Below are positions 1 to 64,000 of a stretch of DNA of 64,000 bases, piece after piece (the first letter of the stretch is position 1; the number at the start of each line of letters is the position of its first letter). The position numbers were made by a program, and so were the translations under genes. The stretch comes from Roseiflexus sp. (lineage in GTDB: Bacteria > Chloroflexota > Chloroflexia > Chloroflexales > Roseiflexaceae), in NCBI GenBank assembly GCA_025062325.1, contig JANXAL010000116.1:62001-126000 (forward strand). The letters run 5' to 3'. The notes below the pieces were generated by a model. It did not search any database. It worked only from the letters and a program-made list of their open reading frames with translations, and was not told the origin of the DNA.

Positions 1-351
1 CCAGGGCCGCTCAGCGTCGATGAATGGGCGATCATGCGCCAGCATCCGGTCTATGCGTTTCGCTGGCTTTCTGCAATTCCCTTTCTTCAGCCCGCCCTCG
101 ACATTCCCTATGCGCATCATGAACGATGGGATGGCAGCGGCTATCCGCGCGGGCTGCGCGGCGAGCAGATCCCGCTGGCAGCGCGCATTTTTGCGGTCGT
201 GGATGTGTGGGACGCACTGCGCTCCAACCGACCATACCGTTCAGCCTGGACGGAAGAGCAGGCCGTTGCATACCTTCGCTCGCTGGCTGGGACGCATTTC
301 GATCCGCAGGTAGTCGCCGCATTCCTCGATATGATTGGGCATGGGGGGTAG
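1..351 (+). CDS. HD-GYP domain phosphodiesterase, C-terminal end (partial)
   Basis: This is the 3' end of a gene that starts before the window; 116 codons are visible up to the TAG. The visible part carries the second half of an HD-GYP domain: HHERWDGSGYP, then RIFAVVDVWDAL, then RPYRSAW, in the order known for c-di-GMP phosphodiesterases. HD-GYP enzymes hydrolyse cyclic-di-GMP, usually as the output of a response regulator or sensor protein; the input domain lies outside the window. The last 15 residues after the fold (FLDMIGHGG) are short, so nothing follows the domain. The family call is firm; the actual activity is inferred because the catalytic HD dyad itself is upstream of base 1. Confidence 0.88.
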   Translation, partial: PGPLSVDEWAIMRQHPVYAFRWLSAIPFLQPALDIPYAHHERWDGSGYPRGLRGEQIPLAARIFAVVDVWDALRSNRPYRSAWTEEQAVAYLRSLAGTHFDPQVVAAFLDMIGHGG

Positions 352-389
352 GGGGCGGCACGTTCAGCGATCAACGTTCTCGCCCTTAA

Positions 390-457
390 CCCTCTCACGC
401 CGCGCGCTACTTGCCTCACGCCTTGCCTTCCCTCTCACGCCGCGCGCTACTTGCCTC
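390..457. repeat. Direct repeat of 28 bp, period 40
   Basis: A 28-base text beginning CCCTCTCACGCCGCGCGC occurs at 390-417 and again at 430-457. It is pyrimidine-rich and of the same character as the CCTCGCG-type degenerate arrays elsewhere in the window. It fills the spacer between the HD-GYP gene and the methyltransferase; I see no gene in it. Confidence 0.75.
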
Positions 458-473
458 GCGCCTGCCTTCCCTC

Positions 474-1235
474 CTATCCCCGCCGACGTGCAACGGTCAG
501 CATAATGTCGCTGTCGGTCACGAACGGGTCAAGATCATACGAGCCATATACGGCCTCAACGGCAAATCCGGCACGCTCCAGCAGGTGCTCGAGTTCATAC
601 CGATAGAACCAGCGTAGCGTCATAGGGTGCACTGTGCGGCGCACGCCTCCGTGTCCGTCAAGTTCATCGTAGACAAACGTGACATAATTGATCTGCTGCG
701 CCATATCCGCCCGCTGCGCCACAAACTTGCACACAAGGGCGCCATCATCTAGGCGGAAGGTGCGATCCAGCACCAGTTCTCCATCGCACTCGGCGAGGTT
801 GCGTGCATGTGGATTGAACACATCGATCGCCAGCAGCCCATCGGTCCTAAGGACGTGGTGAATGTGGGCAAGAACTGCCAATTGATCCTCAATCGTGGTC
901 AGATGCATGAAACTGTTGAGCGCCACGATGGCCAGGTTATATGGACCAGGAGGCAGGGCTGATCGCACATCATGGTGGTGCAGGGTCACACGTGCAGCGA
1001 TGCCGGCAGCGGCGACTCGCTGTCGCGCACGTTCGATCATGACTGCCGACGAATCGACGCCGGTCACGCGAATGCCAGCCTGTGCGAGTGGAACCAGCAG
1101 ACGACCACTGCCGCACATGACATCGAGGACGCGCCCGCCAGTACGGCGCGCCAACTCGCGGTAGAAGGGAAGATCATCGGCAAACCCGCCGTGGTCGGCG
1201 TCGTAAAAGCGAGCAATGGCATCGTACTCGCTCAT
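474..1235 (-). CDS. Class I SAM-dependent methyltransferase
   Basis: The 253-residue product is a class I methyltransferase of the type that starts with an x-Y-D-A-I-A-x-x-Y-D motif (here SEYDAIARFYD). Motif I is VLDVMCGSGRLLVPLA near residues 35-50, and the acidic residue after strand 2 (GVDSS) follows. The substrate cannot be told; neighbours give no pathway. An ATG seven codons further up is in frame, but it lies inside the preceding gene; I choose the ATG at 1235, which sits 4 nt after the stop of the upstream membrane-protein gene and gives the usual N-terminus. The two minus-strand genes are therefore probably cotranscribed. Family call sure, substrate unknown. Confidence 0.85.
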   Translation of the reverse strand: MSEYDAIARFYDADHGGFADDLPFYRELARRTGGRVLDVMCGSGRLLVPLAQAGIRVTGVDSSAVMIERARQRVAAAGIAARVTLHHHDVRSALPPGPYNLAIVALNSFMHLTTIEDQLAVLAHIHHVLRTDGLLAIDVFNPHARNLAECDGELVLDRTFRLDDGALVCKFVAQRADMAQQINYVTFVYDELDGHGGVRRTVHPMTLRWFYRYELEHLLERAGFAVEAVYGSYDLDPFVTDSDIMLTVARRRG

Positions 1236-1239
1236 AGCG

Positions 1240-1848
1240 CTACGGCACGACGCCAAACACGTACAGGGCGAGTCCGACCAGCACGATCAGCCCAACGATG
1301 CCAGTAACGACGCCCAACGGACTGATAATAGGATCGAAACGGGGTGCAGGAGGCAGGGTGTGCTTATTCGACAGGGACACATTGCGAGCCTGCCTGTCGT
1401 ACTGTTTAAGGTCGGGTATCGATGATGGAAACGGCAACCGTACCGGTCGGGGCTGACTCGAGGCGCTGCGGTAAGTCGGCGACTGATACGACGACGGGAA
1501 TGGCGGACGCGCCGATTGAGGCAGAGGCTCATCGTCGTCAAAGTCAAAGGTCGAGGATTGATAAGTCGCAGAAACTGGCGAGCGCGCCGAGTGTGACGAC
1601 GAGCGATTATTAATCATGGCGCTGCTCTCATTCCGACGGTTGATGCTGCGAATGATCGACACCAGCGCGCCTAGCATCACCAGCCCCAGAATAATGAACG
1701 GCAGCCAGTTTGGAGAAATGCGCACTGTGCCCCCAAGCGCGCCCTGCAGCGCATTCAGCAGCGGGCCGCCAGCGATCACCGCAAGGAAGATGAGCCAGCC
1801 GATGATCGATCCCCAGTTGGTCCCTGGTTGTCGCTGATGTTCATTCAT
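1240..1848 (-). CDS. Hypothetical membrane protein with three predicted TM segments
   Basis: A 202-residue protein that I do not recognise. Two hydrophobic segments lie near the N-terminus (about residues 13-34 and 48-66), followed by a long Ser/Arg/Pro-rich, probably disordered stretch (about 70-165), and a last hydrophobic segment at the very C-terminus (about 176-200). The disordered linker between membrane anchors suggests a small envelope protein, but no function can be assigned. It starts a two-gene unit with the methyltransferase downstream (stop and start are 4 nt apart). A TACAAT hexamer ends only 8 nt before the ATG, so the mRNA may be leaderless. Confidence 0.7.
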   Translation of the reverse strand: MNEHQRQPGTNWGSIIGWLIFLAVIAGGPLLNALQGALGGTVRISPNWLPFIILGLVMLGALVSIIRSINRRNESSAMINNRSSSHSARSPVSATYQSSTFDFDDDEPLPQSARPPFPSSYQSPTYRSASSQPRPVRLPFPSSIPDLKQYDRQARNVSLSNKHTLPPAPRFDPIISPLGVVTGIVGLIVLVGLALYVFGVVP

Positions 1849-1856
1849 ACACCAGT

Positions 1857-1862
1857 ATTGTA
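1857..1862 (-). promoter_or_regulatory. -10 hexamer close to the start codon
   Basis: On the minus strand TACAAT occupies 1862-1857, leaving 8 nt to the ATG at 1848. No good -35 is visible. If transcription starts 6-8 nt downstream of the hexamer, the message begins at or next to the start codon. No Shine-Dalgarno sequence fits in this space. Confidence 0.45.
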
Positions 1863-1879
1863 CACCATGCTCAAGGCCT

Positions 1880-1940
1880 GTGGGTTAAGGGTTAGGGATG
1901 AGAGGTTAGAAGTTAAGGGTTAGGGGTTAGGAGTTGAGAC
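1880..1940. repeat. Degenerate GGGTTAG-type heptamer array
   Basis: The stretch repeats GGGTTA, GGGTTAGG and variants (GGTTAAGGGTTAGGG) in roughly seven-base steps, about eight imperfect units. Similar text recurs at 27372-27402. It lies upstream of the membrane-protein gene and downstream of thiN, outside coding sequence. It resembles short tandemly repeated repetitive (STRR) heptamers described in cyanobacteria, but relatedness is not implied. Confidence 0.7.
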
Positions 1941-2006
1941 AACCCGCAACCTTCCGCTTTCCCACGTCCGACGTCCGATGCCTTCCTACCTTCAACCCTC
2001 CTGCCT

Positions 2007-2693
2007 TCAACCCGCCGCGCTCCCGTTGTCAACGCTCGCCGCGAACTGGAGGGCGCCGCGATCATCGTGCTGAACGACCAGGAGCAATCCCTCGCGCAGC
2101 GAAATGAAGCCAGGCGGATCGATCAAAATGTTGCTGACGCCGCGTGCGCGTTCAAAGTAGAGCGTGGCATCATCAAGCGCATAGAACAGACCACGAGTGG
2201 TAATCCCGCGGACAGTCGGCGTCAGCGGCAGGAGCGACAGCGTATCGCCACGCTGACCTTCAAGCGTTGCCTGGTCGCGCACGAGGAACAGGCGTTGCTG
2301 CTCATCGATCAGGCGCACCTGTCGTCCCTGCAGCTCTGGCATCGCCAGCATGGCGACGTTGGCGAAGGTATGATCCCAGCGTCCTCCGAGCGCCCCAAGG
2401 ATGTCAATGCGCGTAGCGCCAATCGCGGCAGCGTGGAGCAGCGCCAGTTCCAGGTCGGTTTCGTCCTTTTCGCGCGGGAAGCGGCGCAGCTCAACGCCAT
2501 GCGCTGCGAGTGACGCCAGCCGCGCCGCGCTGAGCGAGTCGAGATCGCCGATGACCAGTGATGGGCGGATGCCCGCTTCGGCGAGAGCGTTTGCGCCGCC
2601 GTCAGCGGCAATGATCAGGTCGGCGCTGGCGATCATCTCACGGTAGGGATCGAGCCGCAACGATGGGGCATTAGCGACAATCACCACATACAT
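2007..2693 (-). CDS. thiN: Thiamine pyrophosphokinase
   Basis: The 228-residue product matches thiamine pyrophosphokinase, which transfers pyrophosphate from ATP to thiamine to give TPP. The family's hallmarks are in order: DGGAN (residues 31-35), GDLDS (49-53), a KDETDLELAL stretch near 75-85, then the GALGGRWDH motif that binds substrate. Length is usual for the bacterial enzyme. It starts 7 nt after the stop of the fumarylacetoacetate-hydrolase-family gene, so the two are likely one transcript, although their reactions are unrelated. No thiamine riboswitch was seen upstream; it depends on the promoter of the preceding gene. Confidence 0.93.
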   Translation of the reverse strand: MYVVIVANAPSLRLDPYREMIASADLIIAADGGANALAEAGIRPSLVIGDLDSLSAARLASLAAHGVELRRFPREKDETDLELALLHAAAIGATRIDILGALGGRWDHTFANVAMLAMPELQGRQVRLIDEQQRLFLVRDQATLEGQRGDTLSLLPLTPTVRGITTRGLFYALDDATLYFERARGVSNILIDPPGFISLREGLLLVVQHDDRGALQFAASVDNGSAAG

Positions 2694-2700
2694 CGCATTC

Positions 2701-3567
2701 CTAGCCTACTCCGACAATTCGGTTGCGCAGCACGCCAATCGAGTCGATCTCCGCTTCCATCACATCGCCAGGGCGCATGTACTCTGGCGGCGTGCGCCCG
2801 AGACCGACTCCGGCCGGTGTTCCTGTTGCCACGACCATCCCCGGTTCCAGCGGCATACCAAGCGATAGATGTTCGATAATCGTCGGAATGTCAAAAATCA
2901 TGTCTCCCGTATGCGAGTCCTGACGGGTCTCACCGTTCAGGCGCAGACGAATGCCCAGCCCCGCCGGATTGGGAATCTCGTCGGCAGTCACAATGCAGGG
3001 ACCCATCGGGCAGGCGCGGTAGAGGCTCTTGCCCTTGAAAAACTGCTGATGACGGGCTTGCAGGTCACGCGCCGAAATGTCGTTGATGATCGTATAGCCG
3101 AAGACATACTCCATTGCTTCAGCACGCGGAATATTCATGCCCGCCTTGCCGATGACGAACGCAAGTTCAACCTCATAATCGAGCTCGGTCGTCACTTTTG
3201 GGTCGAGTGGGACGTCGTCGTCCGGTCCGCACACAGTATGCGCCGCTTTGGTGAAGAAGACCGGATACTCCGGCAGTCGGGGTTCGCGACCGCGCGCGCG
3301 GTACGACTCGATGATGTGTGCAGCATAATTCATTCCCAAGCAGATAATATTTTGGCGGGGACGTGGAATGGGGGCAAGGAGCGTCACGGCGCTCAACGGA
3401 ACGCCGGTTCCGCGCTCAACGACGGCGCGCGCAGCATCCAGCCCAGCAGGACCGGCATCGATCAGGCTCAGTATGTCAGGCGCCACGCTGGCAAGCGAGA
3501 CAACCTCGTCGCCACGCAGCGCGCCAGGGTGAACTCCCTCGCTGTCGCGATAGGTCACCAGACGCAT
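2701..3567 (-). CDS. Fumarylacetoacetate hydrolase family protein
   Basis: A 288-residue protein of the FAH/HpcE family (2-keto-4-pentenoate hydratase, acylpyruvase or decarboxylase-like enzymes). The conserved core begins with ICLGMNYAAHIIE, then a metal-binding set around YEVELAFVIGK and NDISARDLQARHQQFFKGKS, and the closing GTPAGVG loop. These enzymes cleave or decarboxylate C-C bonds of 2-oxo acids with Mg or Mn; the exact substrate is not readable from sequence. The ATG at 3567 is chosen because GAGGAG precedes it at good spacing; an upstream in-frame ATG would add 26 residues unlike the family. First gene of a pair with thiN. Confidence 0.88.
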   Translation of the reverse strand: MRLVTYRDSEGVHPGALRGDEVVSLASVAPDILSLIDAGPAGLDAARAVVERGTGVPLSAVTLLAPIPRPRQNIICLGMNYAAHIIESYRARGREPRLPEYPVFFTKAAHTVCGPDDDVPLDPKVTTELDYEVELAFVIGKAGMNIPRAEAMEYVFGYTIINDISARDLQARHQQFFKGKSLYRACPMGPCIVTADEIPNPAGLGIRLRLNGETRQDSHTGDMIFDIPTIIEHLSLGMPLEPGMVVATGTPAGVGLGRTPPEYMRPGDVMEAEIDSIGVLRNRIVGVG

Positions 3568-3659
3568 CGGTATCTCCTCGAACACATACAGGCGGGTACG
3601 GCATCCTGTATGGTACCACAGAATAGCGGCGAGGGCGAGAGGCAAGCGGAGGAAGGTCT

Positions 3660-3728
3660 GATCGCGGATTCCTGGTGCTCGGTTTCTGTGGTTCCTAGTG
3701 CTCGGTTCTCGGTTCTCAGCTCTCAGTG
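3660..3728. repeat. Degenerate CTCGGTT-type heptamer array
   Basis: CTCGGTT, CTCAGCT and CTCAGTG follow each other in seven-base steps, with worn units before them (GGTGCTCGG, AGTGCTCGG). The array runs straight into the -10 element of the gene at 3744, so repeat turnover could change the promoter's upstream region. Confidence 0.65.
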
Positions 3729-3737
3729 TGCTATACT
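3729..3737 (+). promoter_or_regulatory. Extended -10 promoter, probably giving a leaderless mRNA
   Basis: TGcTATACT: an extended -10 with TATACT at 3732-3737. The ATG at 3744 follows after only 6 nt, so the expected transcription start coincides with the start codon. No -35 or ribosome-binding site is visible. The same layout is seen before the gene at 21784. Confidence 0.6.
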
Positions 3738-3743
3738 GGCTCT

Positions 3744-5864
3744 ATGCCGTTTCCAACTGACGACTACACACCATACGGGTATCTCAATACGCCGACGCAC
3801 ACGCGCAATCTCTCACCGCGCGGCGTGCTGCGCTCGCATGGTGCAGGGTTTCGCTGGCACTACCCGGCGCGTGCGGGAATGTACGGCGGCATGCGCGAGG
3901 TCTACCGCGCCGGATTTCGCTTTGCTCTAGGAGGAGCGCTCGAACTATCCGAGTTCGATGTCGTCTCCAGTCCGTATCATTCGATGAACCTCTTCAGGCT
4001 TGACCTGTCGCGCGGCAGTGCAACGCTCCATGTTACCTTCCATCTGGTTGGCGAGCATGCCCTCTGCGCGTCGGCGACCATTCAGGGAGAAGCGCGCGTC
4101 GCAGTCGTGGTCGAGTATACGCGCACTATTGCCGCCAGCGGCGAGTGGGGCGAGTCTGGGTTGGTCGGTCGGATTGTCGATGGCGACCTAGTACTGCAAG
4201 GTTTTGAGGATGGTGATGCATTTGTGGTGCATGCATCGCAACCGTTTACTGATGTCGGCATCACGACTGATCCGATGCGTGCCGCTGCCTGGGCAGCGAC
4301 ACAGGCGCCGGGATTGCCAGACGAAGGGTTTGTGACAGTCACCGGTCAGCCCGGCGAAGCAGTGTCGCTGTTTGCCACACTGGGATTTGCGATGCCATGT
4401 GAGCAGCTCGATCTGTACATGACGCGCGGCAAGACGCTGCGTATGGCGCAGCACCGACAGCGCGCCGCACGTCGCACAGCGGCAGCGGACCGCGCCCGCA
4501 AGCAAGCGGAGGATGATGCGTTCTGGGCGCGCGCGCCAATCCTGGAGGGCGACTGGCCCGATCACTGGCGCCGCGGGTTGGTGTATGACCTCGAGACGCT
4601 GCGTATGATGGTGCGTGCGCCAGCTGGCATCTACCGCCATATCTGGGATGCGATGCAGATCCAGGCGCCGCGCGTCGTGCTTGCTGAGGCCGCGATCGAT
4701 GCGCTACTGCTCGCCTATGCCGACCCAACCCTCGCTCAGCGTCTGCTGCTTGGCACGTTCATCGATGCACCCGAACCGAATGTGCCCTGTTCACGCGAAG
4801 ATGGCAGCTACAACATGGTTGCCGCTGATGGCACGGTATGCGGCACAGCGCCAGCATGGGGCTACCCCTGGCTCGTGCTGGACTGGCTCGCTCGCCTGCA
4901 TCCCCACCGTGAGTGGCTGGCAAATATGTATCCAGCACTGACTGCATATCTGCATTGGTGGCGAGAGAACCGGCGCGATGCCGATGGCTGGCTGGTCTAT
5001 GCCTGTAGCTGGGAATCGGGGCAGGACGGCTCGCCGCGCTTTGGTGATCAACCGCTGGGCGGCGGGCACCCGGTGCGCCATGTGCGTCCCGTTGATCTTC
5101 AGGCAGCCTTCGCTCATGCCTGTCTAGTGATGAGCAATGTCGCCCAAGAACTCGGGCGCACGGCCGACTCCCGCCAGTGGCTGGCGCTTGCTGAAGAGTA
5201 TGTGATGCGCACCGATGCGCTGTGGCAGGATGCATTCAACCGTTATGCCGACTATGACACGCGCGCTGGCGGACCGACCGATGTGGACGACATCATGCTG
5301 CTGGCGCCGGTTGCGCTGAATGTCGCCCGACCAGAACGGCAGGACGCGCTCCGGTCGAGAATTGCACGGATCGACCCCGAAACGCTAACGTGGCCCATGT
5401 TCGCCTGGACGGCGACCGAAGCAGCGTTACGGGTCGGGCTGACCGATCACGCAGCAGCACTGGCTGGCGCGGTAATCGACCGGGCATATACGTTCTGGGA
5501 TGCGCATCAGGCGCATCCCGACCGCACGCTGCCGGGTGTGGCATGCGAGTACTGGCCCCTCGATGGGCGCTGTGGTGGGGAGGGGTACGGCTGGGGCGCA
5601 TTTACGACTCATCTGCTGCTCCATGTGCTGGTCGGATTAACTCCGGAACGCGAGCGACTCATCGTCCGCCCCAACCTGCCGCCTGCCTGGCGCGTCAAGG
5701 AGCGCACGTATGGCGTGCGTCTGCACTGGCGTGGTGCGCAGATGCGTATCCTCATCGAAGCGCACCCCGATCGTGCGGCAGTCACTATCAACGATCAACA
5801 GGTCAAGGTCGGGTGGGGAGAGACGATGGCATTACCGTGGGGAATGTCAGACTCGTCGCGCTGA
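3744..5864 (+). CDS. MGH1-like / GH63-type glycoside hydrolase homologue
   Basis: A 706-residue protein with an N-terminal beta-rich part (to about residue 230) and a C-terminal part that looks like an (alpha/alpha)6 toroid, as in mannosylglycerate-hydrolase-like and GH63/GH37-type proteins. Indicative stretches are HIWDAMQ, WGYPWLVLDW, YACSWESGQDGSPRF, FAWTATEAAL and the C-terminal EYWPLDGRCGGEGYGWGAF. The WESGQD segment is where such enzymes hold one catalytic acid. No signal peptide, so it would act in the cytoplasm on a small glycoside or storage glucan; the substrate is unknown. The start is the ATG at 3744, 6 nt after a TATACT hexamer; an earlier in-frame ATG (3726) lies inside the promoter. 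Confidence 0.72.
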   Translation: MPFPTDDYTPYGYLNTPTHTRNLSPRGVLRSHGAGFRWHYPARAGMYGGMREVYRAGFRFALGGALELSEFDVVSSPYHSMNLFRLDLSRGSATLHVTFHLVGEHALCASATIQGEARVAVVVEYTRTIAASGEWGESGLVGRIVDGDLVLQGFEDGDAFVVHASQPFTDVGITTDPMRAAAWAATQAPGLPDEGFVTVTGQPGEAVSLFATLGFAMPCEQLDLYMTRGKTLRMAQHRQRAARRTAAADRARKQAEDDAFWARAPILEGDWPDHWRRGLVYDLETLRMMVRAPAGIYRHIWDAMQIQAPRVVLAEAAIDALLLAYADPTLAQRLLLGTFIDAPEPNVPCSREDGSYNMVAADGTVCGTAPAWGYPWLVLDWLARLHPHREWLANMYPALTAYLHWWRENRRDADGWLVYACSWESGQDGSPRFGDQPLGGGHPVRHVRPVDLQAAFAHACLVMSNVAQELGRTADSRQWLALAEEYVMRTDALWQDAFNRYADYDTRAGGPTDVDDIMLLAPVALNVARPERQDALRSRIARIDPETLTWPMFAWTATEAALRVGLTDHAAALAGAVIDRAYTFWDAHQAHPDRTLPGVACEYWPLDGRCGGEGYGWGAFTTHLLLHVLVGLTPERERLIVRPNLPPAWRVKERTYGVRLHWRGAQMRILIEAHPDRAAVTINDQQVKVGWGETMALPWGMSDSSR

Positions 5865-5986
5865 AGGTGCTGGCTAGACAACAGCCACAATGACTAACGT
5901 CACGCTAATGCGCTGCTACTGCAAAACCAACATTGGCGCGGTAGAGTCACATCAGCGCATCCCATAACAACAGTTGAGGACGAGCC

Positions 5987-6757
5987 ATGGCATTTTCTAC
6001 ACCCATTCGCACAGGCGAGCAAAGCATTGATCGAGTGTTGCACGCCGGGCTGCCAGTGCTGCTGATATTCGACCGCAAGGGATGCACCACCTGCCAGCAA
6101 CTTGACCCGTCGCTCGAGCGGCTGGCGGCGGCATTTGCAGGGCGCGCGCTGCTGGCGCGGGTGGATGCCGATGACAATCCGGCGCTGGTGCAAAAGTATG
6201 GCATCGCTGCGCTTCCCGGTCTTGTTTTCGTGAAGAATGGCGCACCCATTGCACGAACAAGCGGCGTTGTTGCCGAGGAAGCCCTGCGCGCCTGGCTGAC
6301 CCATCTGACCGATGGGGGGATGCCGCCGCCTCTGCCGCAGGGTCCGAGTGTACCGCTGGCACGCCAGGCTGCCCGCCCAACGCCTGAACCGTCGGCAGTG
6401 CGCCAGGCAGCGTCGAACGGCGCTGCAGAGTCGCACCCGGTGACGCTCAGTGACGCGACATTTGATCGGATTGTCGGCGCCAGCACTCAGCCAGTACTGG
6501 TCGACTTCTGGGCGCCGTGGTGCGGTCCGTGTCGCGCGGTAGCGCCGGTGGTCGAGCGGCTGGCGCGGGAATTCGCCGGGCGCGCGGTAGTTGCCAAACT
6601 GAATGTGGACGATAACCCGCGCACGGCGCAGCGGTTTGGCATCCGCAGCATCCCAACGCTATACATCTTCAAGGACGGACGGGTGGTGGAGCGATTGGTC
6701 GGCGCTCAACCATACCCGGTGTTGCGTCAGGCGTTAGAGCGGCATGTTGGGGCGTGA
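5987..6757 (+). CDS. Tandem thioredoxin-fold protein
   Basis: The 256-residue product has two thioredoxin folds joined by a proline-rich linker (about residues 115-145). The first has a non-standard active site, C33-T-T-C36 in KGCTTCQQLD; the second has the classic W178-C-G-P-C182. Both keep the cis-Pro region (IAALPGLVF and IRSIPTLYIF). Dithiol-disulfide exchange is expected of the second domain; the first may pass electrons to it or bind a special partner. No signal peptide, thus cytoplasmic. GAGGAC precedes the ATG. It stands alone between the glycoside-hydrolase gene and the convergent acyl-CoA ligase gene. Confidence 0.87.
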   Translation: MAFSTPIRTGEQSIDRVLHAGLPVLLIFDRKGCTTCQQLDPSLERLAAAFAGRALLARVDADDNPALVQKYGIAALPGLVFVKNGAPIARTSGVVAEEALRAWLTHLTDGGMPPPLPQGPSVPLARQAARPTPEPSAVRQAASNGAAESHPVTLSDATFDRIVGASTQPVLVDFWAPWCGPCRAVAPVVERLAREFAGRAVVAKLNVDDNPRTAQRFGIRSIPTLYIFKDGRVVERLVGAQPYPVLRQALERHVGA

Positions 6758-6812
6758 TGGCGTGATGAGCGTGACGCCGACGTGTGATTGGGCAGAGGGC
6801 GCGGTATGGGGG

Positions 6813-6893
6813 GCAGGTCTGAGACCTGCTCCTCCGCCGCGCCCCCATAGGCGCCCGTCGGGGCAAGGCGGCGCCCTGGAGGGGCAGGGCGCC
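6813..6893. terminator. G/C-rich inverted repeats between convergent genes
   Basis: Two hairpins: GCAGGTCT/AGACCTGC (6813-6829, one base between the arms) and GGCGCCCTG/CAGGGCGCC (6870-6893, 6-nt loop). They lie between the ends of the thioredoxin gene and the acyl-CoA ligase gene and could stop both. There is no U-run, so this is a structural guess. Similar GGGGCAGGC palindromes occur at 20165-20221. Confidence 0.45.
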
Positions 6894-6920
6894 TGTCTGG
6901 GGCAAAGCAGCGCCTTGTCC

Positions 6921-8480
6921 CTACACCGCCGCCTCGATCTGCCGCACCCCGGCGTTCGCCTGGCGAAGCTCGCGTTTGAGGATTTTGCCGGTCGCTGTCT
7001 TGGGTAACGTATCGCGGATTTCGACGATGCGCGGATACTTGTAGGCTGCCAGTCGCTCCTTGCAGTATTCGATGATCTCCGTTTCGGTCGCCGTCTGTCC
7101 TGGCTTGAGCGCCACCACAGCCTTGACCTCTTCGCCGAGCGCCTGATCAGGTACGCCGATAACGGCAGCTTCGGCAATGGCGGGATGCCCGTAAAGCACC
7201 TCCTCGATCTCGCGCGGATAGACGTTGAATCCGCCGCGGATGATCATATCTTTCACGCGATCTTTGATGAAGAAAAAGCCGTCATCGTCACGATAGGCGA
7301 TATCGCCGCTGTGGAACCAGCCATTGCGGATCGCCTCGGCGGTTGCGTCGGGGCGCTTATAGTACCCTTTCATCACATTGTGGCCGCGAATCACGATCTC
7401 GCCGAGTTCGCCATTCGGAACCTCGCGCCCCTGATCATCCACCACGCGCATCTCGATGCCCCAGATCGGCACGCCAATCGATCCCGGTTTCGGTTCTCGG
7501 TCGAGGTGATTGAACGACGCAACTGGAGATGTTTCGGAAAGACCATACCCTTCGAGAATGGTGACGTTATACTTGCGATTGAACGCATGCATCACTTCGA
7601 CCGGCATAGCGGCGCCGCCTGAGACGCAGAACTTGAGCGACGACAGATCGTACTGATCGGCGCTGGGGAAGTTGAGCAGGTAGAAATACATCGTCGGCAC
7701 GCCAGCGAAATAGGTCACCCGGTCGCGCGCCATCACCTCCAGCGCCTTCTGCGGCTCGAAGCGCGGCAGCATGGTGATGGTTCCGCCAGCGTAGATCAGG
7801 CTGTTCATCACGCATGTCTGCCCGAAACTGTGGAACAACGGCAGCGCTGCCAGACCCACCGTTTCCGAGGTGACATTCAGCAGTTTGTCGGTGCAGATGG
7901 CGGCGTTGAGGAACATATTGGCGTGGGTCAACTCTGCGCCTTTGGGACGACCGGTGGTGCCGCTAGTGTAGAGAATGACCGCCGTATCGTCCGGCATGGT
8001 CTGGACCGTATCGAAGACCGGCGGGTGTTCGGCGAGGAGGCTGCCAAGCGGGATCGCGCCATCAGGGAGCGTCGCTGTCGAGCCGGGCGCCTGTGCAACT
8101 ATCAGATGGCGGCAGGTTTCGACCGCGCGGAAACCCGGCGCGGCTTCGTCGAGGAACCCTTCCCAAACAATCAGCGCCACCGAGTCGCTGTCTTCCAGGT
8201 GATACCGGACCTCATCACGCTTGAACAACACGTTGAGCGGTACAACCGTTGCGCCAGCCTTGAGAATGCCGAAGTAACACATAGGGAAGTGTGGCGTGTT
8301 AGGGATCATTATCGCCACTTTGTCGCCGGGGCGCACGCCAAGTTTTGTCAGACCATTAGCAATTTTGTTGGCAGCGCCATTCAGTTCGGCATAATTCAGG
8401 CGAATGCTGTCGAGGATGACGGCGGTTTTCGCAGGCGAACGGCGAGCGCTCTCCTCCAGAATGATGGCGAGATTCAGCAT
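6921..8480 (-). CDS. Long-chain acyl-CoA ligase (AMP-binding)
   Basis: A 519-residue adenylate-forming enzyme. The P-loop YTSGTTGRPKGAE, the GYGLSETSPV motif, the hinge YRDDDGFFFIKDRVKDMI and the C-terminal catalytic-lysine motif PKTATGKILKRELR are all present, so it should convert a carboxylic acid, ATP and CoA to acyl-CoA. The general pattern (SIRLNYAELN at the N-terminus, PNTPHFPMCYFG) fits medium/long-chain fatty acid ligases more than acetyl-CoA synthetase. Start: ATG at 8480 with AAAGGAGGG 5 nt upstream; an in-frame ATG 39 nt earlier is less likely. It has its own sigma-70-like promoter and is monocistronic. Confidence 0.9.
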   Translation of the reverse strand: MLNLAIILEESARRSPAKTAVILDSIRLNYAELNGAANKIANGLTKLGVRPGDKVAIMIPNTPHFPMCYFGILKAGATVVPLNVLFKRDEVRYHLEDSDSVALIVWEGFLDEAAPGFRAVETCRHLIVAQAPGSTATLPDGAIPLGSLLAEHPPVFDTVQTMPDDTAVILYTSGTTGRPKGAELTHANMFLNAAICTDKLLNVTSETVGLAALPLFHSFGQTCVMNSLIYAGGTITMLPRFEPQKALEVMARDRVTYFAGVPTMYFYLLNFPSADQYDLSSLKFCVSGGAAMPVEVMHAFNRKYNVTILEGYGLSETSPVASFNHLDREPKPGSIGVPIWGIEMRVVDDQGREVPNGELGEIVIRGHNVMKGYYKRPDATAEAIRNGWFHSGDIAYRDDDGFFFIKDRVKDMIIRGGFNVYPREIEEVLYGHPAIAEAAVIGVPDQALGEEVKAVVALKPGQTATETEIIEYCKERLAAYKYPRIVEIRDTLPKTATGKILKRELRQANAGVRQIEAAV

Positions 8481-8547
8481 CGAGTCCCTCCTTTGAATGA
8501 ACCTCAATGTCCGATTCACTTTGGGCGCGAGGTGGGGAGTTAGGGAG

Positions 8548-8577
8548 ATTATACGTGTTGTTAACCGATGCTGTCAA
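8548..8577 (-). promoter_or_regulatory. Sigma-70-type promoter of the acyl-CoA ligase gene
   Basis: On the minus strand TTGACA (8577-8572), an 18-bp spacer and TATAAT (8553-8548): both hexamers match consensus exactly. It is back to back with the rpmG promoter. Confidence 0.85.
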
Positions 8578-8586
8578 TCATTTCCC

Positions 8587-8615
8587 TTGCCAATCCTGTT
8601 GCTTACTGGTACAAT
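8587..8615 (+). promoter_or_regulatory. Promoter of rpmG
   Basis: TTGCCA (8587-8592), a 17-bp spacer ending in TGg, and TACAAT (8610-8615): a -35 plus extended -10. The start of rpmG is 51 nt downstream of the hexamer. Confidence 0.75.
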
Positions 8616-8665
8616 AAAGGGGGGCATTATGCGATAACAGATGACGTCAAGGGCAGTAACGAACC

Positions 8666-8830
8666 ATGGCGAGCAAAAAAGGCAACCGGGTTATTATCAA
8701 ACTGCGCAGCACCGAGAGTGCGCACACCTATACAACGACGAAGAACCGCAAGAACGATCCAAACCGGCTCGAGCTGCGTCGTTATGACCCAACCCTGCGC
8801 CGGCACGTGCTATACCGCGAAACCAAGTAA
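8666..8830 (+). CDS. rpmG: 50S ribosomal protein L33, cysteine-free form
   Basis: A 54-codon gene whose product begins [20 protein letters not shown] and ends RHVLYRETK, the clear pattern of ribosomal protein L33. The segment [21 protein letters not shown] is typical. The four zinc-binding cysteines of the C+ type of L33 are absent, so this is the zinc-independent (C-) type. The gene has its own promoter (8587-8615) and a hairpin terminator (8861-8895), i.e. it is a single-gene transcription unit rather than part of a secE/nusG cluster. The upstream ribosome-binding site is weak (AAGGG, 15 nt before ATG). Confidence 0.95.
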
Positions 8831-8860
8831 TGCCGTGTCGTGTGCTGTTGTGTCCTGAAG

Positions 8861-8895
8861 CCGCATGATGGCTGCCATCGTGCGGTTTCTTGTTA
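8861..8895 (+). terminator. Rho-independent terminator of rpmG
   Basis: The arms CCGCATGATGGC and GCCATCGTGCGG pair with one mismatch around a very short loop, followed by TTTCTTGTT. It lies 30 nt after the rpmG stop and before the DUF4127 gene. Confidence 0.8.
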
Positions 8896-8925
8896 TCCAT
8901 CCACATCAGGGGAGATGCCGACGTC

Positions 8926-10482
8926 ATGAGGGTTGGTTTGCTTCCGCTCGATGAGCGGCCTGTGAATACGCGGTATCCGGCGATGATTGCAGCGATTGCC
9001 GGAGTCGAACTAGCGCTGCCGCCCGATGAGCTACTGAGCCGCTTGCGCGAACCGGCGCGCTGTGATGACCTTGCTGCATGGCTGCACACGATTGCTCCCA
9101 CGCTGGATGCACTGATCGTTGATGTCGAGATGCTGACGTTCGGTGGATTGATCGCTTCACGCATCAGCGATGATCCGCCAGGAGCGGTGTTGGGCCGGCT
9201 GGATATTCTGCGCGCTATCAAGCGCCAACTCCCCGATCTTCCAATTCTGGCGTTCAACGTTATCACGCGCATGTCCAATGCCGACGACAGCACCGAGGAA
9301 CCGCTCTACTGGGCAACCTATGGCACGCGCCTCTATCGCCTGTCGGAACTGCTTGACCGCGCTGCCCAGGGTGAGCCGCTGGCCGATGCGATCGCCGCGC
9401 TGCGCGCCGAAATCCCTCCCGAAGTATTGCGCGATATGCTGCGTCGCCGGTTGCGCAACCATATCGTTAACCTGGCATCGCTCCATCTGCTCGACTCAGG
9501 TGCGATCGATCTACTGGTGCTCAGTTCTGACGACACCAGCCCATTTGGACTGGGATCACGCGAAAAACGCTGGCTGGCTGGCTGGGCGGATCTGCTGGCG
9601 CTCGGGCGTAATCATCCGGCGACTAATGGCCAGGAGAAGGCTGATCGCTCGACAGGGGTATTGCTTATATACCCTGGCGCTGATGAAGTGGGGTGTACGC
9701 TGCTAGCGCGGATTATCAATCAGCACGCCGGTCGTGCGCCGCGCATTGCGCCGTTGTATGCCATCCCCGGCGACGAGGAGATTGTGGCGCCCTACGAGGA
9801 TGGTCCCGTCCGGTTAACCGTCGAACAGCAGATCCAGGCTGTTGGCGGAACGGTGGCGCCGGTCGATGCTAACCCCGACCTGTGGCTGGCAGTCAATACG
9901 CCGTCGCCGCGCCGCACCGAGTGGGACGAGACGTTTGCAGCGGAAGAGCGTGATGAACGGTACAATCATCTTGACGCCCTGGTTGAGCGAGTGAGCGAGC
10001 TTCAGGAGAATGGGCAACAAGTGGTGGTGGCGGATGTCGCGTATCCCAACGGCGCTGATCCGGTGCTGATGGAATTGTTAATCGAGAAAGTCGATCTCCT
10101 TCGGCTTGCCGGGTTTGGCGCATGGAATACTGCCAGCAACACCATTGGCACAGCGCTGGCGCAGGGGTGCGCCGCCCTTCTAGCAACGACTCCTGCGCAA
10201 CAGATCGCCCATCTGCGCTTTCTGCTCCACCGTTTTGTCGAGGATTGGGGGTATCAGCATGTTGTACGCCGTGCGGCGCGCGCCATGCTCGAACGTATGA
10301 CCGGCGCGCGTGAACCCGACGATACGACAATCGGTGCGATCTGCCGCTGGATCGAAACCCACTTGAACGCACGTATCGGCGCGCTTCCCGGGTTTGCCGG
10401 GCACTGGCGCATTGCGCCGGGCAGCACGCGCCTGCCATGGCGCCGCCTGTTCGAGGTGGATTTTGCTCTGGAGCTGGTGTGA
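8926..10482 (+). CDS. DUF4127 family protein
   Basis: A 518-residue protein with the DUF4127 opening RVGLLPLDERPVNTRYP and further family-like stretches (DVEMLTFGGLIASR, ADVAYPNGADPVLM, GFGAWNTASNTIGTALAQG). The family's function is not known; the NTIGT/ADVAYPNG pattern hints at a metal or sugar-binding enzyme but this is speculation. GGGGAGATG precedes the ATG at 8926. The stop codon overlaps the GTG start of the endonuclease III-like gene (GTGA), so the two are translationally coupled. Confidence 0.82.
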   Translation: MRVGLLPLDERPVNTRYPAMIAAIAGVELALPPDELLSRLREPARCDDLAAWLHTIAPTLDALIVDVEMLTFGGLIASRISDDPPGAVLGRLDILRAIKRQLPDLPILAFNVITRMSNADDSTEEPLYWATYGTRLYRLSELLDRAAQGEPLADAIAALRAEIPPEVLRDMLRRRLRNHIVNLASLHLLDSGAIDLLVLSSDDTSPFGLGSREKRWLAGWADLLALGRNHPATNGQEKADRSTGVLLIYPGADEVGCTLLARIINQHAGRAPRIAPLYAIPGDEEIVAPYEDGPVRLTVEQQIQAVGGTVAPVDANPDLWLAVNTPSPRRTEWDETFAAEERDERYNHLDALVERVSELQENGQQVVVADVAYPNGADPVLMELLIEKVDLLRLAGFGAWNTASNTIGTALAQGCAALLATTPAQQIAHLRFLLHRFVEDWGYQHVVRRAARAMLERMTGAREPDDTTIGAICRWIETHLNARIGALPGFAGHWRIAPGSTRLPWRRLFEVDFALELV

Positions 10483-11372
10483 CGGGCGATCGCGCAATTG
10501 GGGAGCGGTTGCTGGCGTGCTTTGCTGCCCTCGATGAACACTTCGGGCATGAACCGCATTGGTGGCCCGTCCTCACTGATGATCCGCCGTTCGAGGTGCT
10601 GGTTGGCGCTGTGCTCGTCCAGCAGACGCGCTGGGAAACTGTTGAAGCAGCAATTGTCCGGTTGCGTGACGCAGGATTGATGTCGCCGATGGCGCTGGCG
10701 ACTACCGATGCCAACGCTCTGGCTGCACTGATCCGCCCCTGTGCCTTCCATGCGCAAAAATCCGTCGGGTTGCAGGCCATCTGCCACGAGATAATCCGAC
10801 GATATGATGGCAATACCGGCCGCTTGCTGAGCGGCGAGCGCAGCGAAGTGCGCGCGCGGTTGCTGGCGCTGCCGCGTATCGGGCGCGAGACAGCAGACAC
10901 AATTATGCTTTATGGCGGTGGATGGCCCGTCTTTGTCGTTGATGCCTACGCGCGCAGATTATTTGCGCGCCTCGATCTTGCACCGGGGTTCGACTTTCTC
11001 CGCATGCCGTATGACGCGGTGCAACATCTGATCGAACGCGCATTGGCGCCATTCCTTTCCACAGGGGTGACAACTGCGAGAGAAAACTTTCACGTGCATC
11101 GAGCGGTTGAAACCACCGGCAGCGGCGCGTTCTTCTTCGCTCAGTTTCATGCGCTGATTATCGAAGCGTGCGTCCACCACTGCCTGGCGCGCAATCCGCG
11201 CTGCGATCAGCCCGGTTTGCGACGTAGCTTTATTGATCATCGCAAATGTGCGACTCATTGCCAGGTATGCCATGGATGCCCGCTTCGCTGGCGTTGCGCC
11301 ACATTCAACGGAACAGCGACATCGCGTCCTGACGCTGTTGCGCCAGGGCGCGGTCAAGCTGATCGCGCGTAA
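10479..11372 (+). CDS. Endonuclease III-related DNA glycosylase (HhH-GPD)
   Basis: A 297-residue protein of the Nth/MutY superfamily. FEVLVGAVLVQQTRW is the N-terminal helix of the HhH-GPD domain, LLALPRIGRETADTIMLY the helix-hairpin-helix, and FVVDAYARRLFARL holds the catalytic Asp (Val-Asp). A C-terminal cysteine set (CATHCQVCHGCPLRWRC) is right for a 4Fe-4S cluster. The usual catalytic Lys of Nth after the HhH is replaced (GRETAD), which points to an endonuclease III-related, monofunctional glycosylase type. Start: GTG at 10479 overlapping the DUF4127 stop by 4 nt. Its 3' end overlaps the convergent gene at 11305 by 68 nt. Confidence 0.87.
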   Translation: MTGDRAIGERLLACFAALDEHFGHEPHWWPVLTDDPPFEVLVGAVLVQQTRWETVEAAIVRLRDAGLMSPMALATTDANALAALIRPCAFHAQKSVGLQAICHEIIRRYDGNTGRLLSGERSEVRARLLALPRIGRETADTIMLYGGGWPVFVVDAYARRLFARLDLAPGFDFLRMPYDAVQHLIERALAPFLSTGVTTARENFHVHRAVETTGSGAFFFAQFHALIIEACVHHCLARNPRCDQPGLRRSFIDHRKCATHCQVCHGCPLRWRCATFNGTATSRPDAVAPGRGQADRA

Positions 11373-12054
11373 CCCATCGCCGTCGGAGCAGAATCTCGCC
11401 GAGCGTTTCGTGCCGACCGATGCGCCGCAGGTAGATTTGCTCGGTCAACGCCTGTTCGAGACGCTCCGGCGGCAATCCGTCCGCAATCAGATATTCGCCA
11501 AGGGCGCGGGGCGCTGCTTCATTGCTGACTCGCCGCTGAATCTGGATCATGAGCGCACGCGCTAGCGTTTCCGGGGTCACTTTGCCGCGCGACACGGCTA
11601 CGTCACCAAACATCATCTGAATGCCGCGTCGCCGGACAGCCGCCTGCTCTTCCAGCAGCCACTCTAGTTCCTGTGCGGTAATTGCGCCCATCTCAACCAG
11701 GATCGACCCTAGGGTTGGCGAGGCGTCCATCTGCTTGAAGATGCGCGGCTTGTGCCCCATCAGCACGCGCCGCGCACGCGCTGCGCGTAATGCTCCCGAC
11801 GCTTCCGTGTCACCGGGATCGATGACGAGACGCTGTTCCAGATACGCCATTTCCAGTTCGACATCGTCCGGCGCGAGTGCGCTGGCGCGCGCCAGGCAGT
11901 CGAGCCGGTGCGCAGGGACGGTCACCAGGTCCGCTAGCGCCAGCCATGCGTCGATACATCGATACCCGGCAACGAGATGGTCGCGTAGGGCGTGGAAATC
12001 GCGGCGAATGGCGACAACTGCGGAGCAAGGACGGGGACAGCGCGTGTTGTTCAT
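11305..12054 (-). CDS. Stand-alone MshEN / GspE-N repeat protein
   Basis: A 249-residue protein without an ATPase domain. From about residue 105 it holds four copies of the LGxxLxxxGxxxxxxLxxALxxQ pattern: LGSILVEMGAITAQELEWLL, FGDVAVSRGKVTPETLARAL, LGEYLIADGLPPERLEQAL and LGEILLRRRWVTRDQLDRAL. This is the MshEN motif that precedes type II secretion and type IV pilus ATPases and in some proteins binds c-di-GMP. The first 100 residues look like helical, TPR-like repeats (WLALADLV, ASALAPDDVELEMAYLEQ). c-di-GMP binding is an inference. TACAAT is 16 nt upstream of the ATG; the 3' end overlaps the endonuclease gene. Confidence 0.7.
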   Translation of the reverse strand: MNNTRCPRPCSAVVAIRRDFHALRDHLVAGYRCIDAWLALADLVTVPAHRLDCLARASALAPDDVELEMAYLEQRLVIDPGDTEASGALRAARARRVLMGHKPRIFKQMDASPTLGSILVEMGAITAQELEWLLEEQAAVRRRGIQMMFGDVAVSRGKVTPETLARALMIQIQRRVSNEAAPRALGEYLIADGLPPERLEQALTEQIYLRRIGRHETLGEILLRRRWVTRDQLDRALAQQRQDAMSLFR

Positions 12055-12183
12055 AGAAGTGCTCGACCTAATTGTAGGGGTGGTCAGTTTACTATGATGC
12101 GTCGTATTTTACAGCGGCACGAGGGAAGTGGCAAGAACTGGAGGCCAAGAACTGGGAACCAAGCGCTACTGGGTGAAGGGTGA

Positions 12184-12660
<477 letters not shown>

Positions 12661-12731
12661 TCGTCGGACTTGTGAGCAATGCATAGCGCACTGCAGGGAG
12701 GGGAGCGTTTCGGCGTGCTGATGCTATATCG

Positions 12732-13970
12732 CTATGTCCACCGATGCAGGCGCAGCGCGATGCCGCACCAGACGCCAGCAAAGACGGCTGCGCCAAATAT
12801 CCATCCCGATAGCGCAAATGCAGCAATACCGGAAAGGAGCGTTCCCACGGTGCAGCCGAGCGCCGTCATCGCGCCCCACCCCATCAACACTCCGCCGAGC
12901 AACGCCGTCACACTCCCGCTGGCGCGCGGCAATGCCGGTTGAAAGCGACCGGCAAGCAGCGCAGCGCCAAACGATCCAAGCGCCAGACCAGCGATCAGCC
13001 AGCCATTGTCGTTGATCGTCTGCACAACCTGCGTAGCGCAGCCCGCAAAACTGTCCAGACCGTTGAGACGCGCCGGCAGCCATCCTGCCTGACTCATCAC
13101 TGTTCGGGTGATACTGCCGAGTTGCGATGTAACGCCGAGTGGTTCGATCCGCAGGTATGCTGCAACGCCAATGATCCCGACAAGCGCGCCGGTCACGAGC
13201 GGGTTCCAGCGGTCGCGGAAGAGCGCCTCACACAAATATTTTATGTCGAGTTGACGGGCGGGGCGGGGCGGCAGCGGCGGAACGTGGCGCAGCAGCGCGA
13301 GCGCCAGGACTCCGAGCGCTGCCAGATGCAGGAGAAGCGATCCGCCGTAGCCGACCCAGTGCGGCAACCAGACGACCGGCGCCTCCGCAATCATCGTCAC
13401 ATAGAGCCAGTTCCACGTTTGGAATCCAAGACCAAAGCCGATCAGTGCGCCAGCGAGCGCTAACGGCGCGTAGCCCGATCCCTCCCCCAGACGGTACAGA
13501 TGACCGCTAATGCACGCGCCGGAGAGCGTCATCCCCAATCCGAACACCAGCCCGGCAACAACCAGCGCAGGGCTGACCGGTCCGATGTGCGCATCGGGCG
13601 CCAGCCGACCGCTCGCGGGGTTGGGCAGGAATGCGCCAAACACAATGGCATACCCGATGCCGCTCACCGCCAGCGCCATCAGGATAGCATAGAGCGGACC
13701 GGCATTGCGTTGCTCAATAAAGTCGCGGAAGATGCAGAAGAAGCAGAAGCGACCGCGCTCGAAGGCGACGCCAAGCGCAGCGCCAAGCAGCAGCGAGAGC
13801 GCTGCCGATGCGCCACGCCCCGGCGTCGTCTGGAGCAGATAGGCGCCTGCTAGCAGCGCGGCGCAGATGAACGCCGCTCCGCCATACCGCAGCGTCTCTG
13901 CCATTGTCGGTGCAATTTTGGATGAAGCAGCCCGGTCAGTCGGGCTGCTTCCAGGCCATGCGTTCGACAT
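12732..13970 (-). CDS. YeeE/YedE family (TsuA-like) sulfur-compound transporter
   Basis: A 412-residue membrane protein with roughly ten hydrophobic segments and the YeeE/YedE fold in two halves. Key cysteine motifs are FERGRFCFFCIFRDFI, GACISGHLYRLGEGSG and, near the C-terminus, GWGAMTALGCTVGTLLSGI, matching the conserved cysteines of thiosulfate channels such as TsuA. Uptake of thiosulfate or a related sulfur species is the likely role. It begins 3 nt after the stop of the anchored double rhodanese gene, which would handle the same substrate outside the membrane, so one operon is likely. The first ATG (13970) is chosen for the tight spacing; Met23 (13904) is an alternative. Confidence 0.88.
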   Translation of the reverse strand: MSNAWPGSSPTDRAASSKIAPTMAETLRYGGAAFICAALLAGAYLLQTTPGRGASAALSLLLGAALGVAFERGRFCFFCIFRDFIEQRNAGPLYAILMALAVSGIGYAIVFGAFLPNPASGRLAPDAHIGPVSPALVVAGLVFGLGMTLSGACISGHLYRLGEGSGYAPLALAGALIGFGLGFQTWNWLYVTMIAEAPVVWLPHWVGYGGSLLLHLAALGVLALALLRHVPPLPPRPARQLDIKYLCEALFRDRWNPLVTGALVGIIGVAAYLRIEPLGVTSQLGSITRTVMSQAGWLPARLNGLDSFAGCATQVVQTINDNGWLIAGLALGSFGAALLAGRFQPALPRASGSVTALLGGVLMGWGAMTALGCTVGTLLSGIAAFALSGWIFGAAVFAGVWCGIALRLHRWT

Positions 13971-13973
13971 CGT

Positions 13974-14996
13974 CTACTTCACGCCCCAGATTGTGCCAGC
14001 GGGATTGGCAATCGGCACGCCGACACTGTTGCCGTACTCCGTCCAGGAACCGTCGTAGAGCGCCACCTGATACCCCAGGATCTCACTGAGAACAAACCAG
14101 GTATGGCTAGCGCGCTCACCGATCCGGCAGTAGGTGATGATCGGCTTGCTTCCATCGACGCCGGCATCAGCGTAGAGTTTGCGCAGTTCCTCGACGCTCT
14201 TGAATGTCCCGTCGTCCTTGAGCGCCTTTTTCCACGGGATATTGATGGCGCCGGGGATGTGACCTGCGCGCACTGCCAGTTCCTGGAACCCTTCCGGCGC
14301 GAAAATCTTTCCGCTGAATTCGTCTGGCGAGCGAATATCAACCAGCACCCGATCGTCCTCGCCGCGCACGACTTTCAACACATCCGGCAGAAACACCCGC
14401 AAGTCGCTGCGCTGTCGGACGGTAAAATCACCCTGCGGATAGGTCGGCGCGCGCGTTGAGAGTTCGCGGGTCTCGGCTTCCCACTTGCTGCGGCCGCCAT
14501 CCAGCAGCCGCACGTCCTCTGCGCCGTACTGTCGGAAGATCCACGCGCCCCACGCGGCGAACCAGTTGTTGTTGTCGCCGTAGAGCACAATGGTGGTATC
14601 GTTATTGATGCCTGCAGCGCGCGCCAGTTCCTGGAAGCGCGCCGGCGCAACGATGTCACGCGATACCGTATCAACGAGATCGGTGGTCCAGACAAAGTTG
14701 ACCGCGCCAGGAATGTGGCCACGCTCGTACAGCCCCGGCACTACGCTGACTTCGATCACGCGCACCTTCGGATTGTCGAGGTTCTGCGCCAGCCATTCGG
14801 TGCTGACGACGACATCCTCAAACTTGCGCGGTTCGCGTGGTGAACTTGCAACCGCAGGAGCGACAGGGGCAGTCGGCGCAACGGTCGATGTCGCCGTCGG
14901 CTGCGGTCGAGCGGAGGAAACGATCGCCACGATGGCGAGCGTCACGAGTGCGCCAGCAACGGCGGCGCCAGCAGTTCGCAACAGCGTTCTGTCCAC
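13974..14996 (-). CDS. Membrane-anchored tandem-rhodanese sulfurtransferase
   Basis: A 340-residue protein: one N-terminal membrane anchor (residues about 8-28, AGAAVAGALVTLAIVAIV), a Pro/Thr/Ala linker, then two rhodanese domains. The second domain carries the catalytic loop with Cys290 (ITYCRIGERASH); in the first domain the matching loop reads LYGDNNNW and has no Cys, as usual for thiosulfate sulfurtransferases. It should move sulfane sulfur from thiosulfate or similar donors at the outer face of the membrane. Start: GTG at 14996 with GCGAGG upstream. Followed after 3 nt by the YeeE/YedE transporter gene, and preceded by two overlapping promoters. Confidence 0.88.
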   Translation of the reverse strand: MDRTLLRTAGAAVAGALVTLAIVAIVSSARPQPTATSTVAPTAPVAPAVASSPREPRKFEDVVVSTEWLAQNLDNPKVRVIEVSVVPGLYERGHIPGAVNFVWTTDLVDTVSRDIVAPARFQELARAAGINNDTTIVLYGDNNNWFAAWGAWIFRQYGAEDVRLLDGGRSKWEAETRELSTRAPTYPQGDFTVRQRSDLRVFLPDVLKVVRGEDDRVLVDIRSPDEFSGKIFAPEGFQELAVRAGHIPGAINIPWKKALKDDGTFKSVEELRKLYADAGVDGSKPIITYCRIGERASHTWFVLSEILGYQVALYDGSWTEYGNSVGVPIANPAGTIWGVK

Positions 14997-15051
14997 AAGG
15001 TCCTCGCTTTCGGTATGTGAACGGCTTCCCTGGGTGCACCGGTGCAAGCGC

Positions 15052-15093
15052 AGTATAGCCGATATTTATAAGTTTGTCAATCTATTTAGTCAA
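15052..15093 (-). promoter_or_regulatory. Two overlapping sigma-70-type promoters for the rhodanese operon
   Basis: Minus strand: promoter A is TTGACA (15080-15075), 17 bp, TATACT (15057-15052). Promoter B is TTGACT (15093-15088), 17 bp, TATAAA (15070-15065). They are shifted by 13 bp and share an A/T-rich stretch that stands out from the surrounding GC-rich DNA. Confidence 0.75.
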
Positions 15094-15181
15094 GAAAATC
15101 ATTAGGTCCCAACGCCGCCAGCCGCAACCAGCGCACCTGCCAAGCACAGCGTTGGGGCTCGGCGCTGCCAGTTCCTCTCAT

Positions 15182-15262
15182 GGGAAGATTTTGTAGGCTT
15201 GCGTGTGTGTTTTGCGCATTCCAGCGCCTTTTTTTCCCCTTTACTACACCTGTGAGCAACCC
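15182..15262. repeat. Worn fragment of the 177-bp repeat family
   Basis: TTGTAGGCTTGCG, GCGCATTCCAGCGCC and TTTTTTTCCCC follow in the same order as in the right arm of the 177-bp elements. The identity is low. The rest of the gap 15094-15335 shows nothing else. Confidence 0.35.
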
Positions 15263-15335
15263 CTAACCCCGACAACGCCCCCTGTCGTCCGCTTCCCCAT
15301 CCATTGCTTCGCCTGTCAGCGAATCGTAATCCGCG

Positions 15336-15344
15336 TGGTATACT
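15336..15344 (+). promoter_or_regulatory. Extended -10 promoter of the GH13 operon
   Basis: TGgTATACT with TATACT at 15339-15344, about 98 nt before the GTG start. No convincing -35. Confidence 0.55.
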
Positions 15345-15441
15345 ACAGACCGCATTTCTTTTGAAGCATATGGCAGCTAGATCAACGGCGCACGCCTGCG
15401 TCGTGGGGCGTGCGTCACATGAAATGTGACGGGGGCAAAAC

Positions 15442-18400
15442 GTGGATATGAGCCGCATAACTGGCGCGCCGGTGATGGAGTTCCATGTCGCTCGCAGCGC
15501 GCGCGACCGCTACCACTTCGATGAGTCGCTGTTCCAGTTCAGCGGCAACGTTATCTTTGCCAATTTTCACGCTGCACGCGTCTTTGCGCAGAAGATGAAC
15601 CAGAAGCGCGATCTGGCGCGCTTCCCCGAGCAGGCGGTGCGCGCCGGGCAGCTTAGCGCAATGGGGCTGATCGACGAAATCCTGCACTACGTTGCTGCTA
15701 TCTACCGCAAACGCACCCGCGAACGCATGCTCGCCGATGCGCTTGCCTGGCTGAATGAACGCCTAGATGCAGAAAAGGTCGAGGTGGCGCTACGCGCATT
15801 CTGCGACGCTTTTCCGCCACTTGCCGTCTATCGACGCGAACAGACAATCAGTACGTACCTGGCAGGCGAAACGGGCGGCATGCCCCACCGCGAAGTCACG
15901 CTCGAAGAGATGCTCATGCTCTGGCTGGAAAACATGAATCCGGCCTTCAATCCGTTCCTCGAACTCTTCGACGATGCGCAGCTTGAGCACGATACGGTCT
16001 ATCTCAAAATCATTGAGGAACTCGACCGCTTCTTCACCACGCAACCGCCGCCAGCCGCCGTGCTGCCGGGCGTCACCAGTCGCACGCTGATCGAACTGCT
16101 GCGCGCACCAGCGCTGGCATCGCCCCATTCGCTCGAAGGACAGCTCCGCTACATCCTCGAACACTGGGCGGGTTTTCTTGACCGCTCCTTCCTCTACCGC
16201 CTGCTCAGCAGCCTGGACGTGATCAAGGAAGAGGAGCGGGTGCGCTTCGGCGTCGGCGGCGGCGACCTGACCGGCGCTTACGTGCCGGTCGCCGATTATC
16301 GCTATCTGGAGGCGGAACCTGAGCGCTATACGCCCGACCGTGAGTGGATGCCGCGGCTGGTACTCCTGGCAAAGAACACGTTTGTCTGGCTCGACCAACT
16401 GAGCAAGTGGTATGGTCGCCCAATCAAGACGCTCGACCAGATCCCGGACGAGGAACTTGACACCATGGCGCGTCGTGGGTTCACCGGTCTGTGGCTGATT
16501 GGTCTGTGGGAACGCAGCGAGGCGTCGAAACGCATTAAGCAAATCATGGGCAACCCCGAGGCTGTCGCATCGGCGTATTCGCTCTACGACTACCAGATCG
16601 CTGCAGCGCTCGGCGGTCAACCGGCGCTTGAAAATTTGCGCACGCGCGCCTGGCAGCGCGGCATCCGCCTCTCCGCCGATATGGTGCCCAACCACGTTGG
16701 CATTGATGGACGCTGGGTGATTGAACATCCCGATTGGTTCATTCAGATTCCGTATCCGCCCTTCCCCTCATACACTTTCAACGGTCCCGACCTGTCGAGC
16801 GACGAGCGGGTGGGTATTTTCATCGAAGACCATTACTACGACCGCACGGACGCGGCTGTCGTCTTCAAGCGCCTCGACCGCTGGACCGGCGAAGTGCGCT
16901 ACATTTATCACGGCAACGATGGCACCAGCATGCCGTGGAACGACACTGCGCAACTCAATTACCTCAAGCCTGAAGTGCGTGAGGCGGTCATTCAGACGAT
17001 TCTGCACGTGGCGCGGCAATTCCCGATCATTCGCTTCGACGCGGCCATGACCCTGACAAAGCGCCACTACCATCGCCTCTGGTTCCCTGAACCCGGAACC
17101 GGCGGCGATATTCCGTCGCGCGCTGACTTCGGCATGACCCGGGCGCAGTTCGACGCTGCCATGCCGCAAGAGTTCTGGCGCGAAGTCGTTGATCGCTGCG
17201 CCGTCGAGGCGCCTGATACGCTCCTGCTGGCAGAAGCCTTCTGGCTGATGGAGGGATATTTCGTGCGCACGCTCGGCATGCACCGCGTCTACAACAGCGC
17301 CTTTATGGTCTGCCTGCGCGATGAGGAAAACGCCAAGTACCGCCAGATCATGAAGAATGTGCTCGAGTTCGACCCGGAGGTGCTGCGTCGCTTCGTCAAC
17401 TTTATGAACAACCCCGATGAACGCACGGCGGTTGACCAGTTTGGCAAAGGCGACAAGTACTTCGGCGTCTGCACAATGATGGTCACGATGCCGGGATTGC
17501 CAATGTTCGGCCATGGCCAGATCGAAGGGTTCGCCGAAAAGTATGGCATGGAGTATTGCCGCGCGTACTGGGACGAGAAACCCGATGAGTGGCTGATCGC
17601 TCGGCATGAGCGCGAAATCTTTCCGCTGCTCCACCGGCGCTATCTGTTTGCAGGCACCGACCATTTCCTGCTGTACGATTTCTATACGCCCGACGGTCAC
17701 GTCAACGAGGATGTGTTCGCCTATTCGAACCGCTATGGCGATGAGCGCGCGCTGGTGGTCTACCACAATCGCTACGCTCACGCAAGCGGTTGGGTGCGCC
17801 TCTCGGCAGCCTTCATGGCGCGCACCGGCAGAGGCAATGAGCGCGCTCTCGTCCAGCGCACCCTCGCCGAAGGACTGGCGCTGCGCGTCGCGGATAACAC
17901 CTATGTCATCTTCCGCGATCACAGCAATGGTCTGGAGTACATCCGCCATAGCCGTGATCTGGCGGAGCGCGGATTGTATGTTGAACTTGGTCCCTACGGC
18001 TACCACGTGTTCCTCGACTTCCGCGAGGTCACAGAGTATCCAGACGGACGCTACGGGCAGATCACCGCTTACCTCGGCGGACGCGGCGTGCCGAGCATCG
18101 ATATGGCTCTGCGCGAGATGTTCCTCCAGCCGGTGCTGATCCCCTTCCGCGAGCTGGTCAGCGCCGCAATGCTGCGCAAACTGGCAGCTTGGGCCGATCA
18201 GCGCGCTGTGCAGATCGGCGCTGTGCCGATATTCGACGGCAAAGAAGAAGATGTTCGCGATAGTATGCTCGAAGGACCTGACGCGGCAGATGAGCCAACC
18301 CCCGAAGAATTGGAGGCGCTCGCGCGGCGTCGCGCAGGCTCCGCGAGCGCAATTCCGCCAACCGACGCGCAACCCGTCGCCTATCAGGGTGAACTCCCGG

Positions 18401-19128
18401 CAGTCGAACAGTTCGAGCAGCGGTTACGCACCTTCCTGACTGAGTTTGCCGCCTTCAGCGGCGGAACCGCCGATACCGCCAGCATTGTCGCCGATGTGCG
18501 CCGCCGTCTCGAAACCGTCATCGATCTGCTAGTGTGCGCTGATGCGCACCAGGCGCAGCGGGCTGGCGCGCCGCTGGCAGACGACCCGTCCCGCTGGGGA
18601 ACTGCTGTCGCCTGGACGGTCCTGCATCGCCTGGGACTGATATTCACTAATGACGATGTGGCAGGTCAGAGTCGCAGCCTGATTGACGAGTACCTGCTGG
18701 GACGCGCGCTTCAGACGGCGCTGACGGAGTTCGGCTACAGCGACGACGTGGCTGCCGATGCGGTCGTGCTGGTTAAGTCGCTGACCGCGCACCAACGCTG
18801 GCATGAGCACTATGTCCATGACGGACGCGCACTGGCAGCGGCGTTGATGTCGGACGGCGACGTGCAATCGTTCACGCGGGTCAACCGGTTCCAGGGAGTC
18901 TTGTGGTTCAACAAGGAACGCTTTGAACGCTTGCTGCGCTGGCTGGAACTGATTGCCACCGTTGCTCTGCAGGTGGAAGAAACGCCTGACGCCGAATCGA
19001 TCCGTACTGCTTGCGCCCGCCTGGTTGAAGCGCTAACCGAAGCCGCGGAACGGAGCGGTTATCGCGTCGAGCAGTTGCTGGCGGCATCCTGGAGTGAAGA
19101 AACCCTGAGAGATACAGGAGCACTGTAA
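15442..19128 (+). CDS. Large GH13 (alpha-amylase family) enzyme, 1228 residues
   Basis: The middle third (about residues 330-770) is a GH13 barrel: [27 protein letters not shown], the nucleophile Asp533 in [10 protein letters not shown], the acid/base Glu598 in [10 protein letters not shown] and a third acid Asp659 in FMNNPDE (the usual His before it is Asn/Pro here). Thus a retaining glucan hydrolase or transferase is expected. The first 330 and the last 350 residues are helical, of no family I know; this makes the protein twice the size of an ordinary amylase. No signal peptide. GTG 15442 and ATG 15448 are both possible starts. The stop TAA overlaps the ATG of the next gene by one base (TAATG). 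Confidence 0.85.
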
Positions 19129-20096
19129 TGCGTGCAATCCGTGTTCACGAGTATGGCGGACCAGAGGTGCTGCGCCTGGATGATCTTCCCGTGCCGGAAC
19201 CCGGACCGGGCGAGGTGCGGGTGAAGATCGCAGCGGCAGGGGTGAACTTTATCGACATCTACCATCGCAGCGGGCAGTACAAAGGCGCACTGCCGATGAC
19301 GCTCGGCATGGAGGCTGCCGGAATTGTGGACGCCGTTGGTCCCGACGTCAGCGACGTGCGCGTTGGCGACCGGGTCGTGTACGCGATGCGCCAGGGCGCG
19401 TATGCTGAGTATGCGGTTGTCCCGGCAGCGATGCTGGCGCCGGTTCCCGAAGGCATCGGCCTGCAACAGGCGGCGGCAGTGATGTTACAGGGCATGACGG
19501 CGCACTACCTGGCATACAGCACCTACCCGTTACGCCAGGGCGACGTGGCGCTGATCCATGCCGCTGCTGGCGGCGTCGGCTTGCTGCTGGTGCAGATCGC
19601 CAAGCGCTGTGGCGCACGGGTGATCGGCACGGTCTCGACGGAAGAGAAGGCAGCGCTGGCCCGCGCTGCCGGGGCCGACGACATCATCCTCTATACTCAG
19701 GAAGACTTCAGCGCAGCGGTGCGTCGCCTGACCGACGGCGCGGGCGTCCACGTCGTGTATGACTCGGTTGGTCAAGCGACGTTTGAGGGCAGCCTGAACT
19801 GTCTGCGGCCACGTGGCTATATGGTGCTGTTCGGGCAGTCGAGCGGCGCTGTGCCGCCATTCGATCCGCAAATCCTGAATGTAAAAGGATCGCTCTTTCT
19901 CACGCGCCCTTCGCTCGCACACTATCTGCTGACACGCGACGAGCTGCTGTGGCGCGCGGGCGATCTCTTCACATGGATGGCAGCAGGCGAGCTGAAGGTG
20001 CGTATCGATTCGACCTATCCGCTAGAGCATGCCGCGGAGGCGCACCGCGCCCTGGCAAGCCGCGCAACGAGCGGTAAGTTGCTGCTGCTGCCGTAA
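19128..20096 (+). CDS. Quinone oxidoreductase-type zinc-free dehydrogenase
   Basis: A 322-residue MDR-superfamily protein like NADPH:quinone oxidoreductase (QOR/CrtB type). [17 protein letters not shown] is the family's N-terminus, [15 protein letters not shown] the substrate region, and [19 protein letters not shown] the NADPH-binding loop. The Cys/His zinc ligands of alcohol dehydrogenases are missing. It should reduce quinones or enones with NADPH. Translation is coupled to the GH13 gene (TAATG overlap), an unexpected pairing with a carbohydrate enzyme. Confidence 0.9.
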
Positions 20097-20164
20097 CACG
20101 CGACGGTCACACAGGGTGGAAGGCCGTGCGCCGTCAGTAGGGGCACCCATAGCAGGCGTCGGTT

Positions 20165-20268
20165 GTAGGGGCAGGCCCCTGTGCCTGCCCACGGCGGGCG
20201 TCTACAGAGGCCTGCCCCTACGCATACGGCGGCGTGCGCGGTCAGGGCGCCCCCCTGGGGGGCGCCCT
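20165..20268. repeat. G/C-rich palindromes after the oxidoreductase gene
   Basis: GTAGGGGCAGGC (20165-20176) pairs perfectly with GCCTGCCCCTAC (20210-20221). Further on AGGGCGCCCCCC (20244-20255) pairs with GGGGGGCGCCCT (20257-20268) around one base. These may act as terminators for the convergent transcription units, but no T-run follows. Confidence 0.65.
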
Positions 20269-20270
20269 CA

Positions 20271-20627
20271 CAAGGGCGGATTTTCCGGCAGGCTCTCATG
20301 CCGGATCGTCCGTTTGAGGCATCAGGACGCCCCGCTTCCCCCTGCTCCCCGTCACGGGGGTAGAGTTTTTGGGCGAGTTCTCACGTCGGGTTGTTCGCTC
20401 TGGGCATCAGGATGCCCTAACTCCCCCTTCTCCCTCCAACCCCCTGCACGCGAGGACGAAGGGGGGGAGAAGGAGGCCAGGGGATGAGGGGAAAACAGGC
20501 GTCAGGACGCGGCAAATCCGCCTCGCACGCCAAAAAGCCTGCACTTGAGAGCAGGGGAGATAAGAGGGAAAAGGGCGTCAGGACGCGGAAAACTTCCATC
20601 GCACCCAGAAACGCTCCGCGCGCGAGC
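20271..20627. repeat. 177-bp-family palindromic repeat block
   Basis: Two left arms in a row (CACAAGGGCGGATTTTCCGG at 20273 and CACGGGGGTAGAGTTTTTGG at 20353, each ending in GCATCAGGAnGCCC), then the central CCCCCTTCTCCC/GGGGGAGAAGG palindrome, then two right arms (GGCGTCAGGACGCGGCAAAT...CAAAAAGCCTGCACTTGAGAG to about 20551 and a second to about 20627). No gene in this gap. Confidence 0.75.
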
Positions 20628-20655
20628 TACGAGCGCCCCTCTGTGACTGTCCCCT

Positions 20656-21588
20656 TTACTTGCTTCGCTCCTCCTTTTCCTCCTCAACCCGATCCAGCGC
20701 CGTATCCTGAAACGACACCGGATCCTCTATCGGTTCGAGGTGGGTAAACACCGTTGTATTCGGCAGCGCCCGACGCACATCGCGCTCAACCCGCTCGAGC
20801 AGCATGTGCCCGCGGCGGACGCTCCACGTCCCCGGCACCAGCACGTGGAATGACACAAAGCGACGCGCCCCCGACCGCCGTGTGCGCAGGGCGTGAAAGA
20901 CGATCCCTTCGTTACGAAATGGCGCCAGTGCTGCGTCCAGCACCTCGCGTTCTGCCGCTGGCAATGCCGTATCCATCAACCCCGCAACCGAACGGCGCAG
21001 CAACTGAATGCCTAACCAGACGATGTGCCCAGCGACTGCCAGCGCAATCAGCGGGTCAAGCACATACCACCCGGTCAGACTGACCAGCGCCACGCCGAGA
21101 ATGACGCCAGCCGAAGTGTACACGTCGGTCATCAGGTGGTGAGCGTCGGCTTCGAGCGTGATCGACTCATAGCGCCGACCAGCGTGCAGCAGTATCTGTG
21201 CCACTGCCAGGTTTACCAGAGACGCGATCACCGCAATCGTCAACCCCAAAACCGGCTGCTCGATCGGCTGCGGGTTCAGAATCCGTTGCACCGCAGCAAA
21301 TGCAATGCTGACCGCGGCAATCAGAATCAGCGCCCCTTCGATGCCGCTGGAAAAGTATTCCGCCTTCTCGTGACCGTAGGTGTGGTCTTCGTCAGGCGGC
21401 TGCGCTGCAATCGTCAATGCAATCAGCGCAATGATCGCCGCTGCCAGGTTGACCAGCGACTCGAGCGCATCCGACAACAGACCGACCGAGCCGGTCACCA
21501 GGTAAGCGCCTACCTTCAGTGCAATAGTGACGACGGCTGCCGCGATAGAGAGCCAGGCGAAACGAGTAAGCGAGAATCGTCCTTTCAT
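20656..21588 (-). CDS. Cation diffusion facilitator family transporter
   Basis: A 310-residue CDF protein: six membrane segments followed by a cytoplasmic domain (about residues 215-300). The metal-site motifs are SDALESLVN in TM2, [11 protein letters not shown] between TM2 and TM3, and [18 protein letters not shown] in TM5, as in FieF/CzcD-type H+ antiporters that export Zn, Fe or Mn. The metal cannot be told from these residues. Single gene, transcribed divergently from the fusion gene at 21784, with its start about 195 nt away. Confidence 0.9.
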
Positions 21589-21768
21589 TGCGCTCCGCCT
21601 TCCAATTCCGGAAACGCTGATCCAAAGGCGCAGAAACGCAAGGATGCGTCATCAACCAACTGTAAGGCTTTGCATCTTCGCATCAACCCTCGCGTAAAAT
21701 GCTGCAGACGGCTCCCGACGCGCCAGCGCGCTCCAGAAGCGCCGCAACTGCGGAATTCCCGCGAGTCG

Positions 21769-21777
21769 TGGTACACT
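21769..21777 (+). promoter_or_regulatory. Extended -10 promoter, probably giving a leaderless mRNA
   Basis: TGgTACACT with TACACT at 21772-21777, then AAGATT, then ATG at 21784. The 6-nt distance equals that in front of the gene at 3744. No -35 or Shine-Dalgarno sequence is seen. Confidence 0.58.
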
Positions 21778-21783
21778 AAGATT

Positions 21784-22947
21784 ATGACGATGACAATGAT
21801 CCCAGCAGAAACAATCGCAGCAATCCACGGTACGCCGCACCGACTGGTGTTCGAGTTTGCTGGCGCAGGCAGTCTGGCATTGTACTGGCTGCATAGCGTT
21901 CCCGGATCATCGCGCACGGTGCTCGAAGCGACCGACCGGTATGCAGCGGCATCGCTCGCCAGTCTGATCGGCAGAACCCCCGAGAAGTTTGTCTCTGCCG
22001 AGGTCGCGCACGCGATGGCTGAGGCCGCCTACCGACGCGCGATGCGTCTGACCGACGGCGCCGCCGCCTGCCTTGGCGTTGCCTGCACTGCTACGATTGC
22101 CACTGACCGCACCAAACACGGATCACATGGCTGTTCCGTTGCCGTGTACGATGGCGCACTAATGCGCACTTTCGACCTGACGCTTGCCAAGGGTGCGCGT
22201 GACCGCGCTGGCGAGGAACAGATCATCAGCCTGCTGATTATACGCGCAATCGCCGAAGCTTGTGGCGTCGCCGCGCCCTATCTTGCGCTTGAATCCTCAG
22301 AAATCCTGGAGAGACGCGAAGAGACGCGCCCCGATCCATTGACACTCCTCCTGCAGGGAGAGGTTGACCGCGTTTTCGTTAGCGCCGACGGGCGCATCCA
22401 TCTGGAAGGCGCGCCGCCGGTCGCGCTGCTCTCCGGTTCGTTCAATCCGCTCCACGCCGGGCACGAGCGCCTGGCGCAGGCAGCGGCGGCTCTGCTTGGC
22501 GCGCCGGTCGCGTTTGAACTGCCGATTCTGAACGCTGATAAGCCGCCGCTAGGGTATGCCGAGCTGGAACGCCGTCTCGATCAGTTTCGCCACCGCTACC
22601 CGGTCGTGCTGAGTCGTGCACCGCTGTTCGTGCAAAAAGCGCATTTGTTTCCAGGTTGCACATTCGTAATCGGCTACGATACCGCTGTTCGGATCATCGA
22701 CCCGCGCTATTACGACGGCGAAGCCGGGCGTGATGCCGCACTCGCGGCAATCGCTGCACAGGGATGCTCATTCCTAGTTGCCGGGCGCGTCCAGGACGGC
22801 GTCTTCCGCACTCTGGCAGACATCGACCTGCCCTCTTCACTGCGCTCGCTCTTCCGCGAACTGCCTGAGCGCTTGTTTCGGGTCGATCTCTCATCGACCG
22901 CCATCCGCACTGCCTACCAAGAGATTGCGGCGCACCGCTCGCAATAA
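21784..22947 (+). CDS. CinA-C-like domain fused to an NMN-adenylyltransferase-like domain
   Basis: A 387-residue two-domain protein. Residues 1-175 follow the pattern of CinA C-terminal (PncC, NMN deamidase) domains: LHSVPGSSRTVLEAT, SAEVAHAMAEAAYRRA, GVACTATIATDR. However, where PncC has the active-site Ser in AESCTGG, this protein has FEFAGAG, so the deamidase site looks lost. Residues 210-380 are a HxGH nucleotidyltransferase: SGSFNPLHAGHERL (His224, His227) and the closing LSSTAIRTAY. The second domain likely transfers a nucleotide to a mononucleotide (NadD-like). A reading frame extends far upstream, but the extension runs antisense through the CDF gene and is rejected. Start at 21784 fits the promoter. 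Confidence 0.8.
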   Translation: MTMTMIPAETIAAIHGTPHRLVFEFAGAGSLALYWLHSVPGSSRTVLEATDRYAAASLASLIGRTPEKFVSAEVAHAMAEAAYRRAMRLTDGAAACLGVACTATIATDRTKHGSHGCSVAVYDGALMRTFDLTLAKGARDRAGEEQIISLLIIRAIAEACGVAAPYLALESSEILERREETRPDPLTLLLQGEVDRVFVSADGRIHLEGAPPVALLSGSFNPLHAGHERLAQAAAALLGAPVAFELPILNADKPPLGYAELERRLDQFRHRYPVVLSRAPLFVQKAHLFPGCTFVIGYDTAVRIIDPRYYDGEAGRDAALAAIAAQGCSFLVAGRVQDGVFRTLADIDLPSSLRSLFRELPERLFRVDLSSTAIRTAYQEIAAHRSQ

Positions 22948-23006
22948 CGCCCGACTACAGACATCTAGAGCGGCTCCCTGGCGCTCTTGCAAGGATCGGC
23001 GCGAAG

Positions 23007-23063
23007 ACGCAAAGGCGCAAATCCCTGCATGAACGATACCTTTGCCTCCTCACGCCTTTGCGT
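23007..23063. terminator. Inverted repeat between convergent genes
   Basis: ACGCAAAGGCG (23007-23017) pairs with CGCCTTTGCGT (23053-23063). The surrounding GAAGACGCAAAGGCGCAAA is nearly the same as at 51115, where it also lies between two convergent genes. Probably a two-way terminator. Confidence 0.6.
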
Positions 23064-23089
23064 TAGCTATTCTGAGCAACCCGCTAAGG

Positions 23090-23809
23090 CTACATATCCA
23101 CCTGCCGCGGCATGATCGGCAGTTCATCAACGCGCACTGTCGGCGGAAGCGTACAGACCCACAAAATGACTTCCGCCACATCAGTCGCCGTCATCAGACG
23201 GCGGCGGAACTCTTCGCCAGGGTTGAGCGGCTCCAGTTCGGTATTGATCAGACCGGGGAAAATCGTGGTTACATACACATTGTACGGGCGCAGTTCCGCA
23301 CCAAGCGCCTGACTGAGGCCGTCGAGCGCAAATTTGGCAGCGCAGAACGGCGCAATGTTGGCGATGCCGATTTTACCGACGCGCGATGCGATATTGATGA
23401 TTGTGCCGGAGCGCTGACGCTTCATGTATGGGATGACCGCGCGCGCCGCATAGAATGTGCCATGGAGATTCGTCTCGATCACCAGGCGAAAATCGTCGTT
23501 GCTGAACTGTTCGAGCGGCGCAATTTTGTGCGTTACGCCTGCCGAGTTCACCAAAATATCGATCCGTCCAAACAGATTGACTGCACTTTCGACCAACCGA
23601 TCGACCTGTTCTGAGTCGGTCACATCAGTGGGAAGGGCGATCGCTTTGCCTCCTTCTCCCGCGATCTCCGCCACCAGCGTCTCAAGCCGTTCCCGGCGTC
23701 GCGCAGCCGCAACTACGGTCGCACCCTCACGCGCCAGCACGCGAGCCGTTTCATACCCCACGCCGCTCGACGCCCCAATCACAATGGCCACTCGTCCTTG
23801 AAGCCGCAT
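23090..23809 (-). CDS. Short-chain dehydrogenase/reductase with Tyr-to-Phe active site
   Basis: A 239-residue classic SDR. The dinucleotide-binding turn is GASSGVGYETA (about residues 11-21), with a basic AARRRERLE that suggests NADPH. The NAG-like motif is NSAG, the catalytic Ser142 is in INIASRVGK, and Lys159 is in the FCAAK stretch, but the usual catalytic Tyr of YxxxK is Phe155 (codon TTC, read on the minus strand). Without that Tyr normal hydride chemistry should be much reduced, so the protein may have a binding or regulatory role or use another acid. Start: ATG 23809 with GGGAG 7 nt before; its own promoter is at 23850-23878. Confidence 0.88.
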   Translation of the reverse strand: MRLQGRVAIVIGASSGVGYETARVLAREGATVVAAARRRERLETLVAEIAGEGGKAIALPTDVTDSEQVDRLVESAVNLFGRIDILVNSAGVTHKIAPLEQFSNDDFRLVIETNLHGTFYAARAVIPYMKRQRSGTIINIASRVGKIGIANIAPFCAAKFALDGLSQALGAELRPYNVYVTTIFPGLINTELEPLNPGEEFRRRLMTATDVAEVILWVCTLPPTVRVDELPIMPRQVDM

Positions 23810-23849
23810 ACGTTTTCTCCCGCATTGGCGCACAATTCCACTGGGAGTG

Positions 23850-23878
23850 ATTATACCCGGCGCGGCAGAAAGCGGCAA
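23850..23878 (-). promoter_or_regulatory. Sigma-70-type promoter of the SDR gene
   Basis: Minus strand TTGCCG (23878-23873), 17 bp, TATAAT (23855-23850); the start codon is 40 nt downstream of the hexamer. The rest of the gap to 24090 holds nothing I can name. Confidence 0.7.
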
Positions 23879-24090
23879 CTCTATCAAGCGGACACGGTAC
23901 CGAATCAGCGGGGAGTCCGAATGCCTCGGCTAGCGTGGTGCACGGGAAAACGCGGATCCTCAGATCGACAATCCTCTATCACACCCAGATCCGCGCGAAC
24001 TCGTCATATCTGTGTAAATCCGCGTCCCTATCACGCCCCGCCCCGCTTGCACTCCATCGCGCGCCACCGCATAAATCTTGCAGCGTGCTG

Positions 24091-24099
24091 TGCTACAAT
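24091..24099 (+). promoter_or_regulatory. Extended -10 promoter of pgk
   Basis: TGcTACAAT with TACAAT at 24094-24099, leading to a leader of roughly 40 nt before the ATG at 24145. No -35 of note. Confidence 0.6.
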
Positions 24100-24144
24100 A
24101 GCGCTGCACCCTGAAGCGTCTGATTAACGAGGAGGAGAAGAGCC

Positions 24145-25338
24145 ATGGCGAGAAAGAAGACGATCCGCGACATCGATTGGAGCGGCAAACGCGCCCTTGT
24201 TCGAGTTGATTTCAACGTACCGCTGGAAAACGGACAGATTACCGACGATACCCGCATTCGCGCTGCGCTGCCGACGATCCGCTACCTGCTGGAACACGGC
24301 GCAGCGGTTATTCTCATGTCGCACCTGGGACGCCCGAAGAACAAAGTCGATGAACGCCTGCGTCTAGCGCCGGTCGTCGCGCGCCTGGCAGAGTTGTTGC
24401 CCGAAGCGAAGGCGGTCAAGGGCACCCAGGCGACGACCGGTCCTGCGGCTGAGGCGGCCGTCCAGGACCTCAAACCAGGCGAAGTGCTGGTGCTCGAAAA
24501 CACCCGCTTTGACCCGCGTGAAGAGGCCAACGACGAGAGCATGGCGCGCGAACTGGCGAAACTCGGCGATGTGTACGTCAATGACGCTTTTGGCTCGGCA
24601 CATCGCGCGCACGCCTCGACCGAAGGCGTGGCGCGATTCCTCCCCGCTGTCGCCGGTTTTCTGATGGAAGCCGAACTTGCCGCGCTCCAGGGCGCGCTAG
24701 AGAATCCAGCCCGTCCGTTCGTCACGATCATTGGCGGCGCCAAGATCAGCGACAAGATCGGCGTGATCAAGAACCTGCTCAACAAGGTCGACGCACTGCT
24801 GATCGGCGGCGGAATGGCCAACACCTTCCTGCTCGCCCAGGGATACGAGATGGGCGACTCACTGGTCGAACCTGATGCGGTTCCGACGGCAAAAGAGCTG
24901 CTGGAACAGGCGGCAAGCAGCGGCATACGCTTCATGCTGCCGACCGATGTGGTCATCGCTGATGCCTTCAGCGCCGACGCCAACCGCAAGGTTGTACCGG
25001 TTGGCGAAATCCCGTCTGGCTGGCGCGCGCTAGACATTGGACCCGAAACGGTCCGCGCCTATACCGAAGTCATCACAGGCGCACAAACGGTGATCTGGAA
25101 TGGACCGATGGGGGTGTTCGAGCTAGCGCCATTTGCCGAAGGAACACGTGCGATTGCGGAGGCAGTAGCGAATTGTCCAGGCATGACGATCGTCGGCGGC
25201 GGCGATTCGGTGGCAGCAGTGGAGCAGATGGGGCTGGCCAATAAGATTCGCCACATTTCGACTGGCGGCGGCGCCTCGCTGGAACTGCTGGAAGGGCGTG
25301 TACTGCCCGGCGTCGCAGCATTGAACGATGCAGAATAA
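24145..25338 (+). CDS. pgk: Phosphoglycerate kinase
   Basis: A 397-residue phosphoglycerate kinase, which makes ATP and 3-phosphoglycerate from 1,3-bisphosphoglycerate in glycolysis and runs backwards in carbon fixation and gluconeogenesis. The N-terminal signature [15 protein letters not shown], the basic patch [22 protein letters not shown], and the C-terminal [11 protein letters not shown] and [13 protein letters not shown] nucleotide-binding motifs are all in place. Length is normal. A strong AGGAGGAG ribosome-binding site precedes the ATG. It stands alone here, not next to gap or tpiA, and ends before an 11-bp hairpin. Confidence 0.97.
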
Positions 25339-25350
25339 AATCGAGGAGGG

Positions 25351-25385
25351 GCAGCGGAGACGGCGGCGTGTCCTGTCTCCGCTGC
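25351..25385. terminator. Hairpin between pgk and the small convergent gene
   Basis: GCAGCGGAGAC (25351-25361) pairs perfectly with GTCTCCGCTGC (25375-25385), 13-nt loop. It lies between two convergent gene ends; no T-run, so efficiency unknown. Confidence 0.6.
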
Positions 25386-25395
25386 ATCCATCGTG

Positions 25396-25650
25396 TCACG
25401 CTAACCCTTCATTCTCGAGCCAGGCGCTCACGGCTGCGTCGTCAGCCGCCGGGTTTCCGCCTGGAATATAGCGGAATCGGTCACCGTAACTCTCCATAAT
25501 GAGCGCACTGAGTTCCTGGTTCGCCGGGCTTTGATCGCCTTCGGTGATAGATACAACGTTCCCGGTCTGCAGATCGAGAAATGAACTGATCGCCGGGTCG
25601 GTAAGCGCCAGGGCTGCGCGAATCTGATCACGATTGTATGTTACTGCCAC
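25396..25650 (-). CDS. Small protein of unknown function, 84 residues
   Basis: I do not recognise this acidic 84-residue protein. It begins MAVTYNRDQIRAALAL and ends AVSAWLENEGLA; the middle FLDLQTGNVVSITEGD is reminiscent of the YLDLETGEV strand of UPF0158-type proteins, but the similarity is slight. Start is GTG 25650 with GGGAGG 7 nt upstream, which is strong evidence that it is translated. The possible cysteine-rich ORF just upstream ends inside its start region (10-nt overlap). Confidence 0.72.
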   Translation of the reverse strand: MAVTYNRDQIRAALALTDPAISSFLDLQTGNVVSITEGDQSPANQELSALIMESYGDRFRYIPGGNPAADDAAVSAWLENEGLA

Positions 25651-25805
25651 GCTCTATCCTCCCTTGTAGCACCGCTTGGTCCGCGGCATTTCCAGCATCG
25701 CTCGCTGGCATCCGTCGCAACGCGTCCAACGAGCAACGCCGCCCATGGTATACGATAGAGGTCCGTATTGCAAGCGCAGGCGCCGCACGAGGTGCAGGCG
25801 TGCAT
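25641..25805 (-). CDS. Possible 54-residue zinc-ribbon-like protein
   Basis: An ORF beginning MHACTSCGACACNTDLYRIP and containing ERCWKCRG has six cysteines in CxxCxxCxC plus CxxC spacing, as a small zinc or Fe-S binding protein would. It overlaps the GTG start of the 84-residue gene by 10 nt, a typical coupled arrangement. Against it: no clear ribosome-binding site before the ATG at 25805, and no family that I recognise. Otherwise the gap 25651-25953 holds only the sigma factor's upstream region. Confidence 0.33.
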   Translation of the reverse strand: MHACTSCGACACNTDLYRIPWAALLVGRVATDASERCWKCRGPSGATREDRAWQ

Positions 25806-25953
25806 GCTCAGGGCGTAACCCCTTGCACCCGCCTGAACTCGCGGTCCCATCATCACACATCGCGTTTGAACCCCATCGCGTGGACGGCAGCGCGCGATCT
25901 GGCGAAACCTTTGACGGTGCGTGCGCGTACTTCTTTCAGAACGGTAAAGGCGC

Positions 25954-26532
25954 ATGGTGGAGCATTCTGACGAATACGTACTCATTACACGCTCCATCGA
26001 TGGTGATCACGCCGCCTTTGCGCAGTTGATGGAACGCTATGCAGGCGCCGTGTTCAATCTGGCGTATCGTATGCTGGGAGATGCGCACGAGGCGGAAGAT
26101 GCCACTCAGGAGATTTTCTTGCGAGCCTATACAAATCTGGCACGTTTTGACCAGGAGCGAAAGTTTTCGACCTGGCTATTGTCAATTGCTTCAAACTATT
26201 GTATTGATCGGTTGCGGCGGAGGCGTCTTCGATGGCTGACGCTGGACGACACGGTGCTGACGATGCCTAGCCCGGCGAAAGGGCCGGATCGCGCTGCCAT
26301 CGAGCGCGAGGAGCGAGATGCTGTTCAGCGCGCGCTTCTGCGCCTGCCGCCCGCCTACCGCCAGATCGCGGTGCTGCGCTACTGGCACGACCTATCGTAT
26401 GAAGAGATCTGCTTGGTGACCAGATTGCCAGAGAGCACTATCAAAACGCGGCTGCACCGCGCACGTCGTATGCTTGCCGACGCACTCCGCGCCGAAGGCG
26501 TGATGCAGGAAGAAATACCGTTACAGGAGTAA
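25954..26532 (+). CDS. ECF-type RNA polymerase sigma factor
   Basis: A 192-residue sigma-70 family ECF factor. Region 2 is AYRMLGDAHEAEDATQEIFLRAYTNL with the core-binding and -10-reading helices (about residues 30-90), a short acidic linker follows, and region 4 is LPPAYRQIAVLRYWHDLSYEEI with the -35-binding HTH ESTIKTRLHRARRML. It directs RNA polymerase to a small regulon in response to a signal held by an anti-sigma factor. The downstream membrane-protein gene, 1-10 nt away, is the natural candidate for that partner. No matching promoter motif for autoregulation was identified. Confidence 0.93.
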   Translation: MVEHSDEYVLITRSIDGDHAAFAQLMERYAGAVFNLAYRMLGDAHEAEDATQEIFLRAYTNLARFDQERKFSTWLLSIASNYCIDRLRRRRLRWLTLDDTVLTMPSPAKGPDRAAIEREERDAVQRALLRLPPAYRQIAVLRYWHDLSYEEICLVTRLPESTIKTRLHRARRMLADALRAEGVMQEEIPLQE

Positions 26533-26533
26533 G

Positions 26534-27394
26534 TTGAGCTGTATGTCTTCGGACGATTATCATCACACCGATCCTTTGCGTGATATGCTGCTGCGCAGCG
26601 GCGCGCTCAAGCGTCGTGAACCAACGATTGACCTGGTAGCATCCACCATGCGCCGCCTGCCCCAGGCGCCGCCGCGCGTTGTCGCACAGCGCGCCGCAGC
26701 CCGTCGGCTTTTGAGCAGGGCAGTAGCGATCCTGGCGCTGGTGTTGCTGATCGTTCCGGCCACACTCGGCGCGCTGAACCTGATGCGCGGCGTCGAGACG
26801 CCGATGGGAGCGCTTGCCAGCGCAGCCGGCCAAGCAAATATGCGTGCCGCCATCCTGGCTGCAACTGGTCAGCGTTTTGATGACTCCCTGATCCGCGGCC
26901 TTGTGGCAGTGCTGGTTTGGTTGATGCAAATGGCGGTAATCGTGCTCACCGTTGGGTTCTGGCCCCGCCGCAGCGCCGTGGCAGGAATGACATTGCGTGC
27001 AGCGCCGCTGCGAGCGTTAGGAACGGGCGTTCTGGCACTCGGCGCGCTGGGCATTGTCAGTGCACTTCTGCTGGCACTGCTAACCGCGACTGTTATCGGT
27101 CTGCCGATTGCGGTTGGAGTGGCATTGCTGGCGCACGTTCCAGTCGCGCTGGGCATTGCGATCACGGCGCGCACCCTTGGGTGGCATCTCTTCGGGCACT
27201 ATACGCCTCACAATGTCGACGGACGCCTGGCGGCAACAGCAGCGGTGCTGGCATTGCCCGCTGCTCTTGGCACCCTCGTCTCCCTGCCTGCGGCGCTTCT
27301 GACGCTCTACCTGCTGGCGGTTCCCGGCATTGGCGCGCTGATTCTCAGTCAGGGCGGGATGCAGCCGGTTGTGGGGTTAGGGATTAGGGGTTAG
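26534..27394 (+). CDS. Membrane protein, candidate anti-sigma partner
   Basis: A 286-residue protein with a soluble N-terminus of about 70 residues (YHHTDPLRDMLLRSGALKRRE) and five or six membrane segments from about residue 72 on. There is no zinc-binding HxxxCxxC anti-sigma motif, so the role as sigma regulator rests only on gene order. The start is unsure: AGGAG lies 4 nt before a TTG at 26534 and 13 nt before an ATG at 26543. The final residues (VVGLGIRG) are encoded by the beginning of a GGGTTAG-type array, so the natural C-terminus may have been altered by repeat growth. Confidence 0.7.
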   Translation: MSCMSSDDYHHTDPLRDMLLRSGALKRREPTIDLVASTMRRLPQAPPRVVAQRAAARRLLSRAVAILALVLLIVPATLGALNLMRGVETPMGALASAAGQANMRAAILAATGQRFDDSLIRGLVAVLVWLMQMAVIVLTVGFWPRRSAVAGMTLRAAPLRALGTGVLALGALGIVSALLLALLTATVIGLPIAVGVALLAHVPVALGIAITARTLGWHLFGHYTPHNVDGRLAATAAVLALPAALGTLVSLPAALLTLYLLAVPGIGALILSQGGMQPVVGLGIRG

Positions 27395-27402
27395 GGGTCA
27401 GG
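27372..27402. repeat. GGGTTAG-type degenerate array overlapping a gene end
   Basis: GGGGTTAGGGATTAGGGG and continuing GTTAGGGGTCAGG repeat in seven- to eight-base steps. The TAG inside the third unit is the stop codon of the membrane-protein gene. Confidence 0.7.
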
Positions 27403-27439
27403 AGCGGGTTTCTGCCCGCGCTCGTCTTCCTTTCCACCT

Positions 27440-27670
27440 TTCACCTTCGCGTCGTTCCACCTTCCCCCTTCCCACCTGCAACCTTTCAACTCAATCCTCC
27501 CGTCTCCTGCCTCGCATCTCACGCCTCGCGCTATCAGTGAATAGGGACGTGAATAAACGAATGGAAGCGAATAGCGAATGCGCACTGCCCGCTGCTTGCC
27601 CAAACGCCGCTCGCCACTCCCCACTCCCTGCTCCCCATTCCCTCCTCTCGCCTCGCACCTCATGCCTCTC
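27440..27670. repeat. Pyrimidine-rich low-complexity spacer before lon
   Basis: Short worn units such as CCACCTTCC, CCTCGCATCTCACGCCTCGCG and CCACTCCCCACTCCC follow each other. The text GCCTCGCGCTatCAGtGAAT near 27520 recurs in changed form at 55370-55395. There is an open frame through it continuous with lon, but its residue composition is that of the repeat and not of a Lon N-terminus. Confidence 0.55.
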
Positions 27671-27720
27671 GTCCTGTGCTAACGTTTCGTTAAAGTTTGC
27701 CCGATACCTGCCCAAAAGCC

Positions 27721-27749
27721 TTGACTGTGACAGCGCAGCGCATCATAAT
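27721..27749 (+). promoter_or_regulatory. Promoter of lon
   Basis: TTGACT (27721-27726), 17 bp, CATAAT (27744-27749), with about 50 nt to the ATG at 27801. No CIRCE or HAIR heat-shock operator was found nearby. Confidence 0.72.
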
Positions 27750-27800
27750 ACCTCATACGCGGAGTGTTTCTCTGCCAAGTTCACTATCAGGGTAGACGCT

Positions 27801-30272
27801 ATGGACGATGAACATGTGTCCGAGACGACACAAACACCTCAGACATTACCATTGATCCCGCTCGATGGCGTGGTCATTTTCCCTTACACAGTCGTGACCG
27901 TGCCGCTCAACGAGGAGGTTGAGGCGGCAGCGCATGCGGCGATGAAAGAGAACCAGCTAGCGCTGGTGGTTGCCTATCGACGCGATGCGCCTTTCGATGC
28001 GCCTCTCGCGCTGCGGGTGCATCGCGTTGGCGTGGTTGCGCGCATTGAGCAGATTGGGCGCCTGCCAAATGGCGTGACCGGCATGGTCGTGCGCGGTCTG
28101 GTGCGGGCGGAGTTGCTCGAACAGACCCAGGAGCATCCCTACCCGCGCTTTCGCTATGTCGAGCGGCACGACCGTTTCGAGCGCACCGAGGAACTCGAGC
28201 AGTTGATGACCGAGGTGCATGCTGCAATCGACGCAGTGCTTGAGCTGCGCCCTGGCATTCCCCAGGAGATCCGCAACTTCGTGCGCAGCATTAATGATCC
28301 CGGTCATCTTGCCGATAATACTGGCTACTCGCCGGACTACACCTTCGAGGAGCGCCAGGACTTGCTTGAAACCTTTGACGTGATCGAGCGCCTGCGCAAG
28401 GTGCTCGCGTTCTACCGCAAGCAACTGGCGCTGATGGACATTCAGGCGCGTATCCGGCAGGAAGTGCAGGACGCGGCTGCCCGACAGCAGCGCGAGTTCT
28501 ACCTGCGTCAGCAACTGCGCGCCATCCAAAAAGAACTGGGCGAGGACGATAAGGAAGCGGACGAACTGGCGGAACTGCGCGAGAAACTCGAAGCGGCGAA
28601 CCTCACGCCTGCAGCCCGCAAAGAGGCTGAACGCGAACTGCACCGTCTCAGCCGGATGAACAGCGCCTCGCCTGAGTACCAGATGGTGCGCACCTATCTG
28701 GAATGGATGGCGGAACTGCCGTGGAACAAGACGACCGGCGCGCCTATTGACATCGCTTACACCCGTCAGGTGCTCGATGAGGACCACTATGGTTTGCACA
28801 AGATCAAGGAGCGCATTCTCGAGTACCTGGCCGTCCGGCAGCGACGCCAGATGCTCGCCGATGAGCATGAACGGGTGCGCGAACCGATCCTGGCGTTTGT
28901 GGGACCGCCTGGCGTCGGCAAAACCAGTCTGGGACAGAGCATCGCCCGTGCGCTTGGGCGGCAGTTCGCACGTATGAGTCTCGGAGGCGTGCGCGATGAA
29001 GCCGAGTTGCGCGGGTTCCGCCGCACCTACATCGGCTCGCAGCCGGGGCGTCTGATTCAGGAATTGCGTCGCGCTGGCACGTCCGATCCCGTTATTTTGC
29101 TCGATGAGATTGACAAACTGGGGCACGACTACCGCGGCGACCCGGCAGCGGCGCTGCTGGAAGTGCTCGACCCGGAGCAGAACGACACCTTCACCGATCA
29201 CTATCTAAATGTGCCGTTCGACCTGAGCAAGGTGTTGTTCATCGCTACCGCCAACACCATGGATACAGTGCCGCCAGCGCTGCGCGACCGCATGGAAGTG
29301 ATTGAACTGAGCGGCTATACCGAAGATGAAAAAGTGCACATTGCCCAGCGGCATCTGATCCCGAAGCAACTACGCGCCAACGGATTACGACCAGAGGAGG
29401 TCGTCTTTGAAGAAGAAGCGCTGCGCGTCATCATCAATGACTACACCCGCGAAGCGGGGGTGCGCAATCTGGAACGGCAGATTGGCGCAGTGCTGCGCAA
29501 AGTCACGCGGCGCATTGTTGAGGAGGGGAACGCAGAGACAATAGCGCCCGTCATCATCGACGGTGCATTCGTCCGCAGCGCGCTTGGCCGTCCACGGTTC
29601 TTCAACGAAGCCAAAGAACGCATCGATCAGCCCGGTGTAGCGACAGGGCTAGTCTGGACGCCTGCTGGCGGCGATATCGTCTTCGTTGAAGCGTCGGTCG
29701 TTGAGGGGAATCGCGAGTTGCGCCTGACCGGGCAGTTAGGTGATGTGATGCGCGAAAGCGCCGAGGCTGCACTGACCTACGTGCGTTCGCGCGCGCACAC
29801 TCTGGGTATCGACCCGCGTTTCTTCGATACACATGCCGTCCATATTCACGTTCCAGGAGGCGCTGTTCCGAAGGACGGACCATCGGCAGGCATTACAATG
29901 GCGACAGCGCTCGCCTCGGCAGCGACTGGTCGTCTGGTGCGCGACGATGTCGCAATGACCGGTGAGATCACCCTTCGCGGACGTGTGCTGCCGGTTGGCG
30001 GCATCAAGGAAAAAGTGCTGGGCGCGCACCGTGCCGGTATCCGCACCATTATCCTGCCGCGCCGCAACGAGGTTGACCTGGACGACCTGCCGCCCGATGT
30101 GCGCGAGGCGCTGACCTTCGTGCCCGTCGAAACGCTCGATGAAGTGCTGGCGGCGGCGCTGCTGCCGCATCCGGCGGCAACGATCAGCAACCTGTTCGGT
30201 ACAACGCCCCAGGGAGGAACAGTCTCAGAAGGGACGCCGCGCACTGAGGTGACAACGTCGAGCCGGGTGTAA
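27801..30272 (+). CDS. lon: ATP-dependent protease La (Lon)
   Basis: An 823-residue Lon protease. N-terminal substrate-binding domain (TLPLIPLDGVVIFPYTV, residues about 13-210), coiled-coil, AAA+ module with Walker A GPPGVGKTSLG and Walker B VILLDEIDKLG, and a serine-lysine protease domain with Ser695 in KDGPSAG and Lys738 in IKEKVLGAHRAG, 43 residues apart as in the E. coli enzyme. It degrades misfolded and short-lived regulatory proteins. The ATG at 27801 is preferred over upstream in-frame starts because those read through low-complexity repeat and a promoter at 27721-27749. Confidence 0.97.
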   Translation: MDDEHVSETTQTPQTLPLIPLDGVVIFPYTVVTVPLNEEVEAAAHAAMKENQLALVVAYRRDAPFDAPLALRVHRVGVVARIEQIGRLPNGVTGMVVRGLVRAELLEQTQEHPYPRFRYVERHDRFERTEELEQLMTEVHAAIDAVLELRPGIPQEIRNFVRSINDPGHLADNTGYSPDYTFEERQDLLETFDVIERLRKVLAFYRKQLALMDIQARIRQEVQDAAARQQREFYLRQQLRAIQKELGEDDKEADELAELREKLEAANLTPAARKEAERELHRLSRMNSASPEYQMVRTYLEWMAELPWNKTTGAPIDIAYTRQVLDEDHYGLHKIKERILEYLAVRQRRQMLADEHERVREPILAFVGPPGVGKTSLGQSIARALGRQFARMSLGGVRDEAELRGFRRTYIGSQPGRLIQELRRAGTSDPVILLDEIDKLGHDYRGDPAAALLEVLDPEQNDTFTDHYLNVPFDLSKVLFIATANTMDTVPPALRDRMEVIELSGYTEDEKVHIAQRHLIPKQLRANGLRPEEVVFEEEALRVIINDYTREAGVRNLERQIGAVLRKVTRRIVEEGNAETIAPVIIDGAFVRSALGRPRFFNEAKERIDQPGVATGLVWTPAGGDIVFVEASVVEGNRELRLTGQLGDVMRESAEAALTYVRSRAHTLGIDPRFFDTHAVHIHVPGGAVPKDGPSAGITMATALASAATGRLVRDDVAMTGEITLRGRVLPVGGIKEKVLGAHRAGIRTIILPRRNEVDLDDLPPDVREALTFVPVETLDEVLAAALLPHPAATISNLFGTTPQGGTVSEGTPRTEVTTSSRV

Positions 30273-30276
30273 CAAC

Positions 30277-30303
30277 CTCCCGCAGATTTCAAATCTGCGG
30301 GAG
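30277..30303 (+). terminator. Hairpin after lon
   Basis: CTCCCGCAGATTT and AAATCTGCGGGAG are perfect 13-base arms around a single C, starting 5 nt after the lon stop. A run of seven T follows only at 30323-30329. It can serve both lon and the convergent WYL gene. Confidence 0.78.
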
Positions 30304-30419
30304 ATTCCCTGTCAAAGAGCGATTTTTTTCCGTCCCTTTGATAGCGAGATCATCGTGCTCAGCAGAAAGCCGCATACCCGCCATCTTCCTGCGTGCGAGG
30401 CAGGACTCCCGGACGTCCC

Positions 30420-31445
30420 CTAGCGTACAGCGACCGGATTAGCGTAGAGCGAAGCCATCGAATCGAGGGTCTCACGGATCAGAGCGATCAGCTCAGGCGG
30501 CTCGATTACCCGGCATCGATTGCCATAGCGCAACAGCACGTCGCGCGCAACAGCCAGATTGGAAACCGTTGCGGTCACCAACGCGCTCCCGTCATCATTG
30601 TACTCGACCCGCGTGTTGGGGAAGAATGACACTCCGTCCTCTCCCTGAGCAATTTCAGGATGCAGCCAGTACCGCAGGGTAAACGTCCGCGCCTGTGGAC
30701 GCTCCGGCGGCAGCGGGTTCGGCAGAATCTGCACTGTGCCGGGAACAATACGGTCAAGTCGATAATCGACAGCGGTGAGCAGTTGCTCAGAGCCGGCCGG
30801 TTGCACTTCCAGCAGCGTGGCATCAAGATACGTATGCCCATTGCTGCGGAAGAAGATACCGTAGGGAGCGACACGATACCGTCGCGGCGCTTCGCCATCG
30901 TCCAAGCCCCAGTAGCGGAAGACAAGTTCGTGTCTCTCTTCGATTGCCTGACGTACCGCGGCAAGCACGTTCGGGTCAAGACGACCAGCAGGCTTCTTCT
31001 GGCGAGCAGCGTTCCGACGCATGTGCAGATGTGATTTCGCCCGCTGCGGAAGCATCAGAATGACCTGATCGAGCAGGGTGCGGACGCTGGCGTGCACAGG
31101 ATTGCCCGATCCAGCCGGATAACTCGCATCAAGCAGCGCTAGCGCTTCCAGGCTCTGGTGCGGCGGGTCGAGCAACGCCAGCTCACCAAGCTCGACGATC
31201 ATATACTTTCCCTGGTCGCGCCGGTAGACGATTCGGCAATCATACTCACCCTTGAGCGAGTCCAGATCGTGCTTGAGGGCTGCCGCCGCATTCGCAGGAT
31301 ATCCGTTCTCACCAAGCTCAGTCTGGACTCTGGTGATCAACTCCTCCGCGCTTGCGGGCGCGCGCAACAACTGGCGCACCAAGAACAAACGTCTGCGAAA
31401 GGTCACCCATGAACTGCGCTTGATACCGCCACTCCGGCGTGCCAT
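30420..31445 (-). CDS. WYL-domain transcriptional regulator
   Basis: A 341-residue protein: N-terminal winged-helix-like part (VTFRRRLFLVRQLLRAPAS..., residues about 12-90) and a WYL domain (about 165-260; LVFRYWGLDDGEAPRRYRVAPYGIFFRSNGHTYLDA...). WYL proteins sense nucleic-acid or nucleotide ligands and control, among others, DNA-damage and phage-defence genes; no such target gene is adjacent. Start: ATG 31445 with ATGGAGGAC upstream; a longer frame begins 16 codons earlier. Transcribed divergently from tRNA-Val. Confidence 0.85.
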   Translation of the reverse strand: MARRSGGIKRSSWVTFRRRLFLVRQLLRAPASAEELITRVQTELGENGYPANAAAALKHDLDSLKGEYDCRIVYRRDQGKYMIVELGELALLDPPHQSLEALALLDASYPAGSGNPVHASVRTLLDQVILMLPQRAKSHLHMRRNAARQKKPAGRLDPNVLAAVRQAIEERHELVFRYWGLDDGEAPRRYRVAPYGIFFRSNGHTYLDATLLEVQPAGSEQLLTAVDYRLDRIVPGTVQILPNPLPPERPQARTFTLRYWLHPEIAQGEDGVSFFPNTRVEYNDDGSALVTATVSNLAVARDVLLRYGNRCRVIEPPELIALIRETLDSMASLYANPVAVR

Positions 31446-31580
31446 GCCGTCCTCCATTGCGGGTATGAAGTTAAGCGATACATTGTGAAGCAAGATACCA
31501 TAAATCGCATGGACAACCTCTGCACAAGGGCGTCACAAATCATCTACGAAGGTTCAGGTTTTTAAACTTAATTCGCGGAG

Positions 31581-31609
31581 TTGCGCGTTCGGACGCTTCG
31601 TGGTATACT
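31581..31609 (+). promoter_or_regulatory. Promoter of tRNA-Val
   Basis: TTGCGC (31581-31586), 17 bp ending TGg, TATACT (31604-31609). The mature tRNA starts 11 nt downstream, so the 5' leader to be cut by RNase P is only a few nt. Confidence 0.75.
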
Positions 31610-31619
31610 TTCAGGCGGC

Positions 31620-31696
31620 GGGCGATTAGCTCAGTTGGCTAGAGCGCATCGTTCACACCGATGAGGTCACTGGTTCGAGTCCAGTATCGCCCACCA
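31620..31696 (+). tRNA. tRNA-Val (anticodon CAC)
   Basis: Acceptor arms GGGCGAT and ATCGCCC pair perfectly. The D arm is GCTC...GAGC, the anticodon stem CATCG/CGATG encloses the loop TTCACAC with anticodon CAC (codon GUG), and the T arm is ACTGG-TTCGAGT-CCAGT. The discriminator A (31693) is followed by an encoded CCA (31694-31696). It has its own promoter and terminator. Confidence 0.97.
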
Positions 31697-31703
31697 GTAA
31701 CCC

Positions 31704-31730
31704 TGAGGCGCCTTTTGAGGCGCCTTTTCC
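31704..31730 (+). terminator. Terminator of tRNA-Val
   Basis: AGGCGCC (31706-31712), loop TTTTGA, GGCGCCT (31719-31725), then T-rich TTTTCC. A standard intrinsic terminator 10 nt after the tRNA. Confidence 0.85.
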
Positions 31731-31734
31731 ATCT

Positions 31735-32150
31735 TCTTCGGGACGCCTCAAGGTACATTGCTCCTTTTGGGCGCTAGAACGCTCCAATTCCCCCTTCTCC
31801 GCAAGCGGAGATTTTTTCAACAAGCCCTTACGCTGCATCGCCCCTTTCGGAGCCTTAGGATGCGCAAACTTCCCCTTCGCCCCCCAACCCCTTGCATGCG
31901 GGGGGCGAAGGGCATCGCGTCGCAGCGCGCAGCGCCGCGCGCTCCCAACCCCTTGCATGCGGGGGGCGAAGGGGGGGGGGGTGGGAGAAGGGGGCTGGAA
32001 GTATGAGGAGAACGAGGGCGTCAGGATGCGGCAAATCCGCTTCGCACCCTAAGAAGCCTACGCTTGAGAGGCAGGGGGGATGAGGGGACAAAGGGCATCA
32101 GGACGCGGCGAACATCCATCGCACCCGCTTGTGAGGAGAAGGGGGTCAGG
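31735..32150. repeat. 177-bp-family repeat block with duplicated inner palindrome
   Basis: Left-arm text (GCGGAGATTTTTTCAACAAG, GCATCGCCCCTTTCGGAGCC) is followed by an inner palindrome CCCTTCGCCCCCC/GGGGGGCGAAGGG (arms 31873-31885 and 31900-31912), whose central part CCCAACCCCTTGCATGCGGG is present again about 55 nt on, ending in an 11-G run (31971-31981). Then come right arms with GGCGTCAGGATGCGGCAAAT, AGAAGCCTACGCTTGAGAGG and a second copy to 32150. No gene in 31731-32262. Confidence 0.72.
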
Positions 32151-32262
32151 AGGAAGAGAGACAAAAGGCGTCGCAATGCGCAAAATACACGTGCATGTTT
32201 TACTAAGAGATGCCTCGCGTGAGCAAGCGTCACACATCAAAGCCGTTTGTCTTGCAAAAGTG

Positions 32263-32271
32263 TGATACAAT
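32263..32271 (+). promoter_or_regulatory. Extended -10 promoter of the small acidic ORF
   Basis: TGaTACAAT with TACAAT at 32266-32271. It would start an RNA near 32278, with a leader of about 100 nt before the ATG at 32378. Confidence 0.6.
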
Positions 32272-32294
32272 ACGCGATAGACGTGTCCGGCCCC

Positions 32295-32373
32295 GCTTGC
32301 TGAGAGAACAAGCCGTCTGTAGCAGTTGAGACGGTCGTTCGCTACAGACGGAGGCGGTTGTCCTCCGAGGAGG
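32295..32373 (+). promoter_or_regulatory. Structured 5' leader with possible masking of the ribosome-binding site
   Basis: Three hairpins in sequence: GCTTG/CAAGC (32295-32313), CCGTCTGTAGC/GCTACAGACGG (32313-32323 with 32341-32351, perfect 11 bp, 17-nt loop), and the palindrome CCTCCGAGGAGG (32362-32373), which includes the Shine-Dalgarno AGGAGG. The last can pair the ribosome-binding site with its own upstream half, or, between two transcripts, with another copy. It does not match any riboswitch class that I know. Confidence 0.5.
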
Positions 32374-32377
32374 CGAT

Positions 32378-32470
32378 ATGGACTACGATGACCTGCCCGA
32401 AGATGCGCCTGGCGGAGACGATGAAAACACTGGGCCCTACGCTGACGAGTATGGCGGCGAGCTGTTTTGA
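32378..32470 (+). CDS. Very small acidic protein, 30 residues
   Basis: ATG to TGA encodes 30 residues starting MDYDDLPEDAPGGDDENTG and ending YGGELF. Eleven of 30 residues are Asp or Glu, and there are no Lys or Arg, so it is strongly acidic and probably unfolded alone. The ribosome-binding site AGGAGG is perfect (4 nt before ATG), and an extended -10 promoter lies about 107 nt upstream. I recognise no family. It could be a leader or regulatory peptide, a small partner protein, or, less likely, chance. Confidence 0.55.
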   Translation: MDYDDLPEDAPGGDDENTGPYADEYGGELF

Positions 32471-32471
32471 G

Positions 32472-32589
32472 CCTTCCTCGCATGACCTTCGGGCGTGCCA
32501 GACGCACGGCGGAGACGGGTGATCCTTAGCGCTCACAGCAATTGCAGCGAAGACGCTTGCGCCCGTCGAGCGGCTGCGGTTGAGGAAGG
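32472..32589 (+). other. Possible branched RNA stem after the small ORF
   Basis: CCTTCCTC (32472-32479) can pair with GAGGAAGG (32582-32589), enclosing GACGGG/CCCGTC (near 32514 and 32567) and a small GCG/CGC hairpin. It begins 2 nt after the ORF stop and might be a 3' structure or terminator for this transcript and for the convergent gene at 32633. Pairings were found by eye only. Confidence 0.3.
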
Positions 32590-32632
32590 GAACACTAGTC
32601 ACAATCGCCCGAATCAGGGTTTCGGATAGGTT

Positions 32633-33268
32633 CTAGGGCGTCACTGGGACCAGATAGTCTGCTGCGGCCCACCCCTCAGCGCCTTCTGGATCGCGCACTC
32701 GTTTCCACACCCGATCCGGCTGCACCGAGTCCTCACCGACTACTGTCACGATCGTGCCTTCCGGCAGGGTTTTGATCGGGGTGTTATTCACATTAGGCGC
32801 CGGGCGCAGAAAAAGTCCAAGCGTACCAGTGCCCTGGACGCGCAACCGCGCATTAACCGGTGTCGTTGGCGTCAGCGCAAGGGTCGAGGTGAGCGGAGCC
32901 GCAGTGACGGTCGGCTGCTCGGGCAGTGGCGTCAACACAATTGGCGGTCGCGATTCCTCGAGAATGACACGAGGAGGCAACGGTTCGGGCGCATCCGCCT
33001 GACTCAGCACGAAGAGGGCCACCCCCACCAGCACAAGAGCGACCGCTGCCAGCACAAATTTCCATCCGTCATACTGGAGCCAGAGAACCACATCCTGAGC
33101 AAAAGATGCACTGCTGCGCGCCTGTCGCTCCGCAATTCTGGTACGGCGCCATGCCGGATTCACCGGCTTGGCATGGTCGTTGGGAAGCAGTCGCTCAGTA
33201 TCGCGTTGATCCCGGCGCAGCGAACGGGGCGAGCGCGGATCAAAGGGATCGCCGCTGTCGTGTTCCAT
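32633..33268 (-). CDS. Membrane-anchored SH3-like domain protein
   Basis: A 211-residue protein: charged cytoplasmic N-terminus (about 65 residues), one membrane segment (about 69-90, WKFVLAAVALVLVGVALFVLSQ), a Pro/Thr-rich linker and a C-terminal bacterial SH3 domain (about 138-208; LGLFLRPAPNVNNTPIKTLPEG...VWKRVRDPEGAEGWAAADYLVP). Such domains bind peptidoglycan or peptides outside the membrane. It is divergent to the kinase operon (start codons about 270 nt apart), which may or may not be functional. A good promoter lies upstream. Confidence 0.83.
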   Translation of the reverse strand: MEHDSGDPFDPRSPRSLRRDQRDTERLLPNDHAKPVNPAWRRTRIAERQARSSASFAQDVVLWLQYDGWKFVLAAVALVLVGVALFVLSQADAPEPLPPRVILEESRPPIVLTPLPEQPTVTAAPLTSTLALTPTTPVNARLRVQGTGTLGLFLRPAPNVNNTPIKTLPEGTIVTVVGEDSVQPDRVWKRVRDPEGAEGWAAADYLVPVTP

Positions 33269-33301
33269 GCCTCACTCCTCACTCCTGACAGTCCTGTCTC
33301 A

Positions 33302-33330
33302 ATCATAGCACGGGCATACAGGTCATTCAA
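33302..33330 (-). promoter_or_regulatory. Promoter of the SH3-like protein gene
   Basis: Minus strand TTGAAT (33330-33325), 17 bp ending TGc, TATGAT (33307-33302): -35 plus extended -10. Confidence 0.68.
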
Positions 33331-33431
33331 ATGAGTCGATGATTGATTCACACCCCAGAAAGACCTATAATTGTAAACGACAGCGTGTCTCTCCCGGACA
33401 CGCCGACTCGCACATTCCTGCATCTGTCTTG

Positions 33432-33437
33432 TATAAT
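33432..33437 (+). promoter_or_regulatory. -10 element of the kinase operon
   Basis: TATAAT preceded by TTG, about 98 nt before the kinase ATG. No clear -35; a second TATAAT is at 33366-33371. Confidence 0.5.
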
Positions 33438-33535
33438 ATCGGGAGATTAACCGGTCGAGCGCGTATTGGCTCTCTCAGGCGCGCCTACTCGAGTTGCACG
33501 CACTACCCCACGATGGCTCGCTGCGGAGGAATGGT

Positions 33536-35500
33536 ATGGCGTTGATCAAGAAACCCGGCACGACCAAGGGCATCGATCTCAACTCGTCATCGTCGAATGC
33601 CGGGTCAGACCAGCAAGGAACCGCAACTCCTGGCGCCGGAGCGCACGCCGCTGCGCCGGTCATGCAGCCTGGCGTCATTCTCCAGGGACGCTACGTTATC
33701 GAAGGCACGCTGGGCATCGGCGGCATGAGCGTTGTCTACCGGGGACGCGATCTGCGTTTTAAGGATGTCATCCGCCCATGCGCCATCAAGGAGATGTATC
33801 AGAGCGCACCGGATTCGAATACGCGGTTGCTTAACCTCAAGAACTTCGAGCGCGAAGCCGGGCTGCTGGCAACCCTGCAGCATCCTGCAATTCCCAAAGT
33901 GTTCGACTTTTTCGAGGAGAATGGTCGAGTCTATCTGATTCTGGAGTTGATCCAGGGGAAGGACCTGGAAACCATTCTTGACGAAGCGAAAGGCCCGTTG
34001 CCCGAAGAACGAGTGGCGCGCTGGGCAGTGCAATTGTGCGAGGTGCTGTCGTATCTGCACAATCAGAAGCCAGAACCGATCGTCTTCCGCGATATGAAGC
34101 CCTCGAATGTGATGGTGACACCCGACGACCGGATTGTCCTGATCGACTTCGGCATCGCCCGCAGCTTGGCGCGTACCCGGGGCACCATCATCGGCACGGA
34201 GGGGTATTCGCCGCCAGAACAGTACAAGGGCATCGCCGAGCCACAGAGTGATCTCTATGCGCTCGGCGCTACGCTTCACCATCTGCTGACTGCCAGCGAT
34301 CCGCGCACCGAAACGCCGTTCACCTTCCACGAACGCCCGCTGCGCCAGTTGAACCCGCAGGTTTCGCCTGAACTTGCTGCGGTTGTCGAAAAAGCGCTGT
34401 CTTACGATATGAAAACGCGTTGGGCGTCAGCGGAAGAGATGCGCCTGGCATTGTTGCAGACGCCGACTCTGCGCGCCGGGCAGAGCGGAGGTATGGCGGC
34501 GGCAGGAAAAGTCGCGCTGCCGCGCGTCAGCAGCGTTGCAACCACCGAGCTGGTTTGGCGCTTCGTCTGTGAAGACGAAGTGCGATCCTCGCCATGCGTC
34601 AGCAACGGCATGGTCTTTGTCGGATGCTATGACACGAACCTGTACGCCATCGATGCCAGTCGCGGCGAGTTTCGCTGGAAATATGCCACCGAGGGAGGCA
34701 TTTCGTCGTCGCCAGCGGTGTGGAATGATATCGTCATCGTCGGATCAGAAGATGGCGCGGTCTACGCCTGTGATATCCGTCGCGGCACGCTGCGCTGGAC
34801 GTTTCGTACCGGCAAGCCGGTGCGCTCATCGCCGCGCGTGCTGGATCGCGTCATCTTTATCGGCTCAGACGACCAGCACTTTTACGCGATCGACGGGTTG
34901 CGCGGCGCGCAAATCTGGAAGTATCGCACGTGGATGCCGATCCGCTCATCGGCATGCATTGCTGGCGAGTCGGTCTACTTCGGCGGCGGCGATGGATTCG
35001 TCTATGCGCTGAATATCAAAAATGGCAGCGTGCGCTGGAAACAGCGCACGCAGCAGCCTGTCATTTCGTCGCCAGCATTCGCCGAGAACATGGTGATCGT
35101 CGGCTCGATGGACAACACTCTCTATGCACTCGATAGCGAAGGCGGGTGGCCCGTGTGGAAGTACCGCACGAATCATTATGTCAACTCATCACCGTTTGTC
35201 TTTGGCACGCGCGTGTTCGTCGGCAGCGTTGATGGCAATCTGTATGCGATTGAACTGAAGAATGGCAAACTTGCCTGGAAGTACGACACCGGCAGTCAGA
35301 TCACCTCATCGCCGCGCGTTGACCAGGGACGAGTGTACTTCGGCGCCGCCGATGGATGCGTCTACTGCCTCGATGCCGCCAACGGTGCGCTGATCTGGCG
35401 CTACGAGACGCAGGGACCAGTGGTATCATCGCCAGCGATTAGTGAGGGTATGGTCTACATCGGATCGCTCGATCACGCACTGTATGCCCTGCGCGCGTAG
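33536..35500 (+). CDS. Ser/Thr protein kinase with C-terminal PQQ-type beta-propeller
   Basis: A 654-residue protein. Kinase domain at about 50-325: glycine loop GIGGMSVVYRGRD, ATP-binding Lys85 (CAIKEMY), catalytic loop VFRDMKPSNVMV with Asp186 (His of HRD replaced by Phe), IDFGIARS with Asp204, and GTEGYSPPEQYKG. The C-terminal half (from about 345) is eight repeats of about 40 residues ending YAIDxxxGxxxWKY, as in PQQ/WD-like propellers of BamB type; the last strand (YALRA) can close the ring with the first (LVWRF). No membrane segment was found between the halves, so the propeller is cytoplasmic. GGAGGA precedes ATG 33536. First gene of a five-gene operon. Confidence 0.92.
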   Translation: MALIKKPGTTKGIDLNSSSSNAGSDQQGTATPGAGAHAAAPVMQPGVILQGRYVIEGTLGIGGMSVVYRGRDLRFKDVIRPCAIKEMYQSAPDSNTRLLNLKNFEREAGLLATLQHPAIPKVFDFFEENGRVYLILELIQGKDLETILDEAKGPLPEERVARWAVQLCEVLSYLHNQKPEPIVFRDMKPSNVMVTPDDRIVLIDFGIARSLARTRGTIIGTEGYSPPEQYKGIAEPQSDLYALGATLHHLLTASDPRTETPFTFHERPLRQLNPQVSPELAAVVEKALSYDMKTRWASAEEMRLALLQTPTLRAGQSGGMAAAGKVALPRVSSVATTELVWRFVCEDEVRSSPCVSNGMVFVGCYDTNLYAIDASRGEFRWKYATEGGISSSPAVWNDIVIVGSEDGAVYACDIRRGTLRWTFRTGKPVRSSPRVLDRVIFIGSDDQHFYAIDGLRGAQIWKYRTWMPIRSSACIAGESVYFGGGDGFVYALNIKNGSVRWKQRTQQPVISSPAFAENMVIVGSMDNTLYALDSEGGWPVWKYRTNHYVNSSPFVFGTRVFVGSVDGNLYAIELKNGKLAWKYDTGSQITSSPRVDQGRVYFGAADGCVYCLDAANGALIWRYETQGPVVSSPAISEGMVYIGSLDHALYALRA

Positions 35501-35571
35501 TCTGTGGCAGTCACGCTGCTGGACGACCCGACAAAGCATGGCACTGTGCTGCATTCGAAGGCAGGCATGCT

Positions 35572-36552
35572 ATGAGCGAAAACTCGCCACCTGACCAACC
35601 GCCCGCATCAATGCCTGATCGACCCGACACGGCATGGTGGTCTGGTAAGGGTGATGAGAGCGACGGCACCCGCCCGCTCGATACACGCTCGGTCATGGCG
35701 CAGGCGGATACGCCTGACCGCAGACCTGGCGCAACTGAGCCGCTTGAGGATGACACGACGCTGCGCGAAACCCCGCCGCCGCCGCTTGCGATTGTCGCTG
35801 CCGCGCTGCGGCACATCGGTCAGGTGCGCGAAACCAATCAGGACTCGATCTACACGCTGGTGAGCAGCATTCCGCGCGAGACGGGCGATGCTACGCTTGG
35901 GCTGTTCATCGTTGCTGACGGAATGGGCGGGCATGAAGGCGGCGAGGTTGCCAGTCGTATGGCAATCGCCACTGTCGCCCGGCGCATCATTGCCGATCTC
36001 CTCGTGCCAGCAATCGAGGGGACGATCAACGTCTCACTCCAGGCATTGATGGTTGAAGCGGTGCAGGAAGCCAACCGCGTCATCTGGGAGCACGCCCGGT
36101 TGACTGGATCGGATATGGGCACGACATGCACCGCAGCCTTGGTATTAGGCCGATCCCTCTATCTCGGTCATGTCGGCGACACACGCGCTTATCTTATCGA
36201 CGCTCACGGCATCCATCAGTTGACGACCGATCACTCAGCCGTCGGGCGGCTGATTGAGCTGGGGCAGCTTGACCCGACCGAAGCACGGGAACATCCGCTA
36301 CGTTCCCAGTTGTACCGCACCGTTGGGCAGCATCCGGAGATTGCGGTCGACCTGGTGTTCCAGCCAATAGGCGACGCCACCCATTTGCTCCTTGCCAGCG
36401 ACGGACTGTGGGGATGTGTGGAAGAGGCAACCATGGAGCGCATTATACGGACCATCGATAGCCCGCACCGCGCCGTGCGCGCTCTGGTTGATGCCGCCAA
36501 TCGTGCTGGCGGACCGGATAACATTTCAGCCATCCTTGTCCGGCTTGCTTAG
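35572..36552 (+). CDS. PP2C-family Ser/Thr protein phosphatase
   Basis: A 326-residue protein. After a disordered acidic N-terminus (about 75 residues) comes a PP2C domain with its metal-binding motifs: RETNQDS, VADGMGGHEGGEVAS, GDTRAYL, ASDGLWGCV and GGPDNISAILV. It should remove phosphate from proteins phosphorylated by the kinase encoded just upstream (71 nt). The set kinase-phosphatase in one transcript is the usual arrangement for reversible Ser/Thr signalling in bacteria. The next gene, a VWA protein, starts 19 nt downstream. Confidence 0.93.
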   Translation: MSENSPPDQPPASMPDRPDTAWWSGKGDESDGTRPLDTRSVMAQADTPDRRPGATEPLEDDTTLRETPPPPLAIVAAALRHIGQVRETNQDSIYTLVSSIPRETGDATLGLFIVADGMGGHEGGEVASRMAIATVARRIIADLLVPAIEGTINVSLQALMVEAVQEANRVIWEHARLTGSDMGTTCTAALVLGRSLYLGHVGDTRAYLIDAHGIHQLTTDHSAVGRLIELGQLDPTEAREHPLRSQLYRTVGQHPEIAVDLVFQPIGDATHLLLASDGLWGCVEEATMERIIRTIDSPHRAVRALVDAANRAGGPDNISAILVRLA

Positions 36553-36571
36553 AAAGAATGACAACAGACCT

Positions 36572-37849
36572 ATGACGCCAGGCATCAATTTGCAGCAGAC
36601 CCTGAGTCGAACGACGCTGGCAGTCAGTGATGAACCGCAGTTGATCTACGTGCTTCTGGAGGCGCACGCTGAAGGTCTGGCGCAGCAGTTGCCCAAACTG
36701 CCGCTGAATCTGTGTCTGGTGATCGACCGCAGTTCATCGATGCGCGGGGAACGCCTGATGCAGGTCAAGGACGCTGCAGCGCGGATTGTGGACCAGTTAG
36801 GGCAGGATGATTATTTTTCGCTAGTCGTGTTCAACGATCGAGCAGATGTGGTCATTCCGGCGCAGCGCGCCATCAAGAAGGCTGACATGAAAGCGGCGAT
36901 TGCGCAGATTGAAGCGGCTGGCGGCACCGAAATGGCGCAGGGCATGGCGCTCGCGCTCCAAGAAGTGCAGCGACCATTCCTGACGCGCGGCATCAGCCGG
37001 ATCATTTTGCTGACCGATGGCCGCACCTATGGCGACGAGAGTCGGTGTGTCGAAATTGCCCGCCGCGGGCAGTCGCGCGGCATTGGGTTGACGGCGCTTG
37101 GGATCGGAACGGAGTGGAATGAGGACCTGCTCGAAACAATGACCGCCAGTGAAAACAGTCGTGCGCAGTATATTGCCACGGCGCAGGATGTCGTCAAGGT
37201 CTTCGCCGATGAAGTCAAACGTCTCCATTCCATCTTTGCGCAGCAGGTGCACCTCTCTATCGAGACGCGCCCTGGTGCGCTGCTGCGTTCGCTTGATCAG
37301 GTGCGTCCGTTCATCGCTCCGATTACGATTGTCGAAGAAGCAGAACGCCGCTGGGCTGCCAACTTGGGAGACTGGCCCGATACCGGCGTGCAGGGTTTTC
37401 TGCTCGAAGTCGTTGTGCCGCCCCTGCCGATCGGCGATCATCCGGTGCTGAGACTGACCCTTCGGTACCACTTGCCAGGGGCGAATCTGCGCGATCAGTC
37501 GCGTGAACTCCTGGTTCGCGTCAGCATGCGCCCGGCGGAAGAAGTCGCTCATCACGTCGACGCTACCGTCAGGCACTGGCTGGAGCGCCTGGTGGCATAC
37601 CGGCTGCAGGCCAGCGCCTGGAAGCATGCAGCGGAAGGTCGGTTTGAAGAGGCAAGTGAGCGTTTGCAGATGGCAGGAACACGGATGCTTAACGTTGGTG
37701 ATACAGCCCTGGCGCAAACGCTGCAACAAGAAGCGACGCGCATCCTGCGCAATGGCACGGTGAGTGAAGAGGGACGCAAGCGCATTCGCTTCGGCACTCG
37801 CGGTCTGATGGGATCAGTTGCCAGCGATGATCGTGAAACGATGACCTGA
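36572..37849 (+). CDS. von Willebrand factor A (VWA) domain protein
   Basis: A 425-residue protein with a VWA domain at about 45-220 that has a complete metal-binding MIDAS motif, Asp52-x-Ser54-x-Ser56 in VIDRSSSM, plus GGTEMAQGM and LLTDGRTYGDE. The C-terminal part (about 240-425) is a beta-rich segment and a helical stretch (VRHWLERLVAYRLQASAWKHAAEGRFEEA). The VWA protein, PP2C and kinase together match the composition of TerY-P triads. The start is the ATG at 36572; an upstream frame overlaps the phosphatase gene. The 50-nt gap to the FHA gene supports cotranscription. Confidence 0.9.
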   Translation: MTPGINLQQTLSRTTLAVSDEPQLIYVLLEAHAEGLAQQLPKLPLNLCLVIDRSSSMRGERLMQVKDAAARIVDQLGQDDYFSLVVFNDRADVVIPAQRAIKKADMKAAIAQIEAAGGTEMAQGMALALQEVQRPFLTRGISRIILLTDGRTYGDESRCVEIARRGQSRGIGLTALGIGTEWNEDLLETMTASENSRAQYIATAQDVVKVFADEVKRLHSIFAQQVHLSIETRPGALLRSLDQVRPFIAPITIVEEAERRWAANLGDWPDTGVQGFLLEVVVPPLPIGDHPVLRLTLRYHLPGANLRDQSRELLVRVSMRPAEEVAHHVDATVRHWLERLVAYRLQASAWKHAAEGRFEEASERLQMAGTRMLNVGDTALAQTLQQEATRILRNGTVSEEGRKRIRFGTRGLMGSVASDDRETMT

Positions 37850-37898
37850 TGAACAGATGAGCGGGATGTTTCCATAGCGCAGGAATGGTAGTCCGCCT

Positions 37899-38420
37899 AT
37901 GATTGTCTGCCCAAACTGTTCTGCCAGACAACTCGACGGCACGATTTTCTGCGCCGAGTGCGGCGCAGATATGATCAACGCCGGTCCGCCCGAGTCAACG
38001 CGTGAACTCAATGTTGGCGCTATCGAAAGCCATGATCCCCTGCCTGCATCTGGTCCGCTGTCGGCGAATGACTCGCAGTCTATGCATATGGTCACGTTAG
38101 TAGTGGTGCGCAGCCGCCGTCGGATCGAGGTGGACTTAAGCGATGAGGTGCTCATCGGGCGCGCGGATCCAGCGCGCGGCATTATGCCCGATGTCGATCT
38201 TGGTCCGTTCGGCGGGTATGATGCAGGCGTCTCGCGTCGCCACGCTATCCTTTCGTATCGGGATGGGACATACCGCGTCGAAGACCTCAGCAGCGCCAAC
38301 GGCACCTTTGTCAATGGTCGCCGGATCGCGCCAATGTGCGCGACGCCGCTGCAGCACGGCGATGAGATTATGTGTGGCACCCTGCTGTTGCGTCTGGAAG
38401 TCCGTAATCGTCAGCGCTGA
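37899..38420 (+). CDS. Zinc-ribbon plus FHA domain protein
   Basis: A 173-residue protein: N-terminal zinc ribbon (Cys4, Cys7, Cys18, Cys21 in CPNC...CAEC), a flexible linker, and an FHA domain at about 65-168 with the phosphothreonine-binding pattern LIGRADPA, SRRHAIL and LSSANGTFVNG. FHA domains bind pThr peptides, so this is the probable reader of the kinase's mark or of an activation-loop phosphate on the kinase. Fourth gene of the operon; 12 nt before the last one. Confidence 0.92.
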   Translation: MIVCPNCSARQLDGTIFCAECGADMINAGPPESTRELNVGAIESHDPLPASGPLSANDSQSMHMVTLVVVRSRRRIEVDLSDEVLIGRADPARGIMPDVDLGPFGGYDAGVSRRHAILSYRDGTYRVEDLSSANGTFVNGRRIAPMCATPLQHGDEIMCGTLLLRLEVRNRQR

Positions 38421-38432
38421 AAGGAGCCAAAC

Positions 38433-38678
38433 GTGGCAAGAACCGTCATTTTGCACATTGCAGGTGAAGACCCGGTTCTGGCGGATATCGAGCAGGAACC
38501 GCAGCCAAGCGACATGTTCATCAAGGTTACGAATGTACGCAAACGTGACGGCAAAGACGTACCCTACCTGGCGCCTGGCGTTCAGAGCGTCATCTTCCCC
38601 TGGTGGCGTATTACGTTCGTCGAGATCATGCCGAGTGAAGAGGATCGCGGGACGGTCATCGACTTCTTCCGCACCTGA
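38433..38678 (+). CDS. Small protein at the end of the kinase operon, 81 residues
   Basis: An 81-residue protein without a family I know: MARTVILHIAGEDPVLADIE, then a mostly beta pattern (DMFIKVTNVRKRDGK, VQSVIFPWWRITFVEIM) ending RGTVIDFFRT. The GTG start at 38433 has AAAGGAG 7 nt before, and it begins 12 nt after the FHA gene, so it is certainly a gene. The compact beta build suggests a binding module; association with kinase signalling is inferred from position only. Confidence 0.8.
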   Translation: MARTVILHIAGEDPVLADIEQEPQPSDMFIKVTNVRKRDGKDVPYLAPGVQSVIFPWWRITFVEIMPSEEDRGTVIDFFRT

Positions 38679-38684
38679 AAGACG

Positions 38685-38721
38685 AAAGCCTGCTCTACGC
38701 CTCTCAAGGTGCAGGCCTTTT
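38685..38721 (+). terminator. Terminator of the kinase operon
   Basis: AAAGCCTGC pairs (one bulge) with GCAGGCCTTTT around a 17-nt loop, with a TTTT end. It lies 6 nt after the last stop codon of the operon. Confidence 0.65.
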
Positions 38722-38781
38722 GAGATACGAAGCGGGTTCTCCGCATTATGATGCCTGTTTTCGCTCTCACCCCCGCCCCTT

Positions 38782-39095
38782 CTCACAAGTGTAGATTTTT
38801 TTGGCACGCCCTTCTATTGCATCGCCCGTTTCAGGCAACCGGACGCCCAGACTCCCCCTTCTCCCCTTGTGGGAGAAGGGGGCAGGGGGGATGAGGGGAA
38901 AACGGGCGTCAGGACGCGGCAAACTCATTTCGCACCCGAAAAAGCCTCCACTTGAGAAGCCGGGGGATGAGGGGAAAACAGGCGTTAGAACACGGCAACC
39001 ATTTGTTGCGCCCTAAAAACTCCACGTCTGTGAGGCGCCTCTTTCCCCCGCTGCGGGAGAGGGGCGTGTTTTGTCGTCCTGATGCCTGAAACGAG
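38782..39095. repeat. Complete 177-bp palindromic element plus an additional right arm
   Basis: The clearest copy: left end CTCACAAGTGTAGATTTTTT (38782), GCATCGCCCGTTTCAGGCAA, central CCCCCTTCTCCC/GGGAGAAGGGGG (near 38855-38883), GGCGTCAGGACGCGGCAAAC, and right end GAAAAAGCCTCCACTTGAGA (to 38958), i.e. 177 bp with inversely related ends. A diverged second right arm reaches about 39040. No gene in the gap before the TPM gene. Confidence 0.8.
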
Positions 39096-39116
39096 TGCTA
39101 CGAGCAGATAGCCGGA

Positions 39117-39875
39117 TCACCACGATCCGCCGCTGCTGCTCGACCCATCGCTCCAACCGCCGCTCGACGAGTCCGATCCCGACCACCCCGACGAGTCCGA
39201 TCCTGACCACGAAGATGAACCGCTTGATGCACCTGACCACGAATCGCGCGACGAATCGGATCGCTGTAACGATGTGTAGTACGAGGGCTCAGGGCCTCTA
39301 AAAAATATATAGCGCACCGCGATAACGAGACTCGCTATTCCGATAATGATGAGCGTTATGAGCAGCACGTCGCTGAGGCGTGGCCGAAGTATGCTATGCC
39401 ACACCAGTGTAGAGTCAAAGCGTTTGAGCGTTTCGACCACGCCATCGGTGACGTTGCCATTGCGCAGCGCAGGATTGAGCGCCTCGGTGCGAATAGTGTG
39501 CAGGACGTCCTGCGAGAGCGCATTGCTCCAGTTGCTCCCAGCGCGCAGTTCAGAGTAGCGCGGCTCGTAACTGACATAGATTGCTAGGGCGTTCGGGACG
39601 ATGCGATCATAGCCGCGCAGACCGGCGTTCGCCAGGTGGATCGTCATGTCTTGACCATTATTATCGCCGCGCTTGACGATAAAGATCGCAACAGTAGCGC
39701 CGCGCTGCAACAGAGGCGCAGCGGCTTGCGCCACGCGCGCCTGATTCAACCGCTCGGTTTCGTCGATGATGATGAGCGATCCCGGAGAAGACGCCTGAGC
39801 CGCACAACCGGTCAGCAGCAGTGTTGCGATCAGCGCCAGGATGACGCGAAGATGCCAGGTTCGATGCGCGATCAC
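39117..39875 (-). CDS. TPM-domain lipoprotein with Ser/Gly/Trp-rich tail
   Basis: A 252-residue protein. Signal peptide with lipobox LLTGC (Cys24), then a TPM domain (about 35-155: IIIDETERLNQARVAQAAAPL, VAIFIVKRGDNNGQDM, NALAIYVSYEPRYSEL), a membrane segment (about 170-190, LLITLIIIGIASLVIAVRY), and a low-complexity C-terminus of SGS/SGW repeats ending SSSSGGSW. TPM proteins with such tails are common in envelopes of many bacteria; function is largely unknown (some are phosphatases or PSII-repair proteins in plants). Start GTG 39875 with AAAGGAG before it. Confidence 0.85.
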   Translation of the reverse strand: MIAHRTWHLRVILALIATLLLTGCAAQASSPGSLIIIDETERLNQARVAQAAAPLLQRGATVAIFIVKRGDNNGQDMTIHLANAGLRGYDRIVPNALAIYVSYEPRYSELRAGSNWSNALSQDVLHTIRTEALNPALRNGNVTDGVVETLKRFDSTLVWHSILRPRLSDVLLITLIIIGIASLVIAVRYIFFRGPEPSYYTSLQRSDSSRDSWSGASSGSSSWSGSDSSGWSGSDSSSGGWSDGSSSSGGSW

Positions 39876-40379
39876 AAGTCACTCCTTTCGGTAGGTTCGG
39901 ATGATACCGCTCTCAATAAGAGGTACGAGGATGGGCGATGAAAGTTGCATTGTCAGCCACGACACGAAGCGCTCCGAAACGCTGGACGACGACTGACAGA
40001 ATACCAACTCTTCGATAGAAAGACCGCACTCCCAGCCAGAAAGGAGCGCTGGCGACTGCTGCGTGAAATGCAGAGCGCGCTGCCAGCTCTGGCGGCGGGT
40101 TCTGGCAGGGAACCTCAGCGTTTTCTGCGTTTCGTATTAATCACGTTTTATACAGTAATAACCTCTTTTTCATCTTCGCTTCAGTGCTGCTTAAACCGGT
40201 GTGATTACCCTTCTTATGAGCCTGATCTAGAAATAAATCTGCGTGTGTGAACCTGCCCGCTAGCTGCGGATCTCTGGGGTGTTCACGGGTGAGCTGGAAT
40301 GCAGATGGTAGGTGTACTGTCGGCATTCTCCCTCCCTGCCATCACAAAGTCCCTGCCTCGGCATTCGTTGTATCGCTCG
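39876..40379. other. Gap of about 500 bp without recognisable gene
   Basis: Open frames here are short and lack ribosome-binding sites. The part 40130-40240 is richer in A/T than its surroundings (TTAATCACGTTTTATACAG). I see no RNA gene, repeat or clear promoter. Confidence 0.4.
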
Positions 40380-40640
40380 TTCGAGGCATTAGGAAGCCAA
40401 AACGCTCCCCTCTCTCGCAGCATGGAAGAGGGGCAGCCCACAGGGGGGGATTTTTCCGAAAACGCCCTCGTGTTGCACGCTTGAGGCATCAGGACGCCCC
40501 GACTCACCCTTCTCCCCTGGTGAGAAAATGGGGCGGGGGGGAGGAGGAGAAAACCGGCATTGGGATGCCGAAAACGCCCTTCGCACCTGAAAACTCTACC
40601 CTTGAGGGTCGAGGGCAAACTTCGCAAAAAACCCTACCTT
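40380..40640. repeat. 177-bp-family element (diverged)
   Basis: Left end CACAGGGGGGGATTTTTCCG near 40438, GCATCAGGACGCCCCGACTC, central CCCTTCTCCC/GAGAAAATGGGG, and right part GGCATTGGGATGCCGAAAAC...CCTGAAAACTCTACCCTTGA ending near 40608 (about 173 bp). A further arm fragment follows up to 40640. Confidence 0.68.
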
Positions 40641-40732
40641 TGAGAGGACCCTGACTGCCGGTCGGTTCACCGCGCAACGGCATCACTGGCTCATACAGTT
40701 GAAACCACAGACGAGGGGAGGAGTTCAACGCA

Positions 40733-42310
40733 ATGTTTGTGGGAAAACGCACGCTTGGTCTGATTGGTACGGTCACGCTGCTAATTGCGACAGTCTCTGT
40801 GGCCGCGGCGGATACAGGCATTCCTGAACTACATGGTTCACGGCGGCCTACCGGCAACGTGATCTTCATCCATCCTGACGGCGCAGGCCTAAATCACTGG
40901 AGCGCTGCGCGCATCTACTGGTACGGTCCTGATGCGCTGAGCCCATGGGATACGTTGCCTGAGATAGCGGCTTACCGGGGACATATGGCGGATATTCTGA
41001 CTGGAACCTCGAACGGCGGCGCGACGACCCACGCCTTCGGCTACAAAGTCGAAGGGCTTGGTTCTTTCGGCAAGGACGGCGACGGCGATGCTGCGCGCAG
41101 CATTCTGGCGCTTTCCGGCTATCCCGGCAGCATCATGCGCGAGGCAATCAACAAGGGTCACCCGGCGGCGCTGGTGAACGATGGCGATATCGCTGAGCCC
41201 GGCACAGGCGCCTTCGTCTCCGAAGTCGGCAACCGGAACCTCGACAATGAAATCGTCCGGCAGATCCTCGACGGCCGCCCGGGGTTCGAGGGTGAGCAGC
41301 CGCCGCACGTTATTTTGGCTGGCGGCGAAAGCTTCTTCCTGCCGCGCGGCACGCCACAATGCACCCCGGATAATATTTCTCTCGACTGCCATGTACATCG
41401 TGACCCGATCACGGGCGCTGGTCCAAGCCGCGAGGATGGCCGCAACCTGCTCAAAGAGTTCGAGGCGAAAGGATATGTGATCGTGCGCACCCGCGCCGAG
41501 TTCGAGGCGCTGCGCGAGCGGGTGAACAGCGACCGCCATTATGCGCCCAATGTGCTCGGTCTGTTCGCTGCTGACGATATCTTCAATGACGTACCAGAGG
41601 AGCGCCTGATCAGCGCGGGTCTGGTCGATCCGAGCATTGATCCCAATGACAAGCGCACCAACCTGATCCTCTTCGGCAGTCAACCCGGTACGCTGGGGTA
41701 CAACCCGCCAACTGCCGCTGAAATGACTGACCTTGCGCTGACCATCCTCCAGCGCTGCTCACGACAGGTAGGCAAGCCATTCATAATGGTTGCCGAAACG
41801 GAGAGCGTTGACAACTTCGGCAATGCCAACAACGCGATCGGCACGCTCACCGGTCTGAAGCATGCCAATGATGTCATTGAGACGGCGCAGCGCTTCCAGC
41901 AGCGCAATCGTAAGACGCTGATCCTCACTGCAGCCGACAGCGATGCGGGCGGTTTGCAGGTTGGTGCGTGGCCCGCAGACAGAAATGTGGCGACCTACAA
42001 CAACAATCCGACCGGCGAGAGCACGCAAAACGTGTTATCGCCGCTTGATGGGCGCTATGGGCGCAACTCGCCGCCATTCCTGAGCGAGCCGGATGCGTAT
42101 GGCAAGCGGATGGCATTTGCGGTGAGTTGGGGAGGGACGCCTGACGTATCAGGCGGTATCAACTCACGCGCTCAAGGTCTGAACTCCGCTGAGCTACGCC
42201 GCACCTTCCGCGGGCGCTTCGATAACACCGACGTGTACCGCCTGATGTACCTCACCCTCTTTGGCAAAGTGCTGCCGTCGTCGGTTGGTCAGACGGCGCC
42301 CAGTCGATAA
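40733..42310 (+). CDS. Alkaline phosphatase-superfamily secreted protein with changed metal ligands
   Basis: A 525-residue protein with a Sec signal peptide (residues 1-26, cleavage likely after VAAA). The fold is that of PhoA-type alkaline phosphatases: FIHPDGAG (first metal Asp), LTGTSNGGATTHAFG (nucleophile region, Thr/Ser), MVAETESVDNFGNANN and LILTAADSDAGG. In active PhoA the last two motifs read D-x3-H and D-H; here the His positions are Asn (NFGNANN) and Ser (ADSDAGG). Two zinc ligands thus seem lost, so ordinary phosphomonoesterase activity is doubtful. It has no partner genes; a long repeat block lies upstream and a perfect hairpin downstream. Confidence 0.82.
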   Translation: MFVGKRTLGLIGTVTLLIATVSVAAADTGIPELHGSRRPTGNVIFIHPDGAGLNHWSAARIYWYGPDALSPWDTLPEIAAYRGHMADILTGTSNGGATTHAFGYKVEGLGSFGKDGDGDAARSILALSGYPGSIMREAINKGHPAALVNDGDIAEPGTGAFVSEVGNRNLDNEIVRQILDGRPGFEGEQPPHVILAGGESFFLPRGTPQCTPDNISLDCHVHRDPITGAGPSREDGRNLLKEFEAKGYVIVRTRAEFEALRERVNSDRHYAPNVLGLFAADDIFNDVPEERLISAGLVDPSIDPNDKRTNLILFGSQPGTLGYNPPTAAEMTDLALTILQRCSRQVGKPFIMVAETESVDNFGNANNAIGTLTGLKHANDVIETAQRFQQRNRKTLILTAADSDAGGLQVGAWPADRNVATYNNNPTGESTQNVLSPLDGRYGRNSPPFLSEPDAYGKRMAFAVSWGGTPDVSGGINSRAQGLNSAELRRTFRGRFDNTDVYRLMYLTLFGKVLPSSVGQTAPSR

Positions 42311-42316
42311 CCGGCG

Positions 42317-42361
42317 AGGTGACCGTCACGTCCCGCACCTTCGCAGGAGTGACGGTCACCT
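42317..42361. terminator. Perfect 13-bp inverted repeat between convergent genes
   Basis: AGGTGACCGTCAC (42317-42329) and GTGACGGTCACCT (42349-42361) around a 19-nt loop, 6 nt after the phosphatase-like gene's stop and before the end of the CinA-N gene. It lacks a T-run; it may be a two-way terminator or a protein-binding site. Confidence 0.65.
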
Positions 42362-42432
42362 GCGCTCCGTTCCGATTACTCGGTCTCTGTACAAAATATA
42401 CACAACCGTCGATCCACAAGGCGCAATAGGCG

Positions 42433-43251
42433 CTACAGTTCCTCGATGGCATCGATTGAGACGCCAATCGCACTCAGGGCGCGTTGAAAGTCCTCCGTCG
42501 CCGCCGTGATCCGTCGCTCTGCCGTCTCTCTGGATGGTCCTGTTGTCGAGAGCGTCACGCGAAACCTGACATCGGCGCCGAATCGTTGTGCCCGAGACTT
42601 CAGATAGACATCCGGATGCCTCTCTGCAACTGCCTTCAACACAGGCGCCAGGACCGACTCATCCTTGCAGTTCACCGTCGCCAGTTTTTCGAGGAACACG
42701 CTGTCACCGAAGAGCCGTTGCAGCACGGGTTGGAGCGCGCCTTCAAATATCCCCTTGAGCTCTGCAGGCACACCGGGAAGACAGACGATGACAGATGAAT
42801 CCGTCTCTAGGAGAACGCCGGGCGCTGCGCCAACCGGATTGTCGAGCGGAGTCGCACCCGCAGGCAGGAGCGCCATCTTTTCGCGTGCAGGGGTGATGGT
42901 CGGGTCGTCCACTGCGCCTTCGCGCGCGAAGCGCTCGTACTGCCGCCGTACTATGGCGAGCGCATCGGGATGAAGGCTCAGGGGACGGTGCGTGGCGGCT
43001 GCAACCGCCGCGATTGTCACATCATCCTGCGTTGGTCCCATACCGCCAATGGTGATGATCAGTCCAGCGGCACGGTCCAGACATGAGCGAACCTCGCGGA
43101 CAATCGCTTCCATATCATCGCGCACCATCACAGCGCGTTCAACACGCCCGCCAAACCTGGTGATCCGCCGACACACCCAGTTGGTGTTGGTATCCAGCAC
43201 GTCGCCCTGGAGCAACTCATTGCCGGTCACAACTATCTCAACAGGGATCAT
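42433..43251 (-). CDS. CinA N-terminal (MoaB/MogA-like) domain protein
   Basis: A 272-residue protein like the N-terminal two-thirds of CinA (COG1058): EIVVTGNELLQGDVLDTNTNW, IIITIGGMGPTQDDVT-type motif (TIGGMGPTQDDVTIAA), and VCLPGVPAELKGIFE, followed by the small C-terminal subdomain. In other CinA proteins this part is an ADP-ribose pyrophosphatase, joined to a PncC deamidase; here PncC is absent. A PncC-like domain occurs instead in the fusion gene at 21784. It is the last gene of the pepF-glycerate kinase operon (33 nt gap). Confidence 0.87.
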   Translation of the reverse strand: MIPVEIVVTGNELLQGDVLDTNTNWVCRRITRFGGRVERAVMVRDDMEAIVREVRSCLDRAAGLIITIGGMGPTQDDVTIAAVAAATHRPLSLHPDALAIVRRQYERFAREGAVDDPTITPAREKMALLPAGATPLDNPVGAAPGVLLETDSSVIVCLPGVPAELKGIFEGALQPVLQRLFGDSVFLEKLATVNCKDESVLAPVLKAVAERHPDVYLKSRAQRFGADVRFRVTLSTTGPSRETAERRITAATEDFQRALSAIGVSIDAIEEL

Positions 43252-43284
43252 AGCGGTTTCTTCTCCCTCTCGCCTTGTCGACGG

Positions 43285-44661
43285 CTACACCACCACCACA
43301 ATTGCCAGATCGTTAACGTTGGTCTGCGTGGGACCCGGACGCAGGAGGTCGTCCAGCGCGGCAAAGAAGGGGTAACTGTCGTTGCGCGCCAGCGCTGCGG
43401 CTGCGTCGAGTCCCAGCGCTGCAGCGCGCCGGATCGTCGTATCGCTGACCACGGCGCCGGCTGCGTCGGTTGGTCCGTCGCCGCCATCGGTCGCCAGTGC
43501 GACCAGGAGCGCGCCAGGCGCATGAGCGAGGTCGGCGGCTGCAGCGAGCGCCAGTTCCTGGTTGCGCCCGCCACGGCCATCGCCACGCAGGGTCACGGTC
43601 GTTTCGCCGCCAGCGATCACACACGCCGGTCGGCGGATCGGGTGATTGCTGACCGTCATCTCACGCGCAACGGCAGCCAGGACGCGCCCGACATCTCGCG
43701 CTTCCCCCTGCAGAAATGTGGTGAGCAGCAGGGTGTTGAACCCCTCGTCGCGTGCGACTGCCAGCGCCGCTTCGGCTGCCATGCGGTTGCTGCCGATAAT
43801 CAGGTTATAGACTCGCGCCAACGCCGGATCGCCCGGCTTCGGCGTCTCAGCGATCTCGCCGCGCGTGCCGCGCCGCAACCGATCCAGAATAGCGGCTGGC
43901 GTCTGATGTGTCACGCCATACCGTTCAAGCACGCCAAGCGCATCGGCGAAGGTAGTCGGGTCGGCGACGGTGGGACCGGAAGCGATCACATCGAGTGGAT
44001 CGCCAACCACGTCGGACAGAATGAGGGCGACGACGGCGGCTGGCGCTGCCAGGCGCGCCAGCCCGCCGCCTTTCAGCGTATCGAGATGGCGGCGCAGTGT
44101 GTTGATCTCATTGATCGATGCGCCACACGCCAGCAACACTCCTGTCAGACGTTGCAAATCATCAAGGGTGATCCCCGGCGCGGGGCGCGTCAGCAGCGCC
44201 GATCCGCCGCCGGAGATCAGCGCCAGCACCAGGTCGCGCTCGGTGGCATGGCACAGGAGATCAGCAATCCGTTCGCCAGCAGCGACGCCGCGGGCGTCGG
44301 GAATCGGATGCCCGGCTTCAATCACTTCGATCCGGGGTTGCAATACTGCCAGATTGTCGGGAGTAACGTGCCCGTCTTTGACGACAATGATGCCCCCGGT
44401 CAGGCGCTCGCCAAGAATGCTGGCGGCAGCGGCAGCCATTGGCGCGCTCGCTTTGCCTGCCCCAACGATCCAGCAGCGGTCGAAGCGAGAAAGGTCGTAC
44501 ACCGTATCGCCCACGCGGAGTCGTTCGCCGTCGCGCTGCAAGAAACGGCGCACAGCGGCGCCTGGTTCAACAGCGGCAACTGCCGCAGCAAGCATGCGCG
44601 CCACAGCGCCGCCATGCGGCAGTGAACGGAGCGTTGCTGTCAGGAATGCATCAGCATTCAT
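43285..44661 (-). CDS. Glycerate 2-kinase (MOFRL family)
   Basis: A 458-residue member of the GckA/TtuD glycerate kinase family: WIVGAGKASAPMAAAA, VVKDGHV, ALISGGGSALLTRPAPG, TLRRHLDTLKGGGLARLA and, in the C-terminal MOFRL domain, VIAGGETTVTLRGDGRGGRN. It should phosphorylate glycerate to 2-phosphoglycerate, linking photorespiratory/3-hydroxypropionate-type products to glycolysis. Start ATG 44661 overlaps the stop of the oligoendopeptidase gene (ATGA), a mark of translational coupling. Confidence 0.92.
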   Translation of the reverse strand: MNADAFLTATLRSLPHGGAVARMLAAAVAAVEPGAAVRRFLQRDGERLRVGDTVYDLSRFDRCWIVGAGKASAPMAAAAASILGERLTGGIIVVKDGHVTPDNLAVLQPRIEVIEAGHPIPDARGVAAGERIADLLCHATERDLVLALISGGGSALLTRPAPGITLDDLQRLTGVLLACGASINEINTLRRHLDTLKGGGLARLAAPAAVVALILSDVVGDPLDVIASGPTVADPTTFADALGVLERYGVTHQTPAAILDRLRRGTRGEIAETPKPGDPALARVYNLIIGSNRMAAEAALAVARDEGFNTLLLTTFLQGEARDVGRVLAAVAREMTVSNHPIRRPACVIAGGETTVTLRGDGRGGRNQELALAAAADLAHAPGALLVALATDGGDGPTDAAGAVVSDTTIRRAAALGLDAAAALARNDSYPFFAALDDLLRPGPTQTNVNDLAIVVVV

Positions 44662-46469
44662 ACTGCATCCACCAGCGCCTCGAAGCGGTCGATGTCATTT
44701 CGAATGACATTAAGACTGGCGCGCCAGAAGGCAGGCGCACGCAGATCGAACCCCAGTTGCGCCGCCAGGTCGATGGGACTCGCCAGGCCAGTTGAGGCCA
44801 GCAGGTTGTCGTAGCGCGCTTGAAACGCTTCGGGAGCGCGCTGGTACTCGGCATACAGCCCCAATCCGAACAACAACCCGAACATGTATGGATAATTGTA
44901 GAACGAAAATCCACTGCTGTAGTAATGCCCCTTAACAGCCCACATGAACGGATGCAACGTCCGCTCATCCAGCACATCACCATAGGTCTGCTTTTGCGCG
45001 TCAGTCATAAGCGCACACAGCTCCGACACCGAGAGTTCACGCACTGTGCGCTGCTCGAAGAGCGCTGTTTCAAAGATGAAGCGCGCGGTAATATCGACGA
45101 CGACCTGGCAGGCGCCGCTGAGGAACGCCTCGAGGATTTCGAGCGTCTCCTCGCGGGTTGCGTCCTGCAGCGCCGCGTTGCGCACAATCGTCTCGCAGAA
45201 AATGCTCGCTGTCTCCGCCAGGGTCATCGGAGTATCGCGGTTGAGCATCGTCTGCTGCGCTAGGTTCAGGTTGTGATAGCCATGCCCGAGTTCGTGCGCC
45301 AGCGTAAACACGCTATCCGCCGAGGAGTCGTGGTTCACGAGGATGCGCGACTCATCGCGTCGAAGCGGCATGCAGAAAGCGCCGCCGACTTTTCCGGCGC
45401 GCGGTTCGGCATCGATCCAGCGTTCGCGGAATGCGCGCGCCGCAAATGCTCCCAGACGCTGTGAGTAACGCGCGAATTGGGTGACAATGAATGCTTCCGC
45501 ATCGCTAAACTGCCAGTTGCGTCCGCTGGCGCCAACTGGTGCAAACAGATCGTACCAGGCGAGACGTTCGACGCCGAGCAGCCGCGCTTTGGCGCGCAAG
45601 TACCGCCGGAAATCGGGGAAGAACTCGCGCGCGGCAGTCATCATCGCATCGAGCGTGGCGCGGTCGATGCCGTTGTCGAAGAGAGAGGCGTCGAGGGGAG
45701 ATGCCCAGCCCCGGCGACGGTTGAGCGTCAGAACCTGGCCTTTGATACTGTTGAGCGCTGCTGCAATCGGCAGCGCCGCCCGTTCCCAGGCGGCAAGCTC
45801 GGCTTCATATGCGCGACGCCGCACCTCACGGTCAGGGTCGCGCGCCAGATTGCGCACCTGACTCATCGGCAGCTCGACCACCTGCCCATCACGCTCGATA
45901 GGGACCATGAGCTGCGACGTCAGATTCTGGTACAGGCGCGTCCAGGCGATCCCGCCCGACAGATCGAGTTCTGCCGCAAGCTCCTCTTCGGTTGGCGACA
46001 TCAGATGACGGGCTTCTTCGGCAGCGCGCCGCACCAGGTAGGCATGATCGCGCGCGACAGTCGAGCGCCGGATCAGCGTCTCGACATCCAGCCCGCCAAT
46101 CCACGCGGTTAACCGCTTCAGCAACTTCGTCAGTTTGACGCTGTCCTGCAGCAGCAGACTGAGCGCTGCCTGTGCCTGCTCGTTCCGCGAGTCGGTTGCA
46201 ACGAAACTGTAGCTGTAGGCGCGAAGCGTGGAGAATTGTTCGAGCAGTTCATTCAGCGCTGCAATAACAGTGTCAAACGCCTTGATAGCATCATCATCCG
46301 TTGCCTGACCATCGCGGCGATCAATCCCGAGGCGATCAAACAGCGTCGTGACATCGTCAAACGCCTGACGCACCGCAGTCAGATCGCGGTTAAATTCTGG
46401 CGAGTCAAGCGCCGGGTAGACAACCGTCATATCCCAGTGAGGGAGAGTTTCGCTTGCAGATGTGGTCAT
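44658..46469 (-). CDS. pepF: Oligoendopeptidase F (M3 family)
   Basis: A 603-residue M3B metallopeptidase. The zinc motif HExxH is in FTLAHELGHGYHNLN (about residue 385) with the Glu ligand in TLAETASIFCE about 28 residues later, and the family N-terminus HWDMTVVYPALDSPEF. It cuts short peptides in the cytoplasm. Start: ATG 46469, preceded by GGGGAAG; a longer frame adds six residues only. First gene of an operon with glycerate kinase and the CinA-N gene, two functionally unrelated followers. Confidence 0.93.
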   Translation of the reverse strand: MTTSASETLPHWDMTVVYPALDSPEFNRDLTAVRQAFDDVTTLFDRLGIDRRDGQATDDDAIKAFDTVIAALNELLEQFSTLRAYSYSFVATDSRNEQAQAALSLLLQDSVKLTKLLKRLTAWIGGLDVETLIRRSTVARDHAYLVRRAAEEARHLMSPTEEELAAELDLSGGIAWTRLYQNLTSQLMVPIERDGQVVELPMSQVRNLARDPDREVRRRAYEAELAAWERAALPIAAALNSIKGQVLTLNRRRGWASPLDASLFDNGIDRATLDAMMTAAREFFPDFRRYLRAKARLLGVERLAWYDLFAPVGASGRNWQFSDAEAFIVTQFARYSQRLGAFAARAFRERWIDAEPRAGKVGGAFCMPLRRDESRILVNHDSSADSVFTLAHELGHGYHNLNLAQQTMLNRDTPMTLAETASIFCETIVRNAALQDATREETLEILEAFLSGACQVVVDITARFIFETALFEQRTVRELSVSELCALMTDAQKQTYGDVLDERTLHPFMWAVKGHYYSSGFSFYNYPYMFGLLFGLGLYAEYQRAPEAFQARYDNLLASTGLASPIDLAAQLGFDLRAPAFWRASLNVIRNDIDRFEALVDAV

Positions 46470-46589
46470 CTGTTCTTCCCCTAGCACTTAACGCATCATT
46501 GGGAGGCAGTATAAAAATATGGTACCGCATGACGAGCAAAATTTCGAGTCTACTTCTTGTCCTATTGTAACGTCGGAAAGCGCCTTAAA

Positions 46590-47700
46590 GCGTCGGTTTC
46601 TCTAGAAGTCCACGCCTTACAGCGCCTGTTTCGAGCGTCGGAACGTCCCAACTCCTCCTTCCTCACAGGTATAGATTTTTCCAGCGAGCCCTTATGTTGC
46701 ATCACCCGCTTGAAGCGTTGGGATGCGCAAACTCCCCCAACCCCCCAACCCTTGCGTGCGGAGGGCGCAGAGGCGCAGGAGAAGGGGGTAGTGGGGATGA
46801 GGGGACAAAGGGTGTCAGGATGCGGCAAACCCGCTTTGCACTCTAAAAAGCCTCCCCATGCGAGCGTCCTACCTCCTCCTTCTCCCCTTAGTGGGCGAAG
46901 GGGGCAGCTCACAAGTGTAGATTTTTCTGGCAAGCCCTCATGATCGTCCGTTTGAGGCATCAGGACACCCCAACTCCCCTTGTGGGAGAAGGGGGGGAGC
47001 TCACAAGTGTAGATTTTTCCAGCAAGCCCTTACCCGGCATCGCCCGTTTCAGGCAGCAAGCCGCTTCACCTCTCCCTTCTCCCCTGGTGGGAGAAGGGGG
47101 TCGGGGGGATGAGGGGGAAAAGGGCGTGAGGATACGGCACATTCGCTTCGCATGCCAAAAAGCCTACACCTGAGAGGAGGGGGGGAGGGAGGGATGAGGG
47201 AAACAAGGGCGTCAGGATACGGAAAACATTTTGATCGTACTCTCCAACCGAGTGGAGCGGGCGAGATGAGGGGAACAAGGGCGTCAGGATACGGAAAATA
47301 TCCATTGCACCCCAAAAACGCTCCACCTCTGAGGAAAGGGGCAGGGGGTCTGGCAAACCCTTCCGTCGCATCGCCCGTTTCAGGCAGCAAGCCGCTTCAC
47401 CTCCCCCTTCTCCCCTGGTGGGAGAAGGGGGTCGGGGGGATGAGGGGAAAACCAGCGTCGAGACGCGGAAAACGCGCTGCGTATCTGGAAAACCCTACAC
47501 CTGAGAGAGGGGGGAGGAGTGGACACAGAGCGTCATAACGCGCAAAACACACATGTACGTCCAAAAAGCCTACCCTGCGATCCGAGAGCACGAGATGAAC
47601 CATAGCGCCGAGACGCGCAAAGCTCGCCTTGCATCTCCCAAAAACCAACACCCACGAGATTAGAGAGATAGGGGAGCATCAGAAAGCGGCAATCCCCAAT
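46590..47700. repeat. Largest block of 177-bp-family elements, about 1.1 kb
   Basis: Several complete and partial units head to tail. Copies: 46672-46864 (with a 40-bp insert in the centre), a left arm at 46911-46999, a full copy at 47000-47177 (178 bp, ends CTCACAAGTGTAGATTTTTC and AAAAAGCCTACACCTGAGAG), arm pieces at 47200-47345, a copy lacking its left end at 47350-47509, and worn arms to 47700. The gap between pepF and the TPR gene is filled by this block; no gene in it. Some frames are open only because of the G/C-rich repeat text. Confidence 0.8.
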
Positions 47701-47788
47701 CACACCCTAACAAATGCGCAAGATAGTGAAAAACCTTCACAAATATGATGACTGCACTTATGCAACCGAGACCAGCGTCACCTTTCCA

Positions 47789-49042
47789 CTAACGGGCAAC
47801 GGATGCACCGCAGGCGTGTTCGAGATAGCGGAAACGGCGGAAGGTCTGGAAAAACGCCAGGCACTGATCGATGGCCAGATCGGGCGGCGGCGCCTGCACA
47901 GCCGCCATAATCTGCTGTGCCGCCTGCTGCAAACAGAGATCCTGACACTCGAGCGGCGCACCGTGTGCGCGCAGCCGACGAAACTCGGCTTCCCACGGCA
48001 CACTGCACGCATGATGTGCAACTACCCCGATAACATCAGGGACAATGGCATGATGACGCAGCCAGTCTAGCCCGAGACAAAATGTAACCGTTGCACATGG
48101 CGACCGCTCAACAGCCAGTTTCAACAATTCCGCTTCGTGACCGCTTGCGAGCGCGAGCAATGCAATATCATCAGCGCGAAGCGCGTCAATGCTACGTGGC
48201 GGAACATCAAGCAATTCCGCGAGCACCTGAGCCAGTGGTTCAGCCAGGCGATCAATGGGCGCGACACAGGTTAGGCGCCAGCGTTGCAACCGGGCGAGGC
48301 GGATCAAACGATGGAGGCTGATGGCAATATCAGGGTATGTAAAGTGGAAATCAGAGAACTCGTCGGCCCTGCTTCCGTCATCGTGGGTCGATCCCAAGTA
48401 TGCAGCGCCATGGTCAGCATAGAAACGTTCTCGAAGGGAACGGATGACGCCGATCTCACGGTGACGCTCGACTGCGTGTACATACATCTGAATGCGAAGG
48501 CGACCAGCCTCATTCGTGGCACACTGCAGAGCTGCCCGGAATGCCATCTCTGCCTCATCGTATGCGCCGAGGCGTAAGTGGCAGCGGCCGATGAGCACAT
48601 GAACACTACTATCGTTTGGGTAGCGTTGACGCGTCAACTGGAGGTGGTAGAGCGCGGCGTAATCGTCGCCGCGGAGAAACTGCGCTAGCCCAAGCTGATA
48701 GTGGACGGCGGGGTCATTGGAATCAAACGTCAAGCAGTGTAGCAGAGCGTCGATCGCCTCTTCGTATCTGCCGAGTTCAATCAGGATGCTGCCAATGTTG
48801 AAGTACGCCAGGAACCCGCCTTCTAGATTCGCAACTATGCGGAACTCTTCCGCTGCTTTTGCCAGTAAACCATGCCGATGGTAATAGTTGCCAAGGGCAT
48901 CGTGCGCCTCTGCGAGATGCGGGTTATGCTCCAATGCGCGCCGATATTCTTCTACCGCCTCTTCAACGCGGTTCGCCCGTTCGAGCACCAGACCCCGTTG
49001 AAAGTGAACAATCGCCTCATCATGTTGCGGCTCGCCGAGCAT
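47789..49042 (-). CDS. TPR-repeat protein
   Basis: A 417-residue protein. Its N-terminal half (about 8-205) is made of about five TPR units (AIVHFQRGLVLERANRVEEAVEEYRRAL, AYFNIGSILIELGRYEEAIDALLHCL and so on). The C-terminal half (about 215-410) contains no motif I know; it has strands such as WRLTCVAPIDRLAEPLAQVL and LLALASGHEAELL and several Cys/His residues (VVAHHACSVPW). TPR domains hold protein complexes together; the partner is unknown. Start: ATG 49042 after AAGGAGAG. Both sides of the gene are repeat blocks. Confidence 0.83.
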   Translation of the reverse strand: MLGEPQHDEAIVHFQRGLVLERANRVEEAVEEYRRALEHNPHLAEAHDALGNYYHRHGLLAKAAEEFRIVANLEGGFLAYFNIGSILIELGRYEEAIDALLHCLTFDSNDPAVHYQLGLAQFLRGDDYAALYHLQLTRQRYPNDSSVHVLIGRCHLRLGAYDEAEMAFRAALQCATNEAGRLRIQMYVHAVERHREIGVIRSLRERFYADHGAAYLGSTHDDGSRADEFSDFHFTYPDIAISLHRLIRLARLQRWRLTCVAPIDRLAEPLAQVLAELLDVPPRSIDALRADDIALLALASGHEAELLKLAVERSPCATVTFCLGLDWLRHHAIVPDVIGVVAHHACSVPWEAEFRRLRAHGAPLECQDLCLQQAAQQIMAAVQAPPPDLAIDQCLAFFQTFRRFRYLEHACGASVAR

Positions 49043-49189
49043 AGCCGACTCTCCTTCAGTTAGGCCGCGTAGGGATAGATGGCTTCTCATCAATTTCTCA
49101 GAATTATAGCATATGAGAACCGAGGAGCGGGAATTGAGAGCCGGGTGCCGATTGTTCTGGCAATTCCCCGCGCTACTCGTCTGTTTCAG

Positions 49190-49590
49190 GCATCAGGATG
49201 CCTTAGTTCCCCCTTCTCTCCTGGTAGGCGAAGGGGACCAAGGAGATACCACAAGGGTGGATTTTTCAGCACGCCCTTCCGTTGCATCGCCCGTTTTAAG
49301 CAATGAGGACGCCCTGACTCCCCTCTCTCCCCTAGCGGGAGAAGGGGGCGAGGGGGATGAGAGGGACAAGAGCGTTAGGATGCGGTAAATCCGCTTCGCA
49401 CCCCAAAAAGCCCACACTTGAGAGGGATGGGAGAAGAGAGCAGGGGGAACAGGGGGAACAAGGGCGTCAGGACGATAAAACGCGCCTTGCATCTCAAAAA
49501 CTCCGCCCTCAAAGGGGGTGGGTGAATGAAGGGGAAAAGAAGGCGCCAGAATTCGACGAAGACTGTGCAATTCCAAAACCTACCTACGCA
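49190..49590. repeat. 177-bp-family elements before the rph 3' end
   Basis: A complete copy at about 49249-49426 (178 bp; left end CCACAAGGGTGGATTTTTCA, right end CAAAAAGCCCACACTTGAGA), a left fragment before it (CAGGATGCCTTAGTTCCCCC) and a further right arm to about 49510 (GGCGTCAGGACGATAAAACG...CAAAAACTCCGCCCTCAAAG). No gene in 49043-49658. Confidence 0.78.
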
Positions 49591-49658
49591 CGCTCTCCAA
49601 TTACCCTGGCGCCGCACGCCGCGCTTGCGCAGTGCTGGAGCGGGGCAACGCCGCGCCC

Positions 49659-50426
49659 TTACGCGCCACCGTCCTCCGGCTTCTTCTCCCCTTCCACCCT
49701 CAACATTTCGATAACCGGCGTTAGCGCCTCGCGCTGGATTGCAAACAGGCGCCGGACGCCATCGGTTGCGAGGTCGATCAGAGCGTCGAACTCTGCGCGG
49801 CTGACGGCGCGCGCCTCGGCGGTGGACTGCACCTCCACGATCCCGCCATCCTCGGTCAGCACCAGATTGCAATCCATATCGGCGATGCTGTCTTCGCTGT
49901 AGTCGAGATCGAGCAACGCACAGCCAGCAACATACCCGGCGCTGACAGCCGCAACGGCGCGTTGAAGCGGATTGACAGCGAACCGTCCAGCGGCAGTCAG
50001 GCGGTGCATAGCCAGTGCCAGCGCCACGTACCCGCCGGTGATCGACGCAGTGCGAGTGCCGCCGTCCGCCTGCAGCACATCGCAATCAATGGTGACTGTA
50101 AACCCATTCAGCGCCTCAAGGGACACAGCAGCGCGCAGCGCGCGCCCAATCAGGCGCTGGATTTCCTGCGTGCGCCCTGAGAGACCGTTGCGTTCGCGGC
50201 GAGTGCGCTGCATTGTCGAACGCGGCAGTAGTGCATATTCGGCTGTGACCCAGCCACGCTGTTGATCGCGCAGCCATTGCGGAACGCCCTCTTCAACGCT
50301 GGCAGTGCAGAGGACGCGGGTATGCCCCATCTCGATCAGTGCTGAACCTTCGGCATAGCCATACGTATCAATGCTGATCCGAACCGGGCGCAGATCGGAA
50401 GGCGCTCGCCCATCATTTCGCACCAT
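49659..50426 (-). CDS. rph: Ribonuclease PH
   Basis: A 255-residue RNase PH, the phosphate-dependent 3' exonuclease that trims tRNA precursors. Characteristic are NDGRAPSDLRPVRI, GHTRVLCTASVEEGVP, GWVTAEYALLPRST, LIGRALRAAVSL (phosphate-binding Arg), TIDCDVLQADGGTRTASITG and the closing LRVEGEKK. Full length. I prefer ATG 50426, which has AGGGG 5 nt upstream, over GTG 50432. Divergent to the GNAT gene; the TATAAT of that gene lies only 25 nt upstream of the rph start. Confidence 0.96.
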   Translation of the reverse strand: MVRNDGRAPSDLRPVRISIDTYGYAEGSALIEMGHTRVLCTASVEEGVPQWLRDQQRGWVTAEYALLPRSTMQRTRRERNGLSGRTQEIQRLIGRALRAAVSLEALNGFTVTIDCDVLQADGGTRTASITGGYVALALAMHRLTAAGRFAVNPLQRAVAAVSAGYVAGCALLDLDYSEDSIADMDCNLVLTEDGGIVEVQSTAEARAVSRAEFDALIDLATDGVRRLFAIQREALTPVIEMLRVEGEKKPEDGGA

Positions 50427-50448
50427 ACGCACCCCTATGAACCGACAG

Positions 50449-50457
50449 TGGTATAAT
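50449..50457 (+). promoter_or_regulatory. Extended -10 promoter of the GNAT gene
   Basis: TGgTATAAT with TATAAT at 50452-50457, about 50 nt before the ATG at 50507. Confidence 0.6.
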
Positions 50458-50506
50458 CGACGTTGTGCAAGATTTCACGGTTTGGTTACCATGACAGGAG
50501 CTGCCA

Positions 50507-51055
50507 ATGACGACTGCCCCTCCCCAGGTTCCCTTCAATGCTACGCTGCGCGACGGACGCACCGTTCACATCCGTCTGATAGAGGCGGGAGATAACGAAC
50601 GGCTGATTGCCCTCGGAGCGGCGCTGCCCGAGAACGACTGGCTGCATGTCGAGAACGACCTGCGCAGCCCGGAAGTGGTGGCGCGCCTAGTCAATGCCCG
50701 CGATGCTGAGCATTGGCGACAGATCGTAGCAGTCGCGCCCGATGGCGCAATTGTTGCATATGCATCAGCGCGCCTGTTGCCGGGTCGTTCGAGCCACGTA
50801 GCTGATATTCAATTGATTGTGGACGAAGCCTGGCGACGCTGCGGGCTGGGCGCTGTCATGGCAGGTGAAATTGTCGCCCACGCGCGCCAACTGGGAGCAG
50901 CCAAGGTGTTCGTCGACATGGTCGAGGAACAGACCGCTGGCCAGGCCATCTTTACGCGCCTGGGCTTCACACTCGAAGGGCGCCTCATCAATCACATCCG
51001 TGATCGTCAGGGAAAACTGCATAATCTGGTTGTCCTCGCATGCCACGTCGAATGA
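50507..51055 (+). CDS. GNAT-family N-acetyltransferase
   Basis: A 182-residue GNAT protein with the acetyl-CoA-binding motif A in VDEAWRRCGLGAVMAGEIVAHA (about residues 105-126; the R-x-x-G-x-G/A core) preceded by the strand HVADIQLIV and followed by KVFVDMVEEQTAGQAIFTRLGF. It probably acetylates a small molecule or an N-terminus; the substrate is unreadable. AGGAG is 8 nt before the ATG. In related bacteria GNATs close to acs can acetylate acetyl-CoA synthetase, but the genes are convergent here, so this is only a thought. Confidence 0.88.
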   Translation: MTTAPPQVPFNATLRDGRTVHIRLIEAGDNERLIALGAALPENDWLHVENDLRSPEVVARLVNARDAEHWRQIVAVAPDGAIVAYASARLLPGRSSHVADIQLIVDEAWRRCGLGAVMAGEIVAHARQLGAAKVFVDMVEEQTAGQAIFTRLGFTLEGRLINHIRDRQGKLHNLVVLACHVE

Positions 51056-51115
51056 ACGCGCAACAGCGAAGGTCCAACGCTGCGTGGATAGCATTGTGCA
51101 AAAAAGTTGACGGGA

Positions 51116-51172
51116 AGACACAAAGGCGCAAAGTGCGGCAATTCACACGATAACGTTTGCGCCTTTGTGTCT
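51116..51172. terminator. Perfect 17-bp inverted repeat between convergent genes
   Basis: AGACACAAAGGCGCAAA (51116-51132) and TTTGCGCCTTTGTGTCT (51156-51172), 23-nt loop. It is placed between the GNAT gene and acs. The core matches the inverted repeat at 23007-23063. Probably a two-way terminator of a repeat family. Confidence 0.75.
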
Positions 51173-51213
51173 AATGCTCAGAGAAATCCTTCAGAGCCGG
51201 TATGGAGAGGATT

Positions 51214-53166
<1,953 letters not shown>

Positions 53167-53215
53167 GCAGGTTCCTCCCTAAGCATATTGACACTAGTAG
53201 GCAACCGAAATCCCA

Positions 53216-55135
53216 TTACCCTTCCATTGTGCTGAGGTCGCCAAGCGGTTCGCCAAGCGCCTGAGCGCGCAAAACACGGCGCATAATTTTGCCCGAACGG
53301 GTCTTGGGCAGCGTTGGTGGGAATGATACCGTTTCCGGCTTGGCAATTGGTCCCATCACTTTGCCGACATGAGCTTTCAACTCATCGGCAAGCTCTTCCG
53401 ATGGCGAATATCCGGCGCGGAGCAACACGAACGCATGGATCGCATTCCCGCGAACCGGATGCGGCAACCCGATCACTGCGGCTTCTGCCACTGCGGGGTG
53501 CGACACGAGTGCGCTTTCGACTTCGGCAGTGCCGAGGCGATATCCGGAAACCTTGATCACATCGTCGGTGCGACCGATGATCCATATATATCCATCAGCG
53601 TCGCGCTTGGCGGCGTCGCCAGTGAGATACATGCCAGGGTAGCGGCTCCAGTACTGCTCGATGTAGCGCTGATCGTCGCCATAGATGGTACGCAGCATCG
53701 CGGGCCAGGGACGCTTGATGACGAGCGATCCTTCGACGCCTGGCGGCACGCTCTGCCCCTGCTCATCAACAACATCGATTTCAACGCCGGGTGCGGGGAG
53801 TCCGCACGACCCCGGCTTCATAGGCAACGAGACAAAGTTCGAAATCATTGGGCGCGACGTTTCCGTCTGCCACCAGTTGTCGATCACCGGGCAGCGGCGC
53901 TGTCCGATCACCTCGTAGAACCAGCGCCAGGCTTCGGGGTTGAGGGGTTCGCCCGCACACGCCAACAAGCGCAGCGTGCTTAGGTCGCGGCGCTTGGGCC
54001 ATGCGTCGCCATACCGCATCAGTCCGCGCACACCGGTTGGTGCGGTGAACATGAGCGTCACGCCATGCCGTTCAATCAACTGCCACCAGCGATCCGGGTA
54101 AGGGTAGGCGGGCGCTCCTTCATACATCAGCGTCGTGATGCCGTGCATCAACGGCCCGTACAGCACGATTGAATGGCCGACGATCCAGCCCGCGTCGGAG
54201 GTGCAGAAAAGCGTATCTTCTTCTTTGAAATCAAGAACGTACTTCAGAGTCGTGTAGACATCCACCATGTAGCCGCCGAGGGTATGGACCACACCCTTGG
54301 GCTTGCCGGTAGAGCCGGAAGTGTAAATGATAAAGAAAGGATCTTCGGCATCGAGCGGCTCGCTCTCACAGCGCGCCGAAGCGATCGGCAGGCTCATCAA
54401 TTCGTGCCACCAGTAGTCACGCCCGGCGCGAATATCGACTTCGTGTCCAGTGCGCTTAATGACCACGCATGTTTCGATCGACGGCGCGTGATCAACGGCC
54501 TGATCCGCAATTTCTTTCAGTTTGACGATCTTCCCGTTGAGCAGGCTGCCATCTGCCACCACTAGCACTTTGGCATGTGCATCCTCGATGCGGCTGCGCA
54601 GCGCCTCGGTTGACAGACCGCCATAGACGACCGTATGCACGGCGCCGATACGGGCGCATGCCAGCATCGCGATTGCCTGCTCTGGGCAGCGGCCGGTGTA
54701 GATGGCCACCCGATCTCCTTTGCGCACACCCAGCGATTTGAGCACATTGGCGAACTTATTTACATCGCGGTAGAGTTGCCAGTAGGTGTAGGTGCGAACA
54801 ATGCCATCTTCGCTTTCCCAGATCAGCGCCACCTTGTTTTTGCGCCATGTCTGCACATGACGATCCAGGGCGTTGTACGCCATGTTCGTCTTGCCGCCGA
54901 CGAACCATTTGTAGAATGGAGCATTGCTGTCATCGAGGACGGTGTGGAACGGCTCGAACCAGTGCAGCGCCTGCGCTGCCTCTCCCCAAAATCCCTGCGG
55001 ATCTTCAATCGAACGACGGTAGACCGACTCATAGTCGCTCAGGTTCGCAGTGCGAGCGGCTTCCTCCAGCGGACCAACGACAACGTCAGCGACGGCGACG
55101 TTGTTGGTCGAACCAATCGCGTGGGTGAGTGTCAT
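53216..55135 (-). CDS. Acetyl-CoA synthetase-like AMP-forming ligase, copy 2
   Basis: A 639-residue paralogue of copy 1; many segments agree (HxVLDDSNAPFYKWFVGGK, IIYTSGSTGKPKGVVHTLGG, WWQTETSRPM, DGYIWIIGRTDDVIKVSGYR, PKTRSGKIMRRVLRAQALG). After the YTSGS loop the regions differ (WWQTETSRPM against WWQTETGGFL), which bears on acyl pocket and may mean a preference for another short acid such as propionate. Start: ATG 55135, with CAGGAGGTG upstream; a longer frame exists without ribosome-binding site. The gene has its own promoter (55262-55291); copy 1 follows in the same transcript. Confidence 0.92.
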   Translation of the reverse strand: MTLTHAIGSTNNVAVADVVVGPLEEAARTANLSDYESVYRRSIEDPQGFWGEAAQALHWFEPFHTVLDDSNAPFYKWFVGGKTNMAYNALDRHVQTWRKNKVALIWESEDGIVRTYTYWQLYRDVNKFANVLKSLGVRKGDRVAIYTGRCPEQAIAMLACARIGAVHTVVYGGLSTEALRSRIEDAHAKVLVVADGSLLNGKIVKLKEIADQAVDHAPSIETCVVIKRTGHEVDIRAGRDYWWHELMSLPIASARCESEPLDAEDPFFIIYTSGSTGKPKGVVHTLGGYMVDVYTTLKYVLDFKEEDTLFCTSDAGWIVGHSIVLYGPLMHGITTLMYEGAPAYPYPDRWWQLIERHGVTLMFTAPTGVRGLMRYGDAWPKRRDLSTLRLLACAGEPLNPEAWRWFYEVIGQRRCPVIDNWWQTETSRPMISNFVSLPMKPGSCGLPAPGVEIDVVDEQGQSVPPGVEGSLVIKRPWPAMLRTIYGDDQRYIEQYWSRYPGMYLTGDAAKRDADGYIWIIGRTDDVIKVSGYRLGTAEVESALVSHPAVAEAAVIGLPHPVRGNAIHAFVLLRAGYSPSEELADELKAHVGKVMGPIAKPETVSFPPTLPKTRSGKIMRRVLRAQALGEPLGDLSTMEG

Positions 55136-55261
55136 CCGTTCACCTCCTGGCGTCAATGCTGTGCGATCAGAGCGACTCGCGGAGAGCGCCCATTGCCGCA
55201 CGACATCGTGCTGTACAGGGCTTACACCATAACTCGGGCATATGCGGGGATGTGTGTACTG

Positions 55262-55291
55262 ATTGTAAACACTATATGCGGATGATGTCAA
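55262..55291 (-). promoter_or_regulatory. Promoter of the acs pair
   Basis: Minus strand TTGACA (55291-55286), 18 bp, TACAAT (55267-55262). A second TTGACT is immediately upstream (to 55297). About 120 nt of leader follow before the ATG. Confidence 0.75.
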
Positions 55292-55359
55292 GTCAACTTA
55301 AGGCTGGGATAAAGATTGTGTAAAAATAAGGCAAGGCGAATTGGCAGGCGCATCACGAC

Positions 55360-55515
55360 GAGAGCCCCTCATGCCTCGCGCTGTGCGCTGTCAGCGAATG
55401 GGGAAGCGCATAAGCAAATGGCGCCGGAGAACGATGAACCCCTCCTCGCGCCTCGCGTCTCTCATCTCGCGCCTTCTGCCTCGCGTCTCGCGCCTCGCGC
55501 CTTCTGCCTCGCGCC
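55360..55515. repeat. CCTCGCG-type heptamer array
   Basis: CCTCGCGCCTCGCGTCTCTC, CCTTCTGCCTCGCGTCTCG and CGCCTCGCGCCTTCTGCC show a seven-base step in CCTCGCG variants. Near 55370-55395 CCTCGCGCTgtgcgctGTCAGCGAATG resembles the text near 27520. It abuts the stop codon of the exonuclease gene. Confidence 0.7.
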
Positions 55516-56213
55516 TACCGCAGACACCCGCCAGCGCGCAGGAGGTCGCGCAGGCGTGGCATGCCGTGCGCTTCGAACATGCTGACCTGGGCGAGGAAGA
55601 GCTGCGCAGTCGTCAGCGCATCATTGAAGGCATTGTGTTCGGGGTAGACGGGCAATCCGACGCTTTCCGCCAGCGCGCGCAGGTGCAATGCCGGTTCCTG
55701 CTCAGATCCAGAGCTATCAATTAGGCGTTGATGGCGCTGAAAATGCCATGCCAGTCGCGCCGTGTCAATGGCAGGACCGCGCGGCTCGACGCCGTACAGC
55801 CGCCGCATCGCCTGGCGTAAAAAGCCGATGTCCACGTCGGCGACGTGCACCACCAGCACCCGTCCTGTTAGACGCCGAAGAACGGTGGGAACTACCTCGT
55901 GGAGCGGCGGTGCGTGCTCAACGTCCTGGGGGAGCAGACCATGAACCCGAATAGCTTCTGGATTAACCGGGGCATCATCTGGCGGGCGCACAAGAGAGTA
56001 CCAGCGCTGATCCATGCGAATGCGCCCTTCGTCAATATCGATCAATCCAATCGCCAGCAACGCATCGCGCCGCGGATTCAGGCCGGTAGTTTCAACGTCC
56101 ATCACACTGTACGGCACGTCGCGCCAGGGCAGCGCCGGGTCGGGACGCGGCGCTTCAAGGTACCGGGCTACGGACTCGGGGAGACTGGCCGGTCGGCGGC
56201 GAAACAAAAACAT
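55515..56213 (-). CDS. DnaQ-like 3'-5' exonuclease (DEDDh)
   Basis: A 232-residue protein with the DEDDh nuclease signature: ExoI MDVETTGL (about residue 38), ExoII VVHVADVDIGFL (about 120), ExoIII HNAFNDALTTAQLF (about 196). The N-terminal 30 residues (MFLFRRRPASLPESVARYLE) are as in small polymerase epsilon-like exonucleases found beside DUF294 proteins. It begins 10 nt after the cNMP/CBS/DUF294 gene; this pair is seen in many bacteria, and the exonuclease is thought to work on a nucleotide or nucleic-acid substrate linked with that signalling protein. Last gene of the long operon. Confidence 0.9.
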   Translation of the reverse strand: MFLFRRRPASLPESVARYLEAPRPDPALPWRDVPYSVMDVETTGLNPRRDALLAIGLIDIDEGRIRMDQRWYSLVRPPDDAPVNPEAIRVHGLLPQDVEHAPPLHEVVPTVLRRLTGRVLVVHVADVDIGFLRQAMRRLYGVEPRGPAIDTARLAWHFQRHQRLIDSSGSEQEPALHLRALAESVGLPVYPEHNAFNDALTTAQLFLAQVSMFEAHGMPRLRDLLRAGGCLR

Positions 56214-56223
56214 GGCAGCCCTC

Positions 56224-58095
56224 TCACGCCATTAGACTGGTCTGAAATGTGACCGCCACCGCCCGCTGCGCCACGGCGACAGCGCGCAGCGCTTCTTTCA
56301 ACTCGCGTCGTTCAAGGGGAGTGAGTTTGTCAACCTCGACCCGGTTGCTCGGCTCGAGGCCCTGGCGCAGCTGTTGATACTGCCAGCGCAGGCGCAGCAG
56401 TCCAATCAGTTCAAAGGCAGCGATCAACTCCTCAGCGCTCGTTTCGCTCAGGCTGCTCCGGTTTGCCGATTTGCGAAGGCGGGCGATAGTATTGGTATCG
56501 GGCACGCCAGCTTCGAGCGCAAACAGGCGCGCCAGATCGACGATCATCGCCGTTCCGCGGTACTTCAGGTCGATCACGCCGCGCTGATCGCCGCGACGTT
56601 CCAGCACTAACTGACGGAAGAAGTTGATCGGCGCCGTCTGACGCAACGCTGCACGCGCCAACCGCCCCAGGAAAATCCGATTCTCACGGGCGCGGAGGAT
56701 GATCGGGCGCAGGGAGGCCTCTGTGTCCAGCGTGCCGTAGACCGGGCGCAGATCGAAGAAGATCGCGGTCTGGAGCAACGCTTCTTCACTGGGGACGCTG
56801 ATCCACTGCCGAAAATAGTTTTGCCAGACTGATCGCGGTTGGCGCCACTGCGGGTTAGTCGCCATCACATTGCCCGGACACCGCGGGAAGCCGCAGCGCA
56901 CCAGTTGCTCGACAACCCGCTCTGCCAACGCCTCAAAATAGGCTTCAGCGCCCTCCGGCGCATTGTCGGCGTAGATCAGCGCATTGTCCTGGTCGGTGCG
57001 CAACGTTTGTTCGTAGCGCCCTTCACTTCCCAGCACCAGCCAGGCATACGGGCACGGCGGGGGACCCAGCGCTGCCTCAGCATCCCGAATGATATGCACC
57101 AAGAGGGCATCGTGCGCTGCCGCCACAGCGCGCCCGATATCGCTCACCCTGGCGCCAGCGTCGAGCAATCCGCCGACGGTGGCAGTGACCTGTTCAGTAT
57201 AGGCGCGCAGGTCGGCGTCACTGCGCGCCCGCACCAGGCGCTGCGGCATGAGCAGCGGGTTGTGACTCTGCAGACGTAGAAAATCACGATAACTCACCAC
57301 GCCGATGATCTGCCCGCTGTCGCTCAATGGCAGGTGGTGCACCCCGTGTTCGATCATTTTCAGCAACCCCTCGAACACTAGGCTGTCGGCTGGCACGGTC
57401 ACCGCCGGCGCACTCATCACCTGTGCAATTGGGGTGTTATAGTCGAGTCCCTCAGCAACAACCCGGTTCCGCAGGTCGCGGTCGGTGACAATGCCGCTCC
57501 CTGCATCGAGCACGCCATACGGCGGCAGATCGACGATCAGCGCCGATGCCTGCGCCTCACGCATCCGACGCGCCGCTTCACGGACCGTGGTGTCGGGAGA
57601 CACGGCGACCAGCGGCTCTGTAATCAAGTCGCGCAGGCGGGTCTGAAACAATTCGGGAGCAGCGGCGGCGTGGCGTTGCTGGAGCGCCTGTTCAAGCCGA
57701 TCCGTAATTGATCGCGCAAAAAATTGCGCAAATGAGGGATAATCACGTCGTAACTGATGAAACAATGCCGCTGGAATAAGATAGCAGAGTGTCGCTTCGT
57801 GCGCGCGCACCGTGCTGATCGGCGGTTTGCCTCGAATGAGTGAGACATAGCCGAAGCACTCCCCCTCACCCAGCGTGTCGGTCAATTCCACCACGCCGTC
57901 GCGTTCCCGCAACAGATCAACGCTGCCGCGCCGGATGAGATAGAGGAACGAGGCGGGCTTTCCCCCCTGCGTCAGGATCTGAACGCCCTGCCCAAAATAC
58001 TCAATCTGCACGGCGCTCGCAATGCGTTGAATCTGGATCAGCGGCAACTGGCTGAAAGGCGGGTGTTCCAGAAGAAACCGAACAATCTCGTCCAT
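56224..58095 (-). CDS. cNMP-binding / CBS / DUF294 nucleotidyltransferase-like protein
   Basis: A 623-residue signalling protein. Cyclic-nucleotide-binding domain at about 12-130 (FSQLPLIQIQRIASAVQIEY, GSVDLLRERDGVV), two CBS domains at about 155-275 (ITEPLVAVSPDTTVREAARRM and VMSAPAVTVPADSLVFEGLL), then DUF294, a GlnD-like nucleotidyltransferase core with WLVLGSEGRYEQTLRTDQDN (about residue 345), and a helical C-terminal domain. It probably senses adenine nucleotides and transfers a nucleotidyl group, but no target is known. Gaps of 12 nt to recJ and 10 nt to the exonuclease gene place it in the same transcript. Confidence 0.92.
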   Translation of the reverse strand: MDEIVRFLLEHPPFSQLPLIQIQRIASAVQIEYFGQGVQILTQGGKPASFLYLIRRGSVDLLRERDGVVELTDTLGEGECFGYVSLIRGKPPISTVRAHEATLCYLIPAALFHQLRRDYPSFAQFFARSITDRLEQALQQRHAAAAPELFQTRLRDLITEPLVAVSPDTTVREAARRMREAQASALIVDLPPYGVLDAGSGIVTDRDLRNRVVAEGLDYNTPIAQVMSAPAVTVPADSLVFEGLLKMIEHGVHHLPLSDSGQIIGVVSYRDFLRLQSHNPLLMPQRLVRARSDADLRAYTEQVTATVGGLLDAGARVSDIGRAVAAAHDALLVHIIRDAEAALGPPPCPYAWLVLGSEGRYEQTLRTDQDNALIYADNAPEGAEAYFEALAERVVEQLVRCGFPRCPGNVMATNPQWRQPRSVWQNYFRQWISVPSEEALLQTAIFFDLRPVYGTLDTEASLRPIILRARENRIFLGRLARAALRQTAPINFFRQLVLERRGDQRGVIDLKYRGTAMIVDLARLFALEAGVPDTNTIARLRKSANRSSLSETSAEELIAAFELIGLLRLRWQYQQLRQGLEPSNRVEVDKLTPLERRELKEALRAVAVAQRAVAVTFQTSLMA

Positions 58096-58107
58096 CGCAT
58101 CGTCACC

Positions 58108-59826
58108 TCATCGTGCGCTGCGAAAATCCTTGATGTTCAACTGCAACGCAGCGGTGCCGTTCCACTCATCAGATTCGAGCGTATATGCGATATCAATCCA
58201 GCGCGGCTGCTCGAAATAACGCGCCAGATGGCCAAAGCGAAACGCGATGGCATCAAAGGGACCCGCACCGCTGGCATCGGTCAGGCGCAATTTCAGGTGT
58301 TGCCCTTCGCTCCCCCGTGGCCACGCGCCAATCACCTGCACCCGGCTGCTCATCAGCACCGGTTGCGGATTGCCCTGACCGAATGGCTCAAGCCTTGTCA
58401 GCTCCTTGAGAAGATCATACGACAGTTCGCTAAGCGGAACTTCGGCATCGACGCGCAGGCTGGGAATCAACAGATCATCAGGCAGGCGCTGTTCGGCATA
58501 GTGCAGCAGGCGCGCTTCCAGCTCAGGCAGGCGGTCAGTGGCAATCGTGAACCCGGCTGCTTCTGTATGCCCGCCGAAGCGCTCCAACAGATCGGCGCAG
58601 GCAGTCAGCGCCTCAATCATACTGAACCCCGGCACAGAACGCGCCGAACCGCGCGACCATGCTTCACCTCGTTCGATCAGCACGGTCGGGCGCCCAAACT
58701 CCTCAACCAGGCGCGCCGCCACCAGTCCGACCACGCCAGCCGGATACCCGGTGTCGTCAAGAACAATAATCCGCTGATGGTGCTTGCCCAGCGCCCTGAT
58801 CTGTGCGCTGGCTTGCTCCTGGACATTCTTCGACAGCTCCTGACGTTGACGGTTCTGAACATTCAGTTCGCGCGCCAGATGGTATGCGATATCGAGTTCT
58901 TCGGCGAGCAGCAGTTCATAACTCAATCGTGCATTGTCGATCCGACCAGAGGCGTTCAGGCGCGGTCCGAGCCCAAAACTGATATCAGTCGATGTCACCC
59001 TGCCCGGCGTCAGACCGGCGGCTTCGATGAGCGCGCGCACTCCTGGTCGCTGCGCCGCATTGAGCGCTCTCAATCCATGCGTGACCAGAACGCGATTCTC
59101 ACCGACCAGCGGTCCCATATCGGCCACCGTGCCAATCGCAACGATGTCGAGCAGATCATCTTTCTGCAGCGTTGAGCGCAGACCGCGTCGCACCAGCGCG
59201 CGCGCCAACTGATAGGCAATACCCACGCCAACCAGATGCTTGAACGGATACGGGCACCCTGGTTGTTTCGGATTGACAATAGCCAGCGCATTGGGCAGGC
59301 GCGCCGGCGGTTCGTGATGGTCGGTAATGATCAGGTCAAGTCCCGCAGCGCGCGCGTGCTCTGCTTCACGCACATTACTGATGCCGCAATCGACGGTGAT
59401 CAGCAGGCGAACGCCTTCACGCGCCAGCGCATCGATTGCCGCAATATTCAGACCATACCCTTCACGAACGCGATGAGGCACATAAGGCTGAATCATCCCC
59501 CCCATAGCGCGGATCACCTGGACCAGCAACGCCACAGCGGTCACGCCATCGGTATCATAATCGCCATAGACCGCCATTGGCTCGTGGTTCTGAATGGCCG
59601 CGACAATACGCTGAACTGCCGTTTCCATGCCGCGCAAACCAAAGGGGTCATTCAGCCGATAGTCGGGAGAGAAGAACTCTCGGATGGCGCTCTCGCTCCG
59701 CAGACCGCGCTGATAGAGCACCGCAGCGATCAGCGGCGGAAACTGGCGAAAGGCGGCAATGAACTCGGGCGGCGTTGGATGGATGAGCCAGCGTTTATTG
59801 CGTGCAGACAAACGAGGTGCAGACAT
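58108..59826 (-). CDS. recJ: Single-stranded-DNA-specific exonuclease RecJ
   Basis: A 572-residue RecJ, a 5'-3' exonuclease for single-stranded DNA in recombination and mismatch repair. DHH-family motifs: YGDYDTDGVTA (motif I), TVDCGISN (II), LIITDHHEPP (III, the DHH), and the DHHA1 part with RSVPGFSMIEAL and FGGHTEAAGF. A C-terminal OB-like domain follows (VIGAWPRGSEGQHLKLRL). Length is normal. It lies 21 nt after cdsA. Confidence 0.95.
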   Translation of the reverse strand: MSAPRLSARNKRWLIHPTPPEFIAAFRQFPPLIAAVLYQRGLRSESAIREFFSPDYRLNDPFGLRGMETAVQRIVAAIQNHEPMAVYGDYDTDGVTAVALLVQVIRAMGGMIQPYVPHRVREGYGLNIAAIDALAREGVRLLITVDCGISNVREAEHARAAGLDLIITDHHEPPARLPNALAIVNPKQPGCPYPFKHLVGVGIAYQLARALVRRGLRSTLQKDDLLDIVAIGTVADMGPLVGENRVLVTHGLRALNAAQRPGVRALIEAAGLTPGRVTSTDISFGLGPRLNASGRIDNARLSYELLLAEELDIAYHLARELNVQNRQRQELSKNVQEQASAQIRALGKHHQRIIVLDDTGYPAGVVGLVAARLVEEFGRPTVLIERGEAWSRGSARSVPGFSMIEALTACADLLERFGGHTEAAGFTIATDRLPELEARLLHYAEQRLPDDLLIPSLRVDAEVPLSELSYDLLKELTRLEPFGQGNPQPVLMSSRVQVIGAWPRGSEGQHLKLRLTDASGAGPFDAIAFRFGHLARYFEQPRWIDIAYTLESDEWNGTAALQLNIKDFRSAR

Positions 59827-59847
59827 GCCAGAGCGCTTTCTGCCCGT

Positions 59848-60741
59848 TCAAGAGACCGTTATCGTAAGCATGATGTAGACCGCTGGCGCGCTAAACAGCA
59901 CACTGTCGATCCGATCAAGGATGCCGCCATGGCCAGGGATGAGACTGCCTGCATCTTTCAGCCCCACCTGACGCTTGATGAACGATTCGGACAGATCGCC
60001 AATCGGCCCAGCGATACCAGCAGTAATACCAATGAGCGCTGTCGCCCAGAGCGAGAGTGGGAGGCCAAACAGCGCCACCGCCAGAAAAGCGCCTGCAAGC
60101 GCGCCCAGCATTCCTCCAGCGGCGCCTTCCCACGTCTTACGCGGGCTAAGCGTTGGCGCCATTTTGCGGCGTCCCCAGCGTTTACCGACGAAATAGGCAA
60201 AGACATCCTGTCCCCAGGTTGCCATCAACACCAGAGCAATCCAGGCAGCGCCGGGCTGTGGTTGGAGAGGGGCAAGCAATCCGCTGCGCAGCGGAGTTTC
60301 CAGGGCGCGGAGCAGGATCAGAAACCCCAAGAGACCGCCGACATAGAGAGCGCCGCCGAACGTCAACGCCCATTCCGCCACCGCGCCGTACTGAGCGTGG
60401 CGCGATGCACAGGCCGCCAGACTGATCATCACGGCCAGTCCAAGAGCAGGCGCGAGCAGATCAACGCCGCTAAGCGCCTGAATGATCATCGCGCCCAGCA
60501 CCAGCGCCGCAACAACGACGCCCAGTGCATAGTTCGACTGATACCCGCCATGACTAAACGCCGCATACAACTCGCCCAAGCCGACGACCGCCGCAATGAC
60601 CACCAGCACTGTAAACGGCCAGAAGCCCCACCACACGCAGACAACCACGAGCGGCAGCAGCACAACCGCGCTCAGCACCCGTTGGACCAACGCGCTAGGA
60701 TTCCTCTGAGAGTCCGCCGAAGCGGCGTTCGCGTTGTCCAT
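59848..60741 (-). CDS. cdsA: Phosphatidate cytidylyltransferase
   Basis: A 297-residue membrane enzyme that makes CDP-diacylglycerol from phosphatidate and CTP. About seven membrane segments; the C-terminal family signature is present as [21 protein letters not shown] followed by [12 protein letters not shown]. Before it come [20 protein letters not shown]. The start ATG (60741) lies inside the end of uppS, a 47-nt overlap; a start without overlap is not evident. Adjacent uppS and cdsA are the normal order. Confidence 0.95.
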
Positions 60742-61405
60742 AGTCGTGAATGGCCTGACGCAGATGTTCAGGACTGAAATCGGGCCAGTAGACCGGCGTC
60801 GTCCAGTATTCGCTGTAGGCGGCCTGCCAGATCAGAAAATTCGAGAGGCGCCATTCGCCGCTCGTGCGAATGATCAGATCGGGGTCGGGCATTCCGGAGG
60901 TCGAGAGATGATCGCTGATCATCTCCTCCGTCACATCCTCGGGCCTGACGCCGCGCGCGATCAACTTCCGCACCGCATCGACGATATCAGCGCGTCCGCC
61001 GTAATTGAAGGCGACAGCCAGCGTGATACGGGTATTATGGCGCGTCAATTCAATGGCATCAAGGATTTTCTGCCGCAGGTCAGCGGAAATATTATCGAGG
61101 CGACCGAGGTGACGCAAGCGCGCGCCCTCGCGGTGCAGATTGATCGTCTCGCGGTCGATAAAATCGCTCAGGATGCGCATCAGGCCATCGACTTCCGCCG
61201 ACGGCCGCGACCAGTTTTCCGTGGAAAACGCGTAGAGTGTCAGATATTGCACTCCCTGCTCGGCGCACTCTGTCACAATCCGGCGAATATTCTCCGTACC
61301 AGCGCGATGACCAGCAAGACGCGGCAAGTGGCGCTGGCGCGCCCAGCGCCCATTCCCGTCCATAATAATTGCAATATGCCGGGGAATGCGTGCGCGCTGC
61401 GACAT
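60695..61405 (-). CDS. uppS: Isoprenyl transferase (undecaprenyl diphosphate synthase)
   Basis: A 236-residue cis-prenyltransferase that builds the lipid carrier for cell-wall sugars. Catalytic Asp16 in [13 protein letters not shown], then [12 protein letters not shown] and the C-terminal [19 protein letters not shown]. Normal length. It follows frr after a spacer of 110 nt that can fold (61447-61514) and overlaps cdsA. Confidence 0.96.
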
Positions 61406-61446
61406 GTCACCCGTATCCTATCACGAACTTGAACCGTTCAGCAATA

Positions 61447-61514
61447 TCAGCGCTTACAAGCGGCGCACCGGGGGCATCGAGATCCTTAGGATGCGCCGCC
61501 TGCGCAGGCGCTGA
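61447..61514 (-). other. Nested hairpin between frr and uppS
   Basis: Outer arms TCAGCGC/GCGCTGA (61447-61453 with 61508-61514) enclose inner arms GCGGCGCA/TGCGCCGC (61460-61467 with 61492-61499), with a short ATCCTAAGGAT turn inside. No T-run follows, so it is not a simple terminator; it may be an RNA-processing or stability element. Seen by eye only. Confidence 0.45.
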
Positions 61515-61515
61515 T

Positions 61516-62073
61516 TCAGATCTCCATAACCTCGGCTTCTTTTACCGCACCGATATGATCGAGTTCTCTCACATAGCGATCAGTCAATTCTTGCAATTTC
61601 TCCTGGGCGCGGCGGTGCTCATCCTCCGAAATCATCTTCTCGTGCTCCAGGTCGCGCAGATCTTCAAGCGCCTCACGGCGAATGTTGCGCAGCGCTATCT
61701 TTGACTCCTCAACGCGGGCGCGCACCAGCTTAGTCAATTCCTTGCGCCGCGCTTCGGTCAACGGCGGGATTGCCAGACGAATCAGGCGACCATCGTCGGT
61801 GGGCGTAAGACCGAGTTCGGAGTTCATGATAGCTTTGGAAATCGCCTTGACCATGTTGGCGTCGAATGGTTGGATGACCAGCATGCGCGGTTCAGGCACA
61901 GTAATGGTAGCGAGTTGGTTCAGTGGGAGGGTAGTGCCATACGCTTCAACGTGCAGATGCTCCACCAACGCTGGCGTCGCCCGCCCTGTTCGAATAGTCG
62001 CCAGATGGTTGCGCAACGCCTCTGTCGCCTTTTTCATTCGACTTTCAGCTGCACGCAGGACGTCATTGACCAT
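61516..62073 (-). CDS. frr: Ribosome recycling factor
   Basis: A 185-residue RRF, which with EF-G splits the ribosome after termination. The three-helix bundle begins [23 protein letters not shown], the middle domain contains [20 protein letters not shown] and [22 protein letters not shown], and the end is helical ([20 protein letters not shown]). Good AGGAAACG-type site before ATG 62073. Order rpsB-tsf-pyrH-frr is the common bacterial one. Confidence 0.97.
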
Positions 62074-62164
62074 ACGTTTCCTCGTTTCCTTCTACGCGGT
62101 CGGAAGAGCGAACTGAACCCCCACCGCTTCCCGTTGGCGCAACTGTCGCCGATGCATTAGAGCG

Positions 62165-62896
62165 CTACTGCGATGGATGATTGCTGACCAGCGTACCGAC
62201 ATGCTCACCCAGGACAATCCGCTCGATATTCCCTGGCGTTAGCGGATCGAACACGACGATAGGGATATTATTATCCATGCAGAATGTTAGCGCCGTACTG
62301 TCCATGACGGTCAGTCCACGACTCAGCGCCTCCATATAACTGATATACTCGAAGCGTTTTGCGTCCGGGTATCGACGCGGGTCAGCGCTATAAACGCCAT
62401 CGACGCCGTTTTTTGCCATCAGAATAATCTCGGCGTGAATCTCCGCCGCGCGCAGCGCTGCTGCGCTATCGGTGGTAAAGTATGGGTTGCCGGTGCCAGC
62501 AGCAAGGATAATAACGCGCCCCTTTTCGAGGTGGCGCGTGGCCCGTCGGCGGATGTATGGTTCGGCGACTTCATCCATTTTAATCGCAGTCATGGCTCGT
62601 GTAAAGACGCCCCGACGCTCCAATGCGTCCTGAAGCGCCAGTGCATTGATAACCGTCGCCAGCATGCCCATATAGTGCGATTGCGCCGCATCCATACCGC
62701 GGGCAATGGCCTGATTGCCGCGCCAGATATTTCCCCCGCCCAATACAACCGCGACCTGGACGCCAAGCCGAAGCACGCGCTCAATCTCCTGCGCATAATA
62801 ATCGAGCATCTGCGGGTCAATTGAGTGAGCGCCGCTGCCTGCGAGCGCCTCGCCGCTGAGCTTGAGCAGAATGCGGCGATACCGAGGTTCGGCCAT
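62165..62896 (-). CDS. pyrH: UMP kinase
   Basis: A 243-residue bacterial UMP kinase (amino-acid-kinase fold), which makes [16 protein letters not shown] at the N-terminus, [45 protein letters not shown] and [12 protein letters not shown] are the standard motifs. ATG 62896 is preceded by GGGAGG. In the usual position between tsf and frr. Confidence 0.97.
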
Positions 62897-62988
62897 GATG
62901 CCTCCCTATGCCAGGCGCAACTTTTCTTCCGACGAGCGAACGTCCGCTGTAGCCTGTTCGCTCATCGTCCGGCGGGTCAGAGCCTGGC

Positions 62989-63519
62989 TTAACCGCCGAG
63001 TTCGTATCGAACGAAGCGCCGCACAACGATGTTCTCGCGGATCTTTGCAATTGCCGCCTGGATCTTCTCTTCAATTGTCTGTGACGAGTCCTTGATGAAC
63101 ACCTGTTTCAGCAGCACATGTTCTCGATAAAACTGCTCAGGCGACATGCCACTGGCGACAATCTCGCTTTCCGGCACCTCTTCAACGCGAAGGTAGCGCG
63201 GATTCATGGCTGCGACCTGCATCGCGATATCACGCGCCAGTTGAATGAAATCGTCAGTGCGCGCCACAAAATCGGTCTCACAGTTCAGTTCGACCATCGC
63301 GGCAACGCGTGCGCCATGATGGACGTACACTTCGATACGCCCTTCCTTTGCCTCACGCCCCGCGACCTTCTCGCGCACGCGCATGCCGCGCTTGCGCAAC
63401 TCTTCAATTGCCTTCTCGACGTCGCCATTGGTCTGCTCGAGCACATCCTTGCACTCCTTCACGCCCGCGCCGGTGCGCTCGCGCAGTTCCTTCACCATCT
63501 GTGCGGTTATCTCGGCCAC
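62989..63519 (-). CDS. tsf: Translation elongation factor Ts, short form
   Basis: A 176-residue EF-Ts, the nucleotide exchange factor of EF-Tu. N-terminal UBA-like domain VKELRERTGAGVKECKDVL, the TDFVARTDDF core of the central domain and YREHVLLKQVFIKD follow. At 176 residues it has only one core subdomain, against about 280 residues in E. coli; this short form is known in Thermus and related groups. GTG start at 63519 with AAGGAG upstream. A terminator-like hairpin separates it from rpsB. Confidence 0.96.
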   Translation of the reverse strand: MAEITAQMVKELRERTGAGVKECKDVLEQTNGDVEKAIEELRKRGMRVREKVAGREAKEGRIEVYVHHGARVAAMVELNCETDFVARTDDFIQLARDIAMQVAAMNPRYLRVEEVPESEIVASGMSPEQFYREHVLLKQVFIKDSSQTIEEKIQAAIAKIRENIVVRRFVRYELGG

Positions 63520-63541
63520 GATGACTCCTTCTCTCTGACAT

Positions 63542-63586
63542 AAAAACAGGGAAGATCGAAGGCGGCGCTCCTGCCTTCAGTCTTCC
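63542..63586 (-). terminator. Terminator or attenuator between rpsB and tsf
   Basis: On the minus strand GGAAGACTGAAGGC (from 63586) pairs with GCCTTCGATCTTCC except for two central bases, followed by CTGTTTTTATG. The stem (63549-63586) plus a five-T run gives an intrinsic terminator in the spacer between the rpsB stop and the tsf start. It could set the ratio of S2 to downstream products. Confidence 0.7.
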
Positions 63587-63609
63587 TTGCGTCGCTTGCA
63601 CCATCATCA

Positions 63610-64000
63610 CTACTCGACCGCCTTGGCTTCATCCGCCTCCCCGGCGATCGCGCGTTCCGCCACTGCCTGTTCATACGAGCCGCCATGCGTCATATCGGCC
63701 TGGAGCGACTCACGCCGATTTTGCCCCTCGATGGCGGCATCGGCGATTTTCCCGGCGATCAGACGGATGCTGCGGATTGCATCGTCGTTACACGGGATGA
63801 CATAGTCGATCGGCTCTGGATCGCAATTGGTGTCTACCATTGCCACGATCGGAACGCCTACTCTATTGGCTTCCCGAACGGCGAGATTTTCTTTATGCGG
63901 ATCGACGATGAACAATGCGCCCGGCAACCGATCCATCGCTTTCACGCCGCTGAAGACCTTGTTGAGTTTTTCAATCTCCGCCTCGCGTTTGAGCGCTTCG
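63610..64000 (-). CDS. rpsB: 30S ribosomal protein S2, C-terminal part (partial)
   Basis: Partial: the gene continues past the right edge. The readable 130 codons include [60 protein letters not shown] and [21 protein letters not shown], which is the second half of S2. It ends with a short charged tail (EADEAKAVE). It is the first visible gene of the rpsB-tsf-pyrH-frr-uppS-cdsA-recJ cluster on the minus strand; the operon promoter is outside the window. Confidence 0.97.

Follow-up and report, generated by a model that had tools for sequence, protein, structure and literature searches.

The spacer between a tRNA-Val gene and an SH3 gene of Roseiflexus sp. holds a short acidic open reading frame behind what looked like a structured leader, which raises the question of whether this frame is a gene in its own right or a by-product of a regulatory RNA or of a neighboring gene. 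We analyzed the locus in the window, i.e., the whole stretch of 64,000 nucleotides, and compared it with relatives that include six Roseiflexus-genus genomes (G000 to G005), G000 being the window's own. The ORF is termed w here, and an equally small relative found elsewhere in the same genomes is termed z. The features of the locus are the following.

31620-31696, + strand: tRNA-Val (CAC), the conserved upstream neighbor (Rfam match; kept in the genus)
32252-32271, + strand: putative promoter, TTGCAAAA followed by an extended -10, TGATACAAT, at 32263-32271 (sequence only)
32280-32309, + strand: 5' leader block common to G000, G002 and G004 (alignment)
32313-32351, + strand: hairpin with a perfect 11-bp stem, arms 32313-32323 and 32341-32351, not conserved
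32368-32373, + strand: Shine-Dalgarno AGGAGG, four bases 5' of the ATG; GGAGGCG(G/A)T-ATG in 6/6 orthologues
32378-32470, + strand: ORF w, MDYDDLPEDAPGGDDENTGPYADEYGGELF, 30 codons, zinc-ligand-less microprotein with conserved frame and codon pattern
32498-32541, + strand: 5' part of a radical-SAM gene remnant, weak match (75% identity to G003, E 0.003)
32549-32613, + strand: middle part of a radical-SAM gene remnant, with a one-base gap relative to relatives (80% identity to G002, E 4.6e-11)

Conservation and coding status of w

The earlier note on this DNA described a 30-codon ORF with 11 acidic residues and no Lys or Arg, and this description is correct, since the 30 residues include 7 Asp and 4 Glu and neither basic residue. 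A peptide search of 60 relatives found an intact orthologue in all six genus genomes. The other five gave full-length or near full-length matches in an open frame (93-97% over the aligned part), and identity of the orthologues to the window peptide is 90-97% over 30 residues. A tRNA-Val (CAC) gene lies upstream of w in all six genomes, including 5/5 of the others. Outside the genus Roseiflexus, w was not found in searches of 40-60 relatives and 26 family genomes.

Variation among the six orthologues follows the reading frame. Twenty-four sites vary, distributed 3/1/20 over codon positions 1/2/3, a skew that departs from equal rates with a chi-square p of 1.2e-6; dN is 0.014-0.043, and dS is 0.19-1.59 in 14 of the 15 pairs and undefined in one pair. 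Sixteen codons vary synonymously only. No replacement occurs within codons 1-24, all of them being confined to codons 25, 27, 29 and 30 among the last six. Read in the five alternative frames, the same stretch varies at 20-21 residues in four cases; the remaining frame varies at 4 and is interrupted by 12 stops. Codon-type conservation in relatives had been set beforehand as a check on the small-protein reading, and its presence strongly supports that reading. Judged by these substitutions, w is under purifying selection that is strong across all 24 N-terminal codons, and it is a real, evolutionarily protected Roseiflexus gene for a 30-residue acidic microprotein. An origin by chance, or as a copy of z in decay, would fit the lack of any metal ligand in w and the erosion of z itself in G000 and G004 (see below). 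However, such an origin runs against the selection on the N-terminal codons in six genomes and is refuted genus-wide by the codon pattern, unless the six sequences are recent gene conversions; we give it almost no weight.

Leader and downstream sequence

Several elements that had been read in the leader are present. The extended -10 stands where it was reported, and the form TGnTAnnnT recurs in the same region of 5/6 w orthologues, G005 excepted; a promoter scan requiring a -35 hexamer did not report the 32263 site. The perfect AGGAGG is also in place, but the palindrome said to contain it holds only in part: 5-bp arms (CCTCC/GGAGG) exist, and the two-base center is without self-complementarity. 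The perfect 11-bp stem is real as well and rare by chance, being reached in 1/2000 single-base leader shuffles. This stem, together with a leader block in G000, G002 and G004 that is able, in the folds of G000 and G002, to base-pair with the region of the ribosome site, would suit a structured regulatory RNA or thermometer-like leader in which the ORF is incidental or secondary. Conservation of pairing, however, was not found on comparison with relatives: 6, 6 and 3 of the 11 stem pairs are kept in G002, G005 and G004, the three alignable relatives, and the leaders of G001 and G003 are mostly different in sequence. Pairing of the block with the ribosome site is weak, because the differences between genomes are one-sided or pair-breaking (read by eye).

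Folding of the leader lies near that of shuffled sequences. With assumed start points, the window leader alone folds slightly better than shuffles (z-score -1.37; 19/200 at least as good), and the six orthologue leaders reach z-scores of only -1.37, -1.23, -0.53, 0.02, 0.46 and -0.31. The whole region of ~330 nt has a z-score of 0.01, with 53/100 shuffles at least as good. At 55 C, pairing of the ribosome site is within chance in 6/6 genomes (68, 88, 167, 147, 102 and 100 of 200 shuffled upstreams reach it), and an Rfam scan of the whole window matched the tRNA alone. Neither conserved pairing nor occlusion of the ribosome site above chance was found at w, and codon-type conservation is not an RNA pattern; an RNA of this kind is unlikely to be the main product of the locus. 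The RNA part of the earlier finding is ordinary or an artefact, and the proposal of a structured regulatory leader is not supported. Rather than on a conserved RNA switch, expression of w probably relies on a standard promoter of the extended -10 type and on a strong ribosome site, and w is probably transcribed alone in the window.

Between tRNA-Val and w, positions 31872-31993 hold GC-rich direct and inverted repeats, among them a 30-base perfect direct repeat at a spacing of 61. The view that the spacer is otherwise repeats only is wrong, since radical-SAM gene remnants lie 3' of the ORF. The branched RNA proposed for this part is gene debris, because two pieces of that gene remain at 32498-32541 and 32549-32613. 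The protein encoded in relatives has a Radical_SAM domain and a helix-hairpin-helix match of 26.5, just below the Pfam cut-off of 27, and scores 276 bits against TIGR03916 (putative DNA modification/repair), under the cut-off of 343.5; no literature on TIGR03916 was found. A radical-SAM protein of the TIGR03916 type is the former downstream neighbor of w, as seen in relatives, and the window keeps only its remnants.

A search of 40 relatives showed an open radical-SAM gene behind w in G002 and G003. Internal stops interrupt the matches in G001 and G005, and G000 and G004 yielded only a distant paralogue (47% identity). Decay of the gene is repeated within the genus (G001:C115, G005:C209); the G005 match has five in-frame stops, all TGA, and poor assembly is also possible there. 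In G004, w and the SH3 gene are separated by a gene with a hemerythrin domain. Whereas w is intact in 6/6 genomes, the radical-SAM gene is open in 2/6, and w is independent of it because w stays intact where the gene is lost or broken. Comparison of the six loci shows that w outlives the radical-SAM gene and does not depend on it.

This result bears on two further readings of w. As a leader peptide (upstream ORF), w would control the radical-SAM gene directly 3' of it through its own translation, and the radical-SAM gene of G002 and G005 does start nine bases 3' of the w stop, with no clear ribosome site to itself. A leader peptide would be kept only together with its downstream gene, however, and w is intact with that gene gone (G000, G004) or broken (G001, G005). 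The G000 copy of w shows no excess of replacements; of its four unique sites, three are third positions and one is a replacement. The homologous start in G003 is far 3' of w, and related radical-SAM genes also occur beyond the genus, in genomes that gave no w. We therefore consider control of this kind improbable. A second possibility, that w is a RiPP precursor modified by the neighboring radical-SAM enzyme, draws on the position of a small ORF immediately 5' of the gene in relatives and on a Gly-Gly at mid-peptide. Yet the enzyme resembles TIGR03916 with a helix-hairpin-helix and not a RiPP maturase, and it is lost or broken in 4/6 genomes that keep w, so that no co-retained RiPP-type maturase neighbors w; this origin is highly unlikely. 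A small protein that acts apart from the radical-SAM gene remains our preferred reading of w.

The paralogue z and its relatives

The window w peptide finds z in its own genome with E 1.7e-6 and 79% identity over residues 1-24, and the similarity runs along most of its length. The z peptide, MDYDDLPEDAPGGDCPDHGPYADEECPKC, is equally small and carries a zinc-finger-like CxxH...CPxC motif; in the genus it reads MDYDDLP(E/D)DAPGGDCPDHGPYADEECPKC and variants, and it is found in 6/6 genus genomes. The N-terminus MDYDDLPEDAPGGD and the GPYADE block are unchanged between the two, and all four candidate metal ligands of z are lost in w. The comparison shows w to be a paralogue of z, presumably by duplication, that no longer has any of the four candidate ligands. 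In the window genome, z itself (L048, G000:C12:67157-67237, minus strand) stops at a TGA that replaces the third ligand codon and is without its final two ligands, and z of G004 lacks its last cysteine. The erosion of z coincides with the genomes that hold only the distant radical-SAM paralogue (2/2 vs. 0/4), a number of cases too small to lean on.

Genes of the z type occur in 11/26 family genomes, beyond the genus in G006 (three), G009, G010, G011 (two) and G014, and the peptides have in common the core D-C-P-x-H-G-P...C-x-x-C. Profile searches of 400 phylum genomes gave no convincing member of the z/w family outside the family, with six loci checked by eye and one motif scan over all loci. 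The best candidate outside the family (G415, E 5.8e-5) was dropped, since it lies opposite a frame that we take to be phosphofructokinase-like. In G010, a 204-residue Cys-containing protein (L051, G010:C74:3747-3809, minus strand) ends in a ligand-less w-like tail, DYDDLPEAPGEDDPDNGPHAVAA (profile E 1.3e-5); a family search of this protein, including Pfam, gave no match.

The control region of z, which lies outside the window, was compared as well. The ribosome site of z is within a short hairpin in the last 45 bases 5' of the start codon. Of ten z leaders, six have folding z-scores no higher than -3.1, and the remaining four range from -0.33 to -1.73. In four leaders the ribosome site is paired more than in most shuffles (0, 3, 7 and 16 of 200 reach it); the excess is less clear or absent in the six others (31 to 129 of 200). 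The hairpin sequences differ between genera, and the arrangement resembles a thermometer or autoregulatory leader; a literature search on Chloroflexus RNA thermometers found none. A -35/-10-like pair with a fixed 18-base spacing precedes z at 10/10 main loci and at 0/4 extra copies (G006, G011, G014). The element GTMATSTN7TWGGTMGTA, ~50-95 bases 5' of the z start (e.g., L036, L059), has 11 matches in the 26 family genomes, ten before z and one in G011 with no z seen, and its reversed control pattern has two. Its presence before z in 10/26 family genomes marks it as a putative gene-specific control element.

A scan of viral contigs for relatives of z gave six loci. Four (L165, L166, L168, L170) hold free z-like peptides of ~28-30 residues, e.g., MMTTNEPPGDAPGDDCPDHGPYGDDECPKC; L167 has its z-like sequence at the end of a frame of 110 residues, and L169 was discarded because it falls inside another long frame. 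These loci are predicted viral records, none of the five re-searched being graded at least 90% complete. Nine neighbor proteins of L165, L166 and L168, selected from all seen, were scanned against PHROGs. Six gave matches that act in replication, in recombination or on nucleic acids (replication initiator, endonuclease, Sak4-like annealing protein, SSB, exonuclease and DnaB), one matched an integrase, and two were without a match. The z peptide had no match in phage and plasmid records, and the one viral member tried against PHROGs had none for the z family.

Proposed action of w and comparison with known systems

Taken together, we consider it fairly probable that w is a real gene, a ligand-less duplicate of z, whose acidic microprotein binds the partner of z and is expressed without an RNA switch. 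The strict retention of MDYDDLPEDAPGGD and GPYADE in both genus paralogues, the freer C-terminus and the loss of ligands from w argue for a binding motif rather than for catalysis or metal chemistry. In this scheme w would be a metal-free acidic microprotein without a predicted fold. The acidic motif that it has in common with z may let it bind a partner, and it could be a metal-independent competitor of z or a stand-in for it. AlphaFold2 gave no fold for w or z (pLDDT 58 and 60), so the partner-binding step is without structural support. The z gene of the window genome is short and two ligands are missing from it, so competition between w and z may not hold there. A nucleic-acid enzyme is our guess for the partner, because relatives of z sit in phage replication/recombination modules and w once preceded a radical-SAM/helix-hairpin-helix gene; the genome context of z varies and indicates no single partner.

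As for origin, it is conceivable, though we put it forward as a rather doubtful scenario, that a phage-borne replication/recombination zinc-finger microprotein was domesticated in the family under its own promoter element and ribosome-site hairpin, and that a duplication in Roseiflexus then placed a second copy next to a tRNA gene, where it dropped its metal site and turned into a metal-blind antagonist of, or stand-in for, z. If true, the pair would form a two-microprotein switch acting on one DNA-metabolism partner. Proteins as short as w are mostly missed by gene finders, and w was recognizable from its codon pattern alone. The z/w pair would also offer a natural experiment on the roles that such a microprotein has besides metal binding.

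Among known systems, the CPxCG-related zinc-finger small proteins of archaea and bacteria, which include Brz, are defined in PMC2253796 by fewer than 100 residues and two Cys/His pairs 7-40 apart, one of them of the CPxC type. The z peptide fits this motif definition in G001, G002, G003 and G005, but not in G000 or G004, and at only ~30 residues it is very small. At 30 residues w is within the length limit of PMC2253796, but it falls outside the definition because all four candidate ligands are lost; five of the six orthologues have no Cys or His, and that of G004 has one Cys. Brz, which is shown to regulate transcription (PMC2253796), was compared by description. Its resemblance to w lies in the setting: in some relatives w, too, is a small ORF 5' of a larger gene with the same orientation.

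The zinc-finger mu-proteins of Haloferax are likewise very small, one-domain and predicted to carry zinc motifs (PMC11241148, PMC6562870). Five of 14 purified were reported to be zinc-free, and AlphaFold2 does not settle metal binding (PMC11241148). Unlike w, however, the zinc-free ones retain their cysteines, and these proteins, compared by description, are archaeal. Ruc (Rv0991c) is a zinc-ribbon redox chaperone that acts with Hsp70 (PMC7448276). It resembles z as a small zinc-ribbon protein, and z follows an Hsp70-like gene in G006, G009 and G010 (the G010 protein was run against family libraries; those of G006 and G009 were judged by likeness). In contrast to z, with ~30 residues and a CHCC arrangement, Ruc is described as having four cysteines in an N-terminal, ~50-residue zinc ribbon, as well as a tail that varies.

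NCBIfam gave no match for z or w, Pfam gave none above cut-off, and PDB gave only a short match to the zinc knuckle of PRDM4 (E 0.52). Literature searches on Roseiflexus small proteins, Chloroflexi CxxH zinc ribbons, and microproteins or zinc knuckles held nothing on the w peptide among the matches listed. The w/z family is new in the libraries searched, and w represents a known type of zinc-finger microprotein in a ligand-less version.

Follow-up and report, generated by a model that had tools for sequence, protein, structure and literature searches.

A conserved kinase, PP2C, VWA and FHA operon of Chloroflexota and its 81-aa protein with a predicted Sm-like fold

Organization of the locus

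The window analysed here, a 64,000-nucleotide stretch of a Roseiflexus sp. contig, holds five open reading frames on the forward strand between positions 33536 and 38678 (Table 1). Their common direction and the intergenic gaps of 71, 19, 49 and 12 nt agree exactly with the initial annotation. When upstream regions were compared, the TATAAT box of the promoter-like site was aligned in seven of seven, and its TTGATT element is kept in most Roseiflexus copies. At the distal end, where a terminator had been proposed, a hairpin is indeed present, but it is modest in energy and its conservation among close relatives is not clear. An Rfam scan around the operon returned a tRNA-Val at 31620 as the sole match and no other structured RNA. 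Text searches of the literature found no paper describing the five-gene operon.

Table 1. Genes and putative signals of the operon (positions in the window)
Feature	Position	Strand	Basis
Promoter-like TTGATT-17-TATAAT	33343..33371	+	Consensus scan; putative role as promoter
Second TATAAT box	33432..33437	+	Sequence; kept in most Roseiflexus copies, absent in more distant L128
GGAGG ribosome-binding site of kinase gene	33525..33529	+	Sequence; conserved, precedes conserved ATG
Ser/Thr kinase + propeller gene, 654 aa	33536..35500	+	Pfam; invariant residues in 48 homologues; AlphaFold2 pLDDT 88
PP2C/Stp1-type Ser/Thr phosphatase gene, 326 aa	35572..36552	+	Pfam PF00481/PF13672
VWA-domain protein gene, 425 aa	36572..37849	+	Pfam; conservation in 72 homologues
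Zinc-ribbon/FHA protein gene, 173 aa	37899..38420	+	Pfam; conservation in 74 homologues
81-aa protein gene, GTG start	38433..38678	+	Class-wide conservation; AlphaFold2, Foldseek
Weak terminator-like hairpin, then CTTTT	about 38683..38722	+	Fold: -16.2 kcal/mol, z -2.05

The kinase and its soluble partners

The first protein combines a kinase domain (approximately residues 45-310) with a C-terminal eight-bladed PQQ-type propeller (approximately residues 339-654), and Pfam reports both Pkinase and a PQQ/BamB-type propeller. In the AlphaFold2 model the propeller consists of eight sheets, the last of which is closed by strand 339-344, and the eight repeats counted in the initial annotation are thus borne out. 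Residues K85, R185-D186, D204-F205-G206, T217 and T221 of the kinase are invariant among its homologues.

Catalytic and ligand residues are conserved in all operon enzymes. The phosphatase retains the PP2C metal-site motifs DGMGGH and GGPDN, with a match to NCBIfam NF033484 slightly below the cut-off. In the VWA protein the MIDAS is intact (D52-x-S54-x-S56, T119, D149), and the C-terminal ~220 aa are without a Pfam match. The FHA protein begins with a zinc ribbon, whose Pfam match falls slightly under the cut-off and whose cysteines C4, C7, C18 and C21 are each conserved in 97% of the homologues. Its phosphothreonine-site residues G87-R88, S112-R113, H115 and N134-G135 are likewise kept, and FHA would be the phosphothreonine reader suggested earlier. 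In L199 the VWA and FHA genes are fused, possibly through a sequencing error, and this case was excluded from the evidence.

A 19-residue hydropathy scan detected no membrane segment in any of the five proteins, the highest mean being 1.58 among all of them and 1.06 in the kinase, in agreement with the cytoplasmic location proposed for the latter. One reading has the module control machinery of the envelope or of secretion, by analogy with the T6SS threonine-phosphorylation pathway (PpkA/PppA/Fha) or with the mycobacterial pknA/pknB-pstP-fha cluster. The parts list (kinase, PP2C, FHA and VWA) is identical, but all five proteins are soluble here, and in the inspected 15-kb neighbourhoods the operon has no constant secretion or cell-wall neighbour, as judged from size, position and strand, most neighbours being unannotated. 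There was also no T6SS gene among ten neighbours and partners named by Pfam in the window and in other lineages. We regard control of such a machine as highly improbable.

Distribution across Chloroflexota

A gene-neighbourhood survey, as proposed in the initial annotation, was based on the 67 named loci in which the DNA upstream of the 81-aa gene spans 5.2 kb or more. Every one of them (67/67) has a kinase-propeller gene upstream of the 81-aa gene and on its strand. All five genes are present in identical order in 58 loci, three are without PP2C, and six have the kinase-propeller and 81-aa genes only. The five-gene order is kept across Chloroflexia, Anaerolineae and Ardenticatenia. Thermomicrobia hold just the kinase-propeller and 81-aa genes, adjoining, with the other three absent from the locus. 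The 81-aa gene was found in 95 of 150 class genomes, its family being carried by about a third of the sampled Chloroflexota genomes, and 82 of the 83 class genomes with a kinase-propeller also possess it; in the lone exception, G138, the contig stops shortly after the PP2C gene. Within an order the operon is near-universal and its presence vertical. In most comparisons the 81-aa protein shows the highest conservation among the five, and it and the kinase-propeller take the top two places. Given this consistent co-occurrence and order, the last gene is firmly connected to the operon. The genes thus occur together in relatives, neither of the two opposite outcomes (scattered genes or an unconnected last gene) arose, and the self-contained unit envisaged in the initial annotation, last gene included, is upheld.

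Some operons are broken, with kinase-PP2C(-VWA) at one site and the FHA and 81-aa genes at another. In f49 and f23 the 81-aa gene is linked to the FHA gene and not to the kinase, and in f49 it stands behind recN and the FHA gene. Eight f33 genomes have the 81-aa gene without any kinase-propeller, and in most f33 loci it lies 35-113 nt upstream of topA. Since f33 keeps the gene with no kinase-propeller, the 81-aa protein has a role beyond the module. Most likely, the ancestral unit had at least the kinase-propeller and the Sm-like protein, and in several lineages the remaining three genes were then lost or became separated. According to our analysis, the operon is most likely an ancient protein-phosphorylation switch, and it is fixed across much of the phylum.

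The 81-aa protein and its predicted fold

No family match for the 81-aa protein was obtained in Pfam, NCBIfam or PADLOC. Its AlphaFold2 model (pLDDT 88.7) is a five-stranded barrel, and a Foldseek search against PDB returned Sm/LSm proteins as all 50 of the 50 best matches (probability 0.97-1.0), at E values of 0.03-0.16 with none below 0.001. The VIA Z for the Sm-like match reached 7.8, and below 8 common arrangements also occur. Based on the model, its predicted fold resembles that of the RNA-binding Sm proteins known from eukaryotes and archaea. The initial annotation had left it without an assignment; it still belongs to no named family, and its fold now has a prediction.

Sequence comparisons did not recover this relation. 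There was no LSM or Hfq Pfam match in 66 family members at E up to 1, and an hmmsearch of PDB with the 81-aa family returned nothing. Two hhalign runs against Sm proteins gave nothing (probability 0.2%), which is a weak negative because the Sm comparison alignment was approximate (AF-Sm1 was verified letter for letter, the M. thermautotrophicum protein was taken in part from a match). A viral structure library yielded many weak matches to uncharacterised phage proteins, one of them named Sm-like, and was of no use. FlgV of Borrelia, which was formerly annotated as Hfq and has a different structure (PMC11607428), was considered as a cautionary case.

The family conserves an N34-x-R36-x-x-D39-G40-K41 stretch and an F-F-R tail, and the invariant P23 and P56-W57-x-R59-I60 sit in loops that match, by strand order, the Sm ligand loops L3 and L5. 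Together with the predicted fold, the proximity to topA in f33 and to recN and the FHA gene in f49, and the finding that none of 61 class genomes sampled has an Hfq over the cut-off, these residues would suit an Sm-type regulator that binds RNA or DNA, is controlled by the kinases of the circuit and functionally replaces Hfq. Against this, the core is acidic (mean charge -2.4), there is no match to the Sm1/Sm2 sequence motifs, the model has no N-terminal helix before strand 1, which starts at residue 3, and the adjacency to topA and recN may be chance. Nucleic-acid binding is put forward as a possibility, and such a regulator seems unlikely to us. In the most far-reaching form of this reading, the class lacks Hfq but has a nucleic-acid-binding protein of Sm fold, whose activity would be set by a dedicated Ser/Thr kinase-phosphatase-FHA circuit, with phospho-signalling wired directly to an RNA/DNA chaperone; we think this rather unlikely.

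Barrels of this size frequently serve as protein adaptors, and the protein could have no part in nucleic-acid binding and simply inhibit the kinase-propeller or be a small structural subunit of it. The Thermomicrobia, in which its gene directly follows that of the kinase-propeller, fit this reading. The topA-linked genes of the eight f33 genomes and the pairing with FHA rather than the kinase in f49 and f23 do not, and we consider it possible but doubtful.

Proposed mechanism and significance

The five genes keep a fixed order, their catalytic and binding residues are intact, membrane segments are lacking, and the kinase-propeller is tightly linked to the 81-aa protein. We posit that the locus is probably a module for phosphothreonine signalling, soluble and conserved in Chloroflexota, with the 81-aa Sm-like barrel as its dedicated output partner. 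The propeller may provide the kinase with a sensor or a docking platform. The kinase would phosphorylate its own threonines (activation-loop T217/T221) and a module partner. PP2C would remove this phosphorylation, the zinc-ribbon/FHA protein would read the phosphothreonine mark, and the VWA protein might assemble the complex through its MIDAS metal site. The output would be carried by the Sm-like barrel, which could be a protein adaptor or ring, or else a small protein that binds nucleic acid.

Modules of kinase, PP2C, VWA and FHA recur in bacteria, and their outputs are seldom known. The 81-aa family is absent from Pfam and NCBIfam and conserved above most operon partners. Being short and expressible, the unannotated protein gives access to the output of the module, and its predicted fold raises the question of whether a Ser/Thr kinase circuit controls an Sm-type protein in Hfq-less bacteria.

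Comparison with known systems

The TerY-P triad (Anantharaman et al. 2012) consists of a TerY-like VWA, a PP2C and a kinase with a C-terminal zinc ribbon, and TerY-P-like kinases fused to an OB-fold form stand-alone defence systems for which a nucleic-acid link has been proposed (PMC11090510). As in TerY-P, a soluble VWA protein, PP2C (PF00481/PF13672) and Ser/Thr kinase are encoded in a single operon here, and it was to these triads that the initial annotation had likened them. The system resembles TerY-P, but membership was rejected. In place of the zinc ribbon or OB-fold, the kinase carries an eight-bladed propeller, the zinc ribbon resides on a separate FHA protein, there is an additional Sm-like protein, and the VWA protein is twice as long. 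The latter shares 27% identity over 124 aa with the TerY-type VWA of R478, which covers the generic VWA core only, and TerY_C (PF15616) matches the R478 protein but none of the operon proteins. TerD (PF02342) is missing from the entire assembly, with control genomes positive, and the earlier remark that no ter genes are near thus extends to the whole genome. A divergent TerY-P or Ter-type stress or anti-phage module with exchanged parts would share the kinase, PP2C and VWA, its OB-fold kinases would parallel the small barrel, and the kinase domain does match PADLOC kinase models. These matches (PD-T4-6, mad6) are, however, generic to the kinase domain, PADLOC gave none for the VWA, FHA and 81-aa proteins, and the operon, present almost throughout an order and vertically so, lacks the patchy spread of a defence island. 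Together with the TerD, TerY_C and VWA results, this makes such an origin very unlikely.

The T6SS threonine-phosphorylation pathway PpkA/PppA/Fha likewise uses kinase, PP2C, VWA and FHA together, and its set of kinase, PP2C and FHA reader is present here according to Pfam. Its VWA domain is, however, borne by the kinase PpkA (PMC1262709) and its genes lie in a secretion locus, whereas separate genes encode these parts in our operon.

The AfsK-type kinase of Streptomyces also has a kinase domain followed by a PQQ-type propeller, but the operon kinase scores far under the cut-off of the NCBIfam AfsK equivalog NF053615 (233 vs 1300 bits). The operon partners are not known to be part of the AfsK description (PMC1262709).

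With Sm, LSm and Hfq proteins, finally, the 81-aa protein is predicted to share the five-stranded small barrel, and it differs in having neither a detectable sequence relation nor the N-terminal helix. Its own motifs (N-x-R-x-x-D-G-K, P-W-x-R-I and the F-F-R tail) and its location in a kinase operon set it apart from them.

Linkage and genomic context of the operon

The gene for the 81-residue protein is linked to the kinase module much more strongly than by chance proximity. In all 67 loci where 5.2 kb or more of DNA precedes this gene, the kinase-propeller gene lies upstream in the same orientation, and the complete order kinase, PP2C, VWA, FHA, small protein is found in 58; three loci lack PP2C and six consist of kinase-propeller and small gene alone. 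This neighbourhood survey bears out the proposal that the five genes stay together in relatives and that the last belongs with the others. A kinase-propeller ortholog is present in 83 genomes sampled from the class; 82 of these carry the 81-aa gene as well, and in the single exception the locus stops at a contig edge. The protein occurs in 95/150 class genomes and 131/400 genomes sampled phylum-wide, and a one-genome-per-species scan (84,980 species) yielded 97 relatives, 80 of which were kept, nearly all Chloroflexota by record title. Splitting of the operon, seen for instance in families f49 and f23 and in another two genomes, leaves two clusters, kinase-PP2C(-VWA) and FHA-small.

A record titled Pleurocapsa minor, a cyanobacterium (L198), contains the full Chloroflexota operon and is probably a mislabelled genome bin. 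At one locus the VWA and FHA proteins share a reading frame, reflecting either a natural fusion or a sequencing error. The window's own 4.7-Mb draft genome harbours a second cluster of two PP2C genes, a kinase, VWA and FHA-type proteins, with neither a propeller-kinase ortholog nor the 81-aa gene; its VWA is ~33% identical to that of the window.

The five unidirectional ORFs and their gaps of 71, 19, 49 and 12 nt were reproduced from the sequence. A promoter-like TTGATT-17-TATAAT site and a second TATAAT box precede the kinase gene and are kept in most Roseiflexus copies. The divergent neighbour encodes a membrane-anchored product that contains a bacterial SH3 domain; close Roseiflexus relatives have a gene of like size (207-212 aa) and the same orientation at this position, so two promoters may lie between the divergent genes. 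The terminator assigned to the operon end in the initial annotation is plausible but unproven, as a hairpin is present but modest (z -2.05) and not clearly conserved. A dispersed GC-rich repeat borders the operon on either side and reappears further downstream.

Features and loci discussed in the text (L numbers, loci of other contigs or genomes)
Feature	Location	Strand	Remarks
Kinase gene start	ATG 33536	+	GGAGG precedes ATG
Divergent SH3-domain gene	window 32633-33268	-	
Dispersed GC-rich repeat	window 31981-32127, 38824-39014, 40475-40617		60-84% alike, about 60-120 nt
Second cluster, contig C27	L113:2586-10018		
VWA and FHA in one frame	L199:4406-5974		
TerY_C-VWA fusion, plasmid R478	L289:39401-40441		
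81-aa-type gene before topA (f33)	L228-L233, L262, L263		
recN, then FHA, then 81-aa gene (f49)	L235, L243, L247, L248, L257		

Signalling proteins and the 81-residue protein

The kinase protein combines Pkinase with a PQQ/BamB propeller (Pfam), and in the structure model an N-terminal strand closes a propeller of eight blades, in line with the eight repeats initially described. K85, R185-D186 of the catalytic loop (FRD in place of HRD), DFG and the activation-loop residues T217 and T221 are invariant among 48 homologues. PP2C is Stp1-like with intact motifs. The VWA protein conserves the MIDAS D-x-S-x-S, T and D, its C-terminal half having no assigned domain, and the FHA protein keeps four zinc-ribbon cysteines in 97% and conserves its phosphothreonine-site residues. 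Hydropathy revealed no membrane-like segment in any of the five proteins, consistent with the cytoplasmic propeller envisaged earlier.

Pairwise comparisons mostly rank the 81-aa protein first in conservation among the five (to Chloroflexus, for example, 78%, vs 71% for the kinase, 58% for PP2C, 60% for VWA and 47% for FHA), and it matched no family in Pfam, NCBIfam or PADLOC. Its consensus is (V/I)xLHxxxEDPxxAExxxxPxPxDxFIxxxNxRxRDGKxxxxL...xFPWxRITFxE...FFRx, and all 66 sequences compared share H8, P56, W57, R59, I60, E64 and R80. AlphaFold2 predicts strands at 3-9, 15-19, 29-37, 52-56 and 60-65, a short helical turn preceding the last. Sm and LSm proteins make up all of the best 50 Foldseek matches in the PDB (probability 0.97-1.0, but E 0.03-0.16), and VIA-align gives Z 7.3 to Lsm proteins and Z 7.8 to a designed particle containing an Sm-like fold, which our reading of the matching rows links to 3by7. 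By strand order, the invariant P23 and P56-W57-x-R59-I60 would sit at the Sm ligand-loop positions L3 and L5. The acidic core and the lack of Sm sequence motifs in profile comparisons count against nucleic-acid binding. Hfq was not found above its cut-off in 61 class genomes, so that a stand-in role for the 81-aa protein is possible but unproven.

As the contexts in families f33 and f49 show, the protein has some role beyond the kinase module as well. The kinase-propeller is absent from eight f33 genomes tested; in 9/10 loci the 81-aa-type gene, whose product differs in its C-terminal tail (EIDEDFLRRIRE), immediately precedes topA in the same orientation, no more than 113 nt away. In f49, FHA and 81-aa genes follow a RecN-like gene in 5/5 loci, itself preceded by the NAD kinase gene nadK where examined, and the kinase-propeller lies elsewhere with PP2C and sometimes VWA. 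Both contexts hint at nucleic-acid metabolism, and either could be an accident of gene order.

Proposed circuit and comparison with known systems

We read the locus, with its linked and ordered genes and intact active sites, as a soluble phosphothreonine circuit. The kinase would write the mark, PP2C erase it and the FHA protein read it; the propeller may act as ligand sensor or partner dock, the VWA protein as assembler and the Sm-like protein as dedicated partner or output. Substrates, contacts and output are those we infer for such a circuit.

The composition had been likened to TerY-P (PMC11090510). This likeness covers the presence of kinase, PP2C and VWA and breaks down for the ter genes, for the VWA, which is not of the TerY type, and for the kinase, which lacks the C-terminal zinc ribbon of its TerY-P counterpart. 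In that triad TerY_C is described as joined to the kinase, whereas on plasmid R478 we found it fused to a VWA protein. The operon also shares its domain list with the T6SS pathway PpkA/PppA/Fha, and its kinase shares with AfsK the combination with a PQQ propeller, known since 2005 (PMC1262709); the AfsK model scores the window kinase far below cut-off. The interesting part of the find is the unannotated, possibly Sm-fold component.
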